From: Planococcus sp. PAMC 21323
GTDB taxonomy: Bacteria; Bacillota; Bacilli; Bacillales_A; Planococcaceae
DNA: 64,000 nt
Direction of reading: 5' to 3'
Assembly (NCBI RefSeq): GCF_000785555.1
Contig: NZ_CP009129.1
Span: 1,798,001-1,862,000, forward strand
Shown: positions 1 to 64,000 of the stretch, in pieces
How the letters are laid out: each line of letters starts with the position of its first letter
Numbering within the stretch: the stretch's first letter is position 1
Program-made: the position numbers and the translations under genes
The notes under the pieces: generated by a model
What the model was told of the DNA's origin: nothing
Databases searched by the model: none
The model's input: the letters and a program-made list of their open reading frames with translations, nothing else

Positions 1-8
1 ATGGAGAG

Positions 9-1292
9 TTAATTTGTCAGTAAATTCAGTTGTTCGAAAAAGTTCGGATATGATATTGAAATGCATTCCGGATCGTCAATCGCAACTTCATCGGTTGCAA
101 CGAGTGCGGCAATTGCTGCCATCATTCCTAGACGATGATCGCCGTAAGAAGTCATTTCAGCACCTGATAATACAGTTGGACCATGAATAATCATGCCGTC
201 TTCGGTAGCTTCAATATCCGCTCCCATTTTCGACAATTCTTTTACAACTGCGGCAATCCGATCAGTTTCTTTTACTCGCAACTCTTCTGCATCTTTGATC
301 ACAGTCGTACCTTCTGCTTGAGTGGCAATCAATGCAATCAATGGAATTTCATCGATTAATCGAGGGATTAAATCTCCACCAATTTCTATGCCTTTTAAAG
401 CACTTGAATAAATGGTTAAATCTGCTGAACGCTCGCCTGCAATTTCTTTTTCTTTTATTTCAATAATAGCGCCCATTTTTTCAACTACATCTAAAATTCC
501 TGTACGTGTCGGATTAATGCCAACATTATTTAACGTAACTTTACTATCCTCTGTAATTAAAGCAGCTCCTATCATAAATGCCGCAGAAGATATATCACCG
601 GGTACTTGAACATGAGCAGCTGTCAGTTTTTGACCGCCTTCAAGTTTGATTACATGATCTTCCCGTGTAATTGTTGCGCCAAAATGTTCTATCATTATTT
701 CTGTATGATCACGCGAGGCGATAGGTTCATGGATGATTGTTTCACCTTCTGCTTTTAAAGCAGCCAGTAGAACGGCTGATTTGACTTGCGCACTGGCTAC
801 TGGCAATGTGTATTCAATTGCTTTTAATGGCGTTCCCTGAACTGCCAACGGCGTATATTGTCCGTCTTGGCGACCACGAATATCCGCACCCATCTCACGA
901 AGCGGATTAATGATGCGCTTCATTGGGCGTTTAGCGATTGACTCATCTCCAGCCATCACTGCATGAAAAGATGTGCCGGCTAATAGTCCAAGCATTAAGC
1001 GTGTGGTCGTTCCAGAGTTTCCTGTATCCAAAACTTCTGAAGGCTCTTCCCAAAACTCTTCTCCTTCGCTTTCAATTGTCACTAATTCATCTGTAACGTC
1101 AATTTTGACGCCAAGCTTTTTAAAACAAGCAATCGTACTTAAACAATCATCTCCCATAAGAAAACCTTCAACTGTCGTCTTACCAGTTGCGATCGACCCG
1201 AACATAATAGCCCGGTGAGAAATAGATTTGTCTCCTGGAACAAGTATGCTACCTTTTAAACTTGGTTTTTTAAATGCTAACGATAATGCCAT
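9..1292 (-). CDS. aroA: 3-phosphoshikimate 1-carboxyvinyltransferase (EPSP synthase)
   Basis: Sixth enzyme of the shikimate pathway: joins shikimate-3-phosphate and phosphoenolpyruvate to give EPSP, in the cytosol. The 427-residue protein shows the N-terminal DKSISHRA motif with its substrate-binding Lys near residue 22, the GNSGTT glycine-rich motif at 91-96, an ASAQVKSA stretch in the middle and a late YGDHR motif. The GNSGTTTRL form is the one usual in Bacillus-type enzymes. The frame stays open 42 codons further upstream, but ATG at 1292 follows a GAGAGGAAGGG ribosome site and matches the family N-terminus. It is the last gene of the aroC-aroB-aroH-tyrA-aroA run, 16 bases after tyrA. Its stop lies at the left edge of the window. 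Confidence 0.97.
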
Positions 1293-1308
1293 AGAGTGAC
1301 CCTTCCTC

Positions 1309-2397
1309 TCAGGAAATATATGTATCGTAAACTGTTCGTGTAGTAATGCATTTTTGCGCACGCGTACGGTCTTCGTTTGTTTGAAAACTAATAACGAGAA
1401 TACCAAATACGTCTTCACGCGTTTCTAAAATTCGAATATTGACAATGCTGATTTGTTCTTCTGCTAAATAACCAGTCAGTTCAGAAATAATACCAGGCAC
1501 ATCCGGTATATCTATGTATAAATCAAATACAGAGAACATCGCCCCGTGACCAGCAATCGGGAGCTCATCTCTAACGACTTTTGCATGATTAAAAAATTGT
1601 TCGATTGGTTCGGGATCATTTTGTTGGAGCATTTCTTTCAAATGCTCCATTTGTTGCATCCAGTTGTCTAATTGATGAACAATCATGGCATTGTTTTGAG
1701 TCGTGATATCTCGCCACATTTCTGGATTTGCTGATGCGATACGCGTTGTGTCTCGAAAACCACCAGCTGCCAGTTGCCGTGCAAATGGAAATTTATTTTC
1801 TTGGTCTAATTGATGAACAAGTGAAGCTGCGATTAAATGCGGAAAATGACTAACCACCGCTGTCATATGATCATGTTCTTCTGCTGCTAGCACTTTGATT
1901 TTAGCTTTTGTGACCGACAGTAAATCTTTAAGAAATTGAAGACTTTTCTCATCAGTTTTTTCATCAGGTGTTAAAATATAAAAAGCATTTTCAAACAACA
2001 CTTCTTTTGCTGCTTCTACACCACTTTTATGCGACCCTGCCATTGGGTGACCACCAATAAACAGGCGGTTTAGCTTTTTAGAAGCTTCCATTATCTTCAA
2101 TTTCGTACTGCCTGTGTCTGTCAAAATGACATCGTCTTTTAGTTTCCAGTATTTGCTTTGCTCCATTAGTTTAATGGTCGCTCCAACTGGCGTAGCAAAA
2201 ACAATCACATCAGCTTCCGCTGCAGCTTGTTCGAGCGATGGCGGTGAACTATGTATGATGCCCATTTTAAAAGCTTTTCGCGCTGTTAATGCACTTGAAT
2301 CGTAGCCTGCCACATGGACATCCTTGTTACGCTGAAGCGCTTTTGCCAAAGATCCACCGATTAAGCCTAATCCAATGATTAATACGTGCTTGGTCAC
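1309..2397 (-). CDS. tyrA: Prephenate dehydrogenase with C-terminal ACT domain
   Basis: Oxidises and decarboxylates prephenate to 4-hydroxyphenylpyruvate for tyrosine synthesis. The N-terminal Rossmann fold has GLGLIGGSL at about residues 9-17, the catalytic-region motif GGHPMAGSH lies near the middle, and the last 75 residues form an ACT domain ([16 protein letters not shown]), the usual site of amino-acid feedback. The start is GTG, overlapping the aroH stop as GTGA, with an AGGTGA ribosome site inside aroH, so translation is probably coupled. In B. subtilis the trp genes and hisC lie between aroH and tyrA; here the two genes touch. Confidence 0.96.
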
Positions 2398-2777
2398 TTT
2401 GAAATCACCTGGCTTTTTGCTGATAGATCCGGACGCAGTTTCGTCGCTTCATTTAAGTAAACATGGTGAATTTCTTTTTGCTCTAGTTGTGTATTCACAT
2501 GCATCATGACACGAATACATAGAGGCATGCTCCCAGGAACATCCATTTCATGTGTGCACATAACCGGTACATAATTCCAATTATCTATTGTTCGCACGGC
2601 TTTTGCAGGAAAAGCTGATGAAATATCAGTTGTCGTTGAAATGATGACTGATGCGACATCGTCTGGTTCAATTTTATTTTCTTTGGCCATTTCCAAAACA
2701 AGACGTTTTGTTTCTTTTAGCACTTCTTCTGCCTGATCTGTAGAAACCGTAATTGCTCCTCTTACTCCACGTATCAT
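2394..2777 (-). CDS. aroH: Chorismate mutase, AroH type
   Basis: Monofunctional chorismate mutase converting chorismate to prephenate. At 127 residues it matches the length of the trimeric B. subtilis AroH and shares its landmarks: the N-terminal IRGVRGAITV strand, the FPAKAVR region, EMDVPGSMPLCIRVMMH in the core and HVYLNEA near the end. The ATG at 2777 overlaps the aroB stop by one base (TGATG) and follows GGAGAAGTG. A TTG codon just before it would add one residue and cannot be excluded. Its product feeds the adjacent TyrA. Confidence 0.95.
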   Translation of the reverse strand: MIRGVRGAITVSTDQAEEVLKETKRLVLEMAKENKIEPDDVASVIISTTTDISSAFPAKAVRTIDNWNYVPVMCTHEMDVPGSMPLCIRVMMHVNTQLEQKEIHHVYLNEATKLRPDLSAKSQVISK

Positions 2778-3850
2778 CAAATCACTTCTCCTATCTGTAA
2801 AACTAATTTTTCGTAGGCTGCAAAGGCACGCTGTTCATCTACTTTGTCCACATATGGCTGACCTGTCTGTTCAAGAAGAACAAAATTCAGTTCCCCTCTT
2901 GATGACTTTTTATCTTTTTTCATATATGGCAATAATGCTTCAAATTGAATTTCTTGTAGCAAGTTAAGCGGATAGTCATTTACCTTCGCCCACTGAATAA
3001 ATTCATCCAATTTTTTATGGCCTGATAATAATAATGCATAGGACATTCCAAGTACGACCGCTTCGCCATGTGTAATCTTACCGTACCCTAAATTACCTTC
3101 CAGGGCATGAGCCAAAGTATGGCCGAAATTCAAATATTTTCGAACGCCGCCTTCAAATTCATCCTCTTCAACAATTGCCGCTTTTACAGCAATTCCTTTT
3201 TCTAAATGACGATTTAAATCTTCTTCAGTCAAAAGACTAAAATCTTCAATCGCTAACAGCTCTGACAGCCATTGTTCATTGGATATAAAAGCGTGTTTGA
3301 TCACTTCAGCCATTCCAGAACGGACTTCTCCAGGGGGTAAAGTGTTTAATAATGCGCTGTCGTATAAAACAGCTTTTGGCTGATAAAATGTGCCAATCAT
3401 ATTTTTACCCAACTCATGATTGATCGCTGTTTTTCCGCCTACTGCGCTATCATGAGCCAAAATCGTCGTTGGAAGCTGAATAAAAGGAATGCCGCGCATA
3501 AAGGTTGATGCAACAAATCCTGCAACGTCTCCAGTAGCTCCTCCGCCAAATGCTAATAATATCGAATTTCGAGAACAGTTTTCAGATAGCAGAAAGCTGT
3601 GGCAGGCCATAAAGGTCTCCACAGATTTCGCACTTTCCCCGGCAGGAATCGTTAATACACGAATGTCCCAATCGGTTAAATAATTCAACAAATATTGTAA
3701 GTGAAGCTCGGCCACTTTTTCATCAGCGATAACCACAATCTGGTCAGCCGCATCTAGTAAAGGGCGATAAGTATCCGCAAACAAATCGAATGCTCCGGCA
3801 CCAATATGGACAAGATAAGGATGATCAGCTTCGACCTGCAATTGCTTCAT
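2777..3850 (-). CDS. aroB: 3-dehydroquinate synthase
   Basis: Second step of the shikimate pathway: an NAD- and metal-dependent enzyme that cyclises DAHP to 3-dehydroquinate. The 357-residue length is normal. Visible motifs are the GGGATGDVAGFVAST nucleotide-binding segment at about residue 105, the PTTILAHDSAVGGKT segment and the metal-binding histidines in FGHTLAHALE. It starts 2 bases after aroC with a GAAGGAG ribosome site and runs directly into aroH. Confidence 0.97.
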   Translation of the reverse strand: MKQLQVEADHPYLVHIGAGAFDLFADTYRPLLDAADQIVVIADEKVAELHLQYLLNYLTDWDIRVLTIPAGESAKSVETFMACHSFLLSENCSRNSILLAFGGGATGDVAGFVASTFMRGIPFIQLPTTILAHDSAVGGKTAINHELGKNMIGTFYQPKAVLYDSALLNTLPPGEVRSGMAEVIKHAFISNEQWLSELLAIEDFSLLTEEDLNRHLEKGIAVKAAIVEEDEFEGGVRKYLNFGHTLAHALEGNLGYGKITHGEAVVLGMSYALLLSGHKKLDEFIQWAKVNDYPLNLLQEIQFEALLPYMKKDKKSSRGELNFVLLEQTGQPYVDKVDEQRAFAAYEKLVLQIGEVI

Positions 3851-3852
3851 GC

Positions 3853-5025
3853 TTAAAACTCCTTCGTGTAATTCATGTAGTTTTTCAAGTTATCAACCAA
3901 ACGCGGCATTTGATCCGCATCAAACTGATCTAATAATGCGTTTGCTACTTCCCAAGCTACAACGTGTTCCGCAACAATTGAAGCTGCTGGTACTGCACAA
4001 CTATCTGAACGTTCAATGCTTGCTTGGAACGGTTCTTTTGTTTCAATATCTACACTTTTTAGTGGTTTGTATAAAGTAGGAATTGGTTTCATCACACCTC
4101 TTACAATAATTGGCATGCCTGTCGTCATACCACCTTCAAATCCACCTAAATTATTTGTGTTACGTGTATAGCCATTTTCTTTGTCCCATAAAATTTCATC
4201 ATGAACTTCACTGCCTGGTTTTCTAGCCATCTCAAATCCTAACCCAAACTCAACACCTTTAAAAGCGTTAATGCTCATTATTGCCGCAGCAAGTTTCGCA
4301 TCCAGTTTACGGTCATAATGAACGTAGCTTCCAATACCTGCTGGCATACCTTCGACAATAACTTCGACAGTACCACCGATTGAATCTCCATTTTTTTTCG
4401 TTTGATCAATTAAATCAGTCATTTTTTTTGTTACTGTTGGATCAGCACAATAAACCGCATCATTTTCAACAATTTCACGAATATCATCGACTGACTTCCC
4501 GATATAACTTTCAGGATCCACTTTTATACCACCGATTTCCGTAACGTGAGAAACAATTTTAATACCAAGTTCTGCTAATAACTGCTTTGCAACTGCCCCT
4601 ACTGCTACACGCACGGTTGTTTCACGTGCTGAAGAGCGTTCTAAGACATTTCGAAGGTCACGGTGACCATATTTCATTCCACCGTTTAAATCTGCATGAC
4701 CTGGACGTGGACGAGCTATTTGGCGTTTCACTTCTTCTGTTTCTTCAATTGGTTCAATTCCCATTATCGATGTCCAATGTTTCCAATCATCATTTTTGAC
4801 GACTAAAGCGACAGGTGAACCTAATGTTTTACCATGTCGTACACCAGATACAATTTCAACCGTATCTTTTTCGATTTGCATTCTTCTGCCACGACCGTGG
4901 CCACCTTGGCGTCTCTTAAGTTCTTTATTAACCATTTCTGCCGTCAAAGGCAACTGCGCCGGCAACCCCTCTATGATGGCAGTCAATTGCGGACCGTGTG
5001 ATTCTCCAGCTGTTAAATAACGCAT
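3853..5025 (-). CDS. aroC: Chorismate synthase
   Basis: Last common step of aromatic biosynthesis: removes phosphate from EPSP to give chorismate, using reduced FMN. The 390-residue protein has the diagnostic N-terminal [14 protein letters not shown], the GHGRGRRM segment and the [15 protein letters not shown] signature. Called aroF in the older B. subtilis nomenclature. ATG at 5025 follows GGGAGAAAG. It is the first gene of the aroC-aroB-aroH-tyrA-aroA run. In B. subtilis cheR lies between ndk and this gene; here there is only a 183-base spacer with a terminator. Confidence 0.97.
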
Positions 5026-5066
5026 TTACACTTTCTCCCTTCAACGTGCTAAAGTATTTATGTATC

Positions 5067-5075
5067 ACTATACCA
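5067..5075 (-). promoter_or_regulatory. Possible extended -10 promoter for the aro operon
   Basis: On the minus strand TGGTATAGT resembles an extended -10 element (TGnTATAAT), about 40 bases before the aroC start. No good -35 hexamer is seen at 17 bases, so the call rests on the extended -10 alone. The spacer is otherwise AT-rich without further recognisable sites. Confidence 0.4.
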
Positions 5076-5166
5076 TAAGATAATTCTTCAATTCTATATT
5101 AAAATCACATAAAGTGAAACTTCAATCAATTGAAAATTTTTATCTTCATTAAACATTCATATTCAA

Positions 5167-5197
5167 CAAAAAAACCGCCCCCAAAAGGGACGGCTTT
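5167..5197 (-). terminator. Intrinsic terminator after ndk
   Basis: On the minus strand CCGTCCC and GGGGCGG pair around a TTTTG loop, followed by a run of seven T. It separates ndk from the aro operon. Confidence 0.85.
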
Positions 5198-5208
5198 CAA
5201 AGGGTGAA

Positions 5209-5655
5209 TTAGTTAACCCAGTTATTCATTGTTTTTTCGTATGATACTAATTCTTCTTCTTTGAAGAACAAACCGATTTCGCGTTTTGCGCTTTCAGCAG
5301 AATCTGAACCGTGAATCATGTTTTTCCCAACAGTAACTGCGAAGTCGCCGCGGATTGTTCCTGGAGCTGCGTCTTTAGGGTTTGTAGCGCCCATCATTTG
5401 ACGTGCAGTCAAAATAACGTTTTCGCCTTCCCATACCATTGCGAATACAGGACCTGAAGTGATGAATTCTACTAATTCACCGAAGAAAGGACGCTCTTTG
5501 TGCTCGCCGTAATGCTCTTCAGCCAATTCAGTAGGAATTTGCATTAATTTAGCGCCTGCTAAATGATATCCTTTTTTCTCGAAACGTGCGACGATTTCTC
5601 CGATTACGTTGCGTTGAACGCCATCTGGTTTAACCATTAAAAATGTTTTTTCCAA
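5209..5655 (-). CDS. ndk: Nucleoside diphosphate kinase
   Basis: Transfers the terminal phosphate from ATP to nucleoside diphosphates. The protein starts [15 protein letters not shown] and contains the active-site histidine in the NMIHGSDS segment. With the TTG at 5655 (AGGAG ribosome site, 8-base spacing) it has 148 residues, close to the usual 149. The frame continues to a GTG three codons upstream, but that codon sits too close to the ribosome site. It lies between hepT and the aro operon, as in B. subtilis, and has its own terminator. Confidence 0.95.
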
Positions 5656-5740
5656 TGTAAACACTCCTCTATTAAAAGCTCGGGCTTTTTGCCCACCTTA
5701 AAAAATACTATCATTGTCGAGTCATTTGTCAACTAGCAAC

Positions 5741-6715
5741 TTAAAATTTTCGTTTTCCAATAAAAAATGCAATTTTGCGCATCGTTTTCACGCCTTGCCC
5801 TTTTGGTAAGAAAGAAAGTTCACGCAAAGCCTTTTGCAAGTAGCGTTCGCTCATCGCCTTTGCTTCTTCAATCCCCGAACTGTTGCGAACCGCTTCCACA
5901 ACTTTATAACGCTCTTCATCTGACAAATCTCTGTTTAAATTATCTTTTAACATCGTATAAAGTTTAGGATCTTTTCTGGCACATAAAATCGGCAACGTCA
6001 TATTCCCTTGGATAAAATCACTACCTGCTGGTTTTCCTAGCTCTTCATCAGTTGAAGTGAAGTCTAGGATATCATCAATAATTTGAAACGACATTCCGAT
6101 AAAATAACCAAAACGTCTTAAATGAGCTGCAGTTTTTTCATCAGTACCGGAAACGAGCGCTCCCAGTTCACAGCTTGATGAAATTAATAATGCAGTTTTT
6201 CGTTTTATGCGACGGAAATAATCACGTAAATTTTGATCTAATCTGTACTTGTCTTGAATTTGAATAATTTCGCCCCGACAAACTTCTATTAAAGTTTTCG
6301 ATAAAATTTCGTGTACCCGCGGTGATTCAATTTCAGTAATGCGTTCTAATGCTCGCGCCAAAATAAAATCACCCGTATACATTGCTACACTATTATTCCA
6401 CTGCGCTTTAACGGTTGGTTGACCTCTACGAATTTCTGAGTCATCAATAACGTCATCGTGGACGAGTGAAGCCATATGGATTAATTCGAGTGGAACAGCC
6501 ACTTTTTTCATCACATCGATGTCATAGTTCCCAAATTTTCCTGCAAGCAAAACAAAAACAGGTCGGATTCTTTTCCCTCCGGCCTGCAATAAATGAAGAG
6601 ACGCATCATTTAAAAGGAGAGATTCGGAATCCACTGCCTGTTCCAATTCCTTCTCAATCATTTCTAGTTCCGGCTTAAGATCGGAATAGAGCAATTTCAA
6701 CTTCATCTTTTCCAC
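5741..6715 (-). CDS. hepT: Heptaprenyl diphosphate synthase component II
   Basis: Catalytic subunit of the two-part synthase that builds the C35 menaquinone side chain. The first aspartate-rich motif is LVHDDVIDD and the second is IIDDILDFTS; LLQAGGKRIRP is the conserved N-terminal region. The most likely start is GTG at 6715, six bases after AAGGA; an ATG three codons later is too far from that site. HepS (component I) and MenG lie just upstream in the same order as in B. subtilis, which supports menaquinone-7 as the quinone (inference). Confidence 0.94.
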   Translation of the reverse strand: MEKMKLKLLYSDLKPELEMIEKELEQAVDSESLLLNDASLHLLQAGGKRIRPVFVLLAGKFGNYDIDVMKKVAVPLELIHMASLVHDDVIDDSEIRRGQPTVKAQWNNSVAMYTGDFILARALERITEIESPRVHEILSKTLIEVCRGEIIQIQDKYRLDQNLRDYFRRIKRKTALLISSSCELGALVSGTDEKTAAHLRRFGYFIGMSFQIIDDILDFTSTDEELGKPAGSDFIQGNMTLPILCARKDPKLYTMLKDNLNRDLSDEERYKVVEAVRNSSGIEEAKAMSERYLQKALRELSFLPKGQGVKTMRKIAFFIGKRKF

Positions 6716-6732
6716 TTAAAATCCTTCTCCCG

Positions 6733-7437
6733 CTAATTTACTTTTTTAATTCCTAAATGGAGGGCTGCGGCGCCTCCTGTATAAGGTTTGTATTTTACTT
6801 TTTTAAATCCGACTTCTACAAATAATTTCGCTAATTGCTTCATGCCTGGAAATGATTTTGCCGATTCTTGCAACCATGAGTATTCTTTATAACTTTTAGC
6901 AAAAAGCTTACCGAATACCGGCATGATAAAACGGAAATACATTCTAAAAAATGGTTTAAATACGATATTTTCAGGCTGTGATGTTTCAAGACAAGCAATC
7001 ATGCCCCCTGGTTTCAAAACACGATGCATTTCAGCTAGCGCTTGACGATAATCGGGTACATTGCGCAAGCCAAAACCGATTGTTGCAAAATCAAAAGAAT
7101 TGTCCGGATAAGGTAGAGACATTGCATTTCCTTGAATCAATTTAATTTGCGGCATATCTTTTGTTTTATCATGACCAACATTCAACATGTTCTGACTAAA
7201 ATCGAGCCCGATTACTTGTCCAGTTTCTCCCACTGCTTCGCCTAATGCAATTGTCCAGTCAGCTGTTCCGCAGCAAACATCGATAGCTGAGGCACCTTTT
7301 GGTACTTGCATTTTAGACATCGTATCTTCACGCCATTTATTATGTTGCTGAAAACTGATCACTGAATTCATTTGATCGTAGTTTTCAGATATTTTTTCAA
7401 AAACTTCGTGGACTCTCTGTTCTTTCGTTTTAGGCAT
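6733..7437 (-). CDS. menG: Demethylmenaquinone methyltransferase
   Basis: SAM-dependent C-methyltransferase for the last step of menaquinone synthesis. Motif I is [15 protein letters not shown], and the conserved [15 protein letters not shown] and [13 protein letters not shown]-like segments of the UbiE/MenG family are present (here [12 protein letters not shown]). The ATG at 7437 is placed 8 bases after AAGGA. An ATG three codons upstream overlaps the hepS stop (ATGA) but has no spacing to the ribosome site. It sits between hepS and hepT. Confidence 0.95.
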
Positions 7438-7442
7438 CTCAG

Positions 7443-8219
7443 TCATCCTTCTCGGGTCAGCTGCTCAGCTCTATGCTGGTGCGGGGTTATTTGATGGAGC
7501 AGAAATTGTGCCAATTCATAATCAAGTGCACAATCGGCGATAGACGCCAAGATCTGTTCATGCAGGCTATCCAACTTTTCCATTAGCCAGTATTTAGTAT
7601 AATTTTCATGGACTAGATTTGTATTTAACTCACGTAGCAAATGCGTGTAATGTTTAGATTGAAGTCGATTTAACTCTTCAGTATAACGTATATAAAGAAG
7701 CGCATTTTTTGCTAATGGTCCATATTCGGTATAACCATAGAATGTATAAAATGACATTAAAAGTTCGGTTTCAATAACGGTAATTGCTTGTTCGATTTCT
7801 TCGACCGTTCTGTAATTCTTTTCGAAAAAAGATGTTTTGCTTTCACTTACTTTAATAATAGCTGTTGCCAATCGTTGGACTAACTCAATATTTTTAGTGT
7901 TTACCAACATTTGATAATAAATACCACTGTATAAGTCCCCAGCTAACACCGTAAGTTGCTGTTCTTTAATAATAGGGGCATCTTCTTTTATTTGATCATG
8001 CGCATGCAATGCCGCATAAACGATGGAAACCGTATTTGCAGAGGCTTCAATATCTGGCGACCAATTTTTTCCACTAAAAAATGGCAATAGTAAAAAAAAC
8101 AAACGGGACTCTTTGACAGAGGGACCTTCTGTAAATTGATCGAGCGTCCGCTGTCGCACAGCTTTTAAGACCTCGATTTCCATTGAGATAATTTTCGATT
8201 GTATTTGATGTCCCTTCAT
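7443..8219 (-). CDS. hepS: Heptaprenyl diphosphate synthase component I
   Basis: Small subunit that pairs with HepT. It is mainly alpha-helical and poorly conserved, so the call rests on moderate sequence resemblance ([19 protein letters not shown]-like region with a [14 protein letters not shown] segment) and on its place immediately before menG and hepT. ATG at 8219 follows GGAG with 8-base spacing; an in-frame ATG six codons upstream lacks a ribosome site. Confidence 0.9.
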
Positions 8220-8294
8220 ACTGCTTGCTCCATTCATGATTTAGCCATACTTTAATAGTATATCACAGGCATAGCCCTGCCTTCACCAATATCG

Positions 8295-8516
8295 TTATTT
8301 TTTAGCTTCGCTTTCAACGATACCATGGGCAGAATGAATCTCCGCTTTACCACGAATCTTCATAGCTGAAGTGTGTTCAGTAAACTGAGCAATCATCACT
8401 TCGCCTTTATCCAATTTTTCAGTATGGTGAAATTTTGTATCGTTCCCTCGAGTCAATCCAATAACGTTAACGCCATCTTCTTGAGCGCGAATAATAATGT
8501 ATTCTGTCTGAGCCAT
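8295..8516 (-). CDS. mtrB: Transcription attenuation protein TRAP
   Basis: A 73-residue tryptophan-activated RNA-binding protein. It closely matches B. subtilis MtrB, including the [18 protein letters not shown] strand region and [13 protein letters not shown], whose Lys and Arg contact GAG/UAG repeats in RNA. In B. subtilis it is an 11-mer ring controlling trpEDCFBA and a few other trp-related mRNAs. The start is ATG at 8516; a GTG two codons earlier overlaps the ribosome site. It is co-transcribed with folE (mtrA), as in B. subtilis, yet the trp genes are absent from the neighbouring aro cluster. Confidence 0.95.
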
Positions 8517-8538
8517 ATTCACACCTACTTTTATAGTT

Positions 8539-9123
8539 TTAGTTCATATTGATATAAGTAATTACTTCTGAACGTTTAATTGCATCAGTTTCAAAAACTC
8601 CTCTGGAAACAGCTGTTACTGTTTTGGCTCCCGGCTTTTTGATCCCTCTCATAGTCATACACATATGTTCTGCTTCAACCATGACGTAAACACCATGCGG
8701 GTTTAATGTTTCCATTAAAGATTCAGCAATAGAAGAGGTAATACGCTCCTGTAGCTGAGGACGTTTAGAAACCGTTTCAACAGCGCGAGCCAATTTACTT
8801 AATCCAGTTACGACTCCATCACGAGGAATGTAAGCAATATGTGCTTTCCCGAAAAAAGGCACGAGATGATGCTCACACATCGAATAGAACGGGATGTCTT
8901 TAACTAGCACTAATTCTTCATGACCTTCATGAAAAACAGTTTTGAAATACTCTTTGGGATCTTCTTTTAATCCAGAAAATACTTCCGCATACATCTTAGC
9001 TACCCTTTTCGGCGTATCTTGTAACCCTTCGCGGCTTACGTCTTCGCCAACTGCCTCTAAAATCATCAAGACTGCCTGCTCGATTTTATCAAGATCTACT
9101 TTTTGTGTTTTCACATCTATCAC
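8539..9123 (-). CDS. folE: GTP cyclohydrolase I
   Basis: First step of folate/tetrahydropterin synthesis: GTP to dihydroneopterin triphosphate. Zinc ligands are visible in [10 protein letters not shown] and HMCMTMRG, with the family segment [10 protein letters not shown]-like ([20 protein letters not shown]). GTG at 9123 follows AGGGGGA with 6-base spacing and gives 194 residues, near the usual 190. The frame extends 8 codons further to a TTG, which would sit before the ribosome site. It is the first gene of folE-mtrB. Confidence 0.95.
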
Positions 9124-9245
9124 TCTGCTTCCCCCTGTTGAAGACAATTCGGTTATTTGTTGAACAGCTAATTGGCTGCTAGTTTATTTTATATAGCTAA
9201 ACTCAGTTTTATATTAGTTTGTAACTTTAGGAAACTAAGATGGCT

Positions 9246-9386
9246 GTTTCCGCTTTTCTGTCTGTCTAGCTGCAGGAGCCAGCTCCTCGAGGTCATAAGT
9301 CGTGCTGGCTGTAAGGCTTAAACGCCACTTCGCCACCCCACCTTATGCCTGTTGGAGCTGAGACGTCTCCTTCCGCTTTTCTCACA
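9246..9386. repeat. Extragenic palindromic repeat flanked by short direct repeats
   Basis: The spacer between hup and folE holds a GC-richer block. A near-identical short direct repeat TTCCGCTTTTCT marks both ends. Inside, agctcctcgaggtcataag near 9280-9299 is an imperfect inverted partner of cttatgcctgttggagct near 9342-9359. No reading frame spans it. From memory, similar blocks (aaaagcgg... with caggcataag) are scattered between genes in many Bacillaceae and Planococcaceae. Function unknown; a folded RNA or a non-autonomous mobile element are both possible. Confidence 0.6.
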
Positions 9387-9430
9387 TGAATCGTAGCATA
9401 CGCACAGGTGTTTCGCAAAATTGTTGGCTC

Positions 9431-9479
9431 AAAAAAAGGATGACTTTTGCAAGATTGTGTCTCGCAAAAGTCATCCTAT
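9431..9479 (-). terminator. Intrinsic terminator after hup
   Basis: A 14-base perfect stem (AGGATGACTTTTGC with its complement) and a 13-base loop, followed on the minus strand by a run of T. Confidence 0.9.
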
Positions 9480-9495
9480 GTACAGAGGCTAAAGC

Positions 9496-9768
9496 TTACT
9501 TCACTGCGTCTTTAAGCGCTTTACCTGGCTTAAATGCAGGAACTTTGCTTGCAGCGATTTCGATTTCAGCACCAGTTTGCGGGTTACGTCCTTTGCGGGC
9601 CGCGCGTTCGCGTACTTCAAAGTTACCGAATCCGATCAACTGTACTTTTTCACCTTTAGTTAAAGCGTCTTGAATCGTCTCAAATGCAGCGTCAACTGCT
9701 TTGGCAGCGTCTTTACGTGAAAGTTCAGCTGCTTCAGCAACAGAGTTCACTAATTCTGTTTTGTTCAT
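9496..9768 (-). CDS. hup: DNA-binding protein HU
   Basis: Histone-like nucleoid protein of 90 residues (hbs in B. subtilis). It begins [17 protein letters not shown] and has the family core [21 protein letters not shown], whose Arg/Pro arm inserts into the minor groove. The GTG three codons upstream lies within the AGGAGGTG ribosome site, so ATG at 9768 is preferred. In B. subtilis spoIVA precedes this gene; here yphF is the direct neighbour. Confidence 0.97.
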
Positions 9769-9817
9769 GCTATTCACCTCCTCTCAAAGGGGATGCAACC
9801 ATCAATCCTGTAAAAAG

Positions 9818-9847
9818 AGTATCACATCGAAAATCGCATAGCAACAA
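9818..9847 (-). promoter_or_regulatory. Probable sigma-A promoter for hup
   Basis: On the minus strand TTGTTG and GATACT are separated by 18 bases, about 50 bases before the hup start. Both hexamers match the consensus at four or more positions. Confidence 0.5.
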
Positions 9848-9940
9848 CAAACAGCCCACTTTTCCAATAAACACACTAAATACTAACAAAATCTTCTAAA
9901 AAGCAGCTTTTTCTATTAAAAACGCGTTAAATCAAGGGTT

Positions 9941-10651
9941 TTACTCTGTTAAAAAAATTGGTTCATTTTCTTCGTTTATAGTGTATGGAAGTGAATAAGC
10001 TGGTAAGACCGGAAAGTCTTCATAGAGGATAAATCGAATATCTTGTCCTGGTTCTAACTCACCTTCGTACTCTTGAAGTTCTGTAAAAAGATCCATTGCG
10101 TAATCAATGTAAACGTCTCCGCTTCCAGTTATCACCAACGGCAAGTTTCTACCACTATAAGGGCTTACTACTGTTGGTTCTTCTGAAAATCCCATTGCTT
10201 TATGGTTAAACTTGTAGACATTGTCTGCCAATATTTCAGCAATTGGTGCTTTACCGCCATTGGCGCTTTTTCGAACATTTACAGATCGAACCGCATCTGC
10301 CGCTTGTAAGTCGACTAGTTTGACCGTCGGATTTTCTTCAACATCTACTAATACATATTGAAAAATCCCACCCGTTTCAAATGCATTGGATGGTATTTCT
10401 GCAGTATAAGCTGGGACAATTTTCGAAAAATCGACAGGATATTTTATATATTGATCTATATCCATATCTCGAGTTTTGATCGGCAATAATCCACTTGTTG
10501 CATCTCTATACTGGTTTACTGCATTTTGTACAGTATTTAATTGGTCTTCGTAAGGAACTTGATTTTCTGCTTTCTCGCTTTGTGGATAACCACAGGCTGT
10601 CAAAATCCCAATCATTATCAACAATAATAACAGCATTGATATTTTTTTCAA
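9941..10651 (-). CDS. yphF: YphF-like lipoprotein
   Basis: Predicted membrane-anchored lipoprotein of unknown function. The N-terminus is a lipoprotein signal: lysines, a hydrophobic run rich in Leu, then GILTAC with the lipidated Cys near residue 19. The mature part is mixed alpha/beta and shows no enzyme motif I recognise. TTG at 10651 follows GAGGTGAG with close spacing; an in-frame GTG three codons upstream overlaps that site. Position next to yphE and gpsA matches B. subtilis yphF. In B. subtilis spoIVA follows; here hup follows. Confidence 0.8.
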   Translation of the reverse strand: MKKISMLLLLLIMIGILTACGYPQSEKAENQVPYEDQLNTVQNAVNQYRDATSGLLPIKTRDMDIDQYIKYPVDFSKIVPAYTAEIPSNAFETGGIFQYVLVDVEENPTVKLVDLQAADAVRSVNVRKSANGGKAPIAEILADNVYKFNHKAMGFSEEPTVVSPYSGRNLPLVITGSGDVYIDYAMDLFTELQEYEGELEPGQDIRFILYEDFPVLPAYSLPYTINEENEPIFLTE

Positions 10652-10661
10652 TTTTCTCACC

Positions 10662-10865
10662 TCAAGCGCCACCTGTCGGTCCACTGAATACTGTGAATAT
10701 CATGATAAAAAATCCAAGAATCAGCAAAATATATGCAACTAGCGCAAAAATAAACTTAAGTATGCCGTTTTGCAATTTGTATCTACTTAAATAGATTAAT
10801 CCCATAGAAATTAATAAAAAAGCAATTCCGGCAAATGATACCCACATTTTGTCTAACGCACTCAT
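10662..10865 (-). CDS. yphE: YphE-like small membrane protein (DUF2768)
   Basis: A 67-residue protein with two hydrophobic segments (about residues 9-25 and 36-58) and a GPTGGA tail, fitting the DUF2768 family. Function unknown. ATG at 10865 follows GAAAGGCGGG; longer in-frame starts lack a ribosome site. It sits between gpsA and yphF, as in B. subtilis, 10 bases before the yphF start and probably co-transcribed with it. Confidence 0.8.
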   Translation of the reverse strand: MSALDKMWVSFAGIAFLLISMGLIYLSRYKLQNGILKFIFALVAYILLILGFFIMIFTVFSGPTGGA

Positions 10866-10907
10866 AATTGCCCGCCTTTCGTAGTGTTTCAAACCATAGT
10901 ATAGCAT

Positions 10908-10945
10908 AAAAAAAGAAGAGTCAGCCTTAAGCATCCTCTTCTTTT
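10908..10945 (-). terminator. Intrinsic terminator after gpsA
   Basis: A 10-base stem AAAAGAAGAG/CTCTTCTTTT followed by more T on the minus strand. It separates der-gpsA from yphE-yphF. Confidence 0.8.
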
Positions 10946-10952
10946 GTGACAA

Positions 10953-11972
10953 TTAAAGCAAGTCGACTAAGTCTTCCATTTCGTTCTTTTTCGTGCGTCC
11001 CATTAAATTCCCAACTGCGTCATCTGTCGACACATTGTCAAACAGCACAGCATAAAGTGCAGCTGTAATTGGCATAGGCACATCATAAGCCTCTGACAAC
11101 TGGTAAGCAGCTTTTGTTGTTCGTATTCCTTCGACGACCATGCCCATTTCTTCAAGCACTTCGTCTAAAGTTTTCCCTTTACCCAGCATGTTTCCAGCGC
11201 GCCAATTGCGTGAGTGTACACTTGTACAAGTAACTATTAAGTCGCCTACACCGGTCAATCCTGAAAAGGTCAAAGGTGTTGCACCCATCTTGACACCGAG
11301 TCGAGCAATTTCTGCTAGCCCACGTGTCATGATAGCTGCTTTTGCATTATCACCAAAATTTAATCCATCTGTAATTCCGACAGCTAATGCAATAATGTTT
11401 TTCAAGGCTCCACCGATTTCAACACCAATTACATCCGTATTCGTGTAAACACGGAAGTAGCTATTCATAAACAGATCCTGAATGCGCACAGCTGCTGCAG
11501 TGTTCTCACAGGCAGCTGTAACCGTTGTTGGATGCTCTTGTACTACTTCTTCAGCATGACTTGGTCCAGATAAAACGACCACTTCTTCAATCCATTGTTC
11601 TGGTATTTCTTCACGAATCATTTCACTGATACGTTTTAACGAATCTGGTTCAATTCCTTTAGAAACATGAACAAATAATACTTTACGATCGAGATTTTTT
11701 TTGATATCACGACAAACTTCGCGAATTGCTTTTGTAGGCACTGCTAAAACAAGAATATCACCGTGTGCAACTGCTTGTGGCAAATTACTTGTTGCCTTTA
11801 AGCTCTCTGGAAGTTGTGTATCTTTTAAATAGCGTTTGTTTGTATGCTGGTTGATTTCTTCAGCTTGCTCTTGACGATGTGTCCAAAGCAATAAATCATG
11901 ACCATTTTGAGCTAACACGTAGCTCAGCGCAGTACCCCAGCTTCCTGCTCCAAAAACAGAAACTTTTTCCAT
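10953..11972 (-). CDS. gpsA: Glycerol-3-phosphate dehydrogenase [NAD(P)+]
   Basis: Reduces dihydroxyacetone phosphate to sn-glycerol-3-phosphate for phospholipid synthesis. The 339-residue protein has the N-terminal GAGSWGTALS dinucleotide motif, VSKGIE, GPSHAEEV and the catalytic-Lys region IGGALKNIIALAVG. It follows der after 20 bases, with an AAAGGTGG ribosome site. Confidence 0.97.
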   Translation of the reverse strand: MEKVSVFGAGSWGTALSYVLAQNGHDLLLWTHRQEQAEEINQHTNKRYLKDTQLPESLKATSNLPQAVAHGDILVLAVPTKAIREVCRDIKKNLDRKVLFVHVSKGIEPDSLKRISEMIREEIPEQWIEEVVVLSGPSHAEEVVQEHPTTVTAACENTAAAVRIQDLFMNSYFRVYTNTDVIGVEIGGALKNIIALAVGITDGLNFGDNAKAAIMTRGLAEIARLGVKMGATPLTFSGLTGVGDLIVTCTSVHSRNWRAGNMLGKGKTLDEVLEEMGMVVEGIRTTKAAYQLSEAYDVPMPITAALYAVLFDNVSTDDAVGNLMGRTKKNEMEDLVDLL

Positions 11973-11992
11973 AAGTTAAAACCACCTTTACC

Positions 11993-13303
11993 TTAAGTAC
12001 GAGCTCTCGTTATAAGACGCAGAGGTGTGCCTTCAAAGTCGAAGCTTTCGCGAATTCGATTTTGTAAGAAACGTTCATAACTAAAGTGCATCATTTCCGG
12101 ATCGTTTACGAAGACAACAAATGTTGGTGGTTTGATAGCCACTTGCGTTGCATAATATAGACGCAAACGACGACCTTTGTCGGATGGCGCAGGATTCATT
12201 GCAACTGCATCTTCAATAACTTCATTTAAAATACTTGATTGGATACGGCGTGAATGGTTATCGTTCACTTTATTAACTATTTCTAAAATGTTATGCACGC
12301 GCTTGCCACTGATGGCAGAAACGAACATAATTGGTGCATAATCTAAAAATAAGAAATGCTCGCGAATTTTACGAGTCATGACATTCATCGTTTTTTCGTC
12401 TTTTTCGACAGCATCCCATTTGTTGACAATAATAATCACTGCTTTACCCGCTTCATGAGCATATCCAGCAATTTTTTTATCTTGTTCTTGAATACCTTCT
12501 TCGGCGTTCAAGACTACTAAAACAACGTCTGAACGTTCAATAGCACGCAATGCTCTTAAAACACTATATTTTTCAGTTGTTTCATAAACTTTCCCTTTTT
12601 TACGCATACCAGCAGTATCAATAATGACGTACGGTTGCTCATTATACTCATATTGTGTATCAATGGCATCGCGCGTTGTTCCAGCCACTTCACTAACAAT
12701 AACTCGTTCTTCTCCTAAAAATGAGTTTACAAGAGAAGATTTACCAACATTTGGACGACCGATTAATGAAAATTTAATGACATTGTCAGGATATTCCTCA
12801 TCATCGTCTTTCGGGAAGTTTTTAGCAACTTCATCTAATAAATCACCCAATCCTAAACCGTGAGATCCTGAAAGTGGGAATGGTTCACCCATTCCTAAAG
12901 TATAGAAATCATAGATCATGTGACGCATATCAGGATTATCGATTTTATTAACTGCTAAAATAATTGGTTTTTTTGTTTGATATAAAATTCTTGCTACTTG
13001 TTCGTCTTGAGCCGTAACGCCATCGCGTCCATTTACAAGGAAAATAATGACATCTGCTTCATCCATAGCAATTTCTGCTTGTTGACGAATTTGTTCCAGG
13101 AATGGCTCGTCACGTAAATCAATGCCTCCTGTATCTATAATATTAAATTCGTGTGTTAACCAATCTGCCGAGCTGTAAATACGGTCACGCGTCACTCCTG
13201 GAATATCTTCCACAATTGAAACCCGTTCTCCTACCACGCGATTGAAAATCGTGGACTTACCAACGTTCGGCCGGCCAACTATTGCTACTACCGGTTTTGC
13301 CAT
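11993..13303 (-). CDS. der: Ribosome biogenesis GTPase Der (EngA)
   Basis: Essential GTPase for 50S subunit assembly, with two consecutive GTPase domains. The first P-loop is GRPNVGKST at residues 8-16 and the second is GRPNVGKSS near 182-190, each followed by DTGG/DTAGM and NKID/NKWD motifs; a KH-like C-terminal domain ends the 436-residue protein. The start is ATG with a GGAAGGATG ribosome site. A terminator separates it from fni. Confidence 0.97.
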
Positions 13304-13344
13304 AATAAATTCATCCTTCCACTTCTGATATGCCTATTATACAC

Positions 13345-13383
13345 GAAAAAGGCGATGTCATCTGTTAAATGTCCATCGCCTTT
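13345..13383 (-). terminator. Intrinsic terminator after fni
   Basis: A 10-base stem AAAGGCGATG/CATCGCCTTT around a 16-base loop with downstream T on the minus strand. Confidence 0.8.
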
Positions 13384-13396
13384 AAATGTGCAATAT

Positions 13397-14452
13397 TCAG
13401 TTTTTCGCAACACTTGCATAAGATGCTGGATTAAAGCCTCTAACAGTTAAATATTGTGCCAATTCTCCAGATATTATTGCAGGACATTTCTGTAATTCCA
13501 TTAAGTTTTTTGCGCCTAACGCTGTCATCATCATAGCCAAATCTTCATATACCGAGTGGATATCAGTGATTAGCTGCTTTTCTCCATCTTGCATAGCGGT
13601 TTTCAAAAAAGAGCCAGCTAGACCAACCGCATCCGCCCCTAATAAGAATGATTTGATCATATCTCCGGCATTTGAGATCCCGCCCGATGCTAAAACGGTT
13701 TTTTCAAATATGCTTTTTACTTCTACTATCGCAGCGGCTGTTGGAATGCCCCAATCTTCGAAATATGACAACTTTTTTTGGCGACGCTTATTTTCAATAG
13801 ATGCGAAGTTTGTTCCACCAAAACCACTGACATCTATAGCGGAGATCGAACAATCGCTAAGTTTTTCCGCTGTTTCTCGTGATATACCAAAACCAGTCTC
13901 TTTGACAATTACAGGTACACCAACTTCTTCAGCTATAGCCTGTATTCGCTCAAGAGCACCGCGAAAATCGCGGTCTCCTTCTGGCATCGTTAGCTCTTGC
14001 ACAACATTTAAGTGAATTTGTAGCGCATTAGCTTCAATCATTTCTACTGCATCTCTAGCTTGTTGCAGAGTTGCTTCACTCCCTAGATTACTAAAGAAAA
14101 TGCCATCTGGATTTTCTTTTCTCACAATAGCATAAGTCTTTCTTTCATTAACATCTTTGAGTGCTGCCATTTGCGACCCTACCGCCATTGCCATGCCCGT
14201 TTCTTTTGCTACACGAGCTAAAAGACCGTTCAATTGTTGCGTATTGTGTCCACCGCCTCCCGTCATTGCATTAATAAAAACAGGTGATTTTAAATTCAAA
14301 TCACCTGTTTTTGGTTTTATGCAAATATCGGATACCGCTGAATCCGGCAAAGCTTGGTGAACAAAACGAATATCATCAAACATGCTTTTCTTGCTTTGTC
14401 CTGTTGATAAAGCAAATTGTATATGATCCATTTTACGTTCAGCTCTCGACAT
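13397..14452 (-). CDS. fni: Isopentenyl-diphosphate delta-isomerase, type II
   Basis: FMN-dependent isomerase interconverting IPP and DMAPP, the precursors used by the prenyl synthases encoded upstream. The 351-residue protein begins SRAERKMDHI and shows INAMTGGGG, AVGSQMAALKD, NLGSEATLQQA, QIHLNVVQELTMPEGDR and GGTNFASIENKR, all family landmarks. It starts one base past the stop of the S1-repeat gene with only a weak ribosome site, so translational coupling is likely. Gene order matches B. subtilis. Confidence 0.95.
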   Translation of the reverse strand: MSRAERKMDHIQFALSTGQSKKSMFDDIRFVHQALPDSAVSDICIKPKTGDLNLKSPVFINAMTGGGGHNTQQLNGLLARVAKETGMAMAVGSQMAALKDVNERKTYAIVRKENPDGIFFSNLGSEATLQQARDAVEMIEANALQIHLNVVQELTMPEGDRDFRGALERIQAIAEEVGVPVIVKETGFGISRETAEKLSDCSISAIDVSGFGGTNFASIENKRRQKKLSYFEDWGIPTAAAIVEVKSIFEKTVLASGGISNAGDMIKSFLLGADAVGLAGSFLKTAMQDGEKQLITDIHSVYEDLAMMMTALGAKNLMELQKCPAIISGELAQYLTVRGFNPASYASVAKN

Positions 14453-14453
14453 C

Positions 14454-15599
14454 TTATTCGGATTTAAAACCTTTTAGTTTATCACCGATAACGTCACTGA
14501 TTGAGAAACCAGATGACTCTTCAGGCATATCGTAATTTGAGAAATCTTGCTCACCTTGTTTTTCTTGCAATTCTTTAATGCTTAAGGAGAGACGTTTATC
14601 AGCTTTATTGACTTCTAAAACTTTCACTTCTACTTTTTCGCCTTCGGTCAAAACCTCGTTTGGTGTTGCAATGTGTTTATGTGCAATTTGAGAAATGTGA
14701 ACTAAACCTTCTACTCCAGGTAAAACTTCAACAAAAGCACCATAGCTAACCAATCGCTTGACAGTTCCTGTATGAACAGATCCCTTAGGCGCTTTTTCAT
14801 CAATAGCATCCCACGGCCCAGGAAGTGTATCTTTGATCGATAATGAAATCCGTTCAGAATCACGGTCAACAGATAAAACTTTGACTGTCACTTCTTGACC
14901 TTCTGTTACCACATCCGAAACTTTTTCAACATGTTCATGCGATAATTGAGAAATATGGACAAGTCCATCTACCCCACCTATATCGACAAAAGCTCCAAAC
15001 GAAGCAATCCGCTGAACCTTTCCTTTTAACTCATCACCAGCATGGATGTTATCCATAACTTGTTCTTTTTTCGATTCTTTTTCATTCTCAACAACTGCTC
15101 GATGAGAAAGGATTAACCGATTATTTTCTTTTTCCATTTCGACAATTTTAAATGTTAGTTCTTTTCCTTTGTAATCTTCAAAAGACTCGACAAAATAGTC
15201 TTCTACTAGTGATGCAGGAACAAATCCACGCACGCCTAAGTCGACAACTAAACCACCTTTAACAACATCTTTTACTTCAGCTTCGATGATTTCACCCGAT
15301 TTAAATTTTGTTTCCAACTCGTCCCATGCCTGTTCAGCATCAACTTTGCGTTTAGATAAAACAAAATTCTCATCTTCGACTTTAGTAATGATTAGCTCCA
15401 ATTCGTCACCAACTTCGACTGAATCTGAAGCTTTTTCAATGTGTAAGCTAGATAACTCACTGATTGGGATGATCCCATCAAATGGCGCACCATCAATCGT
15501 TACCGTAACTGCCTTTTCTTCGATTTTTGCTACTACCCCTTTAACGCGATCTCCTGTTTGGAAGTCACGGTTTTCCATCTTATTCGTTTCCTCTGACAT
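14454..15599 (-). CDS. ypfD: S1 RNA-binding domain protein (YpfD, 30S S1 homolog)
   Basis: A 381-residue protein with four S1/OB-fold repeats, beginning near residues 15, 100, 188 and 272, shown by recurring GxVxxI and [26 protein letters not shown] patterns. It resembles B. subtilis YpfD, a ribosomal protein S1 homolog shorter than the six-repeat Gram-negative S1. Annotated as rpsA in many genomes, but its role on the ribosome in Firmicutes is not settled. ATG follows GAAGGAGGG. Confidence 0.93.
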
Positions 15600-15667
15600 A
15601 AGTAGCCCTCCTTCACAAACTATCCACCTTCTATTTTATTCGAATTCTCTAATAAAAACAAAAATTA

Positions 15668-16258
15668 TCACTTATTCCCTGAATAGTCATCTAGAATTTT
15701 TTGGATACTCGCCATTATAACTTCAGTTACTTCCTCGACAGATGCTTTTCGCTCACGAAAAGGCGCCATTTGAATTGGTTCACCATAAACTACTTGTACT
15801 TTTCGGAATGCTTTATATGGTCCGATAATCGCACATGGCATAACGTCTGCATTGCCTCGTAACGCAAAAAAACCTGCTCCACTAAGACCCTTTTTCAATA
15901 CGCCGTCTGTTGAACGCGTACCTTCTGGAAACAATCCAACTACATCGCCGTTTTTCAATATCTTTAATGCGGTACGCAATGCTTCACGATCGCTCATGCC
16001 CCGTTTAACCGGAAATGCATTTACTTTCGGTAAAATTGATTTAAGTATTGGTGCATTGAAAAGCTCTTCTTTTGCCATGAAATGAACCGTCCGAGGAGCA
16101 GTCATTCCGACAACCGGTGGATCTAGAGCATGGATATGGTTGGAACAAAGAAGAATGCCGCCATCTTTTGGAAAATTATCTGTGCCGATTACTTCAAACC
16201 GGTAAAGAGGACTTAATATTGTTTTTACAAGACCTTTACCAAATGCATATAAATTCAC
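15668..16258 (-). CDS. plsC: 1-acyl-sn-glycerol-3-phosphate acyltransferase
   Basis: Acylates lysophosphatidic acid to phosphatidic acid at the membrane. The HxxxxD acyltransferase motif is in SNHIHALDPP and the FPEGTRS motif follows about 65 residues later. The length of 196 residues is normal for the short PlsC form. The start is GTG at 16258, one base after the cmk stop. In B. subtilis the plsC gene next to cmk is not the usual neighbour, so the exact paralogue is uncertain. Confidence 0.92.
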   Translation of the reverse strand: MNLYAFGKGLVKTILSPLYRFEVIGTDNFPKDGGILLCSNHIHALDPPVVGMTAPRTVHFMAKEELFNAPILKSILPKVNAFPVKRGMSDREALRTALKILKNGDVVGLFPEGTRSTDGVLKKGLSGAGFFALRGNADVMPCAIIGPYKAFRKVQVVYGEPIQMAPFRERKASVEEVTEVIMASIQKILDDYSGNK

Positions 16259-16259
16259 T

Positions 16260-16931
16260 TTAAACCAACCTCTCTTCAGCTAATTTCAATATTTCTTGAG
16301 CCGCTTGTTCTATTGTCAAAGCTGTAGTATCCAAATATATAGCATCTTCCGCCTGACGTAATGGAGCTACTTCACGTTCACTGTCCATTTTATCTCTCTT
16401 AGCAATTTCAGCTTGAAGATCTTCAAGAGACGTCATTATCTCTCTCTTTTGATTTTCCGCAAATCGTCTTCTCGCTCGCTCCTCAACAGATGCTGACATG
16501 AAAACTTTTAACGCAGCATCCGGGAGAACATGCGTGCCAATATCCCGACCATCCATGACCACTCCACGACCTTCAGCCAGTAGTTGTTGCAATTCGACCA
16601 TACGCATACGAACCAATTCATGCGCCGCCATTTGTGACACCGATTTTGTTACATTTTGTGAACGTATTTCTTCTGTAATATTACGTTTATCAAGAAAGAC
16701 TAGCTGACCATTTTCAGACGGCTGCAAGTCAATTTCAGTTTCTGCTAATAATTTTCCGGCTTCTTCGTTACTCGCCATATCAATTCCTGTTGCTAAAGCT
16801 TTCATCGTAATAGCACGGTACATAGCACCAGTATCGATGTAAACATAACCCAACTTTTCTGCTACAATTTTCGCTATCGTGCTTTTTCCAGCAGCTGCCG
16901 GTCCATCGATTGCTATTTGTATCGGTTTCAT
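16260..16931 (-). CDS. cmk: Cytidylate kinase
   Basis: Phosphorylates CMP and dCMP. The P-loop GPAAAGKST lies at about residues 10-18, followed by the YIDTGAMYRA substrate segment and GRDIGTHVLPDA. ATG at 16931 follows GAGGTGA with 8-base spacing and gives 223 residues; the GTG four codons upstream is part of the ribosome site. In B. subtilis ypfB, ypfA, ypeB and sleB lie between this gene and prsW; here prsW is adjacent. Confidence 0.96.
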   Translation of the reverse strand: MKPIQIAIDGPAAAGKSTIAKIVAEKLGYVYIDTGAMYRAITMKALATGIDMASNEEAGKLLAETEIDLQPSENGQLVFLDKRNITEEIRSQNVTKSVSQMAAHELVRMRMVELQQLLAEGRGVVMDGRDIGTHVLPDAALKVFMSASVEERARRRFAENQKREIMTSLEDLQAEIAKRDKMDSEREVAPLRQAEDAIYLDTTALTIEQAAQEILKLAEERLV

Positions 16932-16974
16932 CAAAATAGTCACCTCATCCTAAGTATTCATCATATTTTAACAT

Positions 16975-17006
16975 AAAAAAAAAGTCTTCATGTGTAAGAC
17001 TTTTTT
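16975..17006 (-). terminator. Intrinsic terminator after prsW
   Basis: Stem AAAAAGTCTT/AAGACTTTTT with an 8-base loop, then T-rich sequence on the minus strand. Confidence 0.8.
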
Positions 17007-17016
17007 AGTATTCACT

Positions 17017-17706
17017 TTAATCTTCTGAATGTCCCCGCGAACTATGATCGCTATAATGTGACATCGAAAGTTGGTGAGCTTGCTTTGCTTTTTGAAGACC
17101 AAACCACCATAAGAACAGCATGAATGGAATTGCTCCGTACACGATATTATCGTATATATACAAACTCATATTATACGCAAGATGCAAAATTACCGAGCTA
17201 ACAATAGCCCAGCCAATCCACCGTCTGCGCTTATTACTTTTGCTAAATTTGGCTTTACCAAAATAATAACCCATTACTACCCCAAATAATGCATGACTCG
17301 ATACCGGTAAAAACGCACGAATAAAAGCTGTTTGTAAGCCAAATTCTAATAAGTATAAAATATTTTCGACTGTTGCAAACCCGAGTGAAACGCTAGCACC
17401 ATACAAAATGCCATCATATGGATCTTCAAAATCGACGTGACGATAAATAGCTATTAATATTACTAACCATTTGAAAAACTCTTCAATGATGCTAGAAAAC
17501 ACTACATTTTGTATAAAACTATTTGTAAAAACACCTTCAGCATCAAAGACATATTGAACAAAAAGAATTGGAAATGTTAAAACAGCTCCATAAACAAAAC
17601 TTTGAAACAGCAACTTCGAAGGTTCGCCAGCAAATTGATCGCGTAAATAAAAATAACTAAAAAGCGCCAGACCCGGGGCTATTGCTACTGTTAGTAAAAT
17701 AATCAT
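17017..17706 (-). CDS. prsW: PrsW-family intramembrane metalloprotease
   Basis: Polytopic membrane protease of 229 residues. In B. subtilis PrsW makes the first cut in anti-sigma factor RsiW and so releases sigma-W. Conserved motifs are visible: IIEEFFKW (paired glutamates, metal site), the FATVENILY segment and SSHALFGVVMGYYFG with its histidine, among about seven hydrophobic segments. ATG follows AAAGGGG. No sigW-rsiW pair is in this window, so its substrate must be encoded elsewhere (inference). Confidence 0.92.
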   Translation of the reverse strand: MIILLTVAIAPGLALFSYFYLRDQFAGEPSKLLFQSFVYGAVLTFPILFVQYVFDAEGVFTNSFIQNVVFSSIIEEFFKWLVILIAIYRHVDFEDPYDGILYGASVSLGFATVENILYLLEFGLQTAFIRAFLPVSSHALFGVVMGYYFGKAKFSKSNKRRRWIGWAIVSSVILHLAYNMSLYIYDNIVYGAIPFMLFLWWFGLQKAKQAHQLSMSHYSDHSSRGHSED

Positions 17707-17790
17707 ACGCGTACCCCTTTAGTTGGATTACACTTATTTTTCAAACTTATGTGTATATTTTTCATGTCATATAGAAAACTTATTGAAATT

Positions 17791-18759
17791 TTATCTTTCA
17801 AAAGCATTTGCTTGAATCAGGTCTTGAGTCGATAACAATACTGCAAGCTTTATACGCGCTTTCTTACTGTCGTAATCACTCCCAAGAATCACACCGCGAG
17901 TCAATAGATCATGAGCGCTGCCTGGATAGCTATATGTAGGATAAGTGTTTCCTTCTTCAGCACTAGTTGTCAAGACGACTGGTATACCCTGTTTGATCGC
18001 ATGATCAATCGCATCTATCATATGAGGGGATACTTGCCCCCTACCGGCCGCTTCTAAAACAATCCCTTTTGAAGGTCCCGCTACTAATTGTTCAATTAAA
18101 AAGCCATCTTGTCCTGAATGGCATTTAATAATATCCACACGCGGTAATTGATCATTCACCATATGTACTTCATGCATAATCGGTTTCTGGTAAATACGTA
18201 CAGTATCGTTATCAATAATCCCAAGATAACCATGACCAAACGAGTCAAAACCTTGTAAATTACTAGAGTGAACCTTCTTAACGTATTTCGCACTATAGAT
18301 ACGCTCATTAAATACGACGACAGCTCCTATCCCGCGCAGGTTCGGCTCAACAGCTACGTATATAGAGTTCTGTAGATTCGAGTAAACATCTGTGCCAACT
18401 TCTTCTGGGGACCGCTGAGAACCAGTGATAACTACTGCACGATCGTCATCAATCGTTAAATCTAAAAAGTAAGCTGTTTCTTCTAATGTATCTGTTCCGT
18501 GTGTTACAACAACTCCTTCAACTTCAGGATCTTGTAATTCTTTTAGGATCGCTTGTCTAATTTCCATCATTTGTTCAAAACCAATATGCATACTTGGCAA
18601 CTGGAAGGCATCAACTACTTTAACTTCAATTTCTTCTGGGAGCTGGCAAAGCTCTGCTAATTCTTTCCCTGAAATTGCTCCAGATTTTAACCGTCCATCT
18701 GAAATTTCTCGACTGGCAATTGTTCCGCCTGTTGTAATCAATGATACTTTTTTCTTCAT
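17791..18759 (-). CDS. ansA: L-asparaginase, type I
   Basis: Hydrolyses asparagine to aspartate and ammonia. Both catalytic threonine motifs are present: TTGGTIASR near residue 9 and VVTHGTDTLEETAYF near residue 85. There is no signal peptide, so it is probably cytoplasmic. The length of 322 residues is normal. It lies alone between prsW and ypdA with a good ribosome site (GAAGGGGAG); B. subtilis does not have ansA at this position. Confidence 0.95.
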   Translation of the reverse strand: MKKKVSLITTGGTIASREISDGRLKSGAISGKELAELCQLPEEIEVKVVDAFQLPSMHIGFEQMMEIRQAILKELQDPEVEGVVVTHGTDTLEETAYFLDLTIDDDRAVVITGSQRSPEEVGTDVYSNLQNSIYVAVEPNLRGIGAVVVFNERIYSAKYVKKVHSSNLQGFDSFGHGYLGIIDNDTVRIYQKPIMHEVHMVNDQLPRVDIIKCHSGQDGFLIEQLVAGPSKGIVLEAAGRGQVSPHMIDAIDHAIKQGIPVVLTTSAEEGNTYPTYSYPGSAHDLLTRGVILGSDYDSKKARIKLAVLLSTQDLIQANAFER

Positions 18760-18810
18760 CCCAAAACTCCCCTTCTAAATCATAAAATTATACGTTTATG
18801 TATAGACGGT

Positions 18811-18849
18811 AAAAAAAGAAGGCACGATTATGCTATACCTTCTTTTTTT
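18811..18849 (-). terminator. Intrinsic terminator overlapping the end of ypdA
   Basis: Stem AAAAAGAAGG/CCTTCTTTTT followed on the minus strand by T; the 5' arm lies within the last codons of ypdA. Confidence 0.75.
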
Positions 18850-19796
18850 GCAATAGCTTCCGCAATTTGCAGTCCATGAAAGCGCCCATTTTCAATAAAA
18901 ATCTCATTCGCATTATTCCCTGCTGCTATAACACCGGCAATATATAAATTATCTACATTGGTTTCCATCGTTTGCTCGTCAAAAGTGGGTCTTCCGCTTT
19001 GTTGATCAATGGAAATGCCCATAGATCTTAAAAATTGATGGTCTGGATGATAACCAATCATCGCAAATACAAACTGGTTCGGAATCGATTCTTTTTGATC
19101 ATTAACGGTTAGCTCAACAAAGTCATCCGTGATACGGTCTACCATCGAGTCAAATAACATCGTAATTTCGCCTTTTTTCACTAACCCATCAAATTCCGGT
19201 AAAATCCAAGGTTTAATGCTTTTAGAATAACTCGTTCCGTGGTAAGAAACCGTTACTCTACTACCCGCCTTGTGCAAAGCTAATGCGGCATCTACAGCTG
19301 AATTTTTGCCACCAATCACTAAAACATCCTGATCAAAATAAGGGTGTCCTTCTTTAAAATAATGCATCACTTTTGACAAATTTGCGCCTTCTACTTCAAG
19401 TTTGTTTGGTTGGTCGTAATAACCAGTCGCAGCGACTACATATTTTGCCTGATATTGACCTTTTGACGTCGTGACTTTATAAAGGCCTTCTTTTTCAACT
19501 TGTTCAACTGTCTCGAAAGGTCGCACTTGAATACCACTTCTCTTAACAACTTCTCGGTAATATACGAGAGCTTGATTTCGTTTTGGTTTGCGACCTTCAA
19601 TGATAAAAGGAACGTCTCCTATAGACAACTTTTCACTTGTACTGAAAAAAGTTTGATGAGTTGGGTAATTGAAAATGGCATTAACAATATTCCCTTTCTC
19701 AATAACAGTTGTTTGCAATCCTAATTTTTTCAACTCAATCGCAGCTGATAGTCCGCAAGGGCCGCCTCCTATGATAAGGGCATCTACATATTCCAT
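18828..19796 (-). CDS. ypdA: YpdA-family bacillithiol disulfide reductase
   Basis: FAD-dependent pyridine nucleotide-disulfide oxidoreductase-like protein, known in Firmicutes as an NADPH-dependent bacillithiol disulfide reductase. The FAD motif GGGPCGLSAAIE is at residues 11-22, with the conserved Cys of this family in GPCG, and a second dinucleotide motif VIGGKNSAVDAA near residue 165. ATG at 19796 follows AGGAGATG and gives 322 residues. In B. subtilis gudB lies next; here the metallophosphoesterase gene does. Confidence 0.9.
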   Translation of the reverse strand: MEYVDALIIGGGPCGLSAAIELKKLGLQTTVIEKGNIVNAIFNYPTHQTFFSTSEKLSIGDVPFIIEGRKPKRNQALVYYREVVKRSGIQVRPFETVEQVEKEGLYKVTTSKGQYQAKYVVAATGYYDQPNKLEVEGANLSKVMHYFKEGHPYFDQDVLVIGGKNSAVDAALALHKAGSRVTVSYHGTSYSKSIKPWILPEFDGLVKKGEITMLFDSMVDRITDDFVELTVNDQKESIPNQFVFAMIGYHPDHQFLRSMGISIDQQSGRPTFDEQTMETNVDNLYIAGVIAAGNNANEIFIENGRFHGLQIAEAIAKKEGIA

Positions 19797-19862
19797 TTCA
19801 AAACATCTCCTGTAATTAATCCTCATATAAGCATAAAGGACTTATGCTTTGTTTGCCAAACT

Positions 19863-20621
19863 TTATTCTCTCACTGTCTTTGGAATAATTGTCAGCAAAT
19901 GATATTCAGCCGGAGCACCTAACCTAAGATGTAAAGTCGTTGTGCCGAATCCATTTGTAATCAGTTCAATTCGATCATTTTTATATTTCATAGCACCTTT
20001 TTTAAACATTCCAAATGGACCTACCCGAATTTGACCGCCATGTGTGTGCCCAGCAAGTAACAAATGGGCTGAATATGGCTTTTTAATCTTCCAAAAATCA
20101 AAAGGTGTATGTGAAATAAAAATCACGGTATCTTGTTTCTCAACATTGCTAAATGCGTTTTGTAACCCATCAGGCTTATATGCAAAATGATCAATTCCAA
20201 CCAACTTCAATTGTGAATTGTTAAATAAAGAAACTGATTTATCTTCTAATATAATTACATCGTATTGATCAAATATTTTTCTAAGAGCTTGTTCATCTAC
20301 TTCTCGGTCGTTATTTCCCCAGACAAAATAGACAGGTGCAAGAGAGCGTAAGTTTTTAACGTTTTTAGCTACTCGTTCAAGTGGTACACCTTTTTCAACT
20401 AAATCCCCACCAATTACAATTACATCCACAGGTAAATTGGTAAATTCTGCTTTAATACTTCTTCGGTGGATGTCAGCAATAAACAGCAAATTAAATGGCT
20501 CAAAAGGTTTTTTTGCAGGCAAGCTAATTGTTTTTTTCACAACATTTTCTGAAAAAGCATTTCGTATCATATACAGCAGCAGAGATAATGCTAAAAATCC
20601 AAACCGCATTAAATATTTCAT
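19863..20621 (-). CDS. ypbG: YpbG-like membrane-anchored metallophosphoesterase
   Basis: Calcineurin-like phosphoesterase of 252 residues with one N-terminal hydrophobic segment (about 5-18). The metal-binding motifs appear in order: FIADIHRRS (D and H), VIGGDLVEKG, WGNNDRE (Asn in the GNxD-type site), FISHTPFD and LAGHTHGGQ. Substrate unknown. ATG at 20621 follows AAAGGAAG. Position between ypdA and the ypbE-recQ region matches B. subtilis ypbG. Confidence 0.88.
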   Translation of the reverse strand: MKYLMRFGFLALSLLLYMIRNAFSENVVKKTISLPAKKPFEPFNLLFIADIHRRSIKAEFTNLPVDVIVIGGDLVEKGVPLERVAKNVKNLRSLAPVYFVWGNNDREVDEQALRKIFDQYDVIILEDKSVSLFNNSQLKLVGIDHFAYKPDGLQNAFSNVEKQDTVIFISHTPFDFWKIKKPYSAHLLLAGHTHGGQIRVGPFGMFKKGAMKYKNDRIELITNGFGTTTLHLRLGAPAEYHLLTIIPKTVRE

Positions 20622-20649
20622 GTAGAGCTTCCTTTCATATAAAGAAGAA

Positions 20650-20680
20650 AAAAACATAAGCAAGGCTTATGTTTTTCTTT
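20650..20680. terminator. Bidirectional-looking terminator between the CBS gene and ypbG
   Basis: ACATAAGC/GCTTATGT stem with a 3-base loop and A/T runs on both sides. On the minus strand it ends the CBS-gene transcript. Confidence 0.75.
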
Positions 20681-20687
20681 CATTTTA

Positions 20688-21320
20688 CTATTTGTCTTCT
20701 GCAATATCCAATACTCGGAAGCCAGATTTTTCAAGTTCTTTGACAAAGCGATCGATATTGTCTTTCTTTTCAACCTTTAATACGATACGTCGAACCATTT
20801 TATTTGTCTCATCAAAAGTAACTAAGGAAATTACAGACTCCTTGTATTTCTCAATAATTTCTCCTAATCGTCCAATGCGACCTTCTGATTCTACAGAAGT
20901 AAAAGTAATTCGATATCCTGGTTTATCAATACCGAATGCACTTTGTAATTGGTTAACAATGTCAAAACGAGTAACAATTCCTAGGAATTGACCCTTGTCA
21001 ACTACTGCAATGATTGGAAAATCATTAAGTTCGACTAAAGCCTTTTCATAAACATCGTTAATTGTTAAGTAAATTTCTTGGTTTACAATTACATCACTCA
21101 CTTTAGTTGAGCTAATGAATTCTTCTTTTGATTTCCCTGAGTAGAAAAACGCACGATATGCATGGTACCAAGTAAAGATACCTTTATACTCTGATCCATC
21201 AACTACAGGCAAAGCATCGATTGTGTGTTTTTCTAATAAGTCGAAGCCTACTTGCACTGAATCTTCTAATTTCACTGTATAACATTTTTCTCTTTTTACC
21301 ATTACACTTTTAACAAACAT
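20688..21320 (-). CDS. CBS-domain protein with C-terminal ACT-like region
   Basis: A 210-residue cytosolic protein with two CBS domains (about residues 5-60 and 75-125), recognisable by IDALPVVDGSEYKGIFT and DFPIIAVVDKGQFLGIVT. The last 75 residues (GRIGRLGEIIEKYKESVIS) look like an ACT-type regulatory fold. Such proteins usually sense adenine nucleotides or other small ligands, but the ligand and target here are unknown. ATG follows AAGGTGGGG. It has no counterpart at this point in the B. subtilis order. Confidence 0.82.
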   Translation of the reverse strand: MFVKSVMVKREKCYTVKLEDSVQVGFDLLEKHTIDALPVVDGSEYKGIFTWYHAYRAFFYSGKSKEEFISSTKVSDVIVNQEIYLTINDVYEKALVELNDFPIIAVVDKGQFLGIVTRFDIVNQLQSAFGIDKPGYRITFTSVESEGRIGRLGEIIEKYKESVISLVTFDETNKMVRRIVLKVEKKDNIDRFVKELEKSGFRVLDIAEDK

Positions 21321-21385
21321 GTATTCGCCCCACCTTCTATTTTTTTGCTTTTATCTTTCATTTACTATTGTAACCTCATCACTAC

Positions 21386-22141
21386 TTATGGCAATGTCAA
21401 ACTTTGCCCTGGGCTAATACTATTCGATCCTAAACCATTTGCTTGTTTGATTTTTTCTACAGCGGCAGCTGCTCCTGCTGCACCGTAATTATTAACAGCA
21501 ATTCGATATAGCGTTTCACCAGGTTTCACTACATAAGTTTTGCCTGATGCGCTCGGAGTTTCTTCTTTTTTATCTGCTTCTGCTTTGGCTTGAGCATCCG
21601 CCTTCGCTTTTGCTTCAGCTTCTTTTTTTGCTTGTAGATCAGCTGCAGCCTTCGCCTCGGCATCCGCTTTTGCTTGGGTTTCTGCTTGGGCTTCTGCTTT
21701 TTCTTTTTCTACTTGTGATTGGGCTTCTGCTTTTTCTTGTTCTACTTTTGCTTTTGCTTCGGCTTCAGCTTTTTCTTTTTCTGCTTTTGCCTCAGCTTCT
21801 GCTTTTGCTTTATCTGCTTCTTTTTGTTCTTTTTCTTCTTTTTCCGCCGCAGCGACAGCAGCACTAGATGGCTCAGCATTCATTTCAAAACTTACTTCGT
21901 TCTCTGTAGGTTTGGCTGTCAAAGTATCGTTGGGTTCAAAAAAGAAAGCTACATAAATCAATAAAGAAACTGGAATTAAAATAAATATAAAAAACAACAC
22001 CGGCATTAAAAGACTTTTACTTTTTTTAGCTTTAGGCTTTTGGGCTTGCCTTTGAGCTGCTCTAGACAATTCTGATTTGTTACCTACTGAAATTTCTTGC
22101 CGATTCTTTTCAATCGACTCATGATAACTATGATTCCCCAT
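21386..22141 (-). CDS. ypbE: LysM-domain membrane protein, YpbE-like
   Basis: Three parts are visible in 251 residues: a cytoplasmic basic N-terminus (to about 43), one transmembrane helix (about 44-66), and an outside region of about 110 residues made almost only of Ala, Glu and Lys, ending in a LysM domain (TYVVKPGETLYRIAVNNYG, the last 45 residues) that should bind peptidoglycan. The AEK region is predicted to be a long helix or coiled coil spanning the wall. The position beside recQ-ypbB fits B. subtilis ypbE. Function unknown. Confidence 0.85.
   Translation of the reverse strand: MGNHSYHESIEKNRQEISVGNKSELSRAAQRQAQKPKAKKSKSLLMPVLFFIFILIPVSLLIYVAFFFEPNDTLTAKPTENEVSFEMNAEPSSAAVAAAEKEEKEQKEADKAKAEAEAKAEKEKAEAEAKAKVEQEKAEAQSQVEKEKAEAQAETQAKADAEAKAAADLQAKKEAEAKAKADAQAKAEADKKEETPSASGKTYVVKPGETLYRIAVNNYGAAGAAAAVEKIKQANGLGSNSISPGQSLTLP
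21565..21850. repeat. Low-complexity coding repeat in ypbE
   Basis: Degenerate tandem units built from GCTTCTGCTTTTTC-type words encode the Ala/Glu/Lys-rich segment on the minus strand. Slippage here could change the length of the extracellular stalk between strains (inference). Confidence 0.7.
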
Positions 22142-22220
22142 ACTTGACTACCCCTATCTGTACTAATATATCTATTATGACGAAAAAAGGCTCATTTGTA
22201 AATGACAGTTAATGAAATCC

Positions 22221-23648
22221 TTATATAGGTAATATTACACTTAAACGCTCATTCCAATCAAGAGGTATTGGCTTTTTATTAGAAAAAGAAAATGCTTCGA
22301 AAACTTCATAATTAATCCCATCATTCACGCAACAATTGTCAGGTTTGTCTAGAAGTTCTTGGTCAAAACTGCTGATTATATAACTTCTTATACAATTATC
22401 GCTCGAGATTAGCTCTCGAATTTTCGCCGCTTGTTTCTTTTTGCCTTTTCTTAGCCCTTCAATTTGACTTATTACGCCGGCTAACGGTAATTTTGTCATC
22501 CAATAAGCAATAACTCGAAATGCGGTTTCTCTTACGATTCCTCGATCTATTAAATAAGTCGCTGAAGGTCCATCATTAAAAACAGCCTCTATTTCATGTC
22601 GTGTTGGCAAGTCATCCGTCACTAAGCTTTCAAGCAAAGCTTCATCTCCTTGAGCATAGAGCAATGTCGCCAAAGCAGGCAATCCATCTCGACCAGCTCT
22701 TCCAACTTCCTGCACGTACCCTTCAATCGAAGTTGGAACTTGAAAATGAATAACTTGTCGTATATTTGCAATATGCACTCCCATACCAAAAGCATTTGTA
22801 GAACAAATCCACTCTACCTCTCTGTTTTGGAACTGCTGTTGAACAAAAACTCGATCTTGATGTTCCATTCCCCCGTGGTAAAAAGCAGATGAAATCCCTT
22901 GTTCCGTTAAAAGCATAGACAGCTCTTGGGACTTTTTTCTTGTACCCGCATAAATAATTCCAGGACCTTTAAATTTCAGGATAAAATCTTTCAAAAACTC
23001 AAGCTTTTTATGGGTGTCTTCAAATTTCTTTATATCGTAAACAATATTTTTTCTATCCATTGGATGACAATAAATAAAAGGTTTTATGAGTGCCAAATAC
23101 TCTTTTATTTCTTCAGTAACTTTGTCTGTAGCAGTAGCAGTCAGCGCTAAAACTTGAGGGAATTTCAAATCGGGTAAAATTTCAGAGATCCGCAGGTAAT
23201 CAGGCCGAAAATCAAAGCCCCATTGAGAAATACAATGAGCTTCATCGGCTACTAATAAAGAAACCCGTATTTCTTGCAGCTTTTTCTTAACAAACGGCTG
23301 AACTAGCATTTCCGGTGAGATAAAAATAAATTTATAAGAACCAAGCTTTTTCATAATTCTCTCTTTGTCTTCTGGTTTTAAAAAAGAGTTTATTGCAACG
23401 ACTGATTTTTCACCCATTTTTTTTAATTGAGCTACTTGATCTTGCATCAACGACAACAATGGAGAAACTATTAATATACTATCTGGCAAAATTTTTGCCG
23501 GCAATTGATAACAAATTGACTTTCCCATTCCGGTTGGCAACAATGCAATAACATCTTCACCAGCTACTATCTTTTCAATCACTTCCTTCTGCCCAGGACG
23601 AAAGGAAGAAAAGCCATAAGTAGTGTACAATAATTTCTCCAAATTCAT
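22221..23648 (-). CDS. recQ: ATP-dependent DNA helicase RecQ, short form
   Basis: Superfamily 2 helicase for recombination and repair. Motifs in order: LLPTGMGKSICYQLP (Walker A), VADEAHCISQWGFDFRPDY (DEAH box), ALTATAT, FGMGVHIANIRQVIHF and QEVGRAGRDG. The C-terminus has a CIRSY...NCC cysteine pattern, probably a reduced zinc-binding region, and no HRDC domain. At 475 residues it is shorter than E. coli RecQ but matches the ypbC type of Bacillus. ATG overlaps the ypbB stop by one base (TAATG). Confidence 0.95.
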   Translation of the reverse strand: MNLEKLLYTTYGFSSFRPGQKEVIEKIVAGEDVIALLPTGMGKSICYQLPAKILPDSILIVSPLLSLMQDQVAQLKKMGEKSVVAINSFLKPEDKERIMKKLGSYKFIFISPEMLVQPFVKKKLQEIRVSLLVADEAHCISQWGFDFRPDYLRISEILPDLKFPQVLALTATATDKVTEEIKEYLALIKPFIYCHPMDRKNIVYDIKKFEDTHKKLEFLKDFILKFKGPGIIYAGTRKKSQELSMLLTEQGISSAFYHGGMEHQDRVFVQQQFQNREVEWICSTNAFGMGVHIANIRQVIHFQVPTSIEGYVQEVGRAGRDGLPALATLLYAQGDEALLESLVTDDLPTRHEIEAVFNDGPSATYLIDRGIVRETAFRVIAYWMTKLPLAGVISQIEGLRKGKKKQAAKIRELISSDNCIRSYIISSFDQELLDKPDNCCVNDGINYEVFEAFSFSNKKPIPLDWNERLSVILPI

Positions 23649-24670
23649 TAATGTTCCTCCTTGACTGCCAATGCGAGTCGTATTTGAAAATAGCTCGCTT
23701 CGGGTAAATTTTCTTTAATTTCACGTAATCTTTTTGTTTTATTACGGTGACTCTCCGTAATAATTGTTGTGTATAGTTCAGTACTCATAAATGGTTTATA
23801 ATTGAAATACGGGTCATTCATAGCAAGTTCTACGACATGATCTTCAATGGTACTTGTTTTTAATTGCCTTAAGGAAGCAATTTGTTCTAACGTAAAACCT
23901 CTTTCAAACAACTTTTCTGTACGCTGTGCAGTTGCTGTTAGCGAAGACTGTTGAACAATGCCCTCCATTAACCCTAAGAGCATAGGTGACTTTGTTTGCT
24001 CTATTACATTCATCCAACTATGCAAAGCTTCAACTGTCATTAATTGTACGTCTAAAACAGATAGTTTTTTAGCCGATGCAATTTGTTGCCATGTTAGACC
24101 ACTTAATCCAAAACCTGTTAATCGCTCTACTATAATCATTTTATGTGTTTCAGAAATATTGGTTTTGGATAAAGTAGTAAAGAGTTCTTTTTTAAACGCT
24201 TGGGCTACTGCTAAATCGCGAAAGTGAATTTGTTGCAAATATTTTTTCACCCACATTTGTACTTCTTCATTATTAACAATAGGATCGAAAATTTTTATGG
24301 ACTGGCTGACATGGGATAAAGTTTGAACAATTAGTGACAAGCGGCTAAAAAAGAGTTTTTCTTTTCCTCTATATTTCCATCCATTTAGAGAAGACTCGAA
24401 CGCAGTTAAATTTAATGCCTTTTCTGATAGCTCAAGAACTTGCTCGTTTGCTATCAAATAGCCTTGTGTAAATAATTGTTGAACCACTTGGTCATAAGCT
24501 TTCTTATCCAATTTTGGCAACACACCAAAATAAGGATAAAGGCCAAAATAGCCAATATCCTGTATTGTTTGTCCGGACTTCTTTCCTTTTATTAAATGAT
24601 AAGGAGAAGAGATTGTCCGTTGTCGATCGAGTGGCTTCATAATGGCCAAAATAAGTTCACTAAATAACAA
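23648..24670 (-). CDS. ypbB: YpbB-like protein with C-terminal helix-turn-helix
   Basis: A 340-residue protein always found just before recQ in Bacillus relatives; probable helicase partner of unknown function. The C-terminal third holds the conserved HTH-like region (RGFTLEQIASLRQLKTSTIEDHV split by shorter motifs), and a second HTH-like stretch GLTWQQIASAKKLSVLDVQL lies before it. The start is TTG at 24670 after AGGGGGTG. Divergent from fer. Confidence 0.87.
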   Translation of the reverse strand: MLFSELILAIMKPLDRQRTISSPYHLIKGKKSGQTIQDIGYFGLYPYFGVLPKLDKKAYDQVVQQLFTQGYLIANEQVLELSEKALNLTAFESSLNGWKYRGKEKLFFSRLSLIVQTLSHVSQSIKIFDPIVNNEEVQMWVKKYLQQIHFRDLAVAQAFKKELFTTLSKTNISETHKMIIVERLTGFGLSGLTWQQIASAKKLSVLDVQLMTVEALHSWMNVIEQTKSPMLLGLMEGIVQQSSLTATAQRTEKLFERGFTLEQIASLRQLKTSTIEDHVVELAMNDPYFNYKPFMSTELYTTIITESHRNKTKRLREIKENLPEASYFQIRLALAVKEEH

Positions 24671-24695
24671 GCTTGCACCCCCTAACGGTTTAAGG

Positions 24696-24724
24696 TTGAA
24701 AAACTACTCAAACACCTTTAGAAT
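24696..24724 (+). promoter_or_regulatory. Sigma-A promoter for fer
   Basis: TTGAAA and TAGAAT with exactly 17 bases between them, about 50 bases before the fer start. Confidence 0.7.
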
Positions 24725-24740
24725 AAATACGATAGTATAA

Positions 24741-25028
<288 letters not shown>

Positions 25029-25033
25029 TTAAC

Positions 25034-25072
25034 AAAAAAAGCGTTCTGGGACAATCCCAGAACGCTTTTTTT
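25034..25072. terminator. Bidirectional terminator between fer and ribU
   Basis: A perfect stem AGCGTTCTGGGA/TCCCAGAACGCT with a 3-base loop, A-run before and T-run after. Confidence 0.92.
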
Positions 25073-25116
25073 GATGTGACCCGGCCTAACCGGGAACTTC
25101 AAATTTTCTATATCTT

Positions 25117-25698
25117 TTATAATAAATAGTAATTTCGTTGTTTTTGAATCCATGTGTGCATGCTGCTAAACATTAGCAAAACGACCGCTGTTAAAAGAAC
25201 ACCTTTGATCAAGTTAAAAGGAAGTATCCCTAAAACAATCATTCCAAATAATGCGTCACCAGTAGTTGGTGGCATATTAAGGAAATACGTATACATTGGA
25301 AGGAAAACTAAATAATTTAAAACGCTCATTCCAATTGCCATAATTAGTGTTCCAATTGTTAATCCGAAAGCCATCCCTTTTTTCGTTGCCACTTTATGAT
25401 AGATGAAATAAACTGGCAAAATAAATAAGAGACTCGTTACGAAATTCGCCATATGACCGACTGGAACTCCTGTAGGACTGCCTGCAAAAAGCCAATCTAA
25501 AATGTTTTTAAAGAATGCTACTAAAATTCCCGCAACCGGTCCCATAGTAATTGCTGCGATTAATGCAGGTACATCACTAAAATCTACTTTCAAAAATGCT
25601 GGTAATGCTGGTAATGGAAAGTTGAAAAGCATTAATACAAAGGAAATACTGCTCAACATCCCTATCGTAATCATTGTTTGTAGCTTTTTGTTCTTCAT
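25117..25698 (-). CDS. ribU: Riboflavin ECF transporter substrate-binding protein
   Basis: S component of an energy-coupling factor transporter (YpaA/FmnP in B. subtilis) that takes up riboflavin with the shared EcfAAT module. The 193-residue protein has about six hydrophobic segments and the family features VDFSDVPALIAAITMGPVAG and LDWLFAGSPTGVPVGHMANF. The FMN riboswitch in its leader makes the substrate assignment firm. ATG follows AAGGAGAG. Gene order fer-ribU matches B. subtilis. Confidence 0.95.
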   Translation of the reverse strand: MKNKKLQTMITIGMLSSISFVLMLFNFPLPALPAFLKVDFSDVPALIAAITMGPVAGILVAFFKNILDWLFAGSPTGVPVGHMANFVTSLLFILPVYFIYHKVATKKGMAFGLTIGTLIMAIGMSVLNYLVFLPMYTYFLNMPPTTGDALFGMIVLGILPFNLIKGVLLTAVVLLMFSSMHTWIQKQRNYYLL

Positions 25699-25757
25699 AT
25701 TCCTCTCTCCTTGTAATGATTCACCAGAAGAAAAGTTTGGACTCTGTATTTACACAT

Positions 25758-25787
25758 AAAAACCCTTAAGCATTAAATACTTAAGGG
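25758..25787 (-). terminator. Riboswitch-controlled terminator in the ribU leader
   Basis: Stem CCCTTAAG/CTTAAGGG with a 9-base loop, followed on the minus strand by TTTTT, between the FMN aptamer and ribU. This is the expected OFF structure when FMN is bound. Confidence 0.85.
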
Positions 25788-25847
25788 AGAAAAGGCACAC
25801 TTAATAAGCGTTCCGTCTACATGTAAACGACAAACGTCCGCACCTTC

Positions 25848-25973
25848 ACCTTCTCCCATCCAGACTATACTGTCGGCTTTGGAATCTCACCAAATCCTGC
25901 GTTTTACGGCTCGCGGGCTTATGAACAGAGTTCAATTACCGCCGGTAGGGACTTGCACCCTGCCCCGAAGATG
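25848..25973 (-). ncRNA. FMN riboswitch (RFN element)
   Basis: On the minus strand all conserved blocks are present in order: ATCTTCGGGGCAGGGTG, CCCTACCGGCGGTAAT, AGCCCGCGAGC, GGATTTGGTGAGATTCC, GCCGACAGTATAGTCTGG and ATGGGAGAAG. This is the aptamer that binds flavin mononucleotide and turns off flavin genes. It lies about 150 bases before ribU and is followed by a terminator, so control is probably at transcription. Confidence 0.97.
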
Positions 25974-26011
25974 AATCGATATTTTGTTATGCCCTAATAT
26001 TAGTATAAAAA

Positions 26012-26047
26012 AGAAGGGTTGTAAACAAATTTGTTTACAACCCTTCT
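26012..26047. terminator. Bidirectional terminator after rsiX
   Basis: A perfect 36-base palindrome (18-base arms, AGAAGGGTTGTAAACAAA and its complement) with A and T flanks, between rsiX and the ribU leader. Confidence 0.85.
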
Positions 26048-26052
26048 ACTAC

Positions 26053-27243
26053 TTATTGTATTGACCATTCCAATAAATTAGGTGCTAATGGAATCGGCAT
26101 TGGTTTAGTAAAGTCAAAACCATTCCAAATTTCCTGTTGGAACCCTTTTACTACCACTTCTTTATCAAAAGTATTAGCAGTCAGTACAAGACTTTCAAGC
26201 ATACGAACTATATCTAACCGATCCATCGATTCTAAATCGACATTATTCTTAAAATCAACTTCTACGATTTTCTCTGTTTCTAATACTTGATACTCTAAAT
26301 TTTGCGGAATAGTGGCTTCATATACATCATTGGGCGCATCTGCTAGTGCTGTAATTGCTTGTTTCGCAGAATTAAACGGCATATTGTAACCTGGTGCAAG
26401 GTATATTTCGCCATTGTTCGTTTGATAAGAATAATAAGCCAGATTTTTAGCTCCTGGAACTAATTTTTCAACTGGTCCAATTTGAGAAAACTCGATAGGA
26501 GAACCTTCTTCATTGGTTACACTAATTTCTTCAACATCAGCAAATGTCTCTGTCATCGTATTCATGTAAACATTAATACTGGCTGAAGCTAAATCATACT
26601 GGTGATTCCCCGGCAACGAGTGACGAATGCCAGTAGCTGTCTTCTCTAAAGTCCCAACGTACGGATGATAGTCATCAAATCCTAATGCGACTTCATCTAG
26701 TTTATCTGCATATTTCTGATACAGCTCTAATGATGATGGTAAAGTATTTTCGAATGTTTTTGTTATTTCCTCATTTGGAATAAGGAAAGACACTGGTATA
26801 ACGAATGCATTTTCAGTCATCCCAATAGTCATCAATGTTTGATCACCTATTGACTCTTCATAAACCGCAGTTCGCAACGTTTCCTCTACTTGAGCTGTTG
26901 AATATGAATCTGCACTTTCATTACGAGATTCTTCAGCTGCAGGTAAACTTTCTTGTTCCTCTATACTTTCCTGAGTCTTCATTTCTGCCCCATTATTAGA
27001 ACTGTCTCTATTTTGTGCAGAATCGATACCATTTTGATTGATAATGGAGGAGACCAACAGTCCAACAGCGATAAACGCCAACGCCGCGACAAGAAGCGGT
27101 AGCCATCTATTTGGACGCTTATGAACCGGCTCTTTTTGAACCAATTGATTGTATACTTTTTCTTTTGGCCGGTTATCTTTTATCGCGGGGAAACCCTTCA
27201 ACAAATCTTCGATAGAATCATCGGTCCATTTGTTATTCGGCAT
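26053..27243 (-). CDS. rsiX: Anti-sigma-X factor, membrane anchored
   Basis: Probable regulator that holds sigma-X at the membrane. The 396-residue protein has a cytoplasmic N-terminus (DSIEDLLKGFPAI), one transmembrane helix at about 48-66, an acidic Asn/Glu/Ser-rich linker, and an outside domain with two sporulation/germination (GerMN)-like halves. ATG at 27243 overlaps the end of sigX by 11 bases with a GGGGGAG ribosome site inside sigX, so the pair is translationally coupled. Sequence is less conserved than sigX; the call leans on position. Confidence 0.88.
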   Translation of the reverse strand: MPNNKWTDDSIEDLLKGFPAIKDNRPKEKVYNQLVQKEPVHKRPNRWLPLLVAALAFIAVGLLVSSIINQNGIDSAQNRDSSNNGAEMKTQESIEEQESLPAAEESRNESADSYSTAQVEETLRTAVYEESIGDQTLMTIGMTENAFVIPVSFLIPNEEITKTFENTLPSSLELYQKYADKLDEVALGFDDYHPYVGTLEKTATGIRHSLPGNHQYDLASASINVYMNTMTETFADVEEISVTNEEGSPIEFSQIGPVEKLVPGAKNLAYYSYQTNNGEIYLAPGYNMPFNSAKQAITALADAPNDVYEATIPQNLEYQVLETEKIVEVDFKNNVDLESMDRLDIVRMLESLVLTANTFDKEVVVKGFQQEIWNGFDFTKPMPIPLAPNLLEWSIQ

Positions 27244-27766
27244 TTCCATCTCCCCCTTCCCTAGCTATTAATTTTTCGCGCAAGGCCTTAATTGCACGGT
27301 GCTGGGTTGTTTTCACTTTCCCTTCAGTCCAAGCTAACACTTCAGCGGTTTCTGAAATTGATAAATCCTGAAAGAATCGCATAATAACGACCATCTTTTG
27401 ATCTCCTGTACACGTGTCCAATGCTTTGTATAAAAATATCTTATCTTCGTTTAATAAAGAAACTTCTTCTGGTAGCTTTTCCGATGAAACTAGTTGCTGA
27501 GTTTCCCAATCAAAATACTCCATCGAATGTTTTGAGCGAACTGCCGCTTTACGAAAATGATCAATTGCTACATTTTTAGCAATTGAAAAAAGCCATGTTT
27601 TCTCAGAACTTCTTCCTTCAAATCGATCATAAGCACGAAACGCACGAATATAAACTTCTTGCATCAAATCTTCCGCAAGATGCCTGTTTTTCACTAGATA
27701 AATTAAAAATTGAAAAACATCCTGATGATATTCATCATACAGTCGGTGGAAAACGGAGTCCTTCAA
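27233..27766 (-). CDS. sigX: ECF RNA polymerase sigma factor SigX
   Basis: Extracytoplasmic-function sigma factor of 177 residues. Region 2 is seen in FLIYLVKNRHLAEDLMQEVYIRAF and TWLFSIAKNVAIDHFRK (quoted here as one motif each side of region 2.4), and region 4 in LSISETAEVLAWTEGKVKTT. In B. subtilis sigma-X controls envelope-modifying genes such as dlt and pssA. The start is TTG at 27766 after GGAGGGAG. A sigma-X-type promoter lies 26 bases upstream, so autoregulation is likely. Placement right after resE matches B. subtilis. Confidence 0.93.
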   Translation of the reverse strand: MKDSVFHRLYDEYHQDVFQFLIYLVKNRHLAEDLMQEVYIRAFRAYDRFEGRSSEKTWLFSIAKNVAIDHFRKAAVRSKHSMEYFDWETQQLVSSEKLPEEVSLLNEDKIFLYKALDTCTGDQKMVVIMRFFQDLSISETAEVLAWTEGKVKTTQHRAIKALREKLIAREGGDGNAE

Positions 27767-27791
27767 TATACTCCCTCCGTTCTTTAGATTG

Positions 27792-27817
27792 GTCGTCTCT
27801 GAAACTGAAAAGTTACA
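27792..27817 (-). promoter_or_regulatory. Sigma-X-type autoregulatory promoter of sigX
   Basis: On the minus strand TGTAAC and CGAC are separated by 16 bases, fitting the known ECF sigma-X pattern (TGTAAC, about 16, CGWC). The -35 element overlaps the last codons of resE, and the sigX start is 26 bases after the -10. Confidence 0.8.
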
Positions 27818-29594
27818 TGTCTTTTAAAGGTAATAAAAATACAAATGAAGTGCCCAGCCCTACATTGCTTTCTGCATAAATCTTACCTTCATGAGCTTGG
27901 ATAATATTGCTCGCAATTGCTAAACCAAGACCTGTTCCGCCTTTTCCAAGCGTTCTCGCCTTATTTGCTTTATAAAATCGCTCAAAGACAAATTCCAAAT
28001 CTTCTTTTGAAATGCCGACCCCATTGTCATTGATCGAAATCTTCGCGTACTCTTTTTCTTGTTCGACACGAACAACCACTTGCCCTTCTTTAGGCGTATG
28101 GCGTATGGCATTATCGATTAGATTCGTCATAACCTGCTCGATGCGATCTTCATCAATCTCAGTTGCCGCCCAATCATCGATAGTCGTTTCGAATGACAAA
28201 TAGACGCCATTTTCTTTCGCAATTTGAGAAAATTTAAGTGTCATGCGTTCAATAGAGCTGTTTAATTGCACAATTTCTTTATAAAGTCGCATATATCCTG
28301 ATTCTAAACGAGCTAAGTTTAATAAATCAGTGACCAAACGCCCCATCCGCTGTGATTCTTCGTAAATAATTTTCGTCATTTCGCGACGCTCTTCCTCCGT
28401 TGCACCCACATCATCTAAAATCGCTTCACTATAGCCTTGGAGCATAGCAATAGGCGTCCGCAATTCATGGGATACATTTGCGATAAAGTCTTCCCTAAGC
28501 TTCTCTAAACGATGCTGTTCTGTCATATTATGCAAAACGGCGACAGCTCCACGTATCGATTCACCACTATACAAAGGGCTAAAATTAATGGCGTAATAGG
28601 CACCTTCAATTTCAAGTTCTTCTTCTATCTCTTCCTGAAACCCTATAACATGATCGAGCATATGCAACATTTCTGCAGGCAAAGATCGCGCTTCTGTAGA
28701 ACCACTTTTTAAAGTCCATTGCTTCAATAGTTTTTCGGCGGGCGGATTACTTAACAAGACGGTTTTATCTTGATTAAATGTGATAACCGCATCTGCCATC
28801 GATGTCAAAATGCTTGAAAGCTGTTCTTTTTCCTGATTGATTACTTCAACATGATGTTTTAATTGACGGCCCATTTGATTAAATGCAATGGCCAATTGAC
28901 CAATTTCATCACTAGAAGTCGCTTTAACTTTTGTATCGAAATTGCCTTTCGCTAGCTCAAATGCACCTTCACGCATTTTCCGAAGAGGTGATGTAATTCG
29001 CGAAGATAAAAAGAATGCAAAAAAGGTTGTTAATAAAAGAGCGATAAATGCTGATAAGAATACAATATTGGTCGTACGTTCCGCTGTGCGATCCATTACT
29101 TCTAATGACTGGTAAATGAATACAACTCCATGCTCTTCTTCTCCAGTTTTTAATGGACTGGCTAAAACAATATAGGATTCTAGACGATTTTTTTCCGTTA
29201 GTGAAGGCAATAGCATTTCCTTCATCACGGTTTCGTTCGTTTCAAACACTTTCTGAAATGCTGGTTCATTTAATATTTCTTGTCGTGTCTTTTCACCATT
29301 CAGTCCATCATGAATATAATAACTACTGTCAAAAGGGACTTCCGCTATAACAGCATTTGTTTCAGCACCGATAATATCGCCAATGATTTCTAATGAACTG
29401 ACTACTTCTTCGTGCTCGTTAAAAATATTTGCAATCATATTTGCTTCGCTATTCAACGCTTCTTCCACCGTCTGACTGTGATAGTTCCCTAAAAACTCTA
29501 AGAGTAGGACGGTCACAATAAAAAGGACAAAGGAAACGAGAAGCAGGATCGTAATCCAAAGCTTCCCGACGACACTATTCCATATTCTATTCAT
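27813..29594 (-). CDS. resE: Sensor histidine kinase ResE
   Basis: Membrane kinase that with ResD controls respiration and the response to oxygen limitation and nitric oxide. The 593-residue protein has two transmembrane helices (about 9-32 and 165-190) around an extracytoplasmic sensor, a HAMP linker, a PAS-like domain (SSILTSMADAVITFNQDK), the phospho-acceptor VSHELRTPIAML and the ATPase motifs NLIDNAIRHTP, DNGVGIS and GGTGLGLAIA. ATG at 29594 overlaps the end of resD by 8 bases. Confidence 0.95.
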   Translation of the reverse strand: MNRIWNSVVGKLWITILLLVSFVLFIVTVLLLEFLGNYHSQTVEEALNSEANMIANIFNEHEEVVSSLEIIGDIIGAETNAVIAEVPFDSSYYIHDGLNGEKTRQEILNEPAFQKVFETNETVMKEMLLPSLTEKNRLESYIVLASPLKTGEEEHGVVFIYQSLEVMDRTAERTTNIVFLSAFIALLLTTFFAFFLSSRITSPLRKMREGAFELAKGNFDTKVKATSSDEIGQLAIAFNQMGRQLKHHVEVINQEKEQLSSILTSMADAVITFNQDKTVLLSNPPAEKLLKQWTLKSGSTEARSLPAEMLHMLDHVIGFQEEIEEELEIEGAYYAINFSPLYSGESIRGAVAVLHNMTEQHRLEKLREDFIANVSHELRTPIAMLQGYSEAILDDVGATEEERREMTKIIYEESQRMGRLVTDLLNLARLESGYMRLYKEIVQLNSSIERMTLKFSQIAKENGVYLSFETTIDDWAATEIDEDRIEQVMTNLIDNAIRHTPKEGQVVVRVEQEKEYAKISINDNGVGISKEDLEFVFERFYKANKARTLGKGGTGLGLAIASNIIQAHEGKIYAESNVGLGTSFVFLLPLKDM

Positions 29595-30303
29595 TGCCGA
29601 CCTCAAATTTATAGCCGACACCCCAAACCGTAACAATCATCTTCGCAGCAGATTCTGAAACGCGGTTCAGTTTTTCGCGTAAGCGTTTGACATGCGTATC
29701 TACTGTTCGTAAATCACCGAAAAAGTCGTAATGCCAAACTTCTTTTAGTAAATGCTCACGGTCAAACACTTTGTCTGGCGCTTTTGCTAAAAAGTACAAT
29801 AATTCGTATTCTTTTGGTGTTAAGTTTACTTCTACACCATCAGCCGTGACACGATGTGCATCGTGATCAATCGTCAAATGTGGAAAAACAACAAGATCTT
29901 TTGAAGCTGTTGAATTAGAAATCGGAGAATAAGCAGCCGAACGGCGTAAGATTGCTTTAACACGTAAGACTACTTCTCTTGGGCTAAAAGGTTTCACAAT
30001 ATAATCATCTGCCCCAGACTCGAAACCTTCCACACGGTTAGCTTCTTCACCTTTTGCAGTAAGCATAATGATCGGTGTCATTTTAGTTTCACGTAATTCT
30101 GTAGCAACAGAGACACCATCTTTTTCAGGCATCATCAAATCAAGCAAGATACAATGATAATCTTTTTCCAAAGCCATATCTAATGCTTGAACTCCATTTT
30201 CTGCTTCTTCAACTACATAGCCTTCACGTTCTAAATACATTTTCAATAAACGTCGAATCCGTTCCTCATCATCTACTACTAAAATCGTAATTTCCTCTGA
30301 CAT
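29587..30303 (-). CDS. resD: Response regulator ResD
   Basis: OmpR-family regulator, partner of ResE. The receiver domain has acidic residues in VVDDEE, the phospho-acceptor Asp in LLDLMMPEKDG, Thr in MLTAKG and Lys in IVKPFS; the C-terminal winged helix shows NLTPKEYELLYFLAKAPDKVF. Length 238 residues. It is transcribed after resC but separated from it by a terminator, so resDE probably also has its own promoter. Confidence 0.96.
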   Translation of the reverse strand: MSEEITILVVDDEERIRRLLKMYLEREGYVVEEAENGVQALDMALEKDYHCILLDLMMPEKDGVSVATELRETKMTPIIMLTAKGEEANRVEGFESGADDYIVKPFSPREVVLRVKAILRRSAAYSPISNSTASKDLVVFPHLTIDHDAHRVTADGVEVNLTPKEYELLYFLAKAPDKVFDREHLLKEVWHYDFFGDLRTVDTHVKRLREKLNRVSESAAKMIVTVWGVGYKFEVGNE

Positions 30304-30403
30304 ACTAATCCCTCCAACTTTCTACTGTTATGTCTCATTGTACCGATAACTTTTGCAAAAATAAAGAAAAGTGTAAAAGAACTCGATAGTCCTAATCAAA
30401 ATA

Positions 30404-30433
30404 AAAGGCCCTTTCCGTTACCGGAAAAGGCCT
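30404..30433 (-). terminator. Intrinsic terminator after resC
   Basis: A 12-base stem pairs AGGCCTTTTCCG with CGGAAAGGGCCT, with a TAA-type loop and downstream T, between resABC and resDE. Confidence 0.8.
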
Positions 30434-30438
30434 GCTTG

Positions 30439-31623
30439 TTATGCGTAAGAATGCAACCCGGCGATTATTAAGTTTACAGCAACCAAGTTAAACATGATGA
30501 TTACAAAACCAAGAACAGCCAGCCAGGCAGATTTCTCACCTTGCCACCCTTTGCCTAAACGCAAATGCAAGTAAGCAGCGTAGAATAACCATGTGATCAA
30601 TGCCCATACTTCTTTCGGGTCCCAGCCCCAGAAACGAGACCAAGCAATTTGTGCCCAAATCATAGCGAAAATTAATGCACCTAATGTAAATATAGGAAAT
30701 CCAATGATTACGGCACGATAACCAATTTCATCCATTAATTGCAAGTTAACATTTTTAACAAATGGTTTTAAAATCGCCGCTATCCGTTTTCTGGAAACTA
30801 AACGAATCAACCAATAAAGAATTGTACCAATCAAAATTGACCATACAACAGTTGTCAATTTTCCTGCGTGTACAATTGCAGGCATTTCAACAAGCGGTGT
30901 CATAGCATCATCCGTTAATGCAACATATTCATTCATGCCGAAGATTGGCGGCATTGTGTACGTCACAGCAGCATCTTTAGCTTCTTTATCAACGTAAGTA
31001 AATTCCGCTTCATAACCTGTTAACGAAAAGAAACTACTAGCTATAACAAACCCGAGAACTAGCACAAGTGAATACATAATGGCTTCTAAGCCCATACGTT
31101 GCTTCGATTTTTTTGTTAAATCTACAACTTTTAATAAATAAATCAATCCCGCAGCTGCGCTAATTGCCAAAATTCCTTCTGCAATAACTACTGTGCTAAC
31201 GTGAATCGCTAACCAGTTTGTTTGAAGAGCTGGAATAAGTGGGCTCACTTCACTCGGGAACATGCTCGCAAATGCAATGATTAATAATGCGACCGGCAAA
31301 ACAATCATGCCCAATACAGGCGTTTTATACAAGAAGTATAAAATGATAAATCCGCCAACTAAAGTCATTCCAAATGCTGTTGTAAATTCGAACATATTAC
31401 TAAGTGGTGCATGACCTGTTGCTCCCCATCTCGTGAAGAAATAACCAAGATTGGCAGCGAAGCCGATAAGGGTAATGGTGATTGCAACCAGACCCCATCG
31501 TGACTCTGATCTAAAGGTTCCTTCTTTGTTTCCCTTGACCGCACCACCAAAAACAAACGTTGCGATAAGATAAGCGACAAAGGCTACGTATAATAAACTT
31601 GAACTTATTTCAGCTAACGTCAT
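30439..31623 (-). CDS. resC: Cytochrome c biogenesis protein ResC (CcsA type)
   Basis: Haem-handling subunit of the system II cytochrome c synthase. The 394-residue protein has about eight transmembrane segments and the tryptophan-rich WWD-type signature ([18 protein letters not shown]) near residue 320, with conserved histidines on either side. ATG overlaps the resB stop (ATGA). Acts with ResB and the thiol reductant ResA. Confidence 0.95.
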
Positions 31624-33278
31624 GACAATACTTCACCTTCCTTTTCCACTTTCTCTTGTTTATCGATTTCATCTTGCTGATCTGTGTAAGCGGGCAATGA
31701 TGCATACTCAACAACTTGGTCTAAATCTTTTTTCAAGCCAAACCAGTTTTTGTTTGTGTGACCTGCTAGTAAAATGGTCCCGTCAGTTTTATGCTGAATC
31801 CAGAATCTACGGTGATTAAAATACATCCCTTGAGCTACACCAATCATAAAGATTAAACCGCCAAGTCCAAGAATCGGTAAAGTCCTGTCTTTACGAACTG
31901 TTAACCCAGAAACATCTCGTGTTTCAACGCTTTGGAAAGCTAATTTATAGTCATTGTCACCTAAAGGCTCAACCGTATTTTTAATCGTGATAAAGCTTGT
32001 TTCTCCTTCTGGTGTATCCGGAGTAAACAATTTCACTAAAAAGCCTGGGTTGTTCGGTAATGGTGTAGCCGTTTGTGGTTCACCATTTTCAAACCCTGAA
32101 AAATCCGGGTAATAACCAATCAATTTAACAGAAGCTCCATCATCAAGTTCATAATCTTTTTTCGGATCAATCAAATCAATAGTCAGTTCACCAAAAGATT
32201 CTTCTGTTTCTTTGTTAATAAATGAGAAAGTCATCGCTTTAAGCTCGTCTAGACGGAAGTCCATTTGATAAATAGCGTACCCATCAAATTTTAACGGTTG
32301 GTTTACGCGAATCGGATACTCTTTTACCACTTCCTGTCCATCAACTGCTCCAGGCAATGCATCTTCTTTCTTTTTGTACAAAACAATGTCCGTTTGGTAA
32401 TTTTTTGCAACAGTGCCGACACGATCCAGTGCTTCACCGAAGATTTCTTCTCCGCCTTCACCTGAATAATTTTCTAGTTCGAAGTTTTTGTTTTCCAAGT
32501 AATAACCCGGCACTTCAGGAATAGCTCGTGTTTCTCCTTCACGAATCCAAAGACTTTCATCAATATAAAATCCTGGCATCATGCGCAGCATAACCCCAAA
32601 TAAAAATATGATCAGTCCGATGTGATTAACATAAGGACCCCATCTAGAGTAACGGCCTTTTTCAGCTAATAAGCCATTTTTATCTGTGCGGACTTTATAT
32701 TTCAATTCGGTTAATTTTTCTTCTGCTTTAGTTAGCGTATCTTCTGCTCCAGGTCCTTCAGCGTAAATTCGCTGCTTGTTCATAAAGCTTGGATGACGTA
32801 ACACACGTTGGTTTTTTAATGATTTATAAAGAGGAACAAAACGGTCTAAGCTAGCAATAATTAACGAAATGGCTAGCATTCCAACCAATATAATAAACCA
32901 AGATGAGCTGTACAAATCATGAAAACCAAGTGTGTGATAGATTTGTCCGACTACGCCATACGTATCCGCGTAATAGTCTTTAATCGTTGCTTCTGTATTA
33001 GCAGGAACAAATGCTTGTTGTGGCAAAATTGTCCCAATTGCTGCAGCTACTAGCAATACCACAATAATACTAACACCGACTTTAACACTCGAGAAAAAAT
33101 TCCAAATTTTATCGATAATCGATTTATTATAAGTTTGTGAGCGTCTTGCTGTTCCTTCGTAGCGCATATCGACCAGTTTGCTGTTTTGATCTTGTTCAGT
33201 CAAAGATCGACCGCACGATTCACATAGTTTCGTACCCGGCGGATTTGTATGACCGCATTGACATTGCAATTTTTCCAT
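31620..33278 (-). CDS. resB: Cytochrome c biogenesis protein ResB
   Basis: Second membrane subunit of the system II cytochrome c synthase. The 552-residue protein begins with a small zinc-ribbon-like segment (CQCGHTN and CESCGR), then three transmembrane helices in the first 230 residues, a large extracytoplasmic domain and a last helix near residue 480. B. subtilis ResB has the same N-terminal cysteine segment. ATG at 33278 follows AAGGAG; upstream in-frame codons overlap resA and have no ribosome site. Confidence 0.94.
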
Positions 33279-33291
33279 CCAAAAAATCTCC

Positions 33292-33852
33292 TTAGTCAGG
33301 TTTGATTTCTTCCATAAAGCCCTCAATATCCTGTTCTGTCATTTCGCCTGTAATGATGCGTTGTATATTCCCCTCTGGGTTCACAAGCACTGTCGTTGGC
33401 AACGGCCTTATATTATAAGCCGTCATCACACTTTTTGTTTTATCAATCACTACTGGAAAAGACAAGCCGTATTGATCAGCAAAAGATTGGACTTCAAAAT
33501 CTGATTGAGCAATGTTTACCGCGAGTACTTGAACTCCTTCATTTGAAAAGACCTCATATTGCCTATCCATCGCCGGCATTTCTTTTGCACAAGGTTTACA
33601 CCATGTACCCCAGAAATTCAAAAAGACGCCTTGACCTTCATAATCTGACAGTTTATGATCATTTCCTTCAAGATCTACTAATGTAAAGTTAGGTGCTTTG
33701 TCACCAACTTTCAGCACAGTAACATCTTCTGCTGTAGCACTGTTATAAATGGTATAACCAATCGCAGCTATCAAAATCGCTAAAATGATTGTTCGCATCA
33801 TAGCTCTTTTTCGCTTTTTGTTATTCTTTTTTTGGTTTGATTTTTCTTCCAT
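33292..33852 (-). CDS. resA: Thiol-disulfide oxidoreductase ResA
   Basis: Membrane-anchored thioredoxin-like protein that reduces the haem-binding cysteines of apocytochrome c outside the membrane. A Lys-rich N-terminus precedes one helix (about 18-36). The active site is WGTWCKPCAKEMP, with the conserved cis-Pro segment RPLPTTVLV later. Length 186 residues. First of resA-resB-resC, 100 bases after rluB. Confidence 0.95.
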   Translation of the reverse strand: MEEKSNQKKNNKKRKRAMMRTIILAILIAAIGYTIYNSATAEDVTVLKVGDKAPNFTLVDLEGNDHKLSDYEGQGVFLNFWGTWCKPCAKEMPAMDRQYEVFSNEGVQVLAVNIAQSDFEVQSFADQYGLSFPVVIDKTKSVMTAYNIRPLPTTVLVNPEGNIQRIITGEMTEQDIEGFMEEIKPD

Positions 33853-33952
33853 ACTTGTTCCCCCCTTCGAGGTGTATTACGTAAACCTAATTATAACAAA
33901 GTTCAAACCGTCACAAATCAGGAGTTTTGAAGGGTTTGTGAACGTTAGAAAT

Positions 33953-34684
33953 TTAGACGCGTTTGCCTGTTTCAGCTAACACGCGCAATAATTTAACTTC
34001 ATGAGCAGATAGTTCACGTGATTCGCCCGCATTTAAGCCATGCAATGTTAAGAAAGCAAATTGTTCACGGCTCAATTTTTGGACTGGATAACCAATTGCC
34101 TCAAACATTCTACGAACTTGACGGTTTCTACCTTCATGAATAGTAATTTGAACAATTGCTTTTCCTGTCTTTTTATCGCCAGACAACAGTTTCACTTTAG
34201 CAGGTGCCGTCATGCCATCTTCAAGCTTTAGCCCACGCTCTAATTTTCTCAAATCATCTTTTTCAGGAATTCCTTTTAAACGAGCAACGTAGGTTTTATC
34301 AATTTCAAATTTCGGGTGAGTTAGCATATTGGCAAATTCCCCATCGTTTGTCATGATTAATAATCCAGATGTATCATAATCTAATCGACCAACTGGGTAG
34401 ATCCTTTTTTCAATTCCTTCGAAAAAGTCTGTAACAACTTTTCTGTTTTTATCATCAGATACGGCAGAAATAACGCCACGTGGTTTATATAATAAATGAT
34501 AGACTTTCTGCTCTTTTTCAAGCTGAACGCCTTCAACTTCGATTTTATCGGAGTTTGATACTTTTACGCCTAACTCTTTTATCGTTTTCCCATTTACTCT
34601 TACTTTACCGTCCAAAATCAATTGTTCTGATTTACGTCTTGATGCTACGCCTGCATGTGCAAGTACTTTCTGTAATCTTTCCAT
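33953..34684 (-). CDS. rluB: 23S rRNA pseudouridine synthase RluB family
   Basis: Modifies uridine in 23S rRNA (position 2605 in E. coli numbering). An S4-like RNA-binding domain (QKVLAHAGVASRRKSEQLI) at residues 5-50 is followed by the catalytic domain with the active-site Asp in VGRLDYDTSGLL and the GRNRQVRRMFEAIG motif. ATG at 34684 follows GAGGTGA and gives 243 residues. In B. subtilis ypuI, dacB, spmA and spmB lie between scpB and this gene; here only 235 bases do. Confidence 0.94.
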   Translation of the reverse strand: MERLQKVLAHAGVASRRKSEQLILDGKVRVNGKTIKELGVKVSNSDKIEVEGVQLEKEQKVYHLLYKPRGVISAVSDDKNRKVVTDFFEGIEKRIYPVGRLDYDTSGLLIMTNDGEFANMLTHPKFEIDKTYVARLKGIPEKDDLRKLERGLKLEDGMTAPAKVKLLSGDKKTGKAIVQITIHEGRNRQVRRMFEAIGYPVQKLSREQFAFLTLHGLNAGESRELSAHEVKLLRVLAETGKRV

Positions 34685-34713
34685 AAATAAGTTCACCTCA
34701 TTAGTATTTTTTC

Positions 34714-34875
34714 GAAAAGCGTACGCCCCTGAGTCTTCAGATGCTGCAACTAGGTCGATAAAACATGTTTTATCTTACTTAGCCGAGTACTGCAAATATA
34801 TTACAATAACTTGATATGCCGTTCGTTCCTCTCGGAATTATGTCACATTTTCCTTAAAAGCGGAAGCACTAAGCT
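34714..34875. repeat. Possible decayed copy of the intergenic repeat
   Basis: The spacer between rluB and scpB carries gaaaagcgtacgcccctgag near 34714 and aaaagcggaag near 34856, which resemble the ends of the block at 9246-9386. The internal part does not match well. No reading frame spans it. Confidence 0.35.
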
Positions 34876-34881
34876 CAAAAG

Positions 34882-34910
34882 AAAAAGAGACTGTCAAGTT
34901 CTCAGTCTCC
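34882..34910 (-). terminator. Intrinsic terminator after scpB
   Basis: Stem GAGACTG/CAGTCTC with a 9-base loop and TTTTTC on the minus strand. Confidence 0.8.
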
Positions 34911-34919
34911 TTGATAATT

Positions 34920-35510
34920 TTATACTTTCACTTCTTCTTTAAAGGTTTGTTGAAAATTCGTCATAAAAAGGTCGGTATCTTCATCCAAATCACTTGCTGT
35001 TTCTTCTGGTAATGGCGGAAGTTCTTCAAGGTTTTTTAAACCAAGATAATTTAAAAACTCTTTTGTTGTAGCATACAAAATGGCACGCCCTGTTCCTTCA
35101 ACACGACCCGCTTCTTGAACTAAACCTTTTGCAGTTAATGTTTGAAGCGCTTTTTCACTTTTCACTCCACGTAAGTCTTCAACTTCTATTCGTGTAATTG
35201 GTTGTTTATAAGCAATTATCGCTAATACTTCTAACGAAGCTTGTGACAAAGATTGAACGGTTGGATTTTCGACTAGTTTTTGAATTGTTTCAGCAACTTC
35301 CTGTTTAGTAACTAATTGAAAAACCCCTGCCAATTCTTTTAATGCTATGCCGCTTACTGACGAACGGTATCTTTCATCTAACTCATTGATTCCTACTTGT
35401 AATTCTTCGTGGCTTACTTCTGTTAAAAATTGAAGTTGCTTTAAAGTTAGACCATCGTCTCCAGCCACAAAAAGTAAAGCTTCTATTTTACTCGAAAGAT
35501 TCGTCTTCAT
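34920..35510 (-). CDS. scpB: Chromosome segregation and condensation protein ScpB
   Basis: Winged-helix (kite) subunit of the SMC-ScpA-ScpB condensin. The 196-residue protein has the family segments IEALLFVAGDDGLTLKQL and EVLAIIAYKQPITRIEVE, then GRAILYATTKEFLNYLGL. It overlaps the end of scpA by 23 bases. Confidence 0.95.
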   Translation of the reverse strand: MKTNLSSKIEALLFVAGDDGLTLKQLQFLTEVSHEELQVGINELDERYRSSVSGIALKELAGVFQLVTKQEVAETIQKLVENPTVQSLSQASLEVLAIIAYKQPITRIEVEDLRGVKSEKALQTLTAKGLVQEAGRVEGTGRAILYATTKEFLNYLGLKNLEELPPLPEETASDLDEDTDLFMTNFQQTFKEEVKV

Positions 35511-36261
35511 ATTCCCACTTGTCCTTTCTGAGTTCTACCATCAAATCAGTAAAATTCTTTTGCTGTTCTACTGCTACAACTTGTCTTTTCATCAATTCTA
35601 AAATCGATAAAAATGAAACAACAAGTACAGACTTATCATCTGAAGGAAATAATTCACTAAAAGATGTTCTGCCTTTTGACAACTTTAGCTGATCTACTAT
35701 GGAAGTCATTTGTTGCTTTATTGAAATTTCTTGTCTAGCAATTCGCGCAGATAAAGGCGCTTTTAATTGTTTGCGACGAAGCATTTTTTGAAAAGCTCCT
35801 AACATATCATAAGCATTTACTTCTAAGTCTAGCTGATTATCAGGTAATGCTAATTGAATATCCGATAAATCCATAGGTGCTTTCGTATAAATTATGGAAC
35901 GATTGCTTTCAAGTTCTTTTAAATTTTCTGAAGCATCTTTGAATTTTCGGTACTCTACGAGTCGAGACACTAAATCTTCCCTTGGGTCTTGCTCGTCAAA
36001 TTCATATTCAACTTCATCCAATTCTCCTTCATGAACTGGCAAGAGCGTTTTACTTTTTATCGCAAGTAAAGTTGCAGCCATAACAAGGTATTCACTCGCC
36101 TCGTTTAACTCCAGAACTTGCATCGCGCGTATGTGTTCCATATACTGTGTAGTAATCTGGGAAACAGGAATATCGTAAATATCAATTTCCAAACGGTGGA
36201 TTAAATGCAATAATAAATCAAGAGGACCTTCAAACGCCTCTACTTTCACTTCGTAAGACAT
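35488..36261 (-). CDS. scpA: Chromosome segregation and condensation protein ScpA
   Basis: Kleisin subunit bridging the SMC heads. The 257-residue protein begins with FEGPLDLLLHLIHRLEIDIYDIP-type sequence (FEGPLDLLLHLI, DIYDIPVSQIT), has an acidic middle and a winged-helix C-terminus (FLSILELMKRQVVAVEQ). ATG follows CAGGTGG. Forms an operon with scpB. Confidence 0.96.
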   Translation of the reverse strand: MSYEVKVEAFEGPLDLLLHLIHRLEIDIYDIPVSQITTQYMEHIRAMQVLELNEASEYLVMAATLLAIKSKTLLPVHEGELDEVEYEFDEQDPREDLVSRLVEYRKFKDASENLKELESNRSIIYTKAPMDLSDIQLALPDNQLDLEVNAYDMLGAFQKMLRRKQLKAPLSARIARQEISIKQQMTSIVDQLKLSKGRTSFSELFPSDDKSVLVVSFLSILELMKRQVVAVEQQKNFTDLMVELRKDKWEYEDESFE

Positions 36262-36344
36262 GTTTATACCACCTGACTGTTAAAATACTCATCTATCCCG
36301 ATTAATGGGCAATTATTCTTTATTATAGTAGAAAGGGGATCAAA

Positions 36345-36845
36345 ATGCATCCACTTCAACATCCACTGTTTATTCAGTACATCGTAAATTTTAATTTAGA
36401 AAAAGATTTTTTCGAATGCCATGAAGTCGGCGAAGACTACTGGAAGCTAGTTGCACCGAAAGATAAAATGCATCCCCTTACCGGCTGGATTCAATTAGCG
36501 GTTGGTATGTACCATTGGCGAAGAAGCAATTATCCAGGTGCTTTACGCTCATTTATTCGAGCTAAAGTAAAGTTATCTGAAGGAGGCGTTTGGGTTGAGG
36601 GGTTTGATCATGAAAAGCTAATAGGCATTTTAACTTATTCGATCAAAGCTGTTACACAACGACAGCCTTTTGTCGTACAAGAAGTGCCGGTTGTTTCTGA
36701 TGAGTTATTAAAAGCAGTTGAAATGTACTGCTCTGATAACCCTTTACCTCCACAAGACCCATATTTTCTTATGCACAAACATAGACTTCGCGATCGATCT
36801 GCTATCATTAGTTTGCGTGAACAAAAAAAAAGGCGAAACCTTTAA
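36345..36845 (+). CDS. ypuF: DUF309 protein (YpuF-like)
   Basis: A 166-residue alpha-helical protein of unknown function. The DUF309 signature is FNLEKDFFECHEVGEDYWK (conserved glutamates and a histidine) followed by GWIQLAVGMYHWRRSNYPGA. The start follows GAAAGGGG. It is divergent from scpA and convergent with ribT, in the place where B. subtilis has ypuF. Confidence 0.85.
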   Translation: MHPLQHPLFIQYIVNFNLEKDFFECHEVGEDYWKLVAPKDKMHPLTGWIQLAVGMYHWRRSNYPGALRSFIRAKVKLSEGGVWVEGFDHEKLIGILTYSIKAVTQRQPFVVQEVPVVSDELLKAVEMYCSDNPLPPQDPYFLMHKHRLRDRSAIISLREQKKRRNL

Positions 36846-36868
36846 TCTAAATTAAAGGTCGCCTTTTT
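36829..36868. terminator. Shared terminator between the DUF309 gene and ribT
   Basis: A 15-base imperfect stem (AAAGGCGAAACCTTTA with TAAAGGTCGCCTTT) and A/T runs on both sides. One arm lies inside the 3' end of the DUF309 gene and ribT's stop lies inside the other region, so it likely serves both strands. Confidence 0.85.
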
Positions 36869-37211
36869 TTACTGGACATTTTTTTAGAAACGCTTCAGTT
36901 TCATCTGTTGAAAGCATTTCTCGATCTTGCATCATATTCTGTATTTTCCCGATCATTTCATGACCGATTCCTTCTCCCCGATGTGATGGGTTTACAGAAA
37001 TATGGTGAATTGTATAAGACTCTTCTTCGACTTTGACGCCCAATAAGCCAACAAAATCATCTTCTTTTTTCCAAAGGAACAATTGCCAATCCGGATTTTC
37101 TTCATAAATATGCATGGTCTGCTGAAGTTTTTTCAGCTCTCGTTCTTTCGGCATGAAAGACATTAGCCCCATAGCAATTTTTTCGAATGATTTCTTATAT
37201 CTGAATAACAT
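36852..37211 (-). CDS. ribT: GNAT-family acetyltransferase RibT-like
   Basis: A 119-residue protein with the GNAT acetyl-CoA site in ISVNPSHRGEGIGHEMI and sequence close to RibT, the last gene of the B. subtilis riboflavin operon. The role of RibT is unclear. ATG at 37211 follows GAGGG; an ATG five codons earlier is part of the ribosome site. The ribDEAH genes that normally precede it are absent here, so it stands alone next to lysA. Confidence 0.82.
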   Translation of the reverse strand: MLFRYKKSFEKIAMGLMSFMPKERELKKLQQTMHIYEENPDWQLFLWKKEDDFVGLLGVKVEEESYTIHHISVNPSHRGEGIGHEMIGKIQNMMQDREMLSTDETEAFLKKCPVKKGDL

Positions 37212-37290
37212 AATTAAATCCCTCATTTTCGTCTTAAAGCAACTTTCATCATACTACTATAAATCTCTTGAGAACTCAAGAGAGCCTTTT

Positions 37291-37395
37291 TTAGCCGCCA
37301 ACAACATTTTCTGCAAAGAAGAGCCAGTAAACAATTCCCCACCCAATAGCCATCGCTAAGATAAATAACAGTAAAATGACATTACTTTTCCTCAT
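37291..37395 (-). CDS. 34-residue single-span membrane peptide coupled to lysA
   Basis: Short reading frame starting with ATG at 37395, which overlaps the lysA stop as ATGA. The peptide is MRKSNVILLLFILAMAIG followed by WGIVYWLFFAENVVGG: two basic residues, one long hydrophobic helix, then a short acidic/Gly tail, the shape of a small inner-membrane protein. The ATGA overlap argues for translation by coupling. A palindrome (CTCTTGAGAACTCAAGAG) follows at 37265-37282. I do not recognise the family. Confidence 0.65.
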   Translation of the reverse strand: MRKSNVILLLFILAMAIGWGIVYWLFFAENVVGG

Positions 37396-38714
37396 TCTTG
37401 AACAGGCTTTCGTGTATATGGTAAGTCTTGTTTAACCAAATCATCATTTGTTTCACGTTTGACAACAAGCTGAGATTCACCATTTTCTACAAAAACAACG
37501 GCTGGTCTGGCAATACGGTTATAATTGCTGGCCATCGAATAGCCATATGCACCCGTGCAAAATACAGCTAAAATATCTCCCGCTGTTACAGCTGGCAACT
37601 CCGCTTGCTCGATTAATTTGTCACCAGACTCACAGCATTTCCCCGCGATCGTGTATTGCTCTGTTAAAGGTGCCATTGCATTATTGGCAATGACCGAACT
37701 ATATTTTGCGCCATATAGGGCAGGTCGGATATTGTCAGACATTCCGCCATCTACTGCCGCGTACTTCCTAGTGTTTGGAACTTCTTTTGTCGAACCGATC
37801 GTATAAAGTGTTGTCCCTGCGTCACCGATCAACGAGCGACCTGGTTCAATCCAAATTTCAGGAATCGGGTAGCCAGAAGCATCGGCTGTTTGTTTTACTG
37901 TCTCGATCATTTGTTCCACATAAACTGCAGGCTCAAGGGGCGTATCTTCTTCTGTATAGCGAATTCCAAACCCTCCACCAAGATTTAATACAGGACACGT
38001 ATAATCGAATTGATTTTTCCAACTCGCCATTTTTTGCATTAGCTTTTCAGATGCTAGTTGAAATGCACCCGTATCAAAAATTTGCGAACCAATATGGCAA
38101 TGAAGACCTAATAAATTCAAATATTCATGGTTAAACGTTTGTTCAAATGCACGATCTGCTTGTCCATTTTTCAAATCAAAACCGAACTTTGAATCTTCTT
38201 GACCAGTTGTTATATAGTCATGTGTATGAGCTTCAATACCAGGAGTTACACGTAATAAGATATTCATTGATTGCTGCAATTGCTCAGAAAGTTTCTTCAA
38301 TAAGTCAATTTCATGGAAATTATCGACCACAATACAGCCAACCCCCACTTCAAAAGCCATCTTTAATTCTTCTAGACTTTTGTTGTTGCCGTGGAAATGA
38401 ATTTTTTCAACCGGAAATCCTGCTTTGACAGCTGTATATAGTTCTCCTGCTGATACCACATCTAGCGACAACTTTTCTTCAGCTGCTACTTGGTAGATGG
38501 CAATTGTTGAAAAAGCTTTACTTGCATAGGCAACTTGATAACCTATTCCTGCTTTTTCAAAAGTTTCTTGAAAAGCTTTAGCACGATCACGAAATAATTG
38601 AATATCGTATACATAAAGAGGAGTACCATATTCTTTTGTCAACTCTACTGAATCAGTTCCACCGATTGTTAAATGACCTTGGTCATTAATTGTTTGTGTG
38701 CCGTATAAATGCAA
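37392..38714 (-). CDS. lysA: Diaminopimelate decarboxylase
   Basis: Last step of lysine synthesis: PLP-dependent decarboxylation of meso-diaminopimelate. The 440-residue protein shows the PLP-lysine motif YASKAFS near residue 53, HFHGNNKS, GGGFGIRY and the catalytic CESGD and AYGYSMASNYN segments. The start is TTG at 38714 after GGAGGGG. In B. subtilis the spoVA genes precede lysA; here pdp does. I see no lysine riboswitch before it. Confidence 0.95.
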   Translation of the reverse strand: MHLYGTQTINDQGHLTIGGTDSVELTKEYGTPLYVYDIQLFRDRAKAFQETFEKAGIGYQVAYASKAFSTIAIYQVAAEEKLSLDVVSAGELYTAVKAGFPVEKIHFHGNNKSLEELKMAFEVGVGCIVVDNFHEIDLLKKLSEQLQQSMNILLRVTPGIEAHTHDYITTGQEDSKFGFDLKNGQADRAFEQTFNHEYLNLLGLHCHIGSQIFDTGAFQLASEKLMQKMASWKNQFDYTCPVLNLGGGFGIRYTEEDTPLEPAVYVEQMIETVKQTADASGYPIPEIWIEPGRSLIGDAGTTLYTIGSTKEVPNTRKYAAVDGGMSDNIRPALYGAKYSSVIANNAMAPLTEQYTIAGKCCESGDKLIEQAELPAVTAGDILAVFCTGAYGYSMASNYNRIARPAVVFVENGESQLVVKRETNDDLVKQDLPYTRKPVQE

Positions 38715-38745
38715 TTAAAGCCCCTCCTGATATTCGCTTTATAAG

Positions 38746-38782
38746 AAAAATCTTGCTGAGCAATTACCCAGCAAGATTTTTT
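38746..38782 (-). terminator. Intrinsic terminator after pdp
   Basis: Stem AAAATCTTGCTG/CAGCAAGATTTT with a 10-base loop and downstream T on the minus strand. Confidence 0.88.
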
Positions 38783-38783
38783 G

Positions 38784-40088
38784 TTAATCGGTTATCAAAG
38801 CTGAAATTAGTTTGATTTTCTCAACCGGTTTACTTGTATATTCAATACTATTATATATCATTTTAGAACATTCTGCGAGCTCTTCTGTATTCGAGTAGAT
38901 GGTTGCGATTGACTCACCCTCTTTTACGAAGTCTCCCACTTTTTTACGAAGAACGATTCCAACAGCTAAATCGATTTCCGACTCTTTTGTTGCACGTCCT
39001 GCACCAAGTACCATTGCAGCTGTTCCAATTTCATCCGCTTCCATAAATGAAATATATCCTTCTTCTTTTGAAGGAACCTCTGTTACAAATTTAGCTTGTG
39101 GCAATAATGTGACATCATCTACTACAGCTGGATTTCCACCTTGGTCTTTAATGAATTGTTTGAACATTTTTAAAGCTTGTCCATTTTCAATTACGTTTTC
39201 TAACATCGTTCGTGCTTCTTCAAGTGTTTCTGCTTTTCCACCAACAACAACCATCTGGCTACCAAGAACCATGCACAATTCTGTTAAATCTTCTGGACCA
39301 TTACCTTGTAAAGTTTCAATCGCTTCTTTAACTTCTAATGCGTTTCCAATAGCAAACCCAAGAGGTTGGCTCATGTCGGAAATAATCGCCATCGTTTTTC
39401 TACCTGTTGCATTGCCGATGCCGACCATAGCATGTGCTAGTTCTTTAGCGTCTTCAGGCGTTTTCATAAATGCACCTTCGCCCGTTTTAACATCTAAAAC
39501 GATTGCATCTGCTCCTGCCGCAATTTTTTTACTCATAATCGAGCTTGCAATTAATGGAATGCTATTAACCGTTCCTGTCACATCACGCAGTGCATACATT
39601 TTTTTATCCGCCGGAGTTAAGTTGCCACTTTGACCTATTACCGCTAACTTATGATCATTTACTTGTTTGATGAAATCTTCTGTTGAAAGTTCAACATGGA
39701 AACCTTCGATTGCCTCTAATTTGTCTATCGTTCCACCCGTATGCCCAAGTCCGCGCCCACTCATTTTTGCAACGGGAACACCGCATGCAGCAACTAAAGG
39801 ACCTAACACTAAAGTAGTCGTGTCGCCCACGCCACCGGTAGAATGTTTGTCTACTTTAATGCCTTCGATTGCTGACAAGTCGATTTGGTCGCCCGACTCT
39901 GCCATCGCCATTGTTAAATCTGCACGTTCACGCTCTGTCATGTTTTGAAAATATACCGCCATGAGGAAAGCACTCATTTGGTAATCAGCAATATCGCCCT
40001 TTGTATATCCTGTGATAACGAATTTAATTTCTTCTGTCGTTAACTCATTGCCATCTCTTTTCTTTTCAATTACATCTACCATTCTCAT
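38784..40088 (-). CDS. pdp: Pyrimidine-nucleoside phosphorylase
   Basis: Splits uridine and thymidine-type nucleosides with phosphate. The 434-residue protein has the signature [16 protein letters not shown], the phosphate-site KHSTGGVGD and the substrate segment [22 protein letters not shown]. It follows deoB after 59 bases, making a nucleoside-salvage pair: Pdp gives (deoxy)ribose-1-phosphate and DeoB converts it to the 5-phosphate. ATG at 40088 with AAGGCGG; a second ATG two codons later is possible. Confidence 0.95.
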
Positions 40089-40147
40089 GCATATTACCGC
40101 CTTCTTGATTTGATTTTCGAACAGATTATCTACATTTCATCTATTGT

Positions 40148-41335
40148 TTATTGATTAATGCGAGATAGAAAGCTTTTGCCGAATTTAGGCATTTCTACTG
40201 AGAAGTTTTCAGCAATAGTAGCACCGATATCAGCAAAAGTTTTACCTGTTTCTAATTCTTTTCCTCCATTGAAACGTGGTGAATATGCTAAAAGCGGCAC
40301 ATATTCACGTGTATGGTCTGTCCCTGGGAATGTCGGATCGTTACCGTGATCAGCAGTAATGATTAACAAATCATCTTGCTGCATTTTCTCCAATACTTCT
40401 GGAAGTCGAGCATCAAATGCTTCTAAGGCATCTCCATATCCTTGAGGATTTCTTCTATGACCATAAAGTGCATCAAAATCTACTAAGTTCAAAAAGCTTA
40501 ATCCATTAAAATCTTCTTCAACAACTTTAACAAGTTTATCCATTCCATCCATATTGTCTTTTGTACGAATAGCTTTTGTGACGCCTGCACCGTTATAAAT
40601 ATCATCTATTTTCCCGATAGCAATAACGTCTTTTCCACCGTCTTTTAATTCGTTCATAACTGTACGATCAAATGGCGCTAGTGCATAGTCATGTCGATTT
40701 GAAGTCCGCTTAAACGCTCCAGGCTCTCCAAGAAATGGACGTGCAATAATACGCCCTACTAAATATTCAGGTTCTAATGTTAATTCACGAGCAATTTCAC
40801 AAATACGATACAATTCTTCTAAAGGAACAATTTCTTCGTGAGCTGCGATTTGTAAAACCGGATCTGCAGATGTATAAACAATAATTGCACCTGTATCCAT
40901 ATGCTGTTGACCAAGTTCGTCAAGAATTTCAGTCCCACTCGCTGGTTTATTGCCGATTACTTTACGACCAGTTTTTTCTTCAAGTTGCTTTATTAATTCT
41001 TCTGGGAAACCGTTTGGATAAACTTTAAATGGGGTGTCAATGTTCAAGCCCATAATCTCCCAATGTCCAGTCATAGTGTCTTTTCCTACTGAAGCTTCTT
41101 GTAACTTGCCATAATATGCAGCCGGTGAATCTATTTTTGCAAGCCCTTTCACAGGCACGATGTTGCCAAGGCCTAAATTCTCCATATTCGGCATTTTTAG
41201 CCCGCCTACTGTTTCTGCAATATGTCCAAGTGTATCTGACCCTTTATCGCCATAATCTTCAGCGTCTGGTGCTTCTCCAATACCTACAGAGTCTAGTACA
41301 ACTAAATGTATACGTTTAAATGGGTTGGTCGTCAT
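40148..41335 (-). CDS. deoB: Phosphopentomutase
   Basis: Metal-dependent mutase of the alkaline phosphatase superfamily, interconverting (deoxy)ribose 1- and 5-phosphates (drm in B. subtilis). The 395-residue protein has [11 protein letters not shown] near the N-terminus, the nucleophile-region [10 protein letters not shown] and the metal-binding [22 protein letters not shown] follows AAGGAGG. Confidence 0.96.
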
Positions 41336-41402
41336 AAGTATTCCTCCTTATTTTGCTTTTAGTTTACCACATAATCTAACATTGTCGGAAGTCAGACCTA
41401 TT

Positions 41403-42305
41403 TTAAGCACGTGGATGAAATTGAGAATAAACATCTTTCAATCGGGTTTTACTAACATGTGTGTAAATTTGCGTTGTAGATATATCTGCATGGCCAAGCA
41501 TTTCTTGAACGGCACGAATATCTGCTCCATTTTCTAATAGATGCGTAGCAAAAGAATGACGCAAAGTATGTGGTGTCAATTCTTTCTGTATACCCGCTTT
41601 TTGAGCATGTTGCTTTAAAAGTTTCCAAAACCCTTGGCGAGTTAAGCGTTTTCCTCGTTGATTGATGAACAACGCGTCTGTCTTTTCACCACTTTTCAAT
41701 AAATCGATCCGTCCTTTTTCAAGGTACGCTTGGCAAGATCTTAGAGCGGAATTTCCTAAAGGAATAATGCGCTCTTTACCACCTTTTCCTGTGCAACGTA
41801 CAAAGCCCATTGTTAAATGAACATCTTCTATATCCAGATTAATGCATTCACTAATACGCATCCCACTGGCGTATAATAATTCTAGCATCGCTTGATCACG
41901 CAATCCGTTTGCTTTATTGGTAGCAGGCGCTTGTATTAATGCGTCTACCTCCTCTATAGATAAAATATTTGGCAACTTCTTATCCATTTGAGGCATTTCT
42001 AAATGAACTGTTGGATCAGTTTCGACAATACGTTCACGAATCATAAATTGATGAAAAGATCGGATGGAAGATATATGACGCGCTATTGTTCGTGACGTTT
42101 TTGTTGTTTCCTTTAAATGGCGTAAATGATTTAAAATATGGACGCGTTCTACCTTTTTTAAAGACTCTATTTGTTCAACTTCTTTTAAATATTGTAAATA
42201 AACTTTTAAGTCTCGTTCATAAGACGTTAATGTATTTTCAGCAAGCTGTCTTTCGACACGCAGAAAATGAATATAATCGTCTAGTGCATCTTTGCCAAAA
42301 TTCAT
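41403..42305 (-). CDS. xerD: Tyrosine recombinase XerD
   Basis: Chromosome-dimer resolution recombinase (RipX in B. subtilis) acting with XerC at dif. The N-terminal SAM-like domain (DDYIHFLRVERQLAENTL) precedes a catalytic domain with all family residues: ASGMRISE, GKGGKERIIPLG, HTLRHSFATHLLENG, LGHADISTTQIYTHV with the nucleophilic Tyr near residue 282. ATG at 42305 follows AAGGAGG and gives 300 residues; in-frame codons upstream run back into the fur terminator. Confidence 0.95.
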   Translation of the reverse strand: MNFGKDALDDYIHFLRVERQLAENTLTSYERDLKVYLQYLKEVEQIESLKKVERVHILNHLRHLKETTKTSRTIARHISSIRSFHQFMIRERIVETDPTVHLEMPQMDKKLPNILSIEEVDALIQAPATNKANGLRDQAMLELLYASGMRISECINLDIEDVHLTMGFVRCTGKGGKERIIPLGNSALRSCQAYLEKGRIDLLKSGEKTDALFINQRGKRLTRQGFWKLLKQHAQKAGIQKELTPHTLRHSFATHLLENGADIRAVQEMLGHADISTTQIYTHVSKTRLKDVYSQFHPRA

Positions 42306-42362
42306 ACGTCTGCCTCCTTCACTTTTCACATAATCCCTTTTGCACTCTCTTTTTCCCACAAT

Positions 42363-42391
42363 AAAAGGACGACCGGTAGGGCCGTCCTTTT
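42363..42391 (-). terminator. Intrinsic terminator after fur
   Basis: Stem AAAAGGACG/CGTCCTTTT with an 11-base loop and flanking T on the minus strand. Confidence 0.85.
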
Positions 42392-42399
42392 GGCATCGA

Positions 42400-42861
42400 T
42401 TATTCTGATGGATTTTGAGAATTGCTGTCATTGCAGCGCCAGCAGATGCCATGGAAAGTAAGACGGTGGTCTTTAATTTGGAAATTCCAACGTTTCTCTA
42501 CTATGTTCTCCACATCTTCTAAAAGATCCTCTTGTATTTCATCTACAGCTCCACATTCTAAACAAACAAGATGATGATGGAAATGTGCTGCACCTTCTTG
42601 ACGCAAATCATAACGCGACACACCATCACCGAAATTTATTTTGTCTACAATTTTCAATTCAGTTAAAAGTTCTAATGTCCTGTATACTGTTGCCAATCCG
42701 ATTTCCGGTGCAATGTCTTTAACTAAAAGATAGACGTCTTCTGCACTTAAATGATCTTCTTCATGGTCTAACAAAACTCGAACTGTCGCTTCACGCTGTG
42801 GCGTCAATTTGTAACTCGCAGCGTGTAATTGTTTTTTTATGCGGTCGATTCTAGTTTCCAT
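42400..42861 (-). CDS. fur: Ferric uptake regulator Fur
   Basis: Fe(II)-dependent repressor of iron uptake, 153 residues. The DNA-binding domain shows YKLTPQREATVRVLL and GLATVYRTLELL; the metal region has HFHHHLVCLECGAVDEI and a late CWRC pair that binds structural zinc. Fur rather than PerR or Zur is favoured by its place between xerD and nudF, where B. subtilis has fur. A PerR-type box lies 77 bases upstream. Confidence 0.93.
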   Translation of the reverse strand: METRIDRIKKQLHAASYKLTPQREATVRVLLDHEEDHLSAEDVYLLVKDIAPEIGLATVYRTLELLTELKIVDKINFGDGVSRYDLRQEGAAHFHHHLVCLECGAVDEIQEDLLEDVENIVEKRWNFQIKDHRLTFHGICWRCNDSNSQNPSE

Positions 42862-42937
42862 GCGACGCCCTCCCTCAAACTGCCTTTATTATATCAAAAG
42901 GGAGTTCTCAATTACAACAATACTATTCACTCTTTAA

Positions 42938-42952
42938 TAATAATCGTTATAA
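42938..42952 (-). promoter_or_regulatory. PerR-type box upstream of fur
   Basis: On the minus strand TTATAACGATTATTA matches the Per box TTATAATnATTATAA at 12 of 14 informative positions. In B. subtilis fur is known to be repressed by PerR. Confidence 0.6.
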
Positions 42953-42965
42953 AGTAATAATAGTT

Positions 42966-43517
42966 TCAATTCTCAATTGATAAATGTTGCTTCGCCCATA
43001 ATACAGCGAAAGCCGTTTTAGCATCATAAATTCGTTCGTCAGCGACCATTTTTTCCGCTTCTTCAATTGTGACTTCCATTAATTCAACAAACTCATCATC
43101 ATCTAACACCGCACCATTTGTGGCTTTACTCAAACCTTCAGCTACGAACAAGTGAATGACTTCGTCTGCAAATCCTGGAGATGTCGCAAAAGTCTGTAGT
43201 TTGATTAGTTTTTCAGCTGTATAGCCCGTTTCTTCTTCTAATTCACGCATCGCTGTTGTTTCTGGCGCTTCACCCGGCTCTAGTTTACCGGCCGGAATTT
43301 CTACTAATGAGCGTTCCAACGCTTTACGATATTGCTCTACAAAAATGATTTTTCTATCTGGAGTAATTGCAATAATCGCAACCGCGCCTGGATGCTCTAC
43401 TAATTCGCGTTTTGATGTGTGGCCATTCGGAAGTGATACGTCATCAACTTTCAAATTAATGACTTTCCCTTCATATATTCGATTGGAATGGATTGTTTTT
43501 TCTTCAAACTTCTTCAT
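42966..43517 (-). CDS. nudF: ADP-ribose pyrophosphatase (Nudix)
   Basis: Hydrolyses ADP-ribose to AMP and ribose-5-phosphate. The Nudix box is complete: GEAPETTAMRELEEETGY, with AGKLEPG just before it. Length 183 residues. It corresponds to B. subtilis nudF (yqkG), next to fur and the aldo/keto reductase. Confidence 0.94.
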   Translation of the reverse strand: MKKFEEKTIHSNRIYEGKVINLKVDDVSLPNGHTSKRELVEHPGAVAIIAITPDRKIIFVEQYRKALERSLVEIPAGKLEPGEAPETTAMRELEEETGYTAEKLIKLQTFATSPGFADEVIHLFVAEGLSKATNGAVLDDDEFVELMEVTIEEAEKMVADERIYDAKTAFAVLWAKQHLSIEN

Positions 43518-43598
43518 CTGGACCCTCTTTTCGTTTGTGGTATCTCTGACAAAAAGTATACCATACTAGTAACGACAGACTAAATGAGGTGGAAAAAG

Positions 43599-44501
43599 AT
43601 GAAGAAAAGACAATTAGGTACAAGTGGGCTTGAGGTTAGTGAAATCGGCTTTGGCTGCATGTCACTACCTACTGATGAGAAAGATGCAGGACGAATTGTT
43701 GATGAAGCAATTGCTCAAGGCATTAATTATTTTGACACGGCCGATTTATACGACAGAGGAGAAAACGAAGAAATTGTCGGCAAAACACTAAAGCATCACC
43801 GAAATAATATCGTTCTCGCCACAAAAGTAGGAAATCAATGGAGCAACAACTCTGATGAGGTCCAGTGGAATCCAAGTAAAGATTATATAAAAAAACAAAT
43901 TCACGAAAGTTTGAAGCGATTGCAAACTGATTATATCGACTTGTATCAATTACACGGTGGCATGATTACTGATAATGCCTTTGAAACAATCGAGGCATTT
44001 GAAGAATTGAAAAAAGAAGGATTAATTCGTGAATACGGCATCTCTTCTATTCGTCCAAATGTTATTAATCGTTTTCTTTCCGAAAGCGATCTGACGTCTA
44101 TTATGATGCAATACAGCTTATTAGATCGTCGTCCTGAGGAATGGCTTGATACTATTCAACAATCAGGAGGCTCTGTAGTGACGCGCGGTACTTTAGCAAA
44201 AGGTCTTTTAACTGCCGAAGGTCTTGAACGAGCAAATAAAATTGATGGATATTTATCTTACGAGTCAGAAAACCTAAAAGACACTTTGCAAAAGCTTATG
44301 AACATTCACAGCAATCTTCACGCATTGTCTTTGCATAGTATCTTGCAACATCAAGCAATCGGATCGGTTGTAACAGGCGCTAGCTCTCCAGAACAAATCA
44401 AATCGACTATCAAAGCATATGAAACTAACATCTCACAAGAACAAGTAAAGCAAGCAAAAGCTGTTACACGTCAAGAGGTTTACAAAGAACATAGAGATTA
44501 A
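43599..44501 (+). CDS. yqkF: Aldo/keto reductase, YqkF-like
   Basis: NADPH-dependent carbonyl reductase fold of 300 residues; substrate unknown. The catalytic tetrad is visible: Asp46 and Tyr51 in FDTADLY, Lys76 in ATKVG and His119 in YQLHG. ATG at 43599 follows GAGGTGG; an in-frame ATG five codons upstream overlaps that site. It is divergent from nudF, as in B. subtilis. Confidence 0.9.
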   Translation: MKKRQLGTSGLEVSEIGFGCMSLPTDEKDAGRIVDEAIAQGINYFDTADLYDRGENEEIVGKTLKHHRNNIVLATKVGNQWSNNSDEVQWNPSKDYIKKQIHESLKRLQTDYIDLYQLHGGMITDNAFETIEAFEELKKEGLIREYGISSIRPNVINRFLSESDLTSIMMQYSLLDRRPEEWLDTIQQSGGSVVTRGTLAKGLLTAEGLERANKIDGYLSYESENLKDTLQKLMNIHSNLHALSLHSILQHQAIGSVVTGASSPEQIKSTIKAYETNISQEQVKQAKAVTRQEVYKEHRD

Positions 44502-44572
44502 GCGTTTGTCGTCTGTAGATCAATAAATATAGTCATCAATCGTTTATTTTGTAACCTTAAAAATCTTATTTA

Positions 44573-44623
44573 AAAAATAGGCACTGAACTCTTATAAACA
44601 CGAGAGCTTCTATGCCTATTTTT
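44573..44623 (+). terminator. Probable terminator after the aldo/keto reductase
   Basis: Stem AAAAATAGGCA/TGCCTATTTTT with a 29-base loop and T-rich tail. The long loop lowers certainty. Confidence 0.6.
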
Positions 44624-44725
44624 ATTGTCTTTAACCTCAATTAAATTAACTCGAGAGCTTCTATTAATATGCATTAATAATACTCAAAAAACTCGTAGTT
44701 ACTATAGTCTTTATAAGCTCCCGAG
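44601..44725. repeat. Three related 14-base words in an AT-rich spacer
   Basis: CGAGAGCTTCTAT occurs at 44601-44613 and 44652-44664, and an inverted relative (TTATAAGCTCCCGAG) at 44711-44725. The 422-base spacer between the aldo/keto reductase and the SLH phosphoesterase holds no convincing gene. The words could be regulator sites or remnants. Confidence 0.5.
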
Positions 44726-44838
44726 AAAAAGAATACTAAATTTTCTAAAAATATGGAAAAATAAGTTGTTTTTTTATTTTTATTTGTTATTATGAATAGA
44801 TAGAATCACTTTTAAGTTAAAAAATAAAATAAGGAAGT

Positions 44839-44892
44839 GAAACTGTAGGCATTTTTACACAAGTCAATGCAAGTCGCAAAGTTTCTTTTTTT
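44839..44892 (+). promoter_or_regulatory. Possible leader hairpin before the SLH phosphoesterase
   Basis: GAAACT and AGTTTC can pair around a 34-base loop and are followed by seven T, 31 bases before the coding start. It resembles an attenuator, but the stem is only six base pairs and no known riboswitch motif is present. Confidence 0.3.
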
Positions 44893-44923
44893 GTATGCAA
44901 TACCCATTAAAGGAGGATGAAAA

Positions 44924-47257
44924 ATGATAAAAAAGATTTTTACTACTGCAGCTGCATTAACATTAGTCCTAACAAATGCTAGTTTAGCACCATTAGCAGC
45001 TACAAGCTTTGAAGAACCGAGTAATGTCAAACCCGCTGATTATGCTACAGATGTCAGTTTGAATCCAACGTTAGAAGCGATCGTTAAAGATTCTACAGGG
45101 GCTGCTATTAACACCGTTGACTTTAAAAAAGGATTTAAGTATGACTTCGCTAGTAGCAATAACATGACGGGATTTGAAAACGATGCTGCTGAGAACCCTC
45201 TCTCTTCAAGTATCCCAACAAATTCTACTCCTTTAACGGACCAAAAAATTGATGCAATCGCCAAAAATGATAATAAAACTGCCCTTACGAAAAGTAGTAA
45301 TGGTTTCCCATCTCAACGCTTTGTTGTTGATGTATCTAAAGATATGGCTGCCGGAAATGCTATCGAGATTTACTGGGAAGGTAAAACACTTGCAAACGGA
45401 TTAGCAAACTTATCTGCATGGGATTACAAAGCCAATAGCTGGATTGCTTTGAGCCAACAAGAAGGTAATTCAAAAGGCAACGAAATTGTCTTGTCAGCCG
45501 AAATCGATAAAGAAAGATTTGTTAAGGACGGAAAAGTCCAAGCAATGGTCCATGACTCTGGTACTGTAACGAATTCTAAAGATGAAGACTTTACGATGTT
45601 ATGGTTTTCTGACACGCAATATTACGCTGAAGACTTTCCTGATGTTTGGACTTCTATGACTGACTGGATGATTAAAGAATTTAAAAACAAAACATTTGAA
45701 TATGCTATGCACACTGGTGACGTAGTCAACCAAGTGGATAAACCAGATCAATGGGAAGTTGCCAATAAAAACTTTGACCGCTTGGATGAAGCTAATATTC
45801 CCTATGGTGTTCTCGCAGGAAATCATGATGTTTCTATCGACACGCTTAACAATACTTACGATTATACAATTTTCGAAAGATATGTTGGACTGTATCGCTT
45901 CCAAGACAAACCTTGGTTCGGTGGATCTATGAATGATAAAAATCAAAACCATTATGATTTGTTCTCATTTGGAGACCACGATTTTATCTTCCTTTATCTT
46001 GGTTTTGGCACTAACGGTTCTGCTGAAACTGTTGCATGGGCTAATAAAGTGCTTAAACAATACGAAAATCGCAACGCTATTCTTGGCATGCACGAAAATA
46101 TCAACTCTTTAGCCCAATATGTAACAGATGAGGCCAGAACTGTAAGCCGAGAAATTGTTAATCCGAATAACAACGTCAAAATGGTGCTTAGCGGCCATCA
46201 CCACGGTTCAAATTACCGAGTAAAAGATGTAACAAATGAAGACGGTTCTAAACGGGAAGTATTAGAAGTGTTAGGTAATTACCAAGGCAACACTGCTCCT
46301 GACCGCGGACAAGGTTACCTACGTTTGTTAACATTTGATCCAACTGACGAAACATTGGATTTTGTTACGTATTCTCCATATTTAAACGATTACGATTTTG
46401 ATCAGTTTGATCCAGCGAAAGAAAGCTTTACTGCTAATTTTGATTTAGCTGATGTCGAAGCTAAACCAAACCCAAGACAAATTGAAACTGATTACTTAGC
46501 TGTCAATATCTATACCGATCAAGCGATTGGCCAAGTTAAAAATGTGAAATCAGGCGACAAAGCTACCGTTCAATGGAAAGGTCTTAGCGAAAAAACAAAC
46601 TACCAATGGTATATAAACATGATCAACGCTGCTGGCGAAAGTGAAAAATCCCCAGTTTACCAGTTTACGACTGGCGTAAAAGAACCTGATCCAGAGCCGG
46701 AGCCAGAACCAACTAAACCTACATTCCCAGACGTTACACCTGAAAAACCCGACTGGGCATATGAAGCTATTGAACGTATGGCTGGCAAAGGAATTATTCA
46801 AGGTTACCCAGACAAAACGTTTAAATGGAGAAATAGCATTGAAAGACAGCATGTTTCATTAATGTTTACTCGTGCTATACCAGAACTGAAAAGCAAACCA
46901 CCTTACAAACTATTTAGCGATGTTCCTGTAGGGTATAAATATTTCGAACCAATTATGGCAACTCAACAAGCTGGAATTGTTGAAGGTTACGACAATAAAT
47001 TCCGCCCAGCCGGTATGCTCACTCGCCAAGAAATGGCGAAGGTATTAGTTGTAGCATTTGATATTAATGCAAAAGGGTCACATAAATTCCCAGACGTTGA
47101 TCCAAATGGATGGTCTGATCCATATATTGATGCATTATACGCTGCCGGTATCACAGTTGGTTCGCCTGATGGCAAATTTAATCCTAAAGCGGATGTTACT
47201 AGAGCCGAGTTTGCAGTATTTATGGACAGAGCATTAACTTACACTAAAAAACAATAA
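44924..47257 (+). CDS. Secreted SLH-anchored metallophosphoesterase
   Basis: A 777-residue exported protein. Residues 1-26 form a signal peptide ending in APLAA. Residues 27-220 are a beta-rich domain I do not recognise. A calcineurin-like phosphoesterase domain spans about 222-480: FSDTQ (230-232), HTGDVVN (266), AGNHD (300-302), GMHEN (390) and SGHHHG (425-427). Its first motif is DxQ rather than DxH. A fibronectin-III-like domain (about 505-583) and a DPEPEPEPEP linker lead to three SLH repeats (about 600-655, 660-715, 720-775) that should bind secondary cell-wall polymer. ATG follows AAAGGAGG. The product sits on the cell surface, perhaps scavenging organic phosphate or phosphodiesters (inference). 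Confidence 0.88.
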   Translation: MIKKIFTTAAALTLVLTNASLAPLAATSFEEPSNVKPADYATDVSLNPTLEAIVKDSTGAAINTVDFKKGFKYDFASSNNMTGFENDAAENPLSSSIPTNSTPLTDQKIDAIAKNDNKTALTKSSNGFPSQRFVVDVSKDMAAGNAIEIYWEGKTLANGLANLSAWDYKANSWIALSQQEGNSKGNEIVLSAEIDKERFVKDGKVQAMVHDSGTVTNSKDEDFTMLWFSDTQYYAEDFPDVWTSMTDWMIKEFKNKTFEYAMHTGDVVNQVDKPDQWEVANKNFDRLDEANIPYGVLAGNHDVSIDTLNNTYDYTIFERYVGLYRFQDKPWFGGSMNDKNQNHYDLFSFGDHDFIFLYLGFGTNGSAETVAWANKVLKQYENRNAILGMHENINSLAQYVTDEARTVSREIVNPNNNVKMVLSGHHHGSNYRVKDVTNEDGSKREVLEVLGNYQGNTAPDRGQGYLRLLTFDPTDETLDFVTYSPYLNDYDFDQFDPAKESFTANFDLADVEAKPNPRQIETDYLAVNIYTDQAIGQVKNVKSGDKATVQWKGLSEKTNYQWYINMINAAGESEKSPVYQFTTGVKEPDPEPEPEPTKPTFPDVTPEKPDWAYEAIERMAGKGIIQGYPDKTFKWRNSIERQHVSLMFTRAIPELKSKPPYKLFSDVPVGYKYFEPIMATQQAGIVEGYDNKFRPAGMLTRQEMAKVLVVAFDINAKGSHKFPDVDPNGWSDPYIDALYAAGITVGSPDGKFNPKADVTRAEFAVFMDRALTYTKKQ

Positions 47258-47300
47258 GCACAAGAAAGGAGCCTGCATTTGCAGGCTCCTTTCTTGTGCT
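47257..47300. terminator. Very strong bidirectional terminator
   Basis: A perfect 21-base-pair stem around a 2-base apex, starting at the last base of the phosphoesterase stop and followed by AT-rich sequence. It probably serves both this gene and the convergent yqkE gene. Confidence 0.85.
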
Positions 47301-47318
47301 TTATATTAATAATTCATA

Positions 47319-47528
47319 TTAGAACTTATTTCCTTTATCGCCGTGACGTTCTAATAATTCTGCAAACGACAAATTCTTTTCTCGTTCTTTACGCTCAAAT
47401 AAACGCTGCGCTTCTTTTTCTTCTTCTAGCTTTTGTTCTTCTTTGAGTAAATCTTTTTTCGTTTCTTTCAATTTCGATAGCATATCTTCTGAAAATAAAC
47501 CGGTAGATTCTTCTTTTCTTTTAGCCAC
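47319..47528 (-). CDS. yqkE: Small charged coiled-coil protein, YqkE-like (DUF3886)
   Basis: A 69-residue protein rich in Lys and Glu: LSKLKETKKDLLKEEQKLEE is a coiled-coil stretch and REKNLSFAELLERHG is the conserved C-terminal end of this family. Function unknown. GTG at 47528 follows AAGGAGAG with 6-base spacing; upstream in-frame codons overlap the thiolase gene. It follows the thiolase gene by 13 bases. Confidence 0.75.
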   Translation of the reverse strand: MAKRKEESTGLFSEDMLSKLKETKKDLLKEEQKLEEEKEAQRLFERKEREKNLSFAELLERHGDKGNKF

Positions 47529-47541
47529 GGGTGCTCTCTCC

Positions 47542-48726
47542 TTATGGACGTTTAATGATTGTTGCGATTCCTTGACCGCCACCTATACATAAAGTTGCAA
47601 GACCTGTTTTCGCATCTCGTTTCATCATTTCATGTAATAACGTTACGAAAATTCGTGTACCACTAGCACCAATCGGGTGACCAATGGCAATTGCTCCCCC
47701 GTTAACATTTAAAATATCATGGTTAAATTCTAGTTCGCGATCAACTGAAATTGATTGAGCTGCAAAGGCTTCATTAGCTTCGATCAACTCGATATCGCCA
47801 AGTGACATATCCGCTTTAGTCAACGCATTTTTCACAGCTTGTACCGGACCAATTCCCATGATAGACGGGTCCACCCCTGCTGTTCCACTAGCTACAATTG
47901 TTGCAAGTGGCGTCAGACCTAGTTCTTGTGCTTTGGCTTTTGACATTACCACAACTGCTGCCGCACCATCGTTAATGCCCGATGAATTTCCGGCTGTTAC
48001 ACTGCCTTCTTTTTTAAATGCTGGACGCAATTTTGCTAGTTTTTCTTCGTTAGAGCTACTTTTCACGTACTCATCAGTCTTAAAGATGATTGGATCGCCT
48101 TTACGCTGAGGAATTTCCACTGGCACAATTTCGTCGTCAAAACGACCTGATTCAATTGCTGCTGCTGCACGCGCTTGTGAACGTGCTGCGAATTTATCTT
48201 GTTCTTCTCTTGTAATATCATATCGATCACATAAGTTTTCTGCTGTAACGCCCATGTGATAATCGTTGAATGCACATGTTAGTCCGTCAGTAATCATGCT
48301 ATCAACTACTTTTTGATCTCCCATGCGGAAACCACTGCGGGCATTTTCCATTAAGTAAGGCGCACGACTCATGTTCTCCATTCCGCCAGCTACCACAATT
48401 TCTGCATCCCCTGCATAAATCGCTTGGTAAGCTAATTGAATCGATTTTAATCCAGAGCCACAAACCTTATTAATTGTCATAGCTGGAACAGATTCTGGAA
48501 GTCCTGCATTAATTGATGCTTGACGAGCCGGATTTTGACCAAGTCCCGCTTGAAGCACATTCCCCATAATAACTTCTGACACTTGCTCAGGTTGAATGCT
48601 CGCACGTTTTAGCGCCTCTTTAATAACGATTTCCCCAAGTTTTGTTGCTGGAACATCTTTAAGAGACCCTTGAAATGAACCTACTGCAGTTCGGACAGCG
48701 CTTACAATAACGATTTCTTGTGACAT
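47542..48726 (-). CDS. Acetyl-CoA acetyltransferase (thiolase)
   Basis: Interconverts two acetyl-CoA with acetoacetyl-CoA, or splits beta-ketoacyl-CoA. The 394-residue protein has the acylated Cys in [10 protein letters not shown] near residue 88, the [10 protein letters not shown] histidine motif and the CIGGGQG second cysteine. It is divergent from the HMG-CoA lyase gene with 81 bases between the starts. Together they suggest leucine or ketone-body breakdown, but biosynthetic (ThlA/AtoB-like) use is equally possible. Confidence 0.93.
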
Positions 48727-48807
48727 GAATTTTTCCCCCTTGAATGATTGTTTGCTAGTTGCTCTTTTATCCCACTCCTCTATACAATAGATAATAGGGG
48801 GGATACT

Positions 48808-49707
48808 ATGTTCAGTTTACCAAAGAATGCCACGATTATCGAGGTTGGGCCACGAGATGGTCTCCAAAATGAAGAGAAGCTTGTTGGAACAGAGGATAAA
48901 CTTCAATTTATTAGCGCTTTGCAAAATGCAGGAATCCAAGAAATGGAATTAACGTCCTTTGTTTCGCCAAAATGGGTGCCTCAAATGGCAGATTCAAAAG
49001 AAATAGTCGCCAGGGCAAAAAAACTGGGCCGACAATTTGTACTAACGCCCAATGAGCGTGGGATTAACGCCGCTCTTGAATCCGGTGCACAATCACTCGC
49101 TGTTTTCGTAGGTGTTTCTAATACATTCAATAAAAAAAATATTAATAAAACAACACAAGAAAGTATGGCAGCTTTAAAGCCACTCATTCTTGAATTGAAA
49201 AAACATCATGTTTTTGTACGCGCCTGTATTTCTACAGCGTTTTATTGTCCTTTTGAAGGAGCGATTTCTCCTGAAGCGACTATTGACCTTTGTCGTGAAT
49301 TTGTCGATTGGGGTATCGATGAATTGAGTGTGGCAGACACCATTGGAATGGCTAATCCACAAGAAAGTTATAACTTATTTAAAAAGCTCATTAAAGAATT
49401 TCCAGAAGTGTTAATGACAGCACATTTCCACGACACGCGTAAAATGGCGTTAGCTAATATTGTTTCCGCATTGCAAGCAGGCGTAACACGCTTTGATACT
49501 TCTGCAGGTGGTTTGGGTGGCTGTCCTTTCGCTCCGGGAGCAACAGGCAATGTGGCGACAGAAGACGTCATTAACATGTTACACCGTATGGATATTCAAA
49601 CAGGAATAGATCTAGACTTACTTTGTGTAGCGATTGAAAAAATAGAACCGTATGTGACAAACTCAATAACTACAGGCATGTACACATTATACAAAAATCG
49701 ATCTTAA
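48808..49707 (+). CDS. Hydroxymethylglutaryl-CoA lyase
   Basis: Cleaves HMG-CoA to acetyl-CoA and acetoacetate, the last step of leucine degradation. The TIM-barrel protein of 299 residues starts with [13 protein letters not shown] and has the lyase signature cysteine loop [15 protein letters not shown] plus the metal-site AHFHDTR. ATG at 48808 follows a run of G. The other leucine-degradation genes are not in this window. Confidence 0.92.
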
Positions 49708-49719
49708 GGAGCTTACGCT

Positions 49720-50700
49720 ATGAAGAAAAGATTAATCTGGACTTCAGCAATTGTTTCTAGTTTTTTGACAGCATCCGCTACCATCGTAGGAATTATCGCC
49801 AGTAACCGACTCATGTATGTAAAGAAAAAAGATGATCAATTGATTTTAGAAAGAGAAATTACAGCTAAACGCTATGACGAAGCATGGTATGCAAAAGTAC
49901 CAAAAAGCGAACAGTGGATTGAATCAGATAACGGTTACCCGATTAAAGCCATTTTTTTAGAACCTCATGATACTAATCGTTACGTTATCATTTGCCATGG
50001 TGTAACTGAATCAAAAGTCAACTCATTTAGATTTGCTCGGATGTTCGAACACTTAGGATTTAACTCGGTCGTTTACGATCACAGACGACACGGCGATTCA
50101 GGTGGAAAAACAACCAGTTTTGGCCATTTTGAAAAATTGGATTTAAAAGCGGTCGTAAAAGCTCTCGAGTTACACGTAGGACCTAACTTGTTTTATGGCA
50201 TACATGGGGAATCCATGGGCGCAGCTACCACTCTTTTATACGGTGGTATGGAAGATACGGCCAATTTTTATATTTCAGATTGTGCTTATTCCGATATATC
50301 CGAACAAATTTTACATGTCATGAGAACAACGACGCCATTACGCACGACTTTAGCATTGAGACTCGCAAGTCTTTTCATGAAAATGCGTGATGGTTATTCC
50401 ATTGCTACAGTGTCACCACGAGAAACTATAAAAAATATTAAAAATCCTGTACTTTTTATACACAGCATTAACGATGATTTTGTTTTACCTAAAATGAGCG
50501 AAGAACTTTTCGCATTAAAACAAGGTCCAAAAGAGTTAAAGATGTTTTCAGAAGGTGCCCACGCACAGTCTTTTAATAAAAACCCAGAAGAATATGAAGA
50601 AACCGTTGCTGAATTTTTAATGAAGTACGGATTATTAACACCTAAAAAAGAAGCTACACCCATATCTTCTTCAGCTACTTTAGCAACATATAAAACATAA
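49720..50700 (+). CDS. yqkD: Alpha/beta hydrolase, YqkD-like, membrane anchored
   Basis: Serine hydrolase of 326 residues. An N-terminal helix (about 8-28) probably anchors it to the membrane. The nucleophile elbow is GIHGESMGAA, the oxyanion region is VIICHGVTES, the acid Asp is in HSINDDFVLP and the His is in EGAHAQS. Substrate unknown. It follows the HMG-CoA lyase gene after 12 bases (AAGGAG), so the two are probably co-transcribed. Similar to B. subtilis YqkD, also found in the nudF-fur vicinity. Confidence 0.85.
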   Translation: MKKRLIWTSAIVSSFLTASATIVGIIASNRLMYVKKKDDQLILEREITAKRYDEAWYAKVPKSEQWIESDNGYPIKAIFLEPHDTNRYVIICHGVTESKVNSFRFARMFEHLGFNSVVYDHRRHGDSGGKTTSFGHFEKLDLKAVVKALELHVGPNLFYGIHGESMGAATTLLYGGMEDTANFYISDCAYSDISEQILHVMRTTTPLRTTLALRLASLFMKMRDGYSIATVSPRETIKNIKNPVLFIHSINDDFVLPKMSEELFALKQGPKELKMFSEGAHAQSFNKNPEEYEETVAEFLMKYGLLTPKKEATPISSSATLATYKT

Positions 50701-50730
50701 GAAAAAGCACTCCGCGGAGTGCTTTTTCTT
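50699..50730. terminator. Palindromic terminator after the YqkD-like gene
   Basis: A perfect 32-base palindrome (16-base arms starting AAGAAAAAGCACTCCG). It is likely to serve this gene and the convergent gene that ends at 50729. Confidence 0.88.
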
Positions 50731-51010
50731 ATGTTTCTTTGTTTCGATTTAAAATTAATTTCATGCCTGCCTGCCCTTCTATACCAATAAATAACTCGGT
50801 GATGGGACCGCTTTTGACAATGCCTGTTACATGAAGTTCGATCGTATCCAAATTGTAATCTGTCATATCTTGCACCAATTCTTGAATCTTATCCAATGAA
50901 ATCGGAAAGGCTTTTCTAATACTTTCATTTTCTAGATGAAATTTTCCCGCCTCTTTTTCATCTTCTTCAATAACGGGCATATAGAACTTCAACTCTTCAC
51001 GTTCTGCCAT
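50729..51010 (-). CDS. Hypothetical protein of 93 residues
   Basis: Begins MAEREELKFYMPVIEEDE and ends with IELHVTGIVKSGPITELFIG and GMKLILNRNKET. A helix (SLDKIQELVQDMTDY) is followed by two or three strands. ATG at 51010 has an excellent AAAGGAGG ribosome site, so the gene is real. The helix-then-strand layout faintly recalls trypsin-co-occurring (Trypco-type) small domains, but this is a guess. Function unknown. Confidence 0.7.
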   Translation of the reverse strand: MAEREELKFYMPVIEEDEKEAGKFHLENESIRKAFPISLDKIQELVQDMTDYNLDTIELHVTGIVKSGPITELFIGIEGQAGMKLILNRNKET

Positions 51011-51102
51011 TTTGCATTCCTCCTTTAAGTTTAACGAGAACACACGGATTTACCCCTTTAATACCCGTTATCGTTAAATGTAAGTACAAATGGAGACAAA
51101 AT

Positions 51103-51130
51103 AAAAAAAGCACTCCGAAGAGTACTTTTT
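51103..51130 (-). terminator. Intrinsic terminator after yneF
   Basis: Stem AGTACTC/GAGTGCT with TTCG loop and seven T on the minus strand. Its core resembles the palindrome at 50699. Confidence 0.8.
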
Positions 51131-51371
51131 ATTTTTTAGCTTTTTTTTCTGGTTTAGTTGATGCTTTATTCATTTGAGTCATCATTTGATTGATTTTTTT
51201 CTGAGACGGTTTTTGTCCCATTTGCATCATCATGATTCGTAGCATTTCTTCATTGATTGGTGGATTATCTTGCAAATATTTCATCATATATCGACGAGCG
51301 ATATAGAATCCAAGTGCAACACCTGCGAGTAAAGCCACGATAACGATTACGATCCAGATCCATGTATCCAT
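51129..51371 (-). CDS. yneF: UPF0154 membrane protein YneF
   Basis: An 80-residue protein with one N-terminal helix (about 3-26), then the conserved [20 protein letters not shown] and [14 protein letters not shown] segments and a basic tail. Function unknown. ATG at 51371 gives the family length; the ribosome site is GGAGG-like. Follows tkt, as in B. subtilis. Confidence 0.9.
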
Positions 51372-51462
51372 TCTTGTTACCTCCTTCGTGTTGCGTAAAT
51401 AAGTAGTGCACCACAATGGATTATACTATAAAAAAAGAAGTATGACTATAAGTAGCAAAATA

Positions 51463-51494
51463 ATAAAAAAATGGGAGCCATAAATGCTCCCATT
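51463..51494 (-). terminator. Intrinsic terminator after tkt
   Basis: Stem AATGGGAGC/GCTCCCATT with a 7-base loop and T-run on the minus strand. Confidence 0.88.
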
Positions 51495-51501
51495 CCTCAT
51501 T

Positions 51502-53505
51502 TTACTGTTCGTTAATTAAGTTTTTCACTTTAGTTGTTACGTTTTCGACAGTAAATCCAAGCTCTTCCATAATGCGTTCGCCTGGCGCACTTGCACCAAA
51601 ACGATCGATTGCTAGAATTTCGCCTTCGTCACCTGTATAACGATCCCATCCGAATGAAGTACCCACTTCAATCGCTAGGCGTTTTTTAACAGTTTTTGGA
51701 ATAACAGATTGCTTGTATTCTTTGTCTTGTTTTTCGAAACGATCCCAAGATGGCATTGAAACAACAGAAACGTTGATGCCTTCTTCAGCCAATTGCTTTT
51801 GTGCGGCTACAGCTAAACTAACCTCAGATCCAGTCGCTAGTAATAATGCTTGTGGATTTTCAACAGGTGACACCACATAAGCACCTTTTTCAACGCCAGC
51901 TTCAGCTAGTTCACCGCTATTTTCCAAAATCGGTAAATCCTGACGTGACAAAACAAGTAAAGTTGGTGTCGTTTTAGCTGTTAACGCTAAACGCCATGCC
52001 GCTTTTGTTTCGTTAGCATCTGCAGGACGAACAACGCTCAAGTTTGGCATTGCACGAAGAGAAGCTAAATGTTCAACCGGTTCATGAGTTGGACCATCTT
52101 CTCCTACAGCTACACTGTCATGCGTGAACACATATGTTACAGGAAGGCCCATTAAAGCAGCTAAACGTATTGCTGGACGAACATAGTCACTAAAGACGAA
52201 GAACGTTCCACCAAAGACATGAAGGCCCCCGTGAAGTGCCATACCATTTAATGCAGCTCCCATTGCGAATTCACGAACACCAAACCAAATATTACGGCCT
52301 TCAGGATGTTCAGCGTCAAAGTCGCCTCCACCTTTAATGTTTGTTTTGTTAGATCCAGCAAGGTCAGCACTACCACCAAAGAATGAAGGAACCGTTTTAG
52401 CGATTGCATTAATCATGTCTCCAGATGAAGCACGCGTTGCTTGTTTCTTCCCAGCTTCGTATGTTGGGAATTCTGCATCAAAGTTTTCTGGAAGTTCACC
52501 ACGAATTGCCATTTGCAATTGCTCAGCTAGTTCTGGATGTGCTGATTCATATTGAGCGTATAATTCGTTCCACTCAGATTCAGCTTTTGCTCCCAATTCT
52601 TGAGTAGCTTGTTCAAAAGTTTCATAAACTTCCTCTGGTACGTGGAATGATTCTTCAAAAGTCCACGCGTAGTTTTGTTTTGTTAATTTCATTTCATCTT
52701 CACCAAGTGGTGCTCCGTGTGAATCAGCTTTACCAGATTTGTTTGGAGAACCATAACCAATTACTGTTTTAACTTCGATCAATGTTGGTTTGTCTGAAGA
52801 TTGTTTAGCTTGTGCAATTTTTTCAGACAAATCACCCATTTCATTGCCATCGTCTACGCGCAAGTAATTCCAGCCATATGACTCAAAACGTTTTTGAACG
52901 TTTTCGGAAAAACTTTTACCTAGTGGTCCATCTAATGAAATGTCGTTGCTATCATAAAGTACTACTAATTTATTTAATTTCAAATGACCAGCAAGAGAAA
53001 TTGCTTCTCCAGCAACACCTTCCATCAAATCACCATCTCCGCATAATGCGAATGTGTTGTGATCGACGATATTCATACCTTCTTTGTTGTATGTAGCCGC
53101 TAAATGACGTTCAGCCATTGCCATACCAACTGCCATGCCAATTCCTTGACCAAGTGGACCAGTTGTTGCTTCAACGCCTACTGTGTGACCAAATTCCGGG
53201 TGACCCGGTGTTTTTGAATCCCATTGACGGAAGTTTTTGATTTCGTCCATTTCCAAACCATAACCGCTTAAATGAAGCAAGCTATATAAAAGCATGGAAC
53301 CATGTCCTGCCGATAACACAAAACGGTCACGGTTAAACCAATCCGGATTTTTCGGGTTATGGTTCATGTGTTTCGTCCACAATGTATACGCCATTGGAGC
53401 TGCGCCCATTGGCAATCCTGGATGACCAGAATTTGCTTTTTCAATAGCATCGATGGAAAGCGTACGAATTGTTGTTACTGCAAGTTGATCTGCGTGGGTT
53501 GACAT
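51502..53505 (-). CDS. tkt: Transketolase
   Basis: Thiamine diphosphate enzyme of the non-oxidative pentose phosphate pathway. The 667-residue protein has the substrate region [12 protein letters not shown], the ThDP motif [13 protein letters not shown] (to SNDIS), and the C-terminal [12 protein letters not shown] and [18 protein letters not shown] segments. ATG at 53505 follows GAGAGG; six codons upstream lack a ribosome site. Confidence 0.97.
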
Positions 53506-53579
53506 AGTAACATCCTCTCTCAAACAAAAATTTAATCCTATTCTAGTTTAGTCAACTATAGGAAAGAATACAATGAAAA

Positions 53580-53614
53580 AGAGAATAAGTATTTAATTCA
53601 AATACTTATTCTCT
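53580..53614 (-). terminator. Intrinsic terminator overlapping the end of ynzC
   Basis: Stem AGAGAATAAGTATTT with its complement (15 base pairs, 6-base loop), followed by TTTTC on the minus strand. The 5' arm is inside the last codons of ynzC. Confidence 0.85.
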
Positions 53615-53826
53615 CGAATATTTTTGACCTTTTCGGGTGTTACATCGTTTCCTTCAGGGTCAATCACTTTTACATTTTCAATTGTACCGCGCATCGTCTT
53701 GCGGAATGTTTGCAAATACTCTTGACGCAAAGCAGACTGTTCTTTTGCTTCTTCTTTTGATAAACCTTCTGTTTTAGACTTACGTGACAATTGATTAATG
53801 CGATTTAATTTGTCTGGTGATAACAT
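53593..53826 (-). CDS. ynzC: DUF896 protein YnzC
   Basis: A 77-residue two-helix protein, MLSPDKLNRINQLSRKSK then EGLSKEEAKEQSALRQEYLQ. In B. subtilis it is the third gene of the SOS-induced yneA-yneB-ynzC operon; its role is unknown. ATG at 53826 follows AAGGTGG. Confidence 0.92.
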   Translation of the reverse strand: MLSPDKLNRINQLSRKSKTEGLSKEEAKEQSALRQEYLQTFRKTMRGTIENVKVIDPEGNDVTPEKVKNIRENKYLN

Positions 53827-53884
53827 ACACATCCACCTTTCTTCTTTTCATATCGTACAAAAAAAGTTGGGTTTCTGCAATGGT

Positions 53885-54852
<968 letters not shown>

Positions 54853-54880
54853 CTAGATCGCCTCCTGAGAATAAGTGTTC

Positions 54881-54894
54881 GGAATGTATGTTCT
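54881..54894. promoter_or_regulatory. LexA (DinR) box 1
   Basis: GGAATGTATGTTCT fits the LexA consensus CGAAC-N4-GTTCG with mismatches in the left half. It lies 29 bases upstream of the yneA start. Confidence 0.6.
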
Positions 54895-54904
54895 CATATT
54901 AATG

Positions 54905-54918
54905 CGAACAGGTGTTTT
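54905..54918. promoter_or_regulatory. LexA (DinR) box 2
   Basis: CGAACAGGTGTTTT has a perfect left half and GTTT on the right. Middle of the divergent yneA-lexA region. Confidence 0.75.
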
Positions 54919-54934
54919 TGTCAACGATAAAATT

Positions 54935-54948
54935 CGAACCTATGTTTG
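54935..54948. promoter_or_regulatory. LexA (DinR) box 3
   Basis: CGAACCTATGTTTG differs from the palindrome CGAAC-N4-GTTCG at one position. Its right end overlaps the -35 of the lexA promoter, the expected arrangement for autorepression. Confidence 0.85.
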
Positions 54949-54974
54949 CATTTCATTGCCCGAGTTGGTATACT
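54946..54974 (+). promoter_or_regulatory. Sigma-A promoter of lexA
   Basis: TTGCAT and TATACT with a 17-base spacer, 43 bases before the lexA start. Confidence 0.7.
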
Positions 54975-55017
54975 ATTGGTAGAAATCAAGTAGAATTACT
55001 CAAATGAGGTGAAACGG

Positions 55018-55638
55018 TTGAAAAAAGTATCTAAACGTCAAGAAGACATACTGACATTCATAAAAGAAGAAGTCCGCTTAAAAGGCTATCCGCCTTCCGT
55101 ACGCGAAATTGGTGAGGCAGTTGGTCTAGCATCCAGTTCGACCGTTCACGGTCACTTAGCACGCCTTGAAAGTAAAGGCCTTATCCGCCGTGATCCTACT
55201 AAGCCAAGAGCTATAGAAGTTATTAGCACTGATGAAGCATTAATTGATAAAAGCCCAGTTTTACACGTACCTTTAATTGGTAAAGTAACCGCAGGTATGC
55301 CGATCACAGCCATTGAAAATGTAGAAGAATATTTCCCGCTCCCGCAAAGTTATGGAACAGAAGATGACCATATTTTCATGCTAGAAATTATGGGTGAAAG
55401 TATGATTGAAGCTGGAATACTAAACGGAGATTATGTAATAGTAAAACAACAGCAAACTGCAAATAACGGCGATATTGTTGTCGCAATGACCGCAGAAGAC
55501 GAAGCAACTGTTAAACGTTTCTTCCGTGAAGATAATTATTTCCGTTTGCAGCCAGAAAATTCTTCTATGGATCCAATCATTGTTGATCAAGTTTCCATAT
55601 TAGGTAAAGTCGTTGGCGTGTATCGTCAAATTCACTAA
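55018..55638 (+). CDS. lexA: SOS repressor LexA
   Basis: Self-cleaving repressor of the SOS response, 206 residues. The N-terminal winged helix holds [20 protein letters not shown] and [14 protein letters not shown]. The cleavage site is Ala-Gly in KVTAGMP, the nucleophilic Ser is in GESMIEAGI and the general-base Lys is in ATVKRFF. TTG at 55018 is the likely start, 5 bases after GAGGTGA; a GTG three codons upstream overlaps that site and would add three residues. Confidence 0.96.
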
Positions 55639-55667
55639 AATAATTAAATCTTGATAAAATTTAATTA

Positions 55668-55706
55668 AACTGTAGACGACTCGCTTCCGAGTCGTCTACA
55701 GTTTTT
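55668..55706 (+). terminator. Intrinsic terminator after lexA
   Basis: A perfect 16-base stem starting AACTGTAGACGACTCG, CTTC loop, then TTTTTT. Confidence 0.92.
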
Positions 55707-55709
55707 TAG

Positions 55710-55830
55710 AAAAGACTTCTTAAAGGCTGCATCTTACAAGAGCCAGTTATCCGGGCATACATCGTTACAAGCATTCGGAACATGCCTTGCAGTCTCATAA
55801 TGCGGTAGAAGGATAGCTACTTTCAGATAA
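55710..55830. other. Unassigned GC-richer spacer
   Basis: About 120 bases between the lexA terminator and the next terminator. GGCTGCA near 55724 and TGCAGTC near 55787 can pair (one wobble), and several short words recur in inverted form (gcatac/cattcgg-type). No reading frame of useful length. It may be a decayed repeat or a structured RNA; I cannot assign it. Confidence 0.3.
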
Positions 55831-55831
55831 C

Positions 55832-55878
55832 AAAAAGAATAGAAGCTGGAATAAACTCATTCCAACTCCTATTCTTTT
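55832..55878 (-). terminator. Terminator after the methyltransferase gene
   Basis: Imperfect long stem AAAAGAATAG...TGGAAT/ATTCCA...CTATTCTTTT with a 6-base loop. Confidence 0.75.
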
Positions 55879-55931
55879 AAATTTTCTGATGCCAAATTTT
55901 CTATATTTTTATTATGTAAACAAACACTTTA

Positions 55932-56663
55932 TTACCTAAGACAACTAAACGCTAAAATCACAGGTATTCTTTTTCTTCGTTCGTATTCTTCAGCATCTTG
56001 GAAATCTTGAGGTTTCGGCATTCCTTCTCGAAGTCCAGTAATCGTAAATCCAGCTTTTGCTAAAGAAGCAAAGTAACTTTCGATTGTTCGGTGATGCTTA
56101 ACAACTATTTTATCTATCCATGGTTCATGTCGCTCGCCCTCTCTAAAATAGTCGTCTACTATCCAATTCCCTCTCCTTTCACCTGTCTTTTTGCTGTCAA
56201 AAGAAGAAGTTGTTAAAGGATGTTGAACACTAAAGACAAACTTCCCACCAGGCTTTAAGCTATTGTGAACTTTGCGGAATAAATCTTCTACCTCTGTTAA
56301 ATAATGAATTGCTAAGCGAGAAGTGACAAGATCAAATGCTGCTTGTGGAAACTCAAACGATTCCATCGTGGACTCTATAATCGTCCCTTGAAGTCCAAGT
56401 AAGTTTTGATACGCCAATCTATACATTTGTTCAGATCCCTCTACGCCGTGGTAATGCAGCGCACCTAACTCTAGTAACTCTCTTCCAAATTGTGCATCTC
56501 CACAACCTAAATCTAGTATTTGTTGGTTTTGAATACTTCCCATTAAGTCGTACATAACAGGTTTTTCAATACTATTATTCGGACTATCCACTCGATTTCT
56601 TCTTTTAAAATAATTCGACAAAAAATCTTTTTCCTCATAAACACTTGAACCTTTGAATTCCAA
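55932..56663 (-). CDS. Class I SAM-dependent methyltransferase
   Basis: A 243-residue protein with a Rossmann-type methyltransferase core: motif I ILDLGCGDAQFG near residue 49, acidic loop VEGSEQM, motif IV FDLVTSRLAIHYL and the SLKPGGKFVFSVQHP strand. The substrate is unknown. The start is TTG at 56663 after AAGGGGGAA. It has no counterpart next to lexA in B. subtilis. Confidence 0.85.
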   Translation of the reverse strand: MEFKGSSVYEEKDFLSNYFKRRNRVDSPNNSIEKPVMYDLMGSIQNQQILDLGCGDAQFGRELLELGALHYHGVEGSEQMYRLAYQNLLGLQGTIIESTMESFEFPQAAFDLVTSRLAIHYLTEVEDLFRKVHNSLKPGGKFVFSVQHPLTTSSFDSKKTGERRGNWIVDDYFREGERHEPWIDKIVVKHHRTIESYFASLAKAGFTITGLREGMPKPQDFQDAEEYERRKRIPVILAFSCLR

Positions 56664-56689
56664 CGCAATTCCCCCTTAATTTTTTTCAC

Positions 56690-56716
56690 AAAAAAAGATG
56701 TTGCTTGAGCAACACC
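56690..56716 (-). terminator. Intrinsic terminator after the 64-residue gene
   Basis: Stem TGTTGCT/AGCAACA with a short loop and seven T on the minus strand. Confidence 0.82.
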
Positions 56717-56744
56717 TTGTGCAGCTCATAATAGAAAAATACTT

Positions 56745-56939
56745 CTACAACTCGCTGACTTTTATATAATTAACTAAATTAATTGTAATACGAAAAATAT
56801 TTCCAGTTTCTTTATCTGAAACTTCGTAAGTACCATTCGACGGAATCTGACTTAATACCGATTCTTTATCCGCGGCTTGAACATGATGAGTGAATGTATT
56901 TTCTTTATCAAAATTAAACTCTACTCGAAACATCTTCAT
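56745..56939 (-). CDS. Hypothetical protein of 64 residues
   Basis: Begins MKMFRVEFNFDKENTFTHHV and ends with GNIFRITINLVNYIKVSEL; alternating hydrophobic residues suggest a small beta-sheet domain. The AAAGGAGG ribosome site and its own terminator support a real gene. Family not recognised. Confidence 0.7.
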   Translation of the reverse strand: MKMFRVEFNFDKENTFTHHVQAADKESVLSQIPSNGTYEVSDKETGNIFRITINLVNYIKVSEL

Positions 56940-57007
56940 GTAATGGCCTCCTTTAATCTATTTGCGTTACATCTTTTCTTTTGAATTAGTTTAACATAGT
57001 TAAGATT

Positions 57008-57451
57008 TTATTGTTTAGAGAATTCTTTAAGAATAATTACTTTAAGAGCTAACATCTCTTCTTCATTTAAATCTTCTTCTAGTTTTTGGATAATCTGTTC
57101 TGGAGACATTGTTCCATCCTCCACTTTAGACTTCATATTTACTAAATTTTTAATTCCTACTTTTTTCACTAATGTTTGAGCAGCATCTTCAGTTGTTTCA
57201 AAAGCTAGACTGCTACTTGCATCATTATGCTTTTGATTTTCTGACGTTTGAGCTGCTTCTATATAGTTAATCGTTTGCGGATCGTTTTCTACATATTCTA
57301 ATACTTTGTCCATCTGATCACTGTTTTTCAGTTTTTCAGTAGTTTCTAAAACTAAACGTTCTGCTGACAGATCGGGTCCGATGACATACACACCTATACC
57401 AGCAAATGAAAAAAATATTAAAAAAACAATGATTGTCATTAAAAAGCGCAT
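57008..57451 (-). CDS. Hypothetical membrane-anchored protein
   Basis: A 147-residue protein with one N-terminal helix (about 3-25) and an outside region rich in Glu, Lys and Ser (EKLKNSDQMDKVLEYVENDP, then EEDLNEEEMLALKVIILKEF), mostly helical. ATG at 57451 follows GGGGAGG. Function unknown; no counterpart recognised at this position in B. subtilis. Confidence 0.72.
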   Translation of the reverse strand: MRFLMTIIVFLIFFSFAGIGVYVIGPDLSAERLVLETTEKLKNSDQMDKVLEYVENDPQTINYIEAAQTSENQKHNDASSSLAFETTEDAAQTLVKKVGIKNLVNMKSKVEDGTMSPEQIIQKLEEDLNEEEMLALKVIILKEFSKQ

Positions 57452-57513
57452 CGTCAACCTCCCCTTTTCTCTATTATTATAACAGTATAGACATTAAAGT
57501 GTATAAACTTTCC

Positions 57514-57554
57514 AAAAAAGTCTCGAATTCCATTAAAAAGGAATCCGAGACTTT
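57514..57554 (-). terminator. Intrinsic terminator after the 69-residue gene
   Basis: Stem AAAGTCTCGaATTCC with GGAATcCGAGACTTT and downstream T on the minus strand. Confidence 0.85.
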
Positions 57555-57557
57555 CGG

Positions 57558-57767
57558 TTATTTCGACTGTTCAGTTAGTTGTTGTTTCCGCTGTTCAGCA
57601 ATCCACCAGTCAATATGTTCTAAATTAAATATAATGATATCTTGATAAGCTCGGCGGTGTGGTATCTTTCTTCTTGTCATCAAATCTGTAATCTCATCAG
57701 CAGCCATAGGGTAACCTACTGACTCCAAATAACTTACTAACTTTGATAGCCCTTGTATCTTCCTCAA
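57558..57767 (-). CDS. Hypothetical protein of 69 residues
   Basis: A mostly helical protein, SKLVSYLESVGYPMAADEIT then FNLEHIDWWIAEQRKQQLTE, with an RRKIPHRRAYQD middle; the layout could be a small helical DNA- or partner-binding domain (inference). TTG at 57767 follows GGGAGGGG with 6-base spacing. Family not recognised. Confidence 0.65.
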   Translation of the reverse strand: MRKIQGLSKLVSYLESVGYPMAADEITDLMTRRKIPHRRAYQDIIIFNLEHIDWWIAEQRKQQLTEQSK

Positions 57768-57913
57768 TTTAATCCCCTCCCACAAAATCCTCCTTTTGTG
57801 TATAAAAAGGAAAATTCAGTACGAGTTATTAAATTAGTGGTCTACATTATATTATTACCTTTTTAAATCAACATTAAACCTAATATAATTTTAAATTTAC
57901 TCATTACTACTCA

Positions 57914-57950
57914 TAAAAAAAACTCACTAGAGACAAAGCTCTAGCGAGTT
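57914..57950 (-). terminator. Intrinsic terminator after glnA
   Basis: Stem AACTCaCTAGAG with CTCTAGcGAGTT, 6-base loop, and a run of T on the minus strand. Confidence 0.88.
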
Positions 57951-57955
57951 CCCTA

Positions 57956-59290
57956 TTAATACATTTTCAAGTATTGCTCACGTTCCCACGGGTGTACAGA
58001 TGTGCGGAACATGTCCCACTCGATTTCTTTTGCTTCAATAAAGTTATTTAAGATATGCTCACCTAATGCTTTAGTCATCACTTCATCTTTTTTCAACTCT
58101 TGTAGCGCATTGTAAAGAGTGCTCGGAAGATCCTCGATGCCTACTGCTTCACGTTCTTTTTGGTTCATCATGTAAATATTGCGATCAACTGCTTTTGGTG
58201 GCGTAAGTTTTTTCTTAATTCCATCAAGACCAGCACCTAAAAGTACAGCCATTGCTAAGTACGGGTTTGCTGCTGGATCAACTGAACGTACTTCTACACG
58301 AGTAGACAATCCGCGTGAAGATGGGATACGCACTAATGGGCTACGGTTCTGACCAGACCATGCGATATAACAAGGTGCTTCATATCCTGGAACTAAACGC
58401 TTGTACGAGTTTACTAGTGGATTAGTAATAGCTGTATACCCTTTAGCGTGTTCAATGATTCCAGCGATAAACTGATAAGCTGTTTCACTTAGTTTCAAGT
58501 CACCGTCTTCATCTAGGAATGTATTGCGATCTCCATCAAACAAAGAAACGTTCATATGCATTCCTGATCCACTAACACCGAACAATGGTTTCGGCATAAA
58601 TGTCGCATGCAAACCATGTTTACGAGCAATTGTTTTAACAACAAGTTTAAACGTTTGAATATCGTCACATGCTTTAATGGCATCAGCGTATTTAAAGTCA
58701 ATTTCATGTTGTCCAGGTGCTACTTCATGGTGAGAAGCTTCAATTTCAAAGCCCATCTCTTCAAGTTCTAGAACGATATCGCGTCGGCAGTTTTCGCCAA
58801 GGTCCATCGGTGCTAAGTCAAAATAGCCACCATGGTCATTCAGTTCTAAAGACGGTTCGCCTCTTTCATCAAGCTTGAACAAGAAGAATTCTGGTTCTGG
58901 TCCAAGGTTGAAATGTGTAAATCCTAACTCTTCCATTTCCTTCAACACTCGTTTCAAGTTTGTACGCGGATCTCCAGCAAACGGTGTTCCGTCTGGGCTA
59001 TAAATATCACAGATTAAACGAGCTACTTTTCCTTTACCTGTAATCCATGGGAATACAACCCATGTGTCAAGATCCGGGAATAAATACATATCCGATTCTT
59101 CGATGCGCACAAAACCATCGATAGAAGATCCATCAAACATCATTTTGTTATCGAGTGCTTTGTCCAACTGGGTTGCTGGTATTTCAACGTTTTTAATGAC
59201 TCCAAGAATATCTGTAAATTGTAAACGGATAAAATTAACGTTCTCTTCTTTTACTAATCGATGAATGTCCTCTTTTGAATACTTGCCCAT
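57956..59290 (-). CDS. glnA: Glutamine synthetase, type I-alpha
   Basis: Makes glutamine from glutamate, ammonia and ATP; in B. subtilis it also controls GlnR and TnrA when feedback-inhibited. The 444-residue length matches the GSI-alpha form. Motifs: [16 protein letters not shown], the [17 protein letters not shown]-site segment and [16 protein letters not shown] follows ATAGGAGAG. Second gene of glnRA. Confidence 0.97.
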
Positions 59291-59332
59291 GTTCTCTTCA
59301 CTCTCCTATGAATGTTTTATGCAAGCCCATTT

Positions 59333-59719
59333 CTAATGAAAGAAACGGGATAAATCACTTTGTCTAAAGCCACCTTGTTCAAAAGGTCTTGCTTGGTGCT
59401 TCAATTGTTCGTGTAGTAACTGGCGTAACTGAGCATCACTCAAGTTTTTTGGCTCAGCTTTTTCATTTTCGGGAATGGATCTCATTTCATAGACTTTTTT
59501 AATGCCTGCCATATTGAGCCCCTGATCTAAATAATCTTTGATTTGGAGTAAGACATCGACGTCATTTAATGAAAACATCCGTTTATTGCCTTCAGTACGG
59601 GCAGGGTTAATCAATTTGTGCTCTTCGTAATAACGTATTTGCCTAGCTGTCAATTCCGTCAGTTGCATAACTATGCTAATAGGAAGAAGCGGCATCGTCC
59701 GTCGCACCCGGTTTGTCAT
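59333..59719 (-). CDS. glnR: Nitrogen repressor GlnR
   Basis: MerR-family repressor of glnRA and other nitrogen genes. The N-terminal winged helix has RRTMPLLPISIVMQLTELTA then RQIRYYEEHKLINPAR; a short C-terminal tail senses glutamine synthetase. ATG at 59719 gives 128 residues and matches the B. subtilis N-terminus; a GTG three codons upstream is possible because both ribosome sites are weak. Confidence 0.95.
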   Translation of the reverse strand: MTNRVRRTMPLLPISIVMQLTELTARQIRYYEEHKLINPARTEGNKRMFSLNDVDVLLQIKDYLDQGLNMAGIKKVYEMRSIPENEKAEPKNLSDAQLRQLLHEQLKHQARPFEQGGFRQSDLSRFFH

Positions 59720-59788
59720 AAGTTTCACTCATTTCAACTAATTATTACTTTTACAGCATACACCACGTCATCTAACCTGTCAAATTAA

Positions 59789-59805
59789 TGTTATATTTCC
59801 TAACA
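59789..59805 (-). promoter_or_regulatory. GlnR/TnrA operator
   Basis: TGTTATATTTCCTAACA is a perfect match to TGTNAN7TNACA, 70 bases upstream of glnR. It fits autorepression of glnRA. Confidence 0.85.
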
Positions 59806-59841
59806 TACTAATTCCCTGCATAAAATTATGCGGGAAAATAG

Positions 59842-61074
59842 TTAAATTAACTTTAATTTTTTTAATGTTTCAACAGAATTTAACACCGCAATCTTTACAT
59901 GTTCATATGTAAGTCCACCTTGAACGAATGCTGTATACGGCGGGCGTATTGGACCATCAGCTGTCAATTCTATGCTGGAGCCTTGGACAAAAGTTCCAGC
60001 CGCCATAATGACATCGTCTTCATAGCCAGGCATATACGCCGGTTCGGGCTTGAATTGTGCGTTTACAGGTGAACTAGCTTGTATGGTTTGGCAAAAAGCA
60101 ATCATTTGTTCAGCCGTTTGAAATGATACTGATTGGATTAAATCTGTGCGTTTTTCGCTCCAATGAGGCGTTGTAGTCATGCCTGCATCCTCCAATAGCG
60201 CTGAAGTAAAGATGGCCCCTTTTAATGCTTGCGAAACGACATGAGGTGCCATAAAGAACCCTTGATACATATCGGGCAAGGCATTGAGAGATGCTCCAGC
60301 CTCTCCTCCTATACCCGGGGAAGTCATACGATAACCGCATTTCTCGATTAAATCCTGTCTACCCGCTATATATCCACCTATTTTAGCTAAGCCGCCTCCT
60401 GGATTTTTAATTAAAGAGCCTGCGATCAAATCAGCTCCTACTTCTATCGGTTCTTGTAGTTCAACAAATTCTCCATAGCAATTATCTACAAACACAATTG
60501 CATTTGGTTTTAACTGACGAATATTAACAATCATTTCTTTAATTTCTTCCATAGTAAAAGATGGACGCGTGTCATAACCTCTCGAACGTTGTATGGCAAT
60601 TACTTTCGTCTTACTATTAATAGCTTTTTCAGCTGCATCCCAATCAATTTTATTCTCAGCGTTAAGGTCTATGTGCTGATAGCTAATACCAAAATCTTTT
60701 AATGATCCTGTATCCCTTTCTCCTCCGGAAACAATGGAATCTAATGTGTCGTACGGTTTACCAGAAAGATACAATAATTCATCTCCCGGACGCAATACAC
60801 CAAATAAAGATATTGTAATTGCATGAGTTCCGGAAATAATTTGCGGTCGCACAAGTGCCGCTTCTGCTTTAAATACATCGGCATAAACTCGCTCTAAAGT
60901 ATCTCGCCCCTCATCATCGTAACCATAGCCTGTTGACGGGTTAAAATGATGGTCGCTAACACGTTGATTATGAAAAGCCGTTAATACTTTTTCTTGATTT
61001 AAAAAAGCTATTTCATCAGCAGTTTGAAGTTGTTTTTGAATTTTCTCTTCTATTGTTTTAATGATTGTTAACAT
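59842..61074 (-). CDS. ynbB: PLP-dependent enzyme YnbB (aluminium-resistance family)
   Basis: A 410-residue protein of the cystathionine/methionine gamma-lyase-like PLP family. It has the substrate region STGYGYDDEGRDTLE, RPQIISGTHAIT, VFVDNCYGEFVE and the PLP-lysine segment AGSLIKNPGGGLAKIGGY. True substrate unknown; the aluminium-resistance name is historical. ATG at 61074 follows GGAG with 6-base spacing; an ATG four codons upstream is weaker. Position before glnR matches B. subtilis. Confidence 0.9.
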   Translation of the reverse strand: MLTIIKTIEEKIQKQLQTADEIAFLNQEKVLTAFHNQRVSDHHFNPSTGYGYDDEGRDTLERVYADVFKAEAALVRPQIISGTHAITISLFGVLRPGDELLYLSGKPYDTLDSIVSGGERDTGSLKDFGISYQHIDLNAENKIDWDAAEKAINSKTKVIAIQRSRGYDTRPSFTMEEIKEMIVNIRQLKPNAIVFVDNCYGEFVELQEPIEVGADLIAGSLIKNPGGGLAKIGGYIAGRQDLIEKCGYRMTSPGIGGEAGASLNALPDMYQGFFMAPHVVSQALKGAIFTSALLEDAGMTTTPHWSEKRTDLIQSVSFQTAEQMIAFCQTIQASSPVNAQFKPEPAYMPGYEDDVIMAAGTFVQGSSIELTADGPIRPPYTAFVQGGLTYEHVKIAVLNSVETLKKLKLI

Positions 61075-61182
61075 GTAATTCTCCATTCTCTTAAATATCT
61101 CTTTCTATTATGCGGCATGACTTGAAATAGCGTCAAATTCTGATACAATTCATAGAGTTGTATGTTGAGGAGGAAAAAGGCT

Positions 61183-61788
61183 ATGGCTTGGGAAGTACTG
61201 AGCGCAATCGGTACGATTGCTTTTGCAGTATCCGGCGCAATTATCGCGATGGAAGAAGAATATGATATTTTCGGCGTGTATCTTCTCGGTGTTGTCACAG
61301 CTTTTGGTGGTGGTGCAATCCGAAATTTGTTAATAGGCGTGCCTGTTTCGGCATTGTGGGAACAGGAATTTATGTTTCAATTGGCCTTTATTTCGATCAC
61401 AATCGTTTTCTTATTTCCACATAAATTGCTCGGTCATTGGAATCGGTGGGGACACTTTTTTGATGCTATTGGATTATCAGCATTTGCTGTTCAAGGAGCC
61501 ATTTACGCAGTTGAATTAGAATTGCCGCTGTTTGCGGTTATCGTGGCTGCCGTACTAACTGGATCGGGTGGAGGTATCATACGTGATATGTTAGCCGGAA
61601 GAAAGCCTCTTGTGTTAAAGTCCGAAATTTATGCTGTTTGGGCAGCATTAGCAGGCTTGTTTATTAGTTTTGATTCAGCTAATACCGATTTAATGCTTTA
61701 TTCTTTGTTTGTGCTCATAACGATATTACGCATTTTATCGTACACATTTAAATGGAGATTACCGGCTCGAAAAATACAAATTAACTAA
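61183..61788 (+). CDS. TRIC/UPF0126-family membrane protein
   Basis: A 201-residue protein with about seven transmembrane segments in two repeats, each carrying a glycine-rich turn: VVTAFGGGAIRNLLIG and VLTGSGGGIIRDMLAG. These are the marks of the bacterial TRIC-like (UPF0126) channel family, probably a cation channel. ATG at 61183 follows GAGGAGG. Convergent with the rhodanese gene. Confidence 0.88.
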   Translation: MAWEVLSAIGTIAFAVSGAIIAMEEEYDIFGVYLLGVVTAFGGGAIRNLLIGVPVSALWEQEFMFQLAFISITIVFLFPHKLLGHWNRWGHFFDAIGLSAFAVQGAIYAVELELPLFAVIVAAVLTGSGGGIIRDMLAGRKPLVLKSEIYAVWAALAGLFISFDSANTDLMLYSLFVLITILRILSYTFKWRLPARKIQIN

Positions 61789-61828
61789 AAAAACAGAACG
61801 CTCAAACTATTGAGCGTTCTGTTTTTTT
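61786..61828. terminator. Bidirectional terminator between the TRIC and rhodanese genes
   Basis: A perfect stem AAAACAGAACGCTCAA with its complement, 4-base loop, A and T runs on both sides. Confidence 0.9.
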
Positions 61829-61835
61829 AGTTTAG

Positions 61836-62135
61836 TTAGGCGATTGTTTCCCCATTCCAAGCAAGCATGCCACCTTCAACGTTTGTTGCAGCGATGTTAT
61901 TGGACTCTAAAATACCACTAGACATTTCACTGCGGCGACCTGATCGACAAATCATATAATATTCTTTTTCAGTATCTAGTTCTCCAATACGTTCTTCCAC
62001 TTCACCGAGCGGTATGTGTTTAGCCCCTGGAATCATTCCCGTTGCTACTTCATCCGGTTCACGAACGTCGATAATGTTTACTACTTCGCCAGCTTCTACG
62101 CGTTTTTGCAATTCATCTGTTGTAATAGTTTTCAT
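61836..62135 (-). CDS. Rhodanese-like domain protein
   Basis: A single rhodanese domain of 99 residues; typical for single-domain sulfurtransferases. The active-site loop is MICRSGRRSEMS, with the catalytic Cys near residue 63, and the N-terminal VVNIIDVREPDEVATG is typical. ATG at 62135 follows AAGGAGG. It probably moves sulfane sulfur in the cytosol. Confidence 0.92.
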   Translation of the reverse strand: MKTITTDELQKRVEAGEVVNIIDVREPDEVATGMIPGAKHIPLGEVEERIGELDTEKEYYMICRSGRRSEMSSGILESNNIAATNVEGGMLAWNGETIA

Positions 62136-62241
62136 ATACACGCCTCCTTGATTAAAATCATACTCACACCAAAATCCTATACCCAAAGAAGTAAGCTGTC
62201 AATCAGAAGTGCGAAGACAGCCGTTTCGATTTAACAGGCAT

Positions 62242-62274
62242 AAAAAAACCGAACTGCATAATCATCAGTCCGGT
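62242..62274 (-). terminator. Intrinsic terminator after hfq
   Basis: Stem ACCGgACTG with CAGTtCGGT and seven T on the minus strand. Confidence 0.85.
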
Positions 62275-62281
62275 ACCATTC

Positions 62282-62506
62282 TTATTCTTCGTGTTCAATT
62301 GCTACAGCTTTTGCTGGGGAGAATGTCGAAATCGCATGTTTATAAATTAATTGCTGTTTGCCATCTGTTTCGACTAATACCGTAAAATTATCGTAAGATT
62401 TAATAATTCCTTTTAGTTGGAAGCCGTTAAGTAAAAAAACTGTGACATAAATATTATTTTTACGAAGCTGATTTAAATAGACGTCCTGAATATTGACTGG
62501 TTTCAT
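62282..62506 (-). CDS. hfq: RNA chaperone Hfq
   Basis: Sm-like hexameric RNA-binding protein of 74 residues, normal for Firmicutes. Sm1 ([20 protein letters not shown]) and Sm2 (IYKHAIST, with the KH pair) are intact. It follows miaA after 11 bases with a GGGAGG ribosome site, as in many bacteria. Confidence 0.96.
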
Positions 62507-62517
62507 GTGAATCCTCC

Positions 62518-63474
62518 CTATTTCTCTGTTGGTTCTTGATTTTCCGTAAGTTTATTTATTCGACAGTCTCTGTCATTTCCCTGCATAAAAGAGATTATTT
62601 CCTGTAGATTTTTTTCAGGTTTTTCTAATGCATCGATCCATAAAATCGGCAATTTGTTTTTAAAATACGTAAATTGTCTCTTTGCGTATTTTCGCGAGTT
62701 TTGCTTAAGCTTTTCTACAGCTAAATCTAAACTCCAATGCCCATCTAAATAGCTATATATTTCTTTATAGCCGATTGCTTGGATTGATTGAACATCTCGA
62801 ATACCTTTTTGTCGTAATGAGTTAACTTCATCGACTAATCCGCGTTCTAACATTTCATCCACTCGTTGGTTAATGCGTTCATATAGTACATTTCTTGGAA
62901 TATCTAGCCCAATAATGACTTCATTATACATGGGGGACAACGCCAAATTACGATCTCCTTTTTGCTGTCCACTCATGAGTATTTCTATCGCTCGCAAAAC
63001 GCGTCGTGTGTTATTTGGATGGATATCACTTTTCGGATCTAACTTCAGCAATTTTTTATGCATCCATTCAACACCAAATTGTTCTAACTCCTTATTTAAA
63101 CACTCACGAAGCTCTTGATCGATAGCTTCTTTCGAAAATCGATAATCAAACAATACTGCCTGCACATATAGCCCTGAACCCCCCACAATAATCGGCAAGT
63201 TGCCACGTGATTGGATTTCAGTAATTTTTTCCCGCACCAATTTTTGATACTCAGCCACCGAAAAACTTTCCTCAGAATTTTTAATGTCGATTAGATGATG
63301 AGGAACCCCCGCCATTTCTTCCGGCAAAATTTTGGCTGTTCCAATAGTCATATCACGATAAACTTGCATAGAGTCTCCGTTGATAATTTCCCCATTTAGA
63401 TGCTTTGCTAACTCTAAACTTAAGGCAGTCTTACCAGATGCCGTTGGTCCAACGATAGCTAATACATCAATCAT
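62518..63474 (-). CDS. miaA: tRNA dimethylallyltransferase
   Basis: Adds an isopentenyl group to A37 of tRNAs that read UNN codons, using DMAPP. The P-loop is [11 protein letters not shown] near residue 9, then [26 protein letters not shown] and a C-terminal [11 protein letters not shown] at 63474 overlaps the upstream gene by 8 bases and is preferred on length (318 residues); a TTG seven codons upstream is possible. Confidence 0.95.
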
Positions 63475-64000
63475 TCCCACAAACCCAGTCTCCAATTACA
63501 TCATAGTAATCATGTCGGCCTATTTCATTTAGCAACTCGTGTCTCGCATCTTCCGCAAGATAAACTTTAACTTTACTCACGCCTGCATCTGTAAATTGTT
63601 TGGCTGCATTGAAAACACCTTTACCATTATCACCAACTGGATCCATTGCTCCACTAATAAGTAAAATCGGTAAATCATTGCGAACTCGGGCAACCTCTGC
63701 AGGATCGTTAACCGTAGTAATTCCTGAAAATAAATCAATATAAAATTGATTGGTTGATTCAAAGCCACAAAGTGGATCAGCTTCATATCTCGCTACCATT
63801 TCTTTGTCTCGACTTAACCAAGCAGATTCAGAACCTTCTTGTTCGAAGGATTTATTGAAATTGCCAAAAGTGAGTTTGCCAAGCGCTTCGCTCGGTTCCT
63901 GCTTACCGTATATTTTAGCCGATGCGATTGCTACTGCTTTCCCGAGTTTCCCAGTAACACCTGGGTCTCCACCCGTTCCAGACAATACAACTCGGTGTAC
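63467..64000 (-). CDS. Alpha/beta hydrolase, C-terminal part (cut by the window edge)
   Basis: Frame open to the right edge, so the N-terminal half including the nucleophile elbow is outside the window. The visible 177 residues contain the acid Asp in [11 protein letters not shown] and the catalytic-type His in [12 protein letters not shown], typical of lysophospholipase / serine aminopeptidase (S33) proteins. The stop overlaps the start of miaA. Substrate unknown. Confidence 0.82.

Follow-up and report, generated by a model that had tools for sequence, protein, structure and literature searches.

A 777-residue SLH-bearing protein of Planococcus sp. PAMC 21323 is probably a short member of the ShfP-like phosphoesterases

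The open reading frame at 44924 to 47257 (+) of the window, the 64,000-nucleotide stretch of the Planococcus sp. PAMC 21323 genome analyzed here, comprises 777 codons without an internal stop and encodes a protein of 777 amino acids that is probably a short SLH-bearing member of the ShfP-like phosphoesterases. It is not a gene of unknown kind, and it adds a member to a family already described. The gene, its domain order, its conserved catalytic residues, and the homology of its core to ShfP-type proteins are computational observations. Regarding function, we consider it quite likely that the product belongs to the ShfP/YvnB-like radiation as a metal-dependent phosphodiesterase that is secreted, tethered by its SLH repeats, and active on surface glycerol-phosphate polymers or glycerophosphodiesters. 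Being a 777-residue ShfP relative that has neither the lamin-tail domain nor the additional Ig-like domains, and whose host genome encodes no ShfA, it offers a compact protein for testing the core by itself.

Domain architecture and catalytic fold

Pfam placed a calcineurin-like phosphoesterase domain (Metallophos, PF00149) at residues 226 to 428 (E 8.1e-9, 36.6 bits versus a cut-off of 21.5) and three SLH repeats (PF00395, whole-protein E 4.9e-34) in the protein. The full-protein AlphaFold2 model had a mean pLDDT of 88.9 and a pTM of 0.49, the latter leaving the relative placement of the domains unsure. The features of the gene and its 3' flank are as follows.

44924 to 45001, + strand: putative signal peptide, residues 1 to 26 (translation read by eye; low pLDDT at residues 1 to 25)
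45002 to 45103, + strand: opening strands of a probable Ig-like domain in two parts, residues ~27 to 60 (model strands at 33 to 36, 41 to 44, and 49 to 53)
45128 to 45574, + strand: probable galactose-binding/CBM-like jelly roll, residues ~69 to 217 (AlphaFold2, VIA-align)
45584 to 46453, + strand: calcineurin-like phosphoesterase domain, residues ~221 to 510 (PF00149 at 226 to 428, and fold matches)
46475 to 46681, + strand: remainder of that probable Ig/FnIII-like domain, residues ~518 to 586 (strands within 518 to 583; weak fn3, Pur_ac_phosph_N, and Ig matches)
46724 to 47254, + strand: three SLH repeats, residues 601 to 777 (PF00395 in three stretches)
47257 to 47300, no strand assigned: perfect 20-bp inverted repeat, a probable bidirectional terminator, whose first base is the final one of the stop codon

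The SLH region superposed on the SLH domain of Sap (3pyw) with a VIA-align Z of 22.2 (rmsd 2.5 over 174), and the FnIII-like part at ~540 to 583 gave sub-threshold Pfam matches only (Pur_ac_phosph_N, E 0.03; fn3, E 0.063). The 5'-nucleotidase C-terminal domain was absent among the seven Pfam families found in the protein at E up to 10, and an LTD query gave no lamin-tail match in it. The sequence-only reading of an S-layer-anchored enzyme of the calcineurin-like type held, with PF00149 and three copies of PF00395 in place and a surface phosphodiesterase role probable. Its further view that this domain order belonged to no standard family did not survive, since the core, including residues 27 to 220, aligns with the C-terminal region of proteins of the ShfP/YvnB type and SLH fusions have been published.

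The catalytic fold was matched best by Lmo2642 (Z 22.2) and by the glycerophosphodiesterase GpdQ (Z 21.3, rmsd 2.6 over 224 residues), which are tied, followed by purple acid phosphatases (up to 21.2), 2nxf (20.7), SMPDL3A (19.8), and Rv0805 (19.5). Because several enzyme types match about as well as GpdQ, the fold leaves the substrate unfixed. GpdQ (3d03) has the catalytic fold in common with the window protein at 16% identity, but its 274-residue chain has no room for the flanking modules. The first metal motif of GpdQ is DxH. A rather unlikely alternative is that its substrates are nucleotides, cyclic nucleotides, or extracellular DNA and not glycerol-phosphate polymers; the nucleotides suggested in the sequence-only reading gained no direct support. 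The matches to Lmo2642, 2nxf, and Rv0805, about as strong as the other fold matches, fit this alternative, as does the naming of extracellular DNA as a possible target by the authors of the ShfP work (PMC11488536); against it, the same genome holds a separate SLH-bearing protein of the 5'-nucleotidase type (judged by eye), and glycerol release requires ShfP, the nearest studied relative (PMC11488536). PhoD resembles the window protein in its calcineurin-like domain, N-terminal FN3, and surface role (PMC11488536). Identity with PhoD was rejected, as PF09423 matched nowhere in the genome, the window protein included, while the B. subtilis control was positive.

Relation to ShfP/YvnB

ShfP (YvnB) of B. 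subtilis is described as a secreted phosphoesterase of the calcineurin-like type, with an Ig domain into which the catalytic domain is inserted. Extracellular glycerol in sporulating cells requires ShfP and its catalytic residues; alanine at these residues led to partial or total failure of complementation, and the variants tested for glycerol were about as low as the deletion. The same source places ShfP in a large radiation whose members are fused to Ig, FN3 (which maps to Pur_ac_phosph_N), LTD, and S-layer homology domains, and its authors propose lipoteichoic acid as a putative likely substrate (all from PMC11488536). In addition, yvnB is repressed by YvmB/PchR (PMC4992311), and the localization of ShfA is treated alongside yvnB in PMC13232292.

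The core of the window protein aligned with P0002, a protein of 1289 residues, at 34% identity over 566 columns (residues 50 to 605 against 754 to 1287). In three of four loci from one genus, D927, D963, NHD997-999, H1080, H1114, and H1116 fall on the published numbers of the residues that were mutated in ShfP, with Gln at 929; the fourth (L150) has the same motifs at other residue numbers. Judging from length and residue numbering, three proteins of 1289 residues, P0002 included, are putative ShfP orthologues. The window protein agrees with P0002 in homology and in all five conserved motifs, DxQ being the first, and it combines a signal peptide (by eye) with a surface-adhesion fusion in the form of three SLH repeats. 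What it has in common with ShfP-like enzymes is the signal peptide, the N-terminal beta-sandwich, the series DTQ/GD/GNHD/H/GHxH, and the Ig/FN3-like end. On the contrary, two marks of ShfP proper, the N-terminal lamin-tail domain (present in P0002) and the ShfA partner, are absent. In the 1289-residue ShfP type, the core is preceded by the lamin-tail domain and by additional Ig-like domains, with no SLH found, whereas the window protein consists of the signal peptide, the core, and three SLH repeats.

Literature searches for a calcineurin-like phosphoesterase with S-layer homology or lamin-tail domains returned the ShfP work and a paper on the ExeM nuclease. Those for a metallophosphoesterase with an SLH domain surfaced only corynebacterial envelope work, those for a Planococcus S-layer phosphoesterase found no literature, and no assay of an SLH-type ShfP-like member was found in the literature searched.

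Active site and the DxQ motif

All catalytic residues are present in the window protein: D230-T231-Q232, D266, N300-H301-D302, H390, and H425-x-H427. Eight of these positions (D230, T231, Q232, D266, N300, D302, H390, and H425) were invariant in all 60 rows of one alignment (A2) and all 30 rows of another (A1), the two overlapping in content. Since Gln is invariant in both, DxQ is the rule among the relatives, and it is also found in ADPRibase-Mn; the suggestion that DxQ makes this protein odd was consequently dropped. ADPRibase-Mn (2nxf, assigned in PMC4334965; human ADPRM) resembles the window protein in D-x-Q and in fold at 13% identity, the comparison covering motif and overall fold. For the human enzyme, PMC4334965 gives D[V/I]Q as the rule and a working motif whose Gln is modeled as a ligand of metal 1, and it reports that Q27H lowers efficiency by ~11- to 27-fold depending on the substrate. 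Metal use may differ from that of DxH enzymes, which would be neither new nor a sign of inactivity.

The remaining two positions vary. His301 is Arg in 9 of 30 rows (A1) and 3 of 60 (A2), and the tree requires at least three changes between His and Arg at this position (78 scored rows). His427 is replaced in 11 of 30 (A1) and 11 of 60 (A2) rows, counts taken from the alignments, as a sequence pattern missed 17 of 79 rows. A mainly wall-binding or scaffolding role, with catalysis weak or being lost, would accord with the two A1 counts and with a catalytic domain flanked by beta-sandwich and SLH modules. However, the window protein has every catalytic residue, His301 and His427 among them, and the eight motif positions never vary in either alignment, so that we regard this role as very unlikely and retain the metal-dependent phosphodiesterase as the preferred reading.

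As a separate observation, the nine A1 relatives with NRD for NHD (L012, L016, L017, and L022 to L027) all belong to the genus of the window by kinship, and six of them also lack the last histidine of GHxH.

The N-terminal region

Residues 27 to 220 had no Pfam match above cut-off. Matches to PUA, Cadherin_FAT4_N, and other families were set aside because they were below the cut-offs and differed between members. AlphaFold2 modeled the region alone with a pLDDT of 89.0 and a pTM of 0.80. This confirmed the beta-rich character proposed in the initial reading, but the single domain assumed there looks like two parts, namely strands of a split Ig-like domain and a jelly roll. The outcome that the initial reading named as refuting it, a match of this region to an established family, was obtained at the family level, as the core match to ShfP/YvnB-type proteins begins at residue 50, although Pfam gives no cover.

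Structurally, the jelly roll was matched best by residues 213 to 426 of 9eui_D, from the phage phi812 baseplate (Z 12.4, rmsd 2.9, 135 residues); the match spans model residues 43 to 191, corresponding to 45128 to 45574 of the window. A second chain of that baseplate gave a Z of 10.5, and the best match outside it a Z of 8.4; Foldseek returned one match at E ≤ 0.001 for the N-terminal model. In VIA-align, the jelly rolls of beta-glucuronidases (Z ~7.4 to 8.4) and CBM22, CBM29, CBM32, and CBM61 (Z 6.5 to 7.6) followed, values below 8 being weak support when taken singly. This run of carbohydrate-binding folds suggests that residues ~69 to 217 probably form a galactose-binding/CBM-like jelly roll. 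Proteins that do not bind sugar, IFT25 and the RetS sensor domain, match similarly at a Z of about 7, so the fold alone does not prove sugar binding.

Residues ~27 to 60 look like the start of an Ig-like domain, the other strands of which would follow the catalytic domain. When the two flanks of the catalytic part were joined, the window protein matched Big_5 weakly (16.0 bits, E 0.021), L048 more strongly (20.6 bits, E 7.4e-4), and L074 above the cut-off of 23.6 (24.0 bits, E 6.9e-5); the matches covered Big_5 positions 10 to 105 of 105 for the window protein and L074 and 10 to 83 for L048. The fourth join, that of L090, had no Big_5 match. None of the four tails matched Big_5 alone, and heads alone or joins in the wrong order, a control that covered the window protein, L048, and L074, left the window protein without a match and brought the other two no higher than 15.0 bits. 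The Ig_Rha78A_N and fn3 matches of the window protein sit in the tail, and joining brings them no gain. The join test is moderate evidence for a split Ig-like domain, and this putative arrangement agrees with the statement published for ShfP (PMC11488536).

Distribution and origin of the short form

Residues 27 to 589 behave as one unit. In the host family, 37 of 250 genomes (own included) had a match at E ≤ 0.001, three of them weakly, and the A1 profile matched 41 of 398 genomes of the host class, four weakly. Within the genus of the window, 21 genomes (own included) carry the gene and at least 20 do not, and this patchiness indicates that the gene is dispensable. A scan of named genomes yielded at least 592 confirmed stretches, of which the best 80 name Bacillales-type genera; the closest named core among the matches listed was that of Planococcus halocryophilus HM12 (89%). 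Alignments A2 and A3 comprise 59 of these best 80 loci together with the window. The core is not confined to Bacillota, because an 11.9-Mb Nonomuraea record matched at 28% over residues 32 to 583. One search of viral contigs, with the core as query, yielded no relative that was confirmed.

Architecture was scored in 84 proteins (82 loci, the window, and P0002) by means of a single LTD query and an SLH model made for this analysis, so that the counts may miss divergent domains: 12 had three SLH repeats and no LTD, 22 had SLH and LTD, 47 had LTD and no SLH, and 3 had neither. The 12 SLH-only proteins are that of the window and those of 11 loci whose titles name Planococcus or Planomicrobium. With the Planococcus-type rows and two short ORFs (L060, 485 residues; L103, 506 residues) set aside, the scored proteins measured 1097 to 2285 residues. 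At least 80% of the protein was covered by two of the 80 records that matched in the plasmid collection, from Bacillus badius (NZ_CP082364.1) and Paenibacillus cellulositrophicus (NZ_CP045296.1). Like the window protein, these long relatives have the core followed by three SLH repeats (~33% identity over 91 to 93% of the query); unlike it, they reach ~1850 to 2100 residues with two lamin-tail-like stretches before the core. Their sole annotation is "S-layer homology domain-containing protein."

In a quick tree of 79 cores, left after 11 rows contained in others were dropped, the 21 Planococcus-type rows formed one set (SH-aLRT 97), and all 11 of these that were scored had the short SLH form. 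A single origin of this form is the simplest reading. It may have arisen from a long SLH form by loss of the LTD/Ig array. Within 7-kb flanks, 6 of the 11 Planococcus-type loci had the right-side thiolase and following genes in common, 4 had the left-side aldo/keto reductase, and four had neither side.

Host setting and proposed function

The 3.2-Mb host genome is rated 100% complete, and profile searches, each with a positive B. subtilis control, found neither ShfA (YabQ; PF09578, TIGR02836) nor SpoIVA in it. From these two missing genes, the host would be a non-sporulating one, and the sporulation role of ShfP is not transferable to it. A true functional counterpart of ShfP in an ShfA-ShfP-like glycerol signal is accordingly the least credible reading: homology and a similar active site speak for it, and the missing ShfA and SpoIVA in so complete a genome, together with SLH in place of the lamin-tail domain, speak against it.

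For anchoring, the protein has three SLH repeats and the genome one PF04230 gene (CsaB-type pyruvyl transferase), and binding to the wall is predicted from these. The genome also holds five sulfatase-family genes. LtaS belongs to the sulfatase family, and these genes make the synthesis of glycerol-phosphate polymers plausible.

Under the preferred reading of a tethered phosphodiesterase, the protein would be exported, and its SLH repeats would bind pyruvylated wall polysaccharide while the jelly roll would partly hold the substrate. A dinuclear center, with Gln232 in place of the usual His, may then split phosphodiester bonds in glycerol-phosphate polymers or glycerophosphodiesters at the cell surface, presumably yielding glycerol or phosphate compounds. 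The likely role would lie in growing cells, as wall-polymer turnover or salvage of phosphate or glycerol, and not in sporulation signaling as in B. subtilis, because ShfA and SpoIVA are lacking. More tentatively, and with considerable doubt on our part, non-sporulating Planococcus may keep in a minimal S-layer-tethered ShfP core the original activity of the family, the trimming of glycerol-phosphate polymers on the surface of growing cells, with the B. subtilis sporulation signal a later derivative of it; the NRD forms in some lineages of the genus would be natural variants of altered chemistry.

Two further genes, named by eye, lie within 10 kb of the csaB-type gene, one for a second SLH-bearing metallophosphoesterase, of the 5'-nucleotidase type, and one for a sulfatase-family LtaS-like protein.

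L153:3375-5546 (-), L153:7064-8200 (-), and L153:917-2794 (+): neighboring SLH 5'-nucleotidase-type, csaB-type, and LtaS-like genes

Flanking DNA and other observations

In 44400 to 47700, no sigma-70 promoter stands out (6 candidates versus a shuffle mean of 9.8), and terminator-like sites in the scanned stretch numbered 3 versus a shuffle mean of 2.6, the inverted repeat accounting for two on the - strand and one on the + strand. This repeat is probably a terminator shared with the convergent ORF at 47319 to 47582. The window contains another PF00149 calcineurin-like gene at ~20037 to 20492 (-) (G000:C1:1818037-1818492), in an open frame of 267 residues. Finally, the long intergenic stretch that precedes the gene contains a 13-bp direct repeat (cgagagcttctat), which may be due to chance, at 44601 to 44613 and 44652 to 44664, with starts 51 bp apart.
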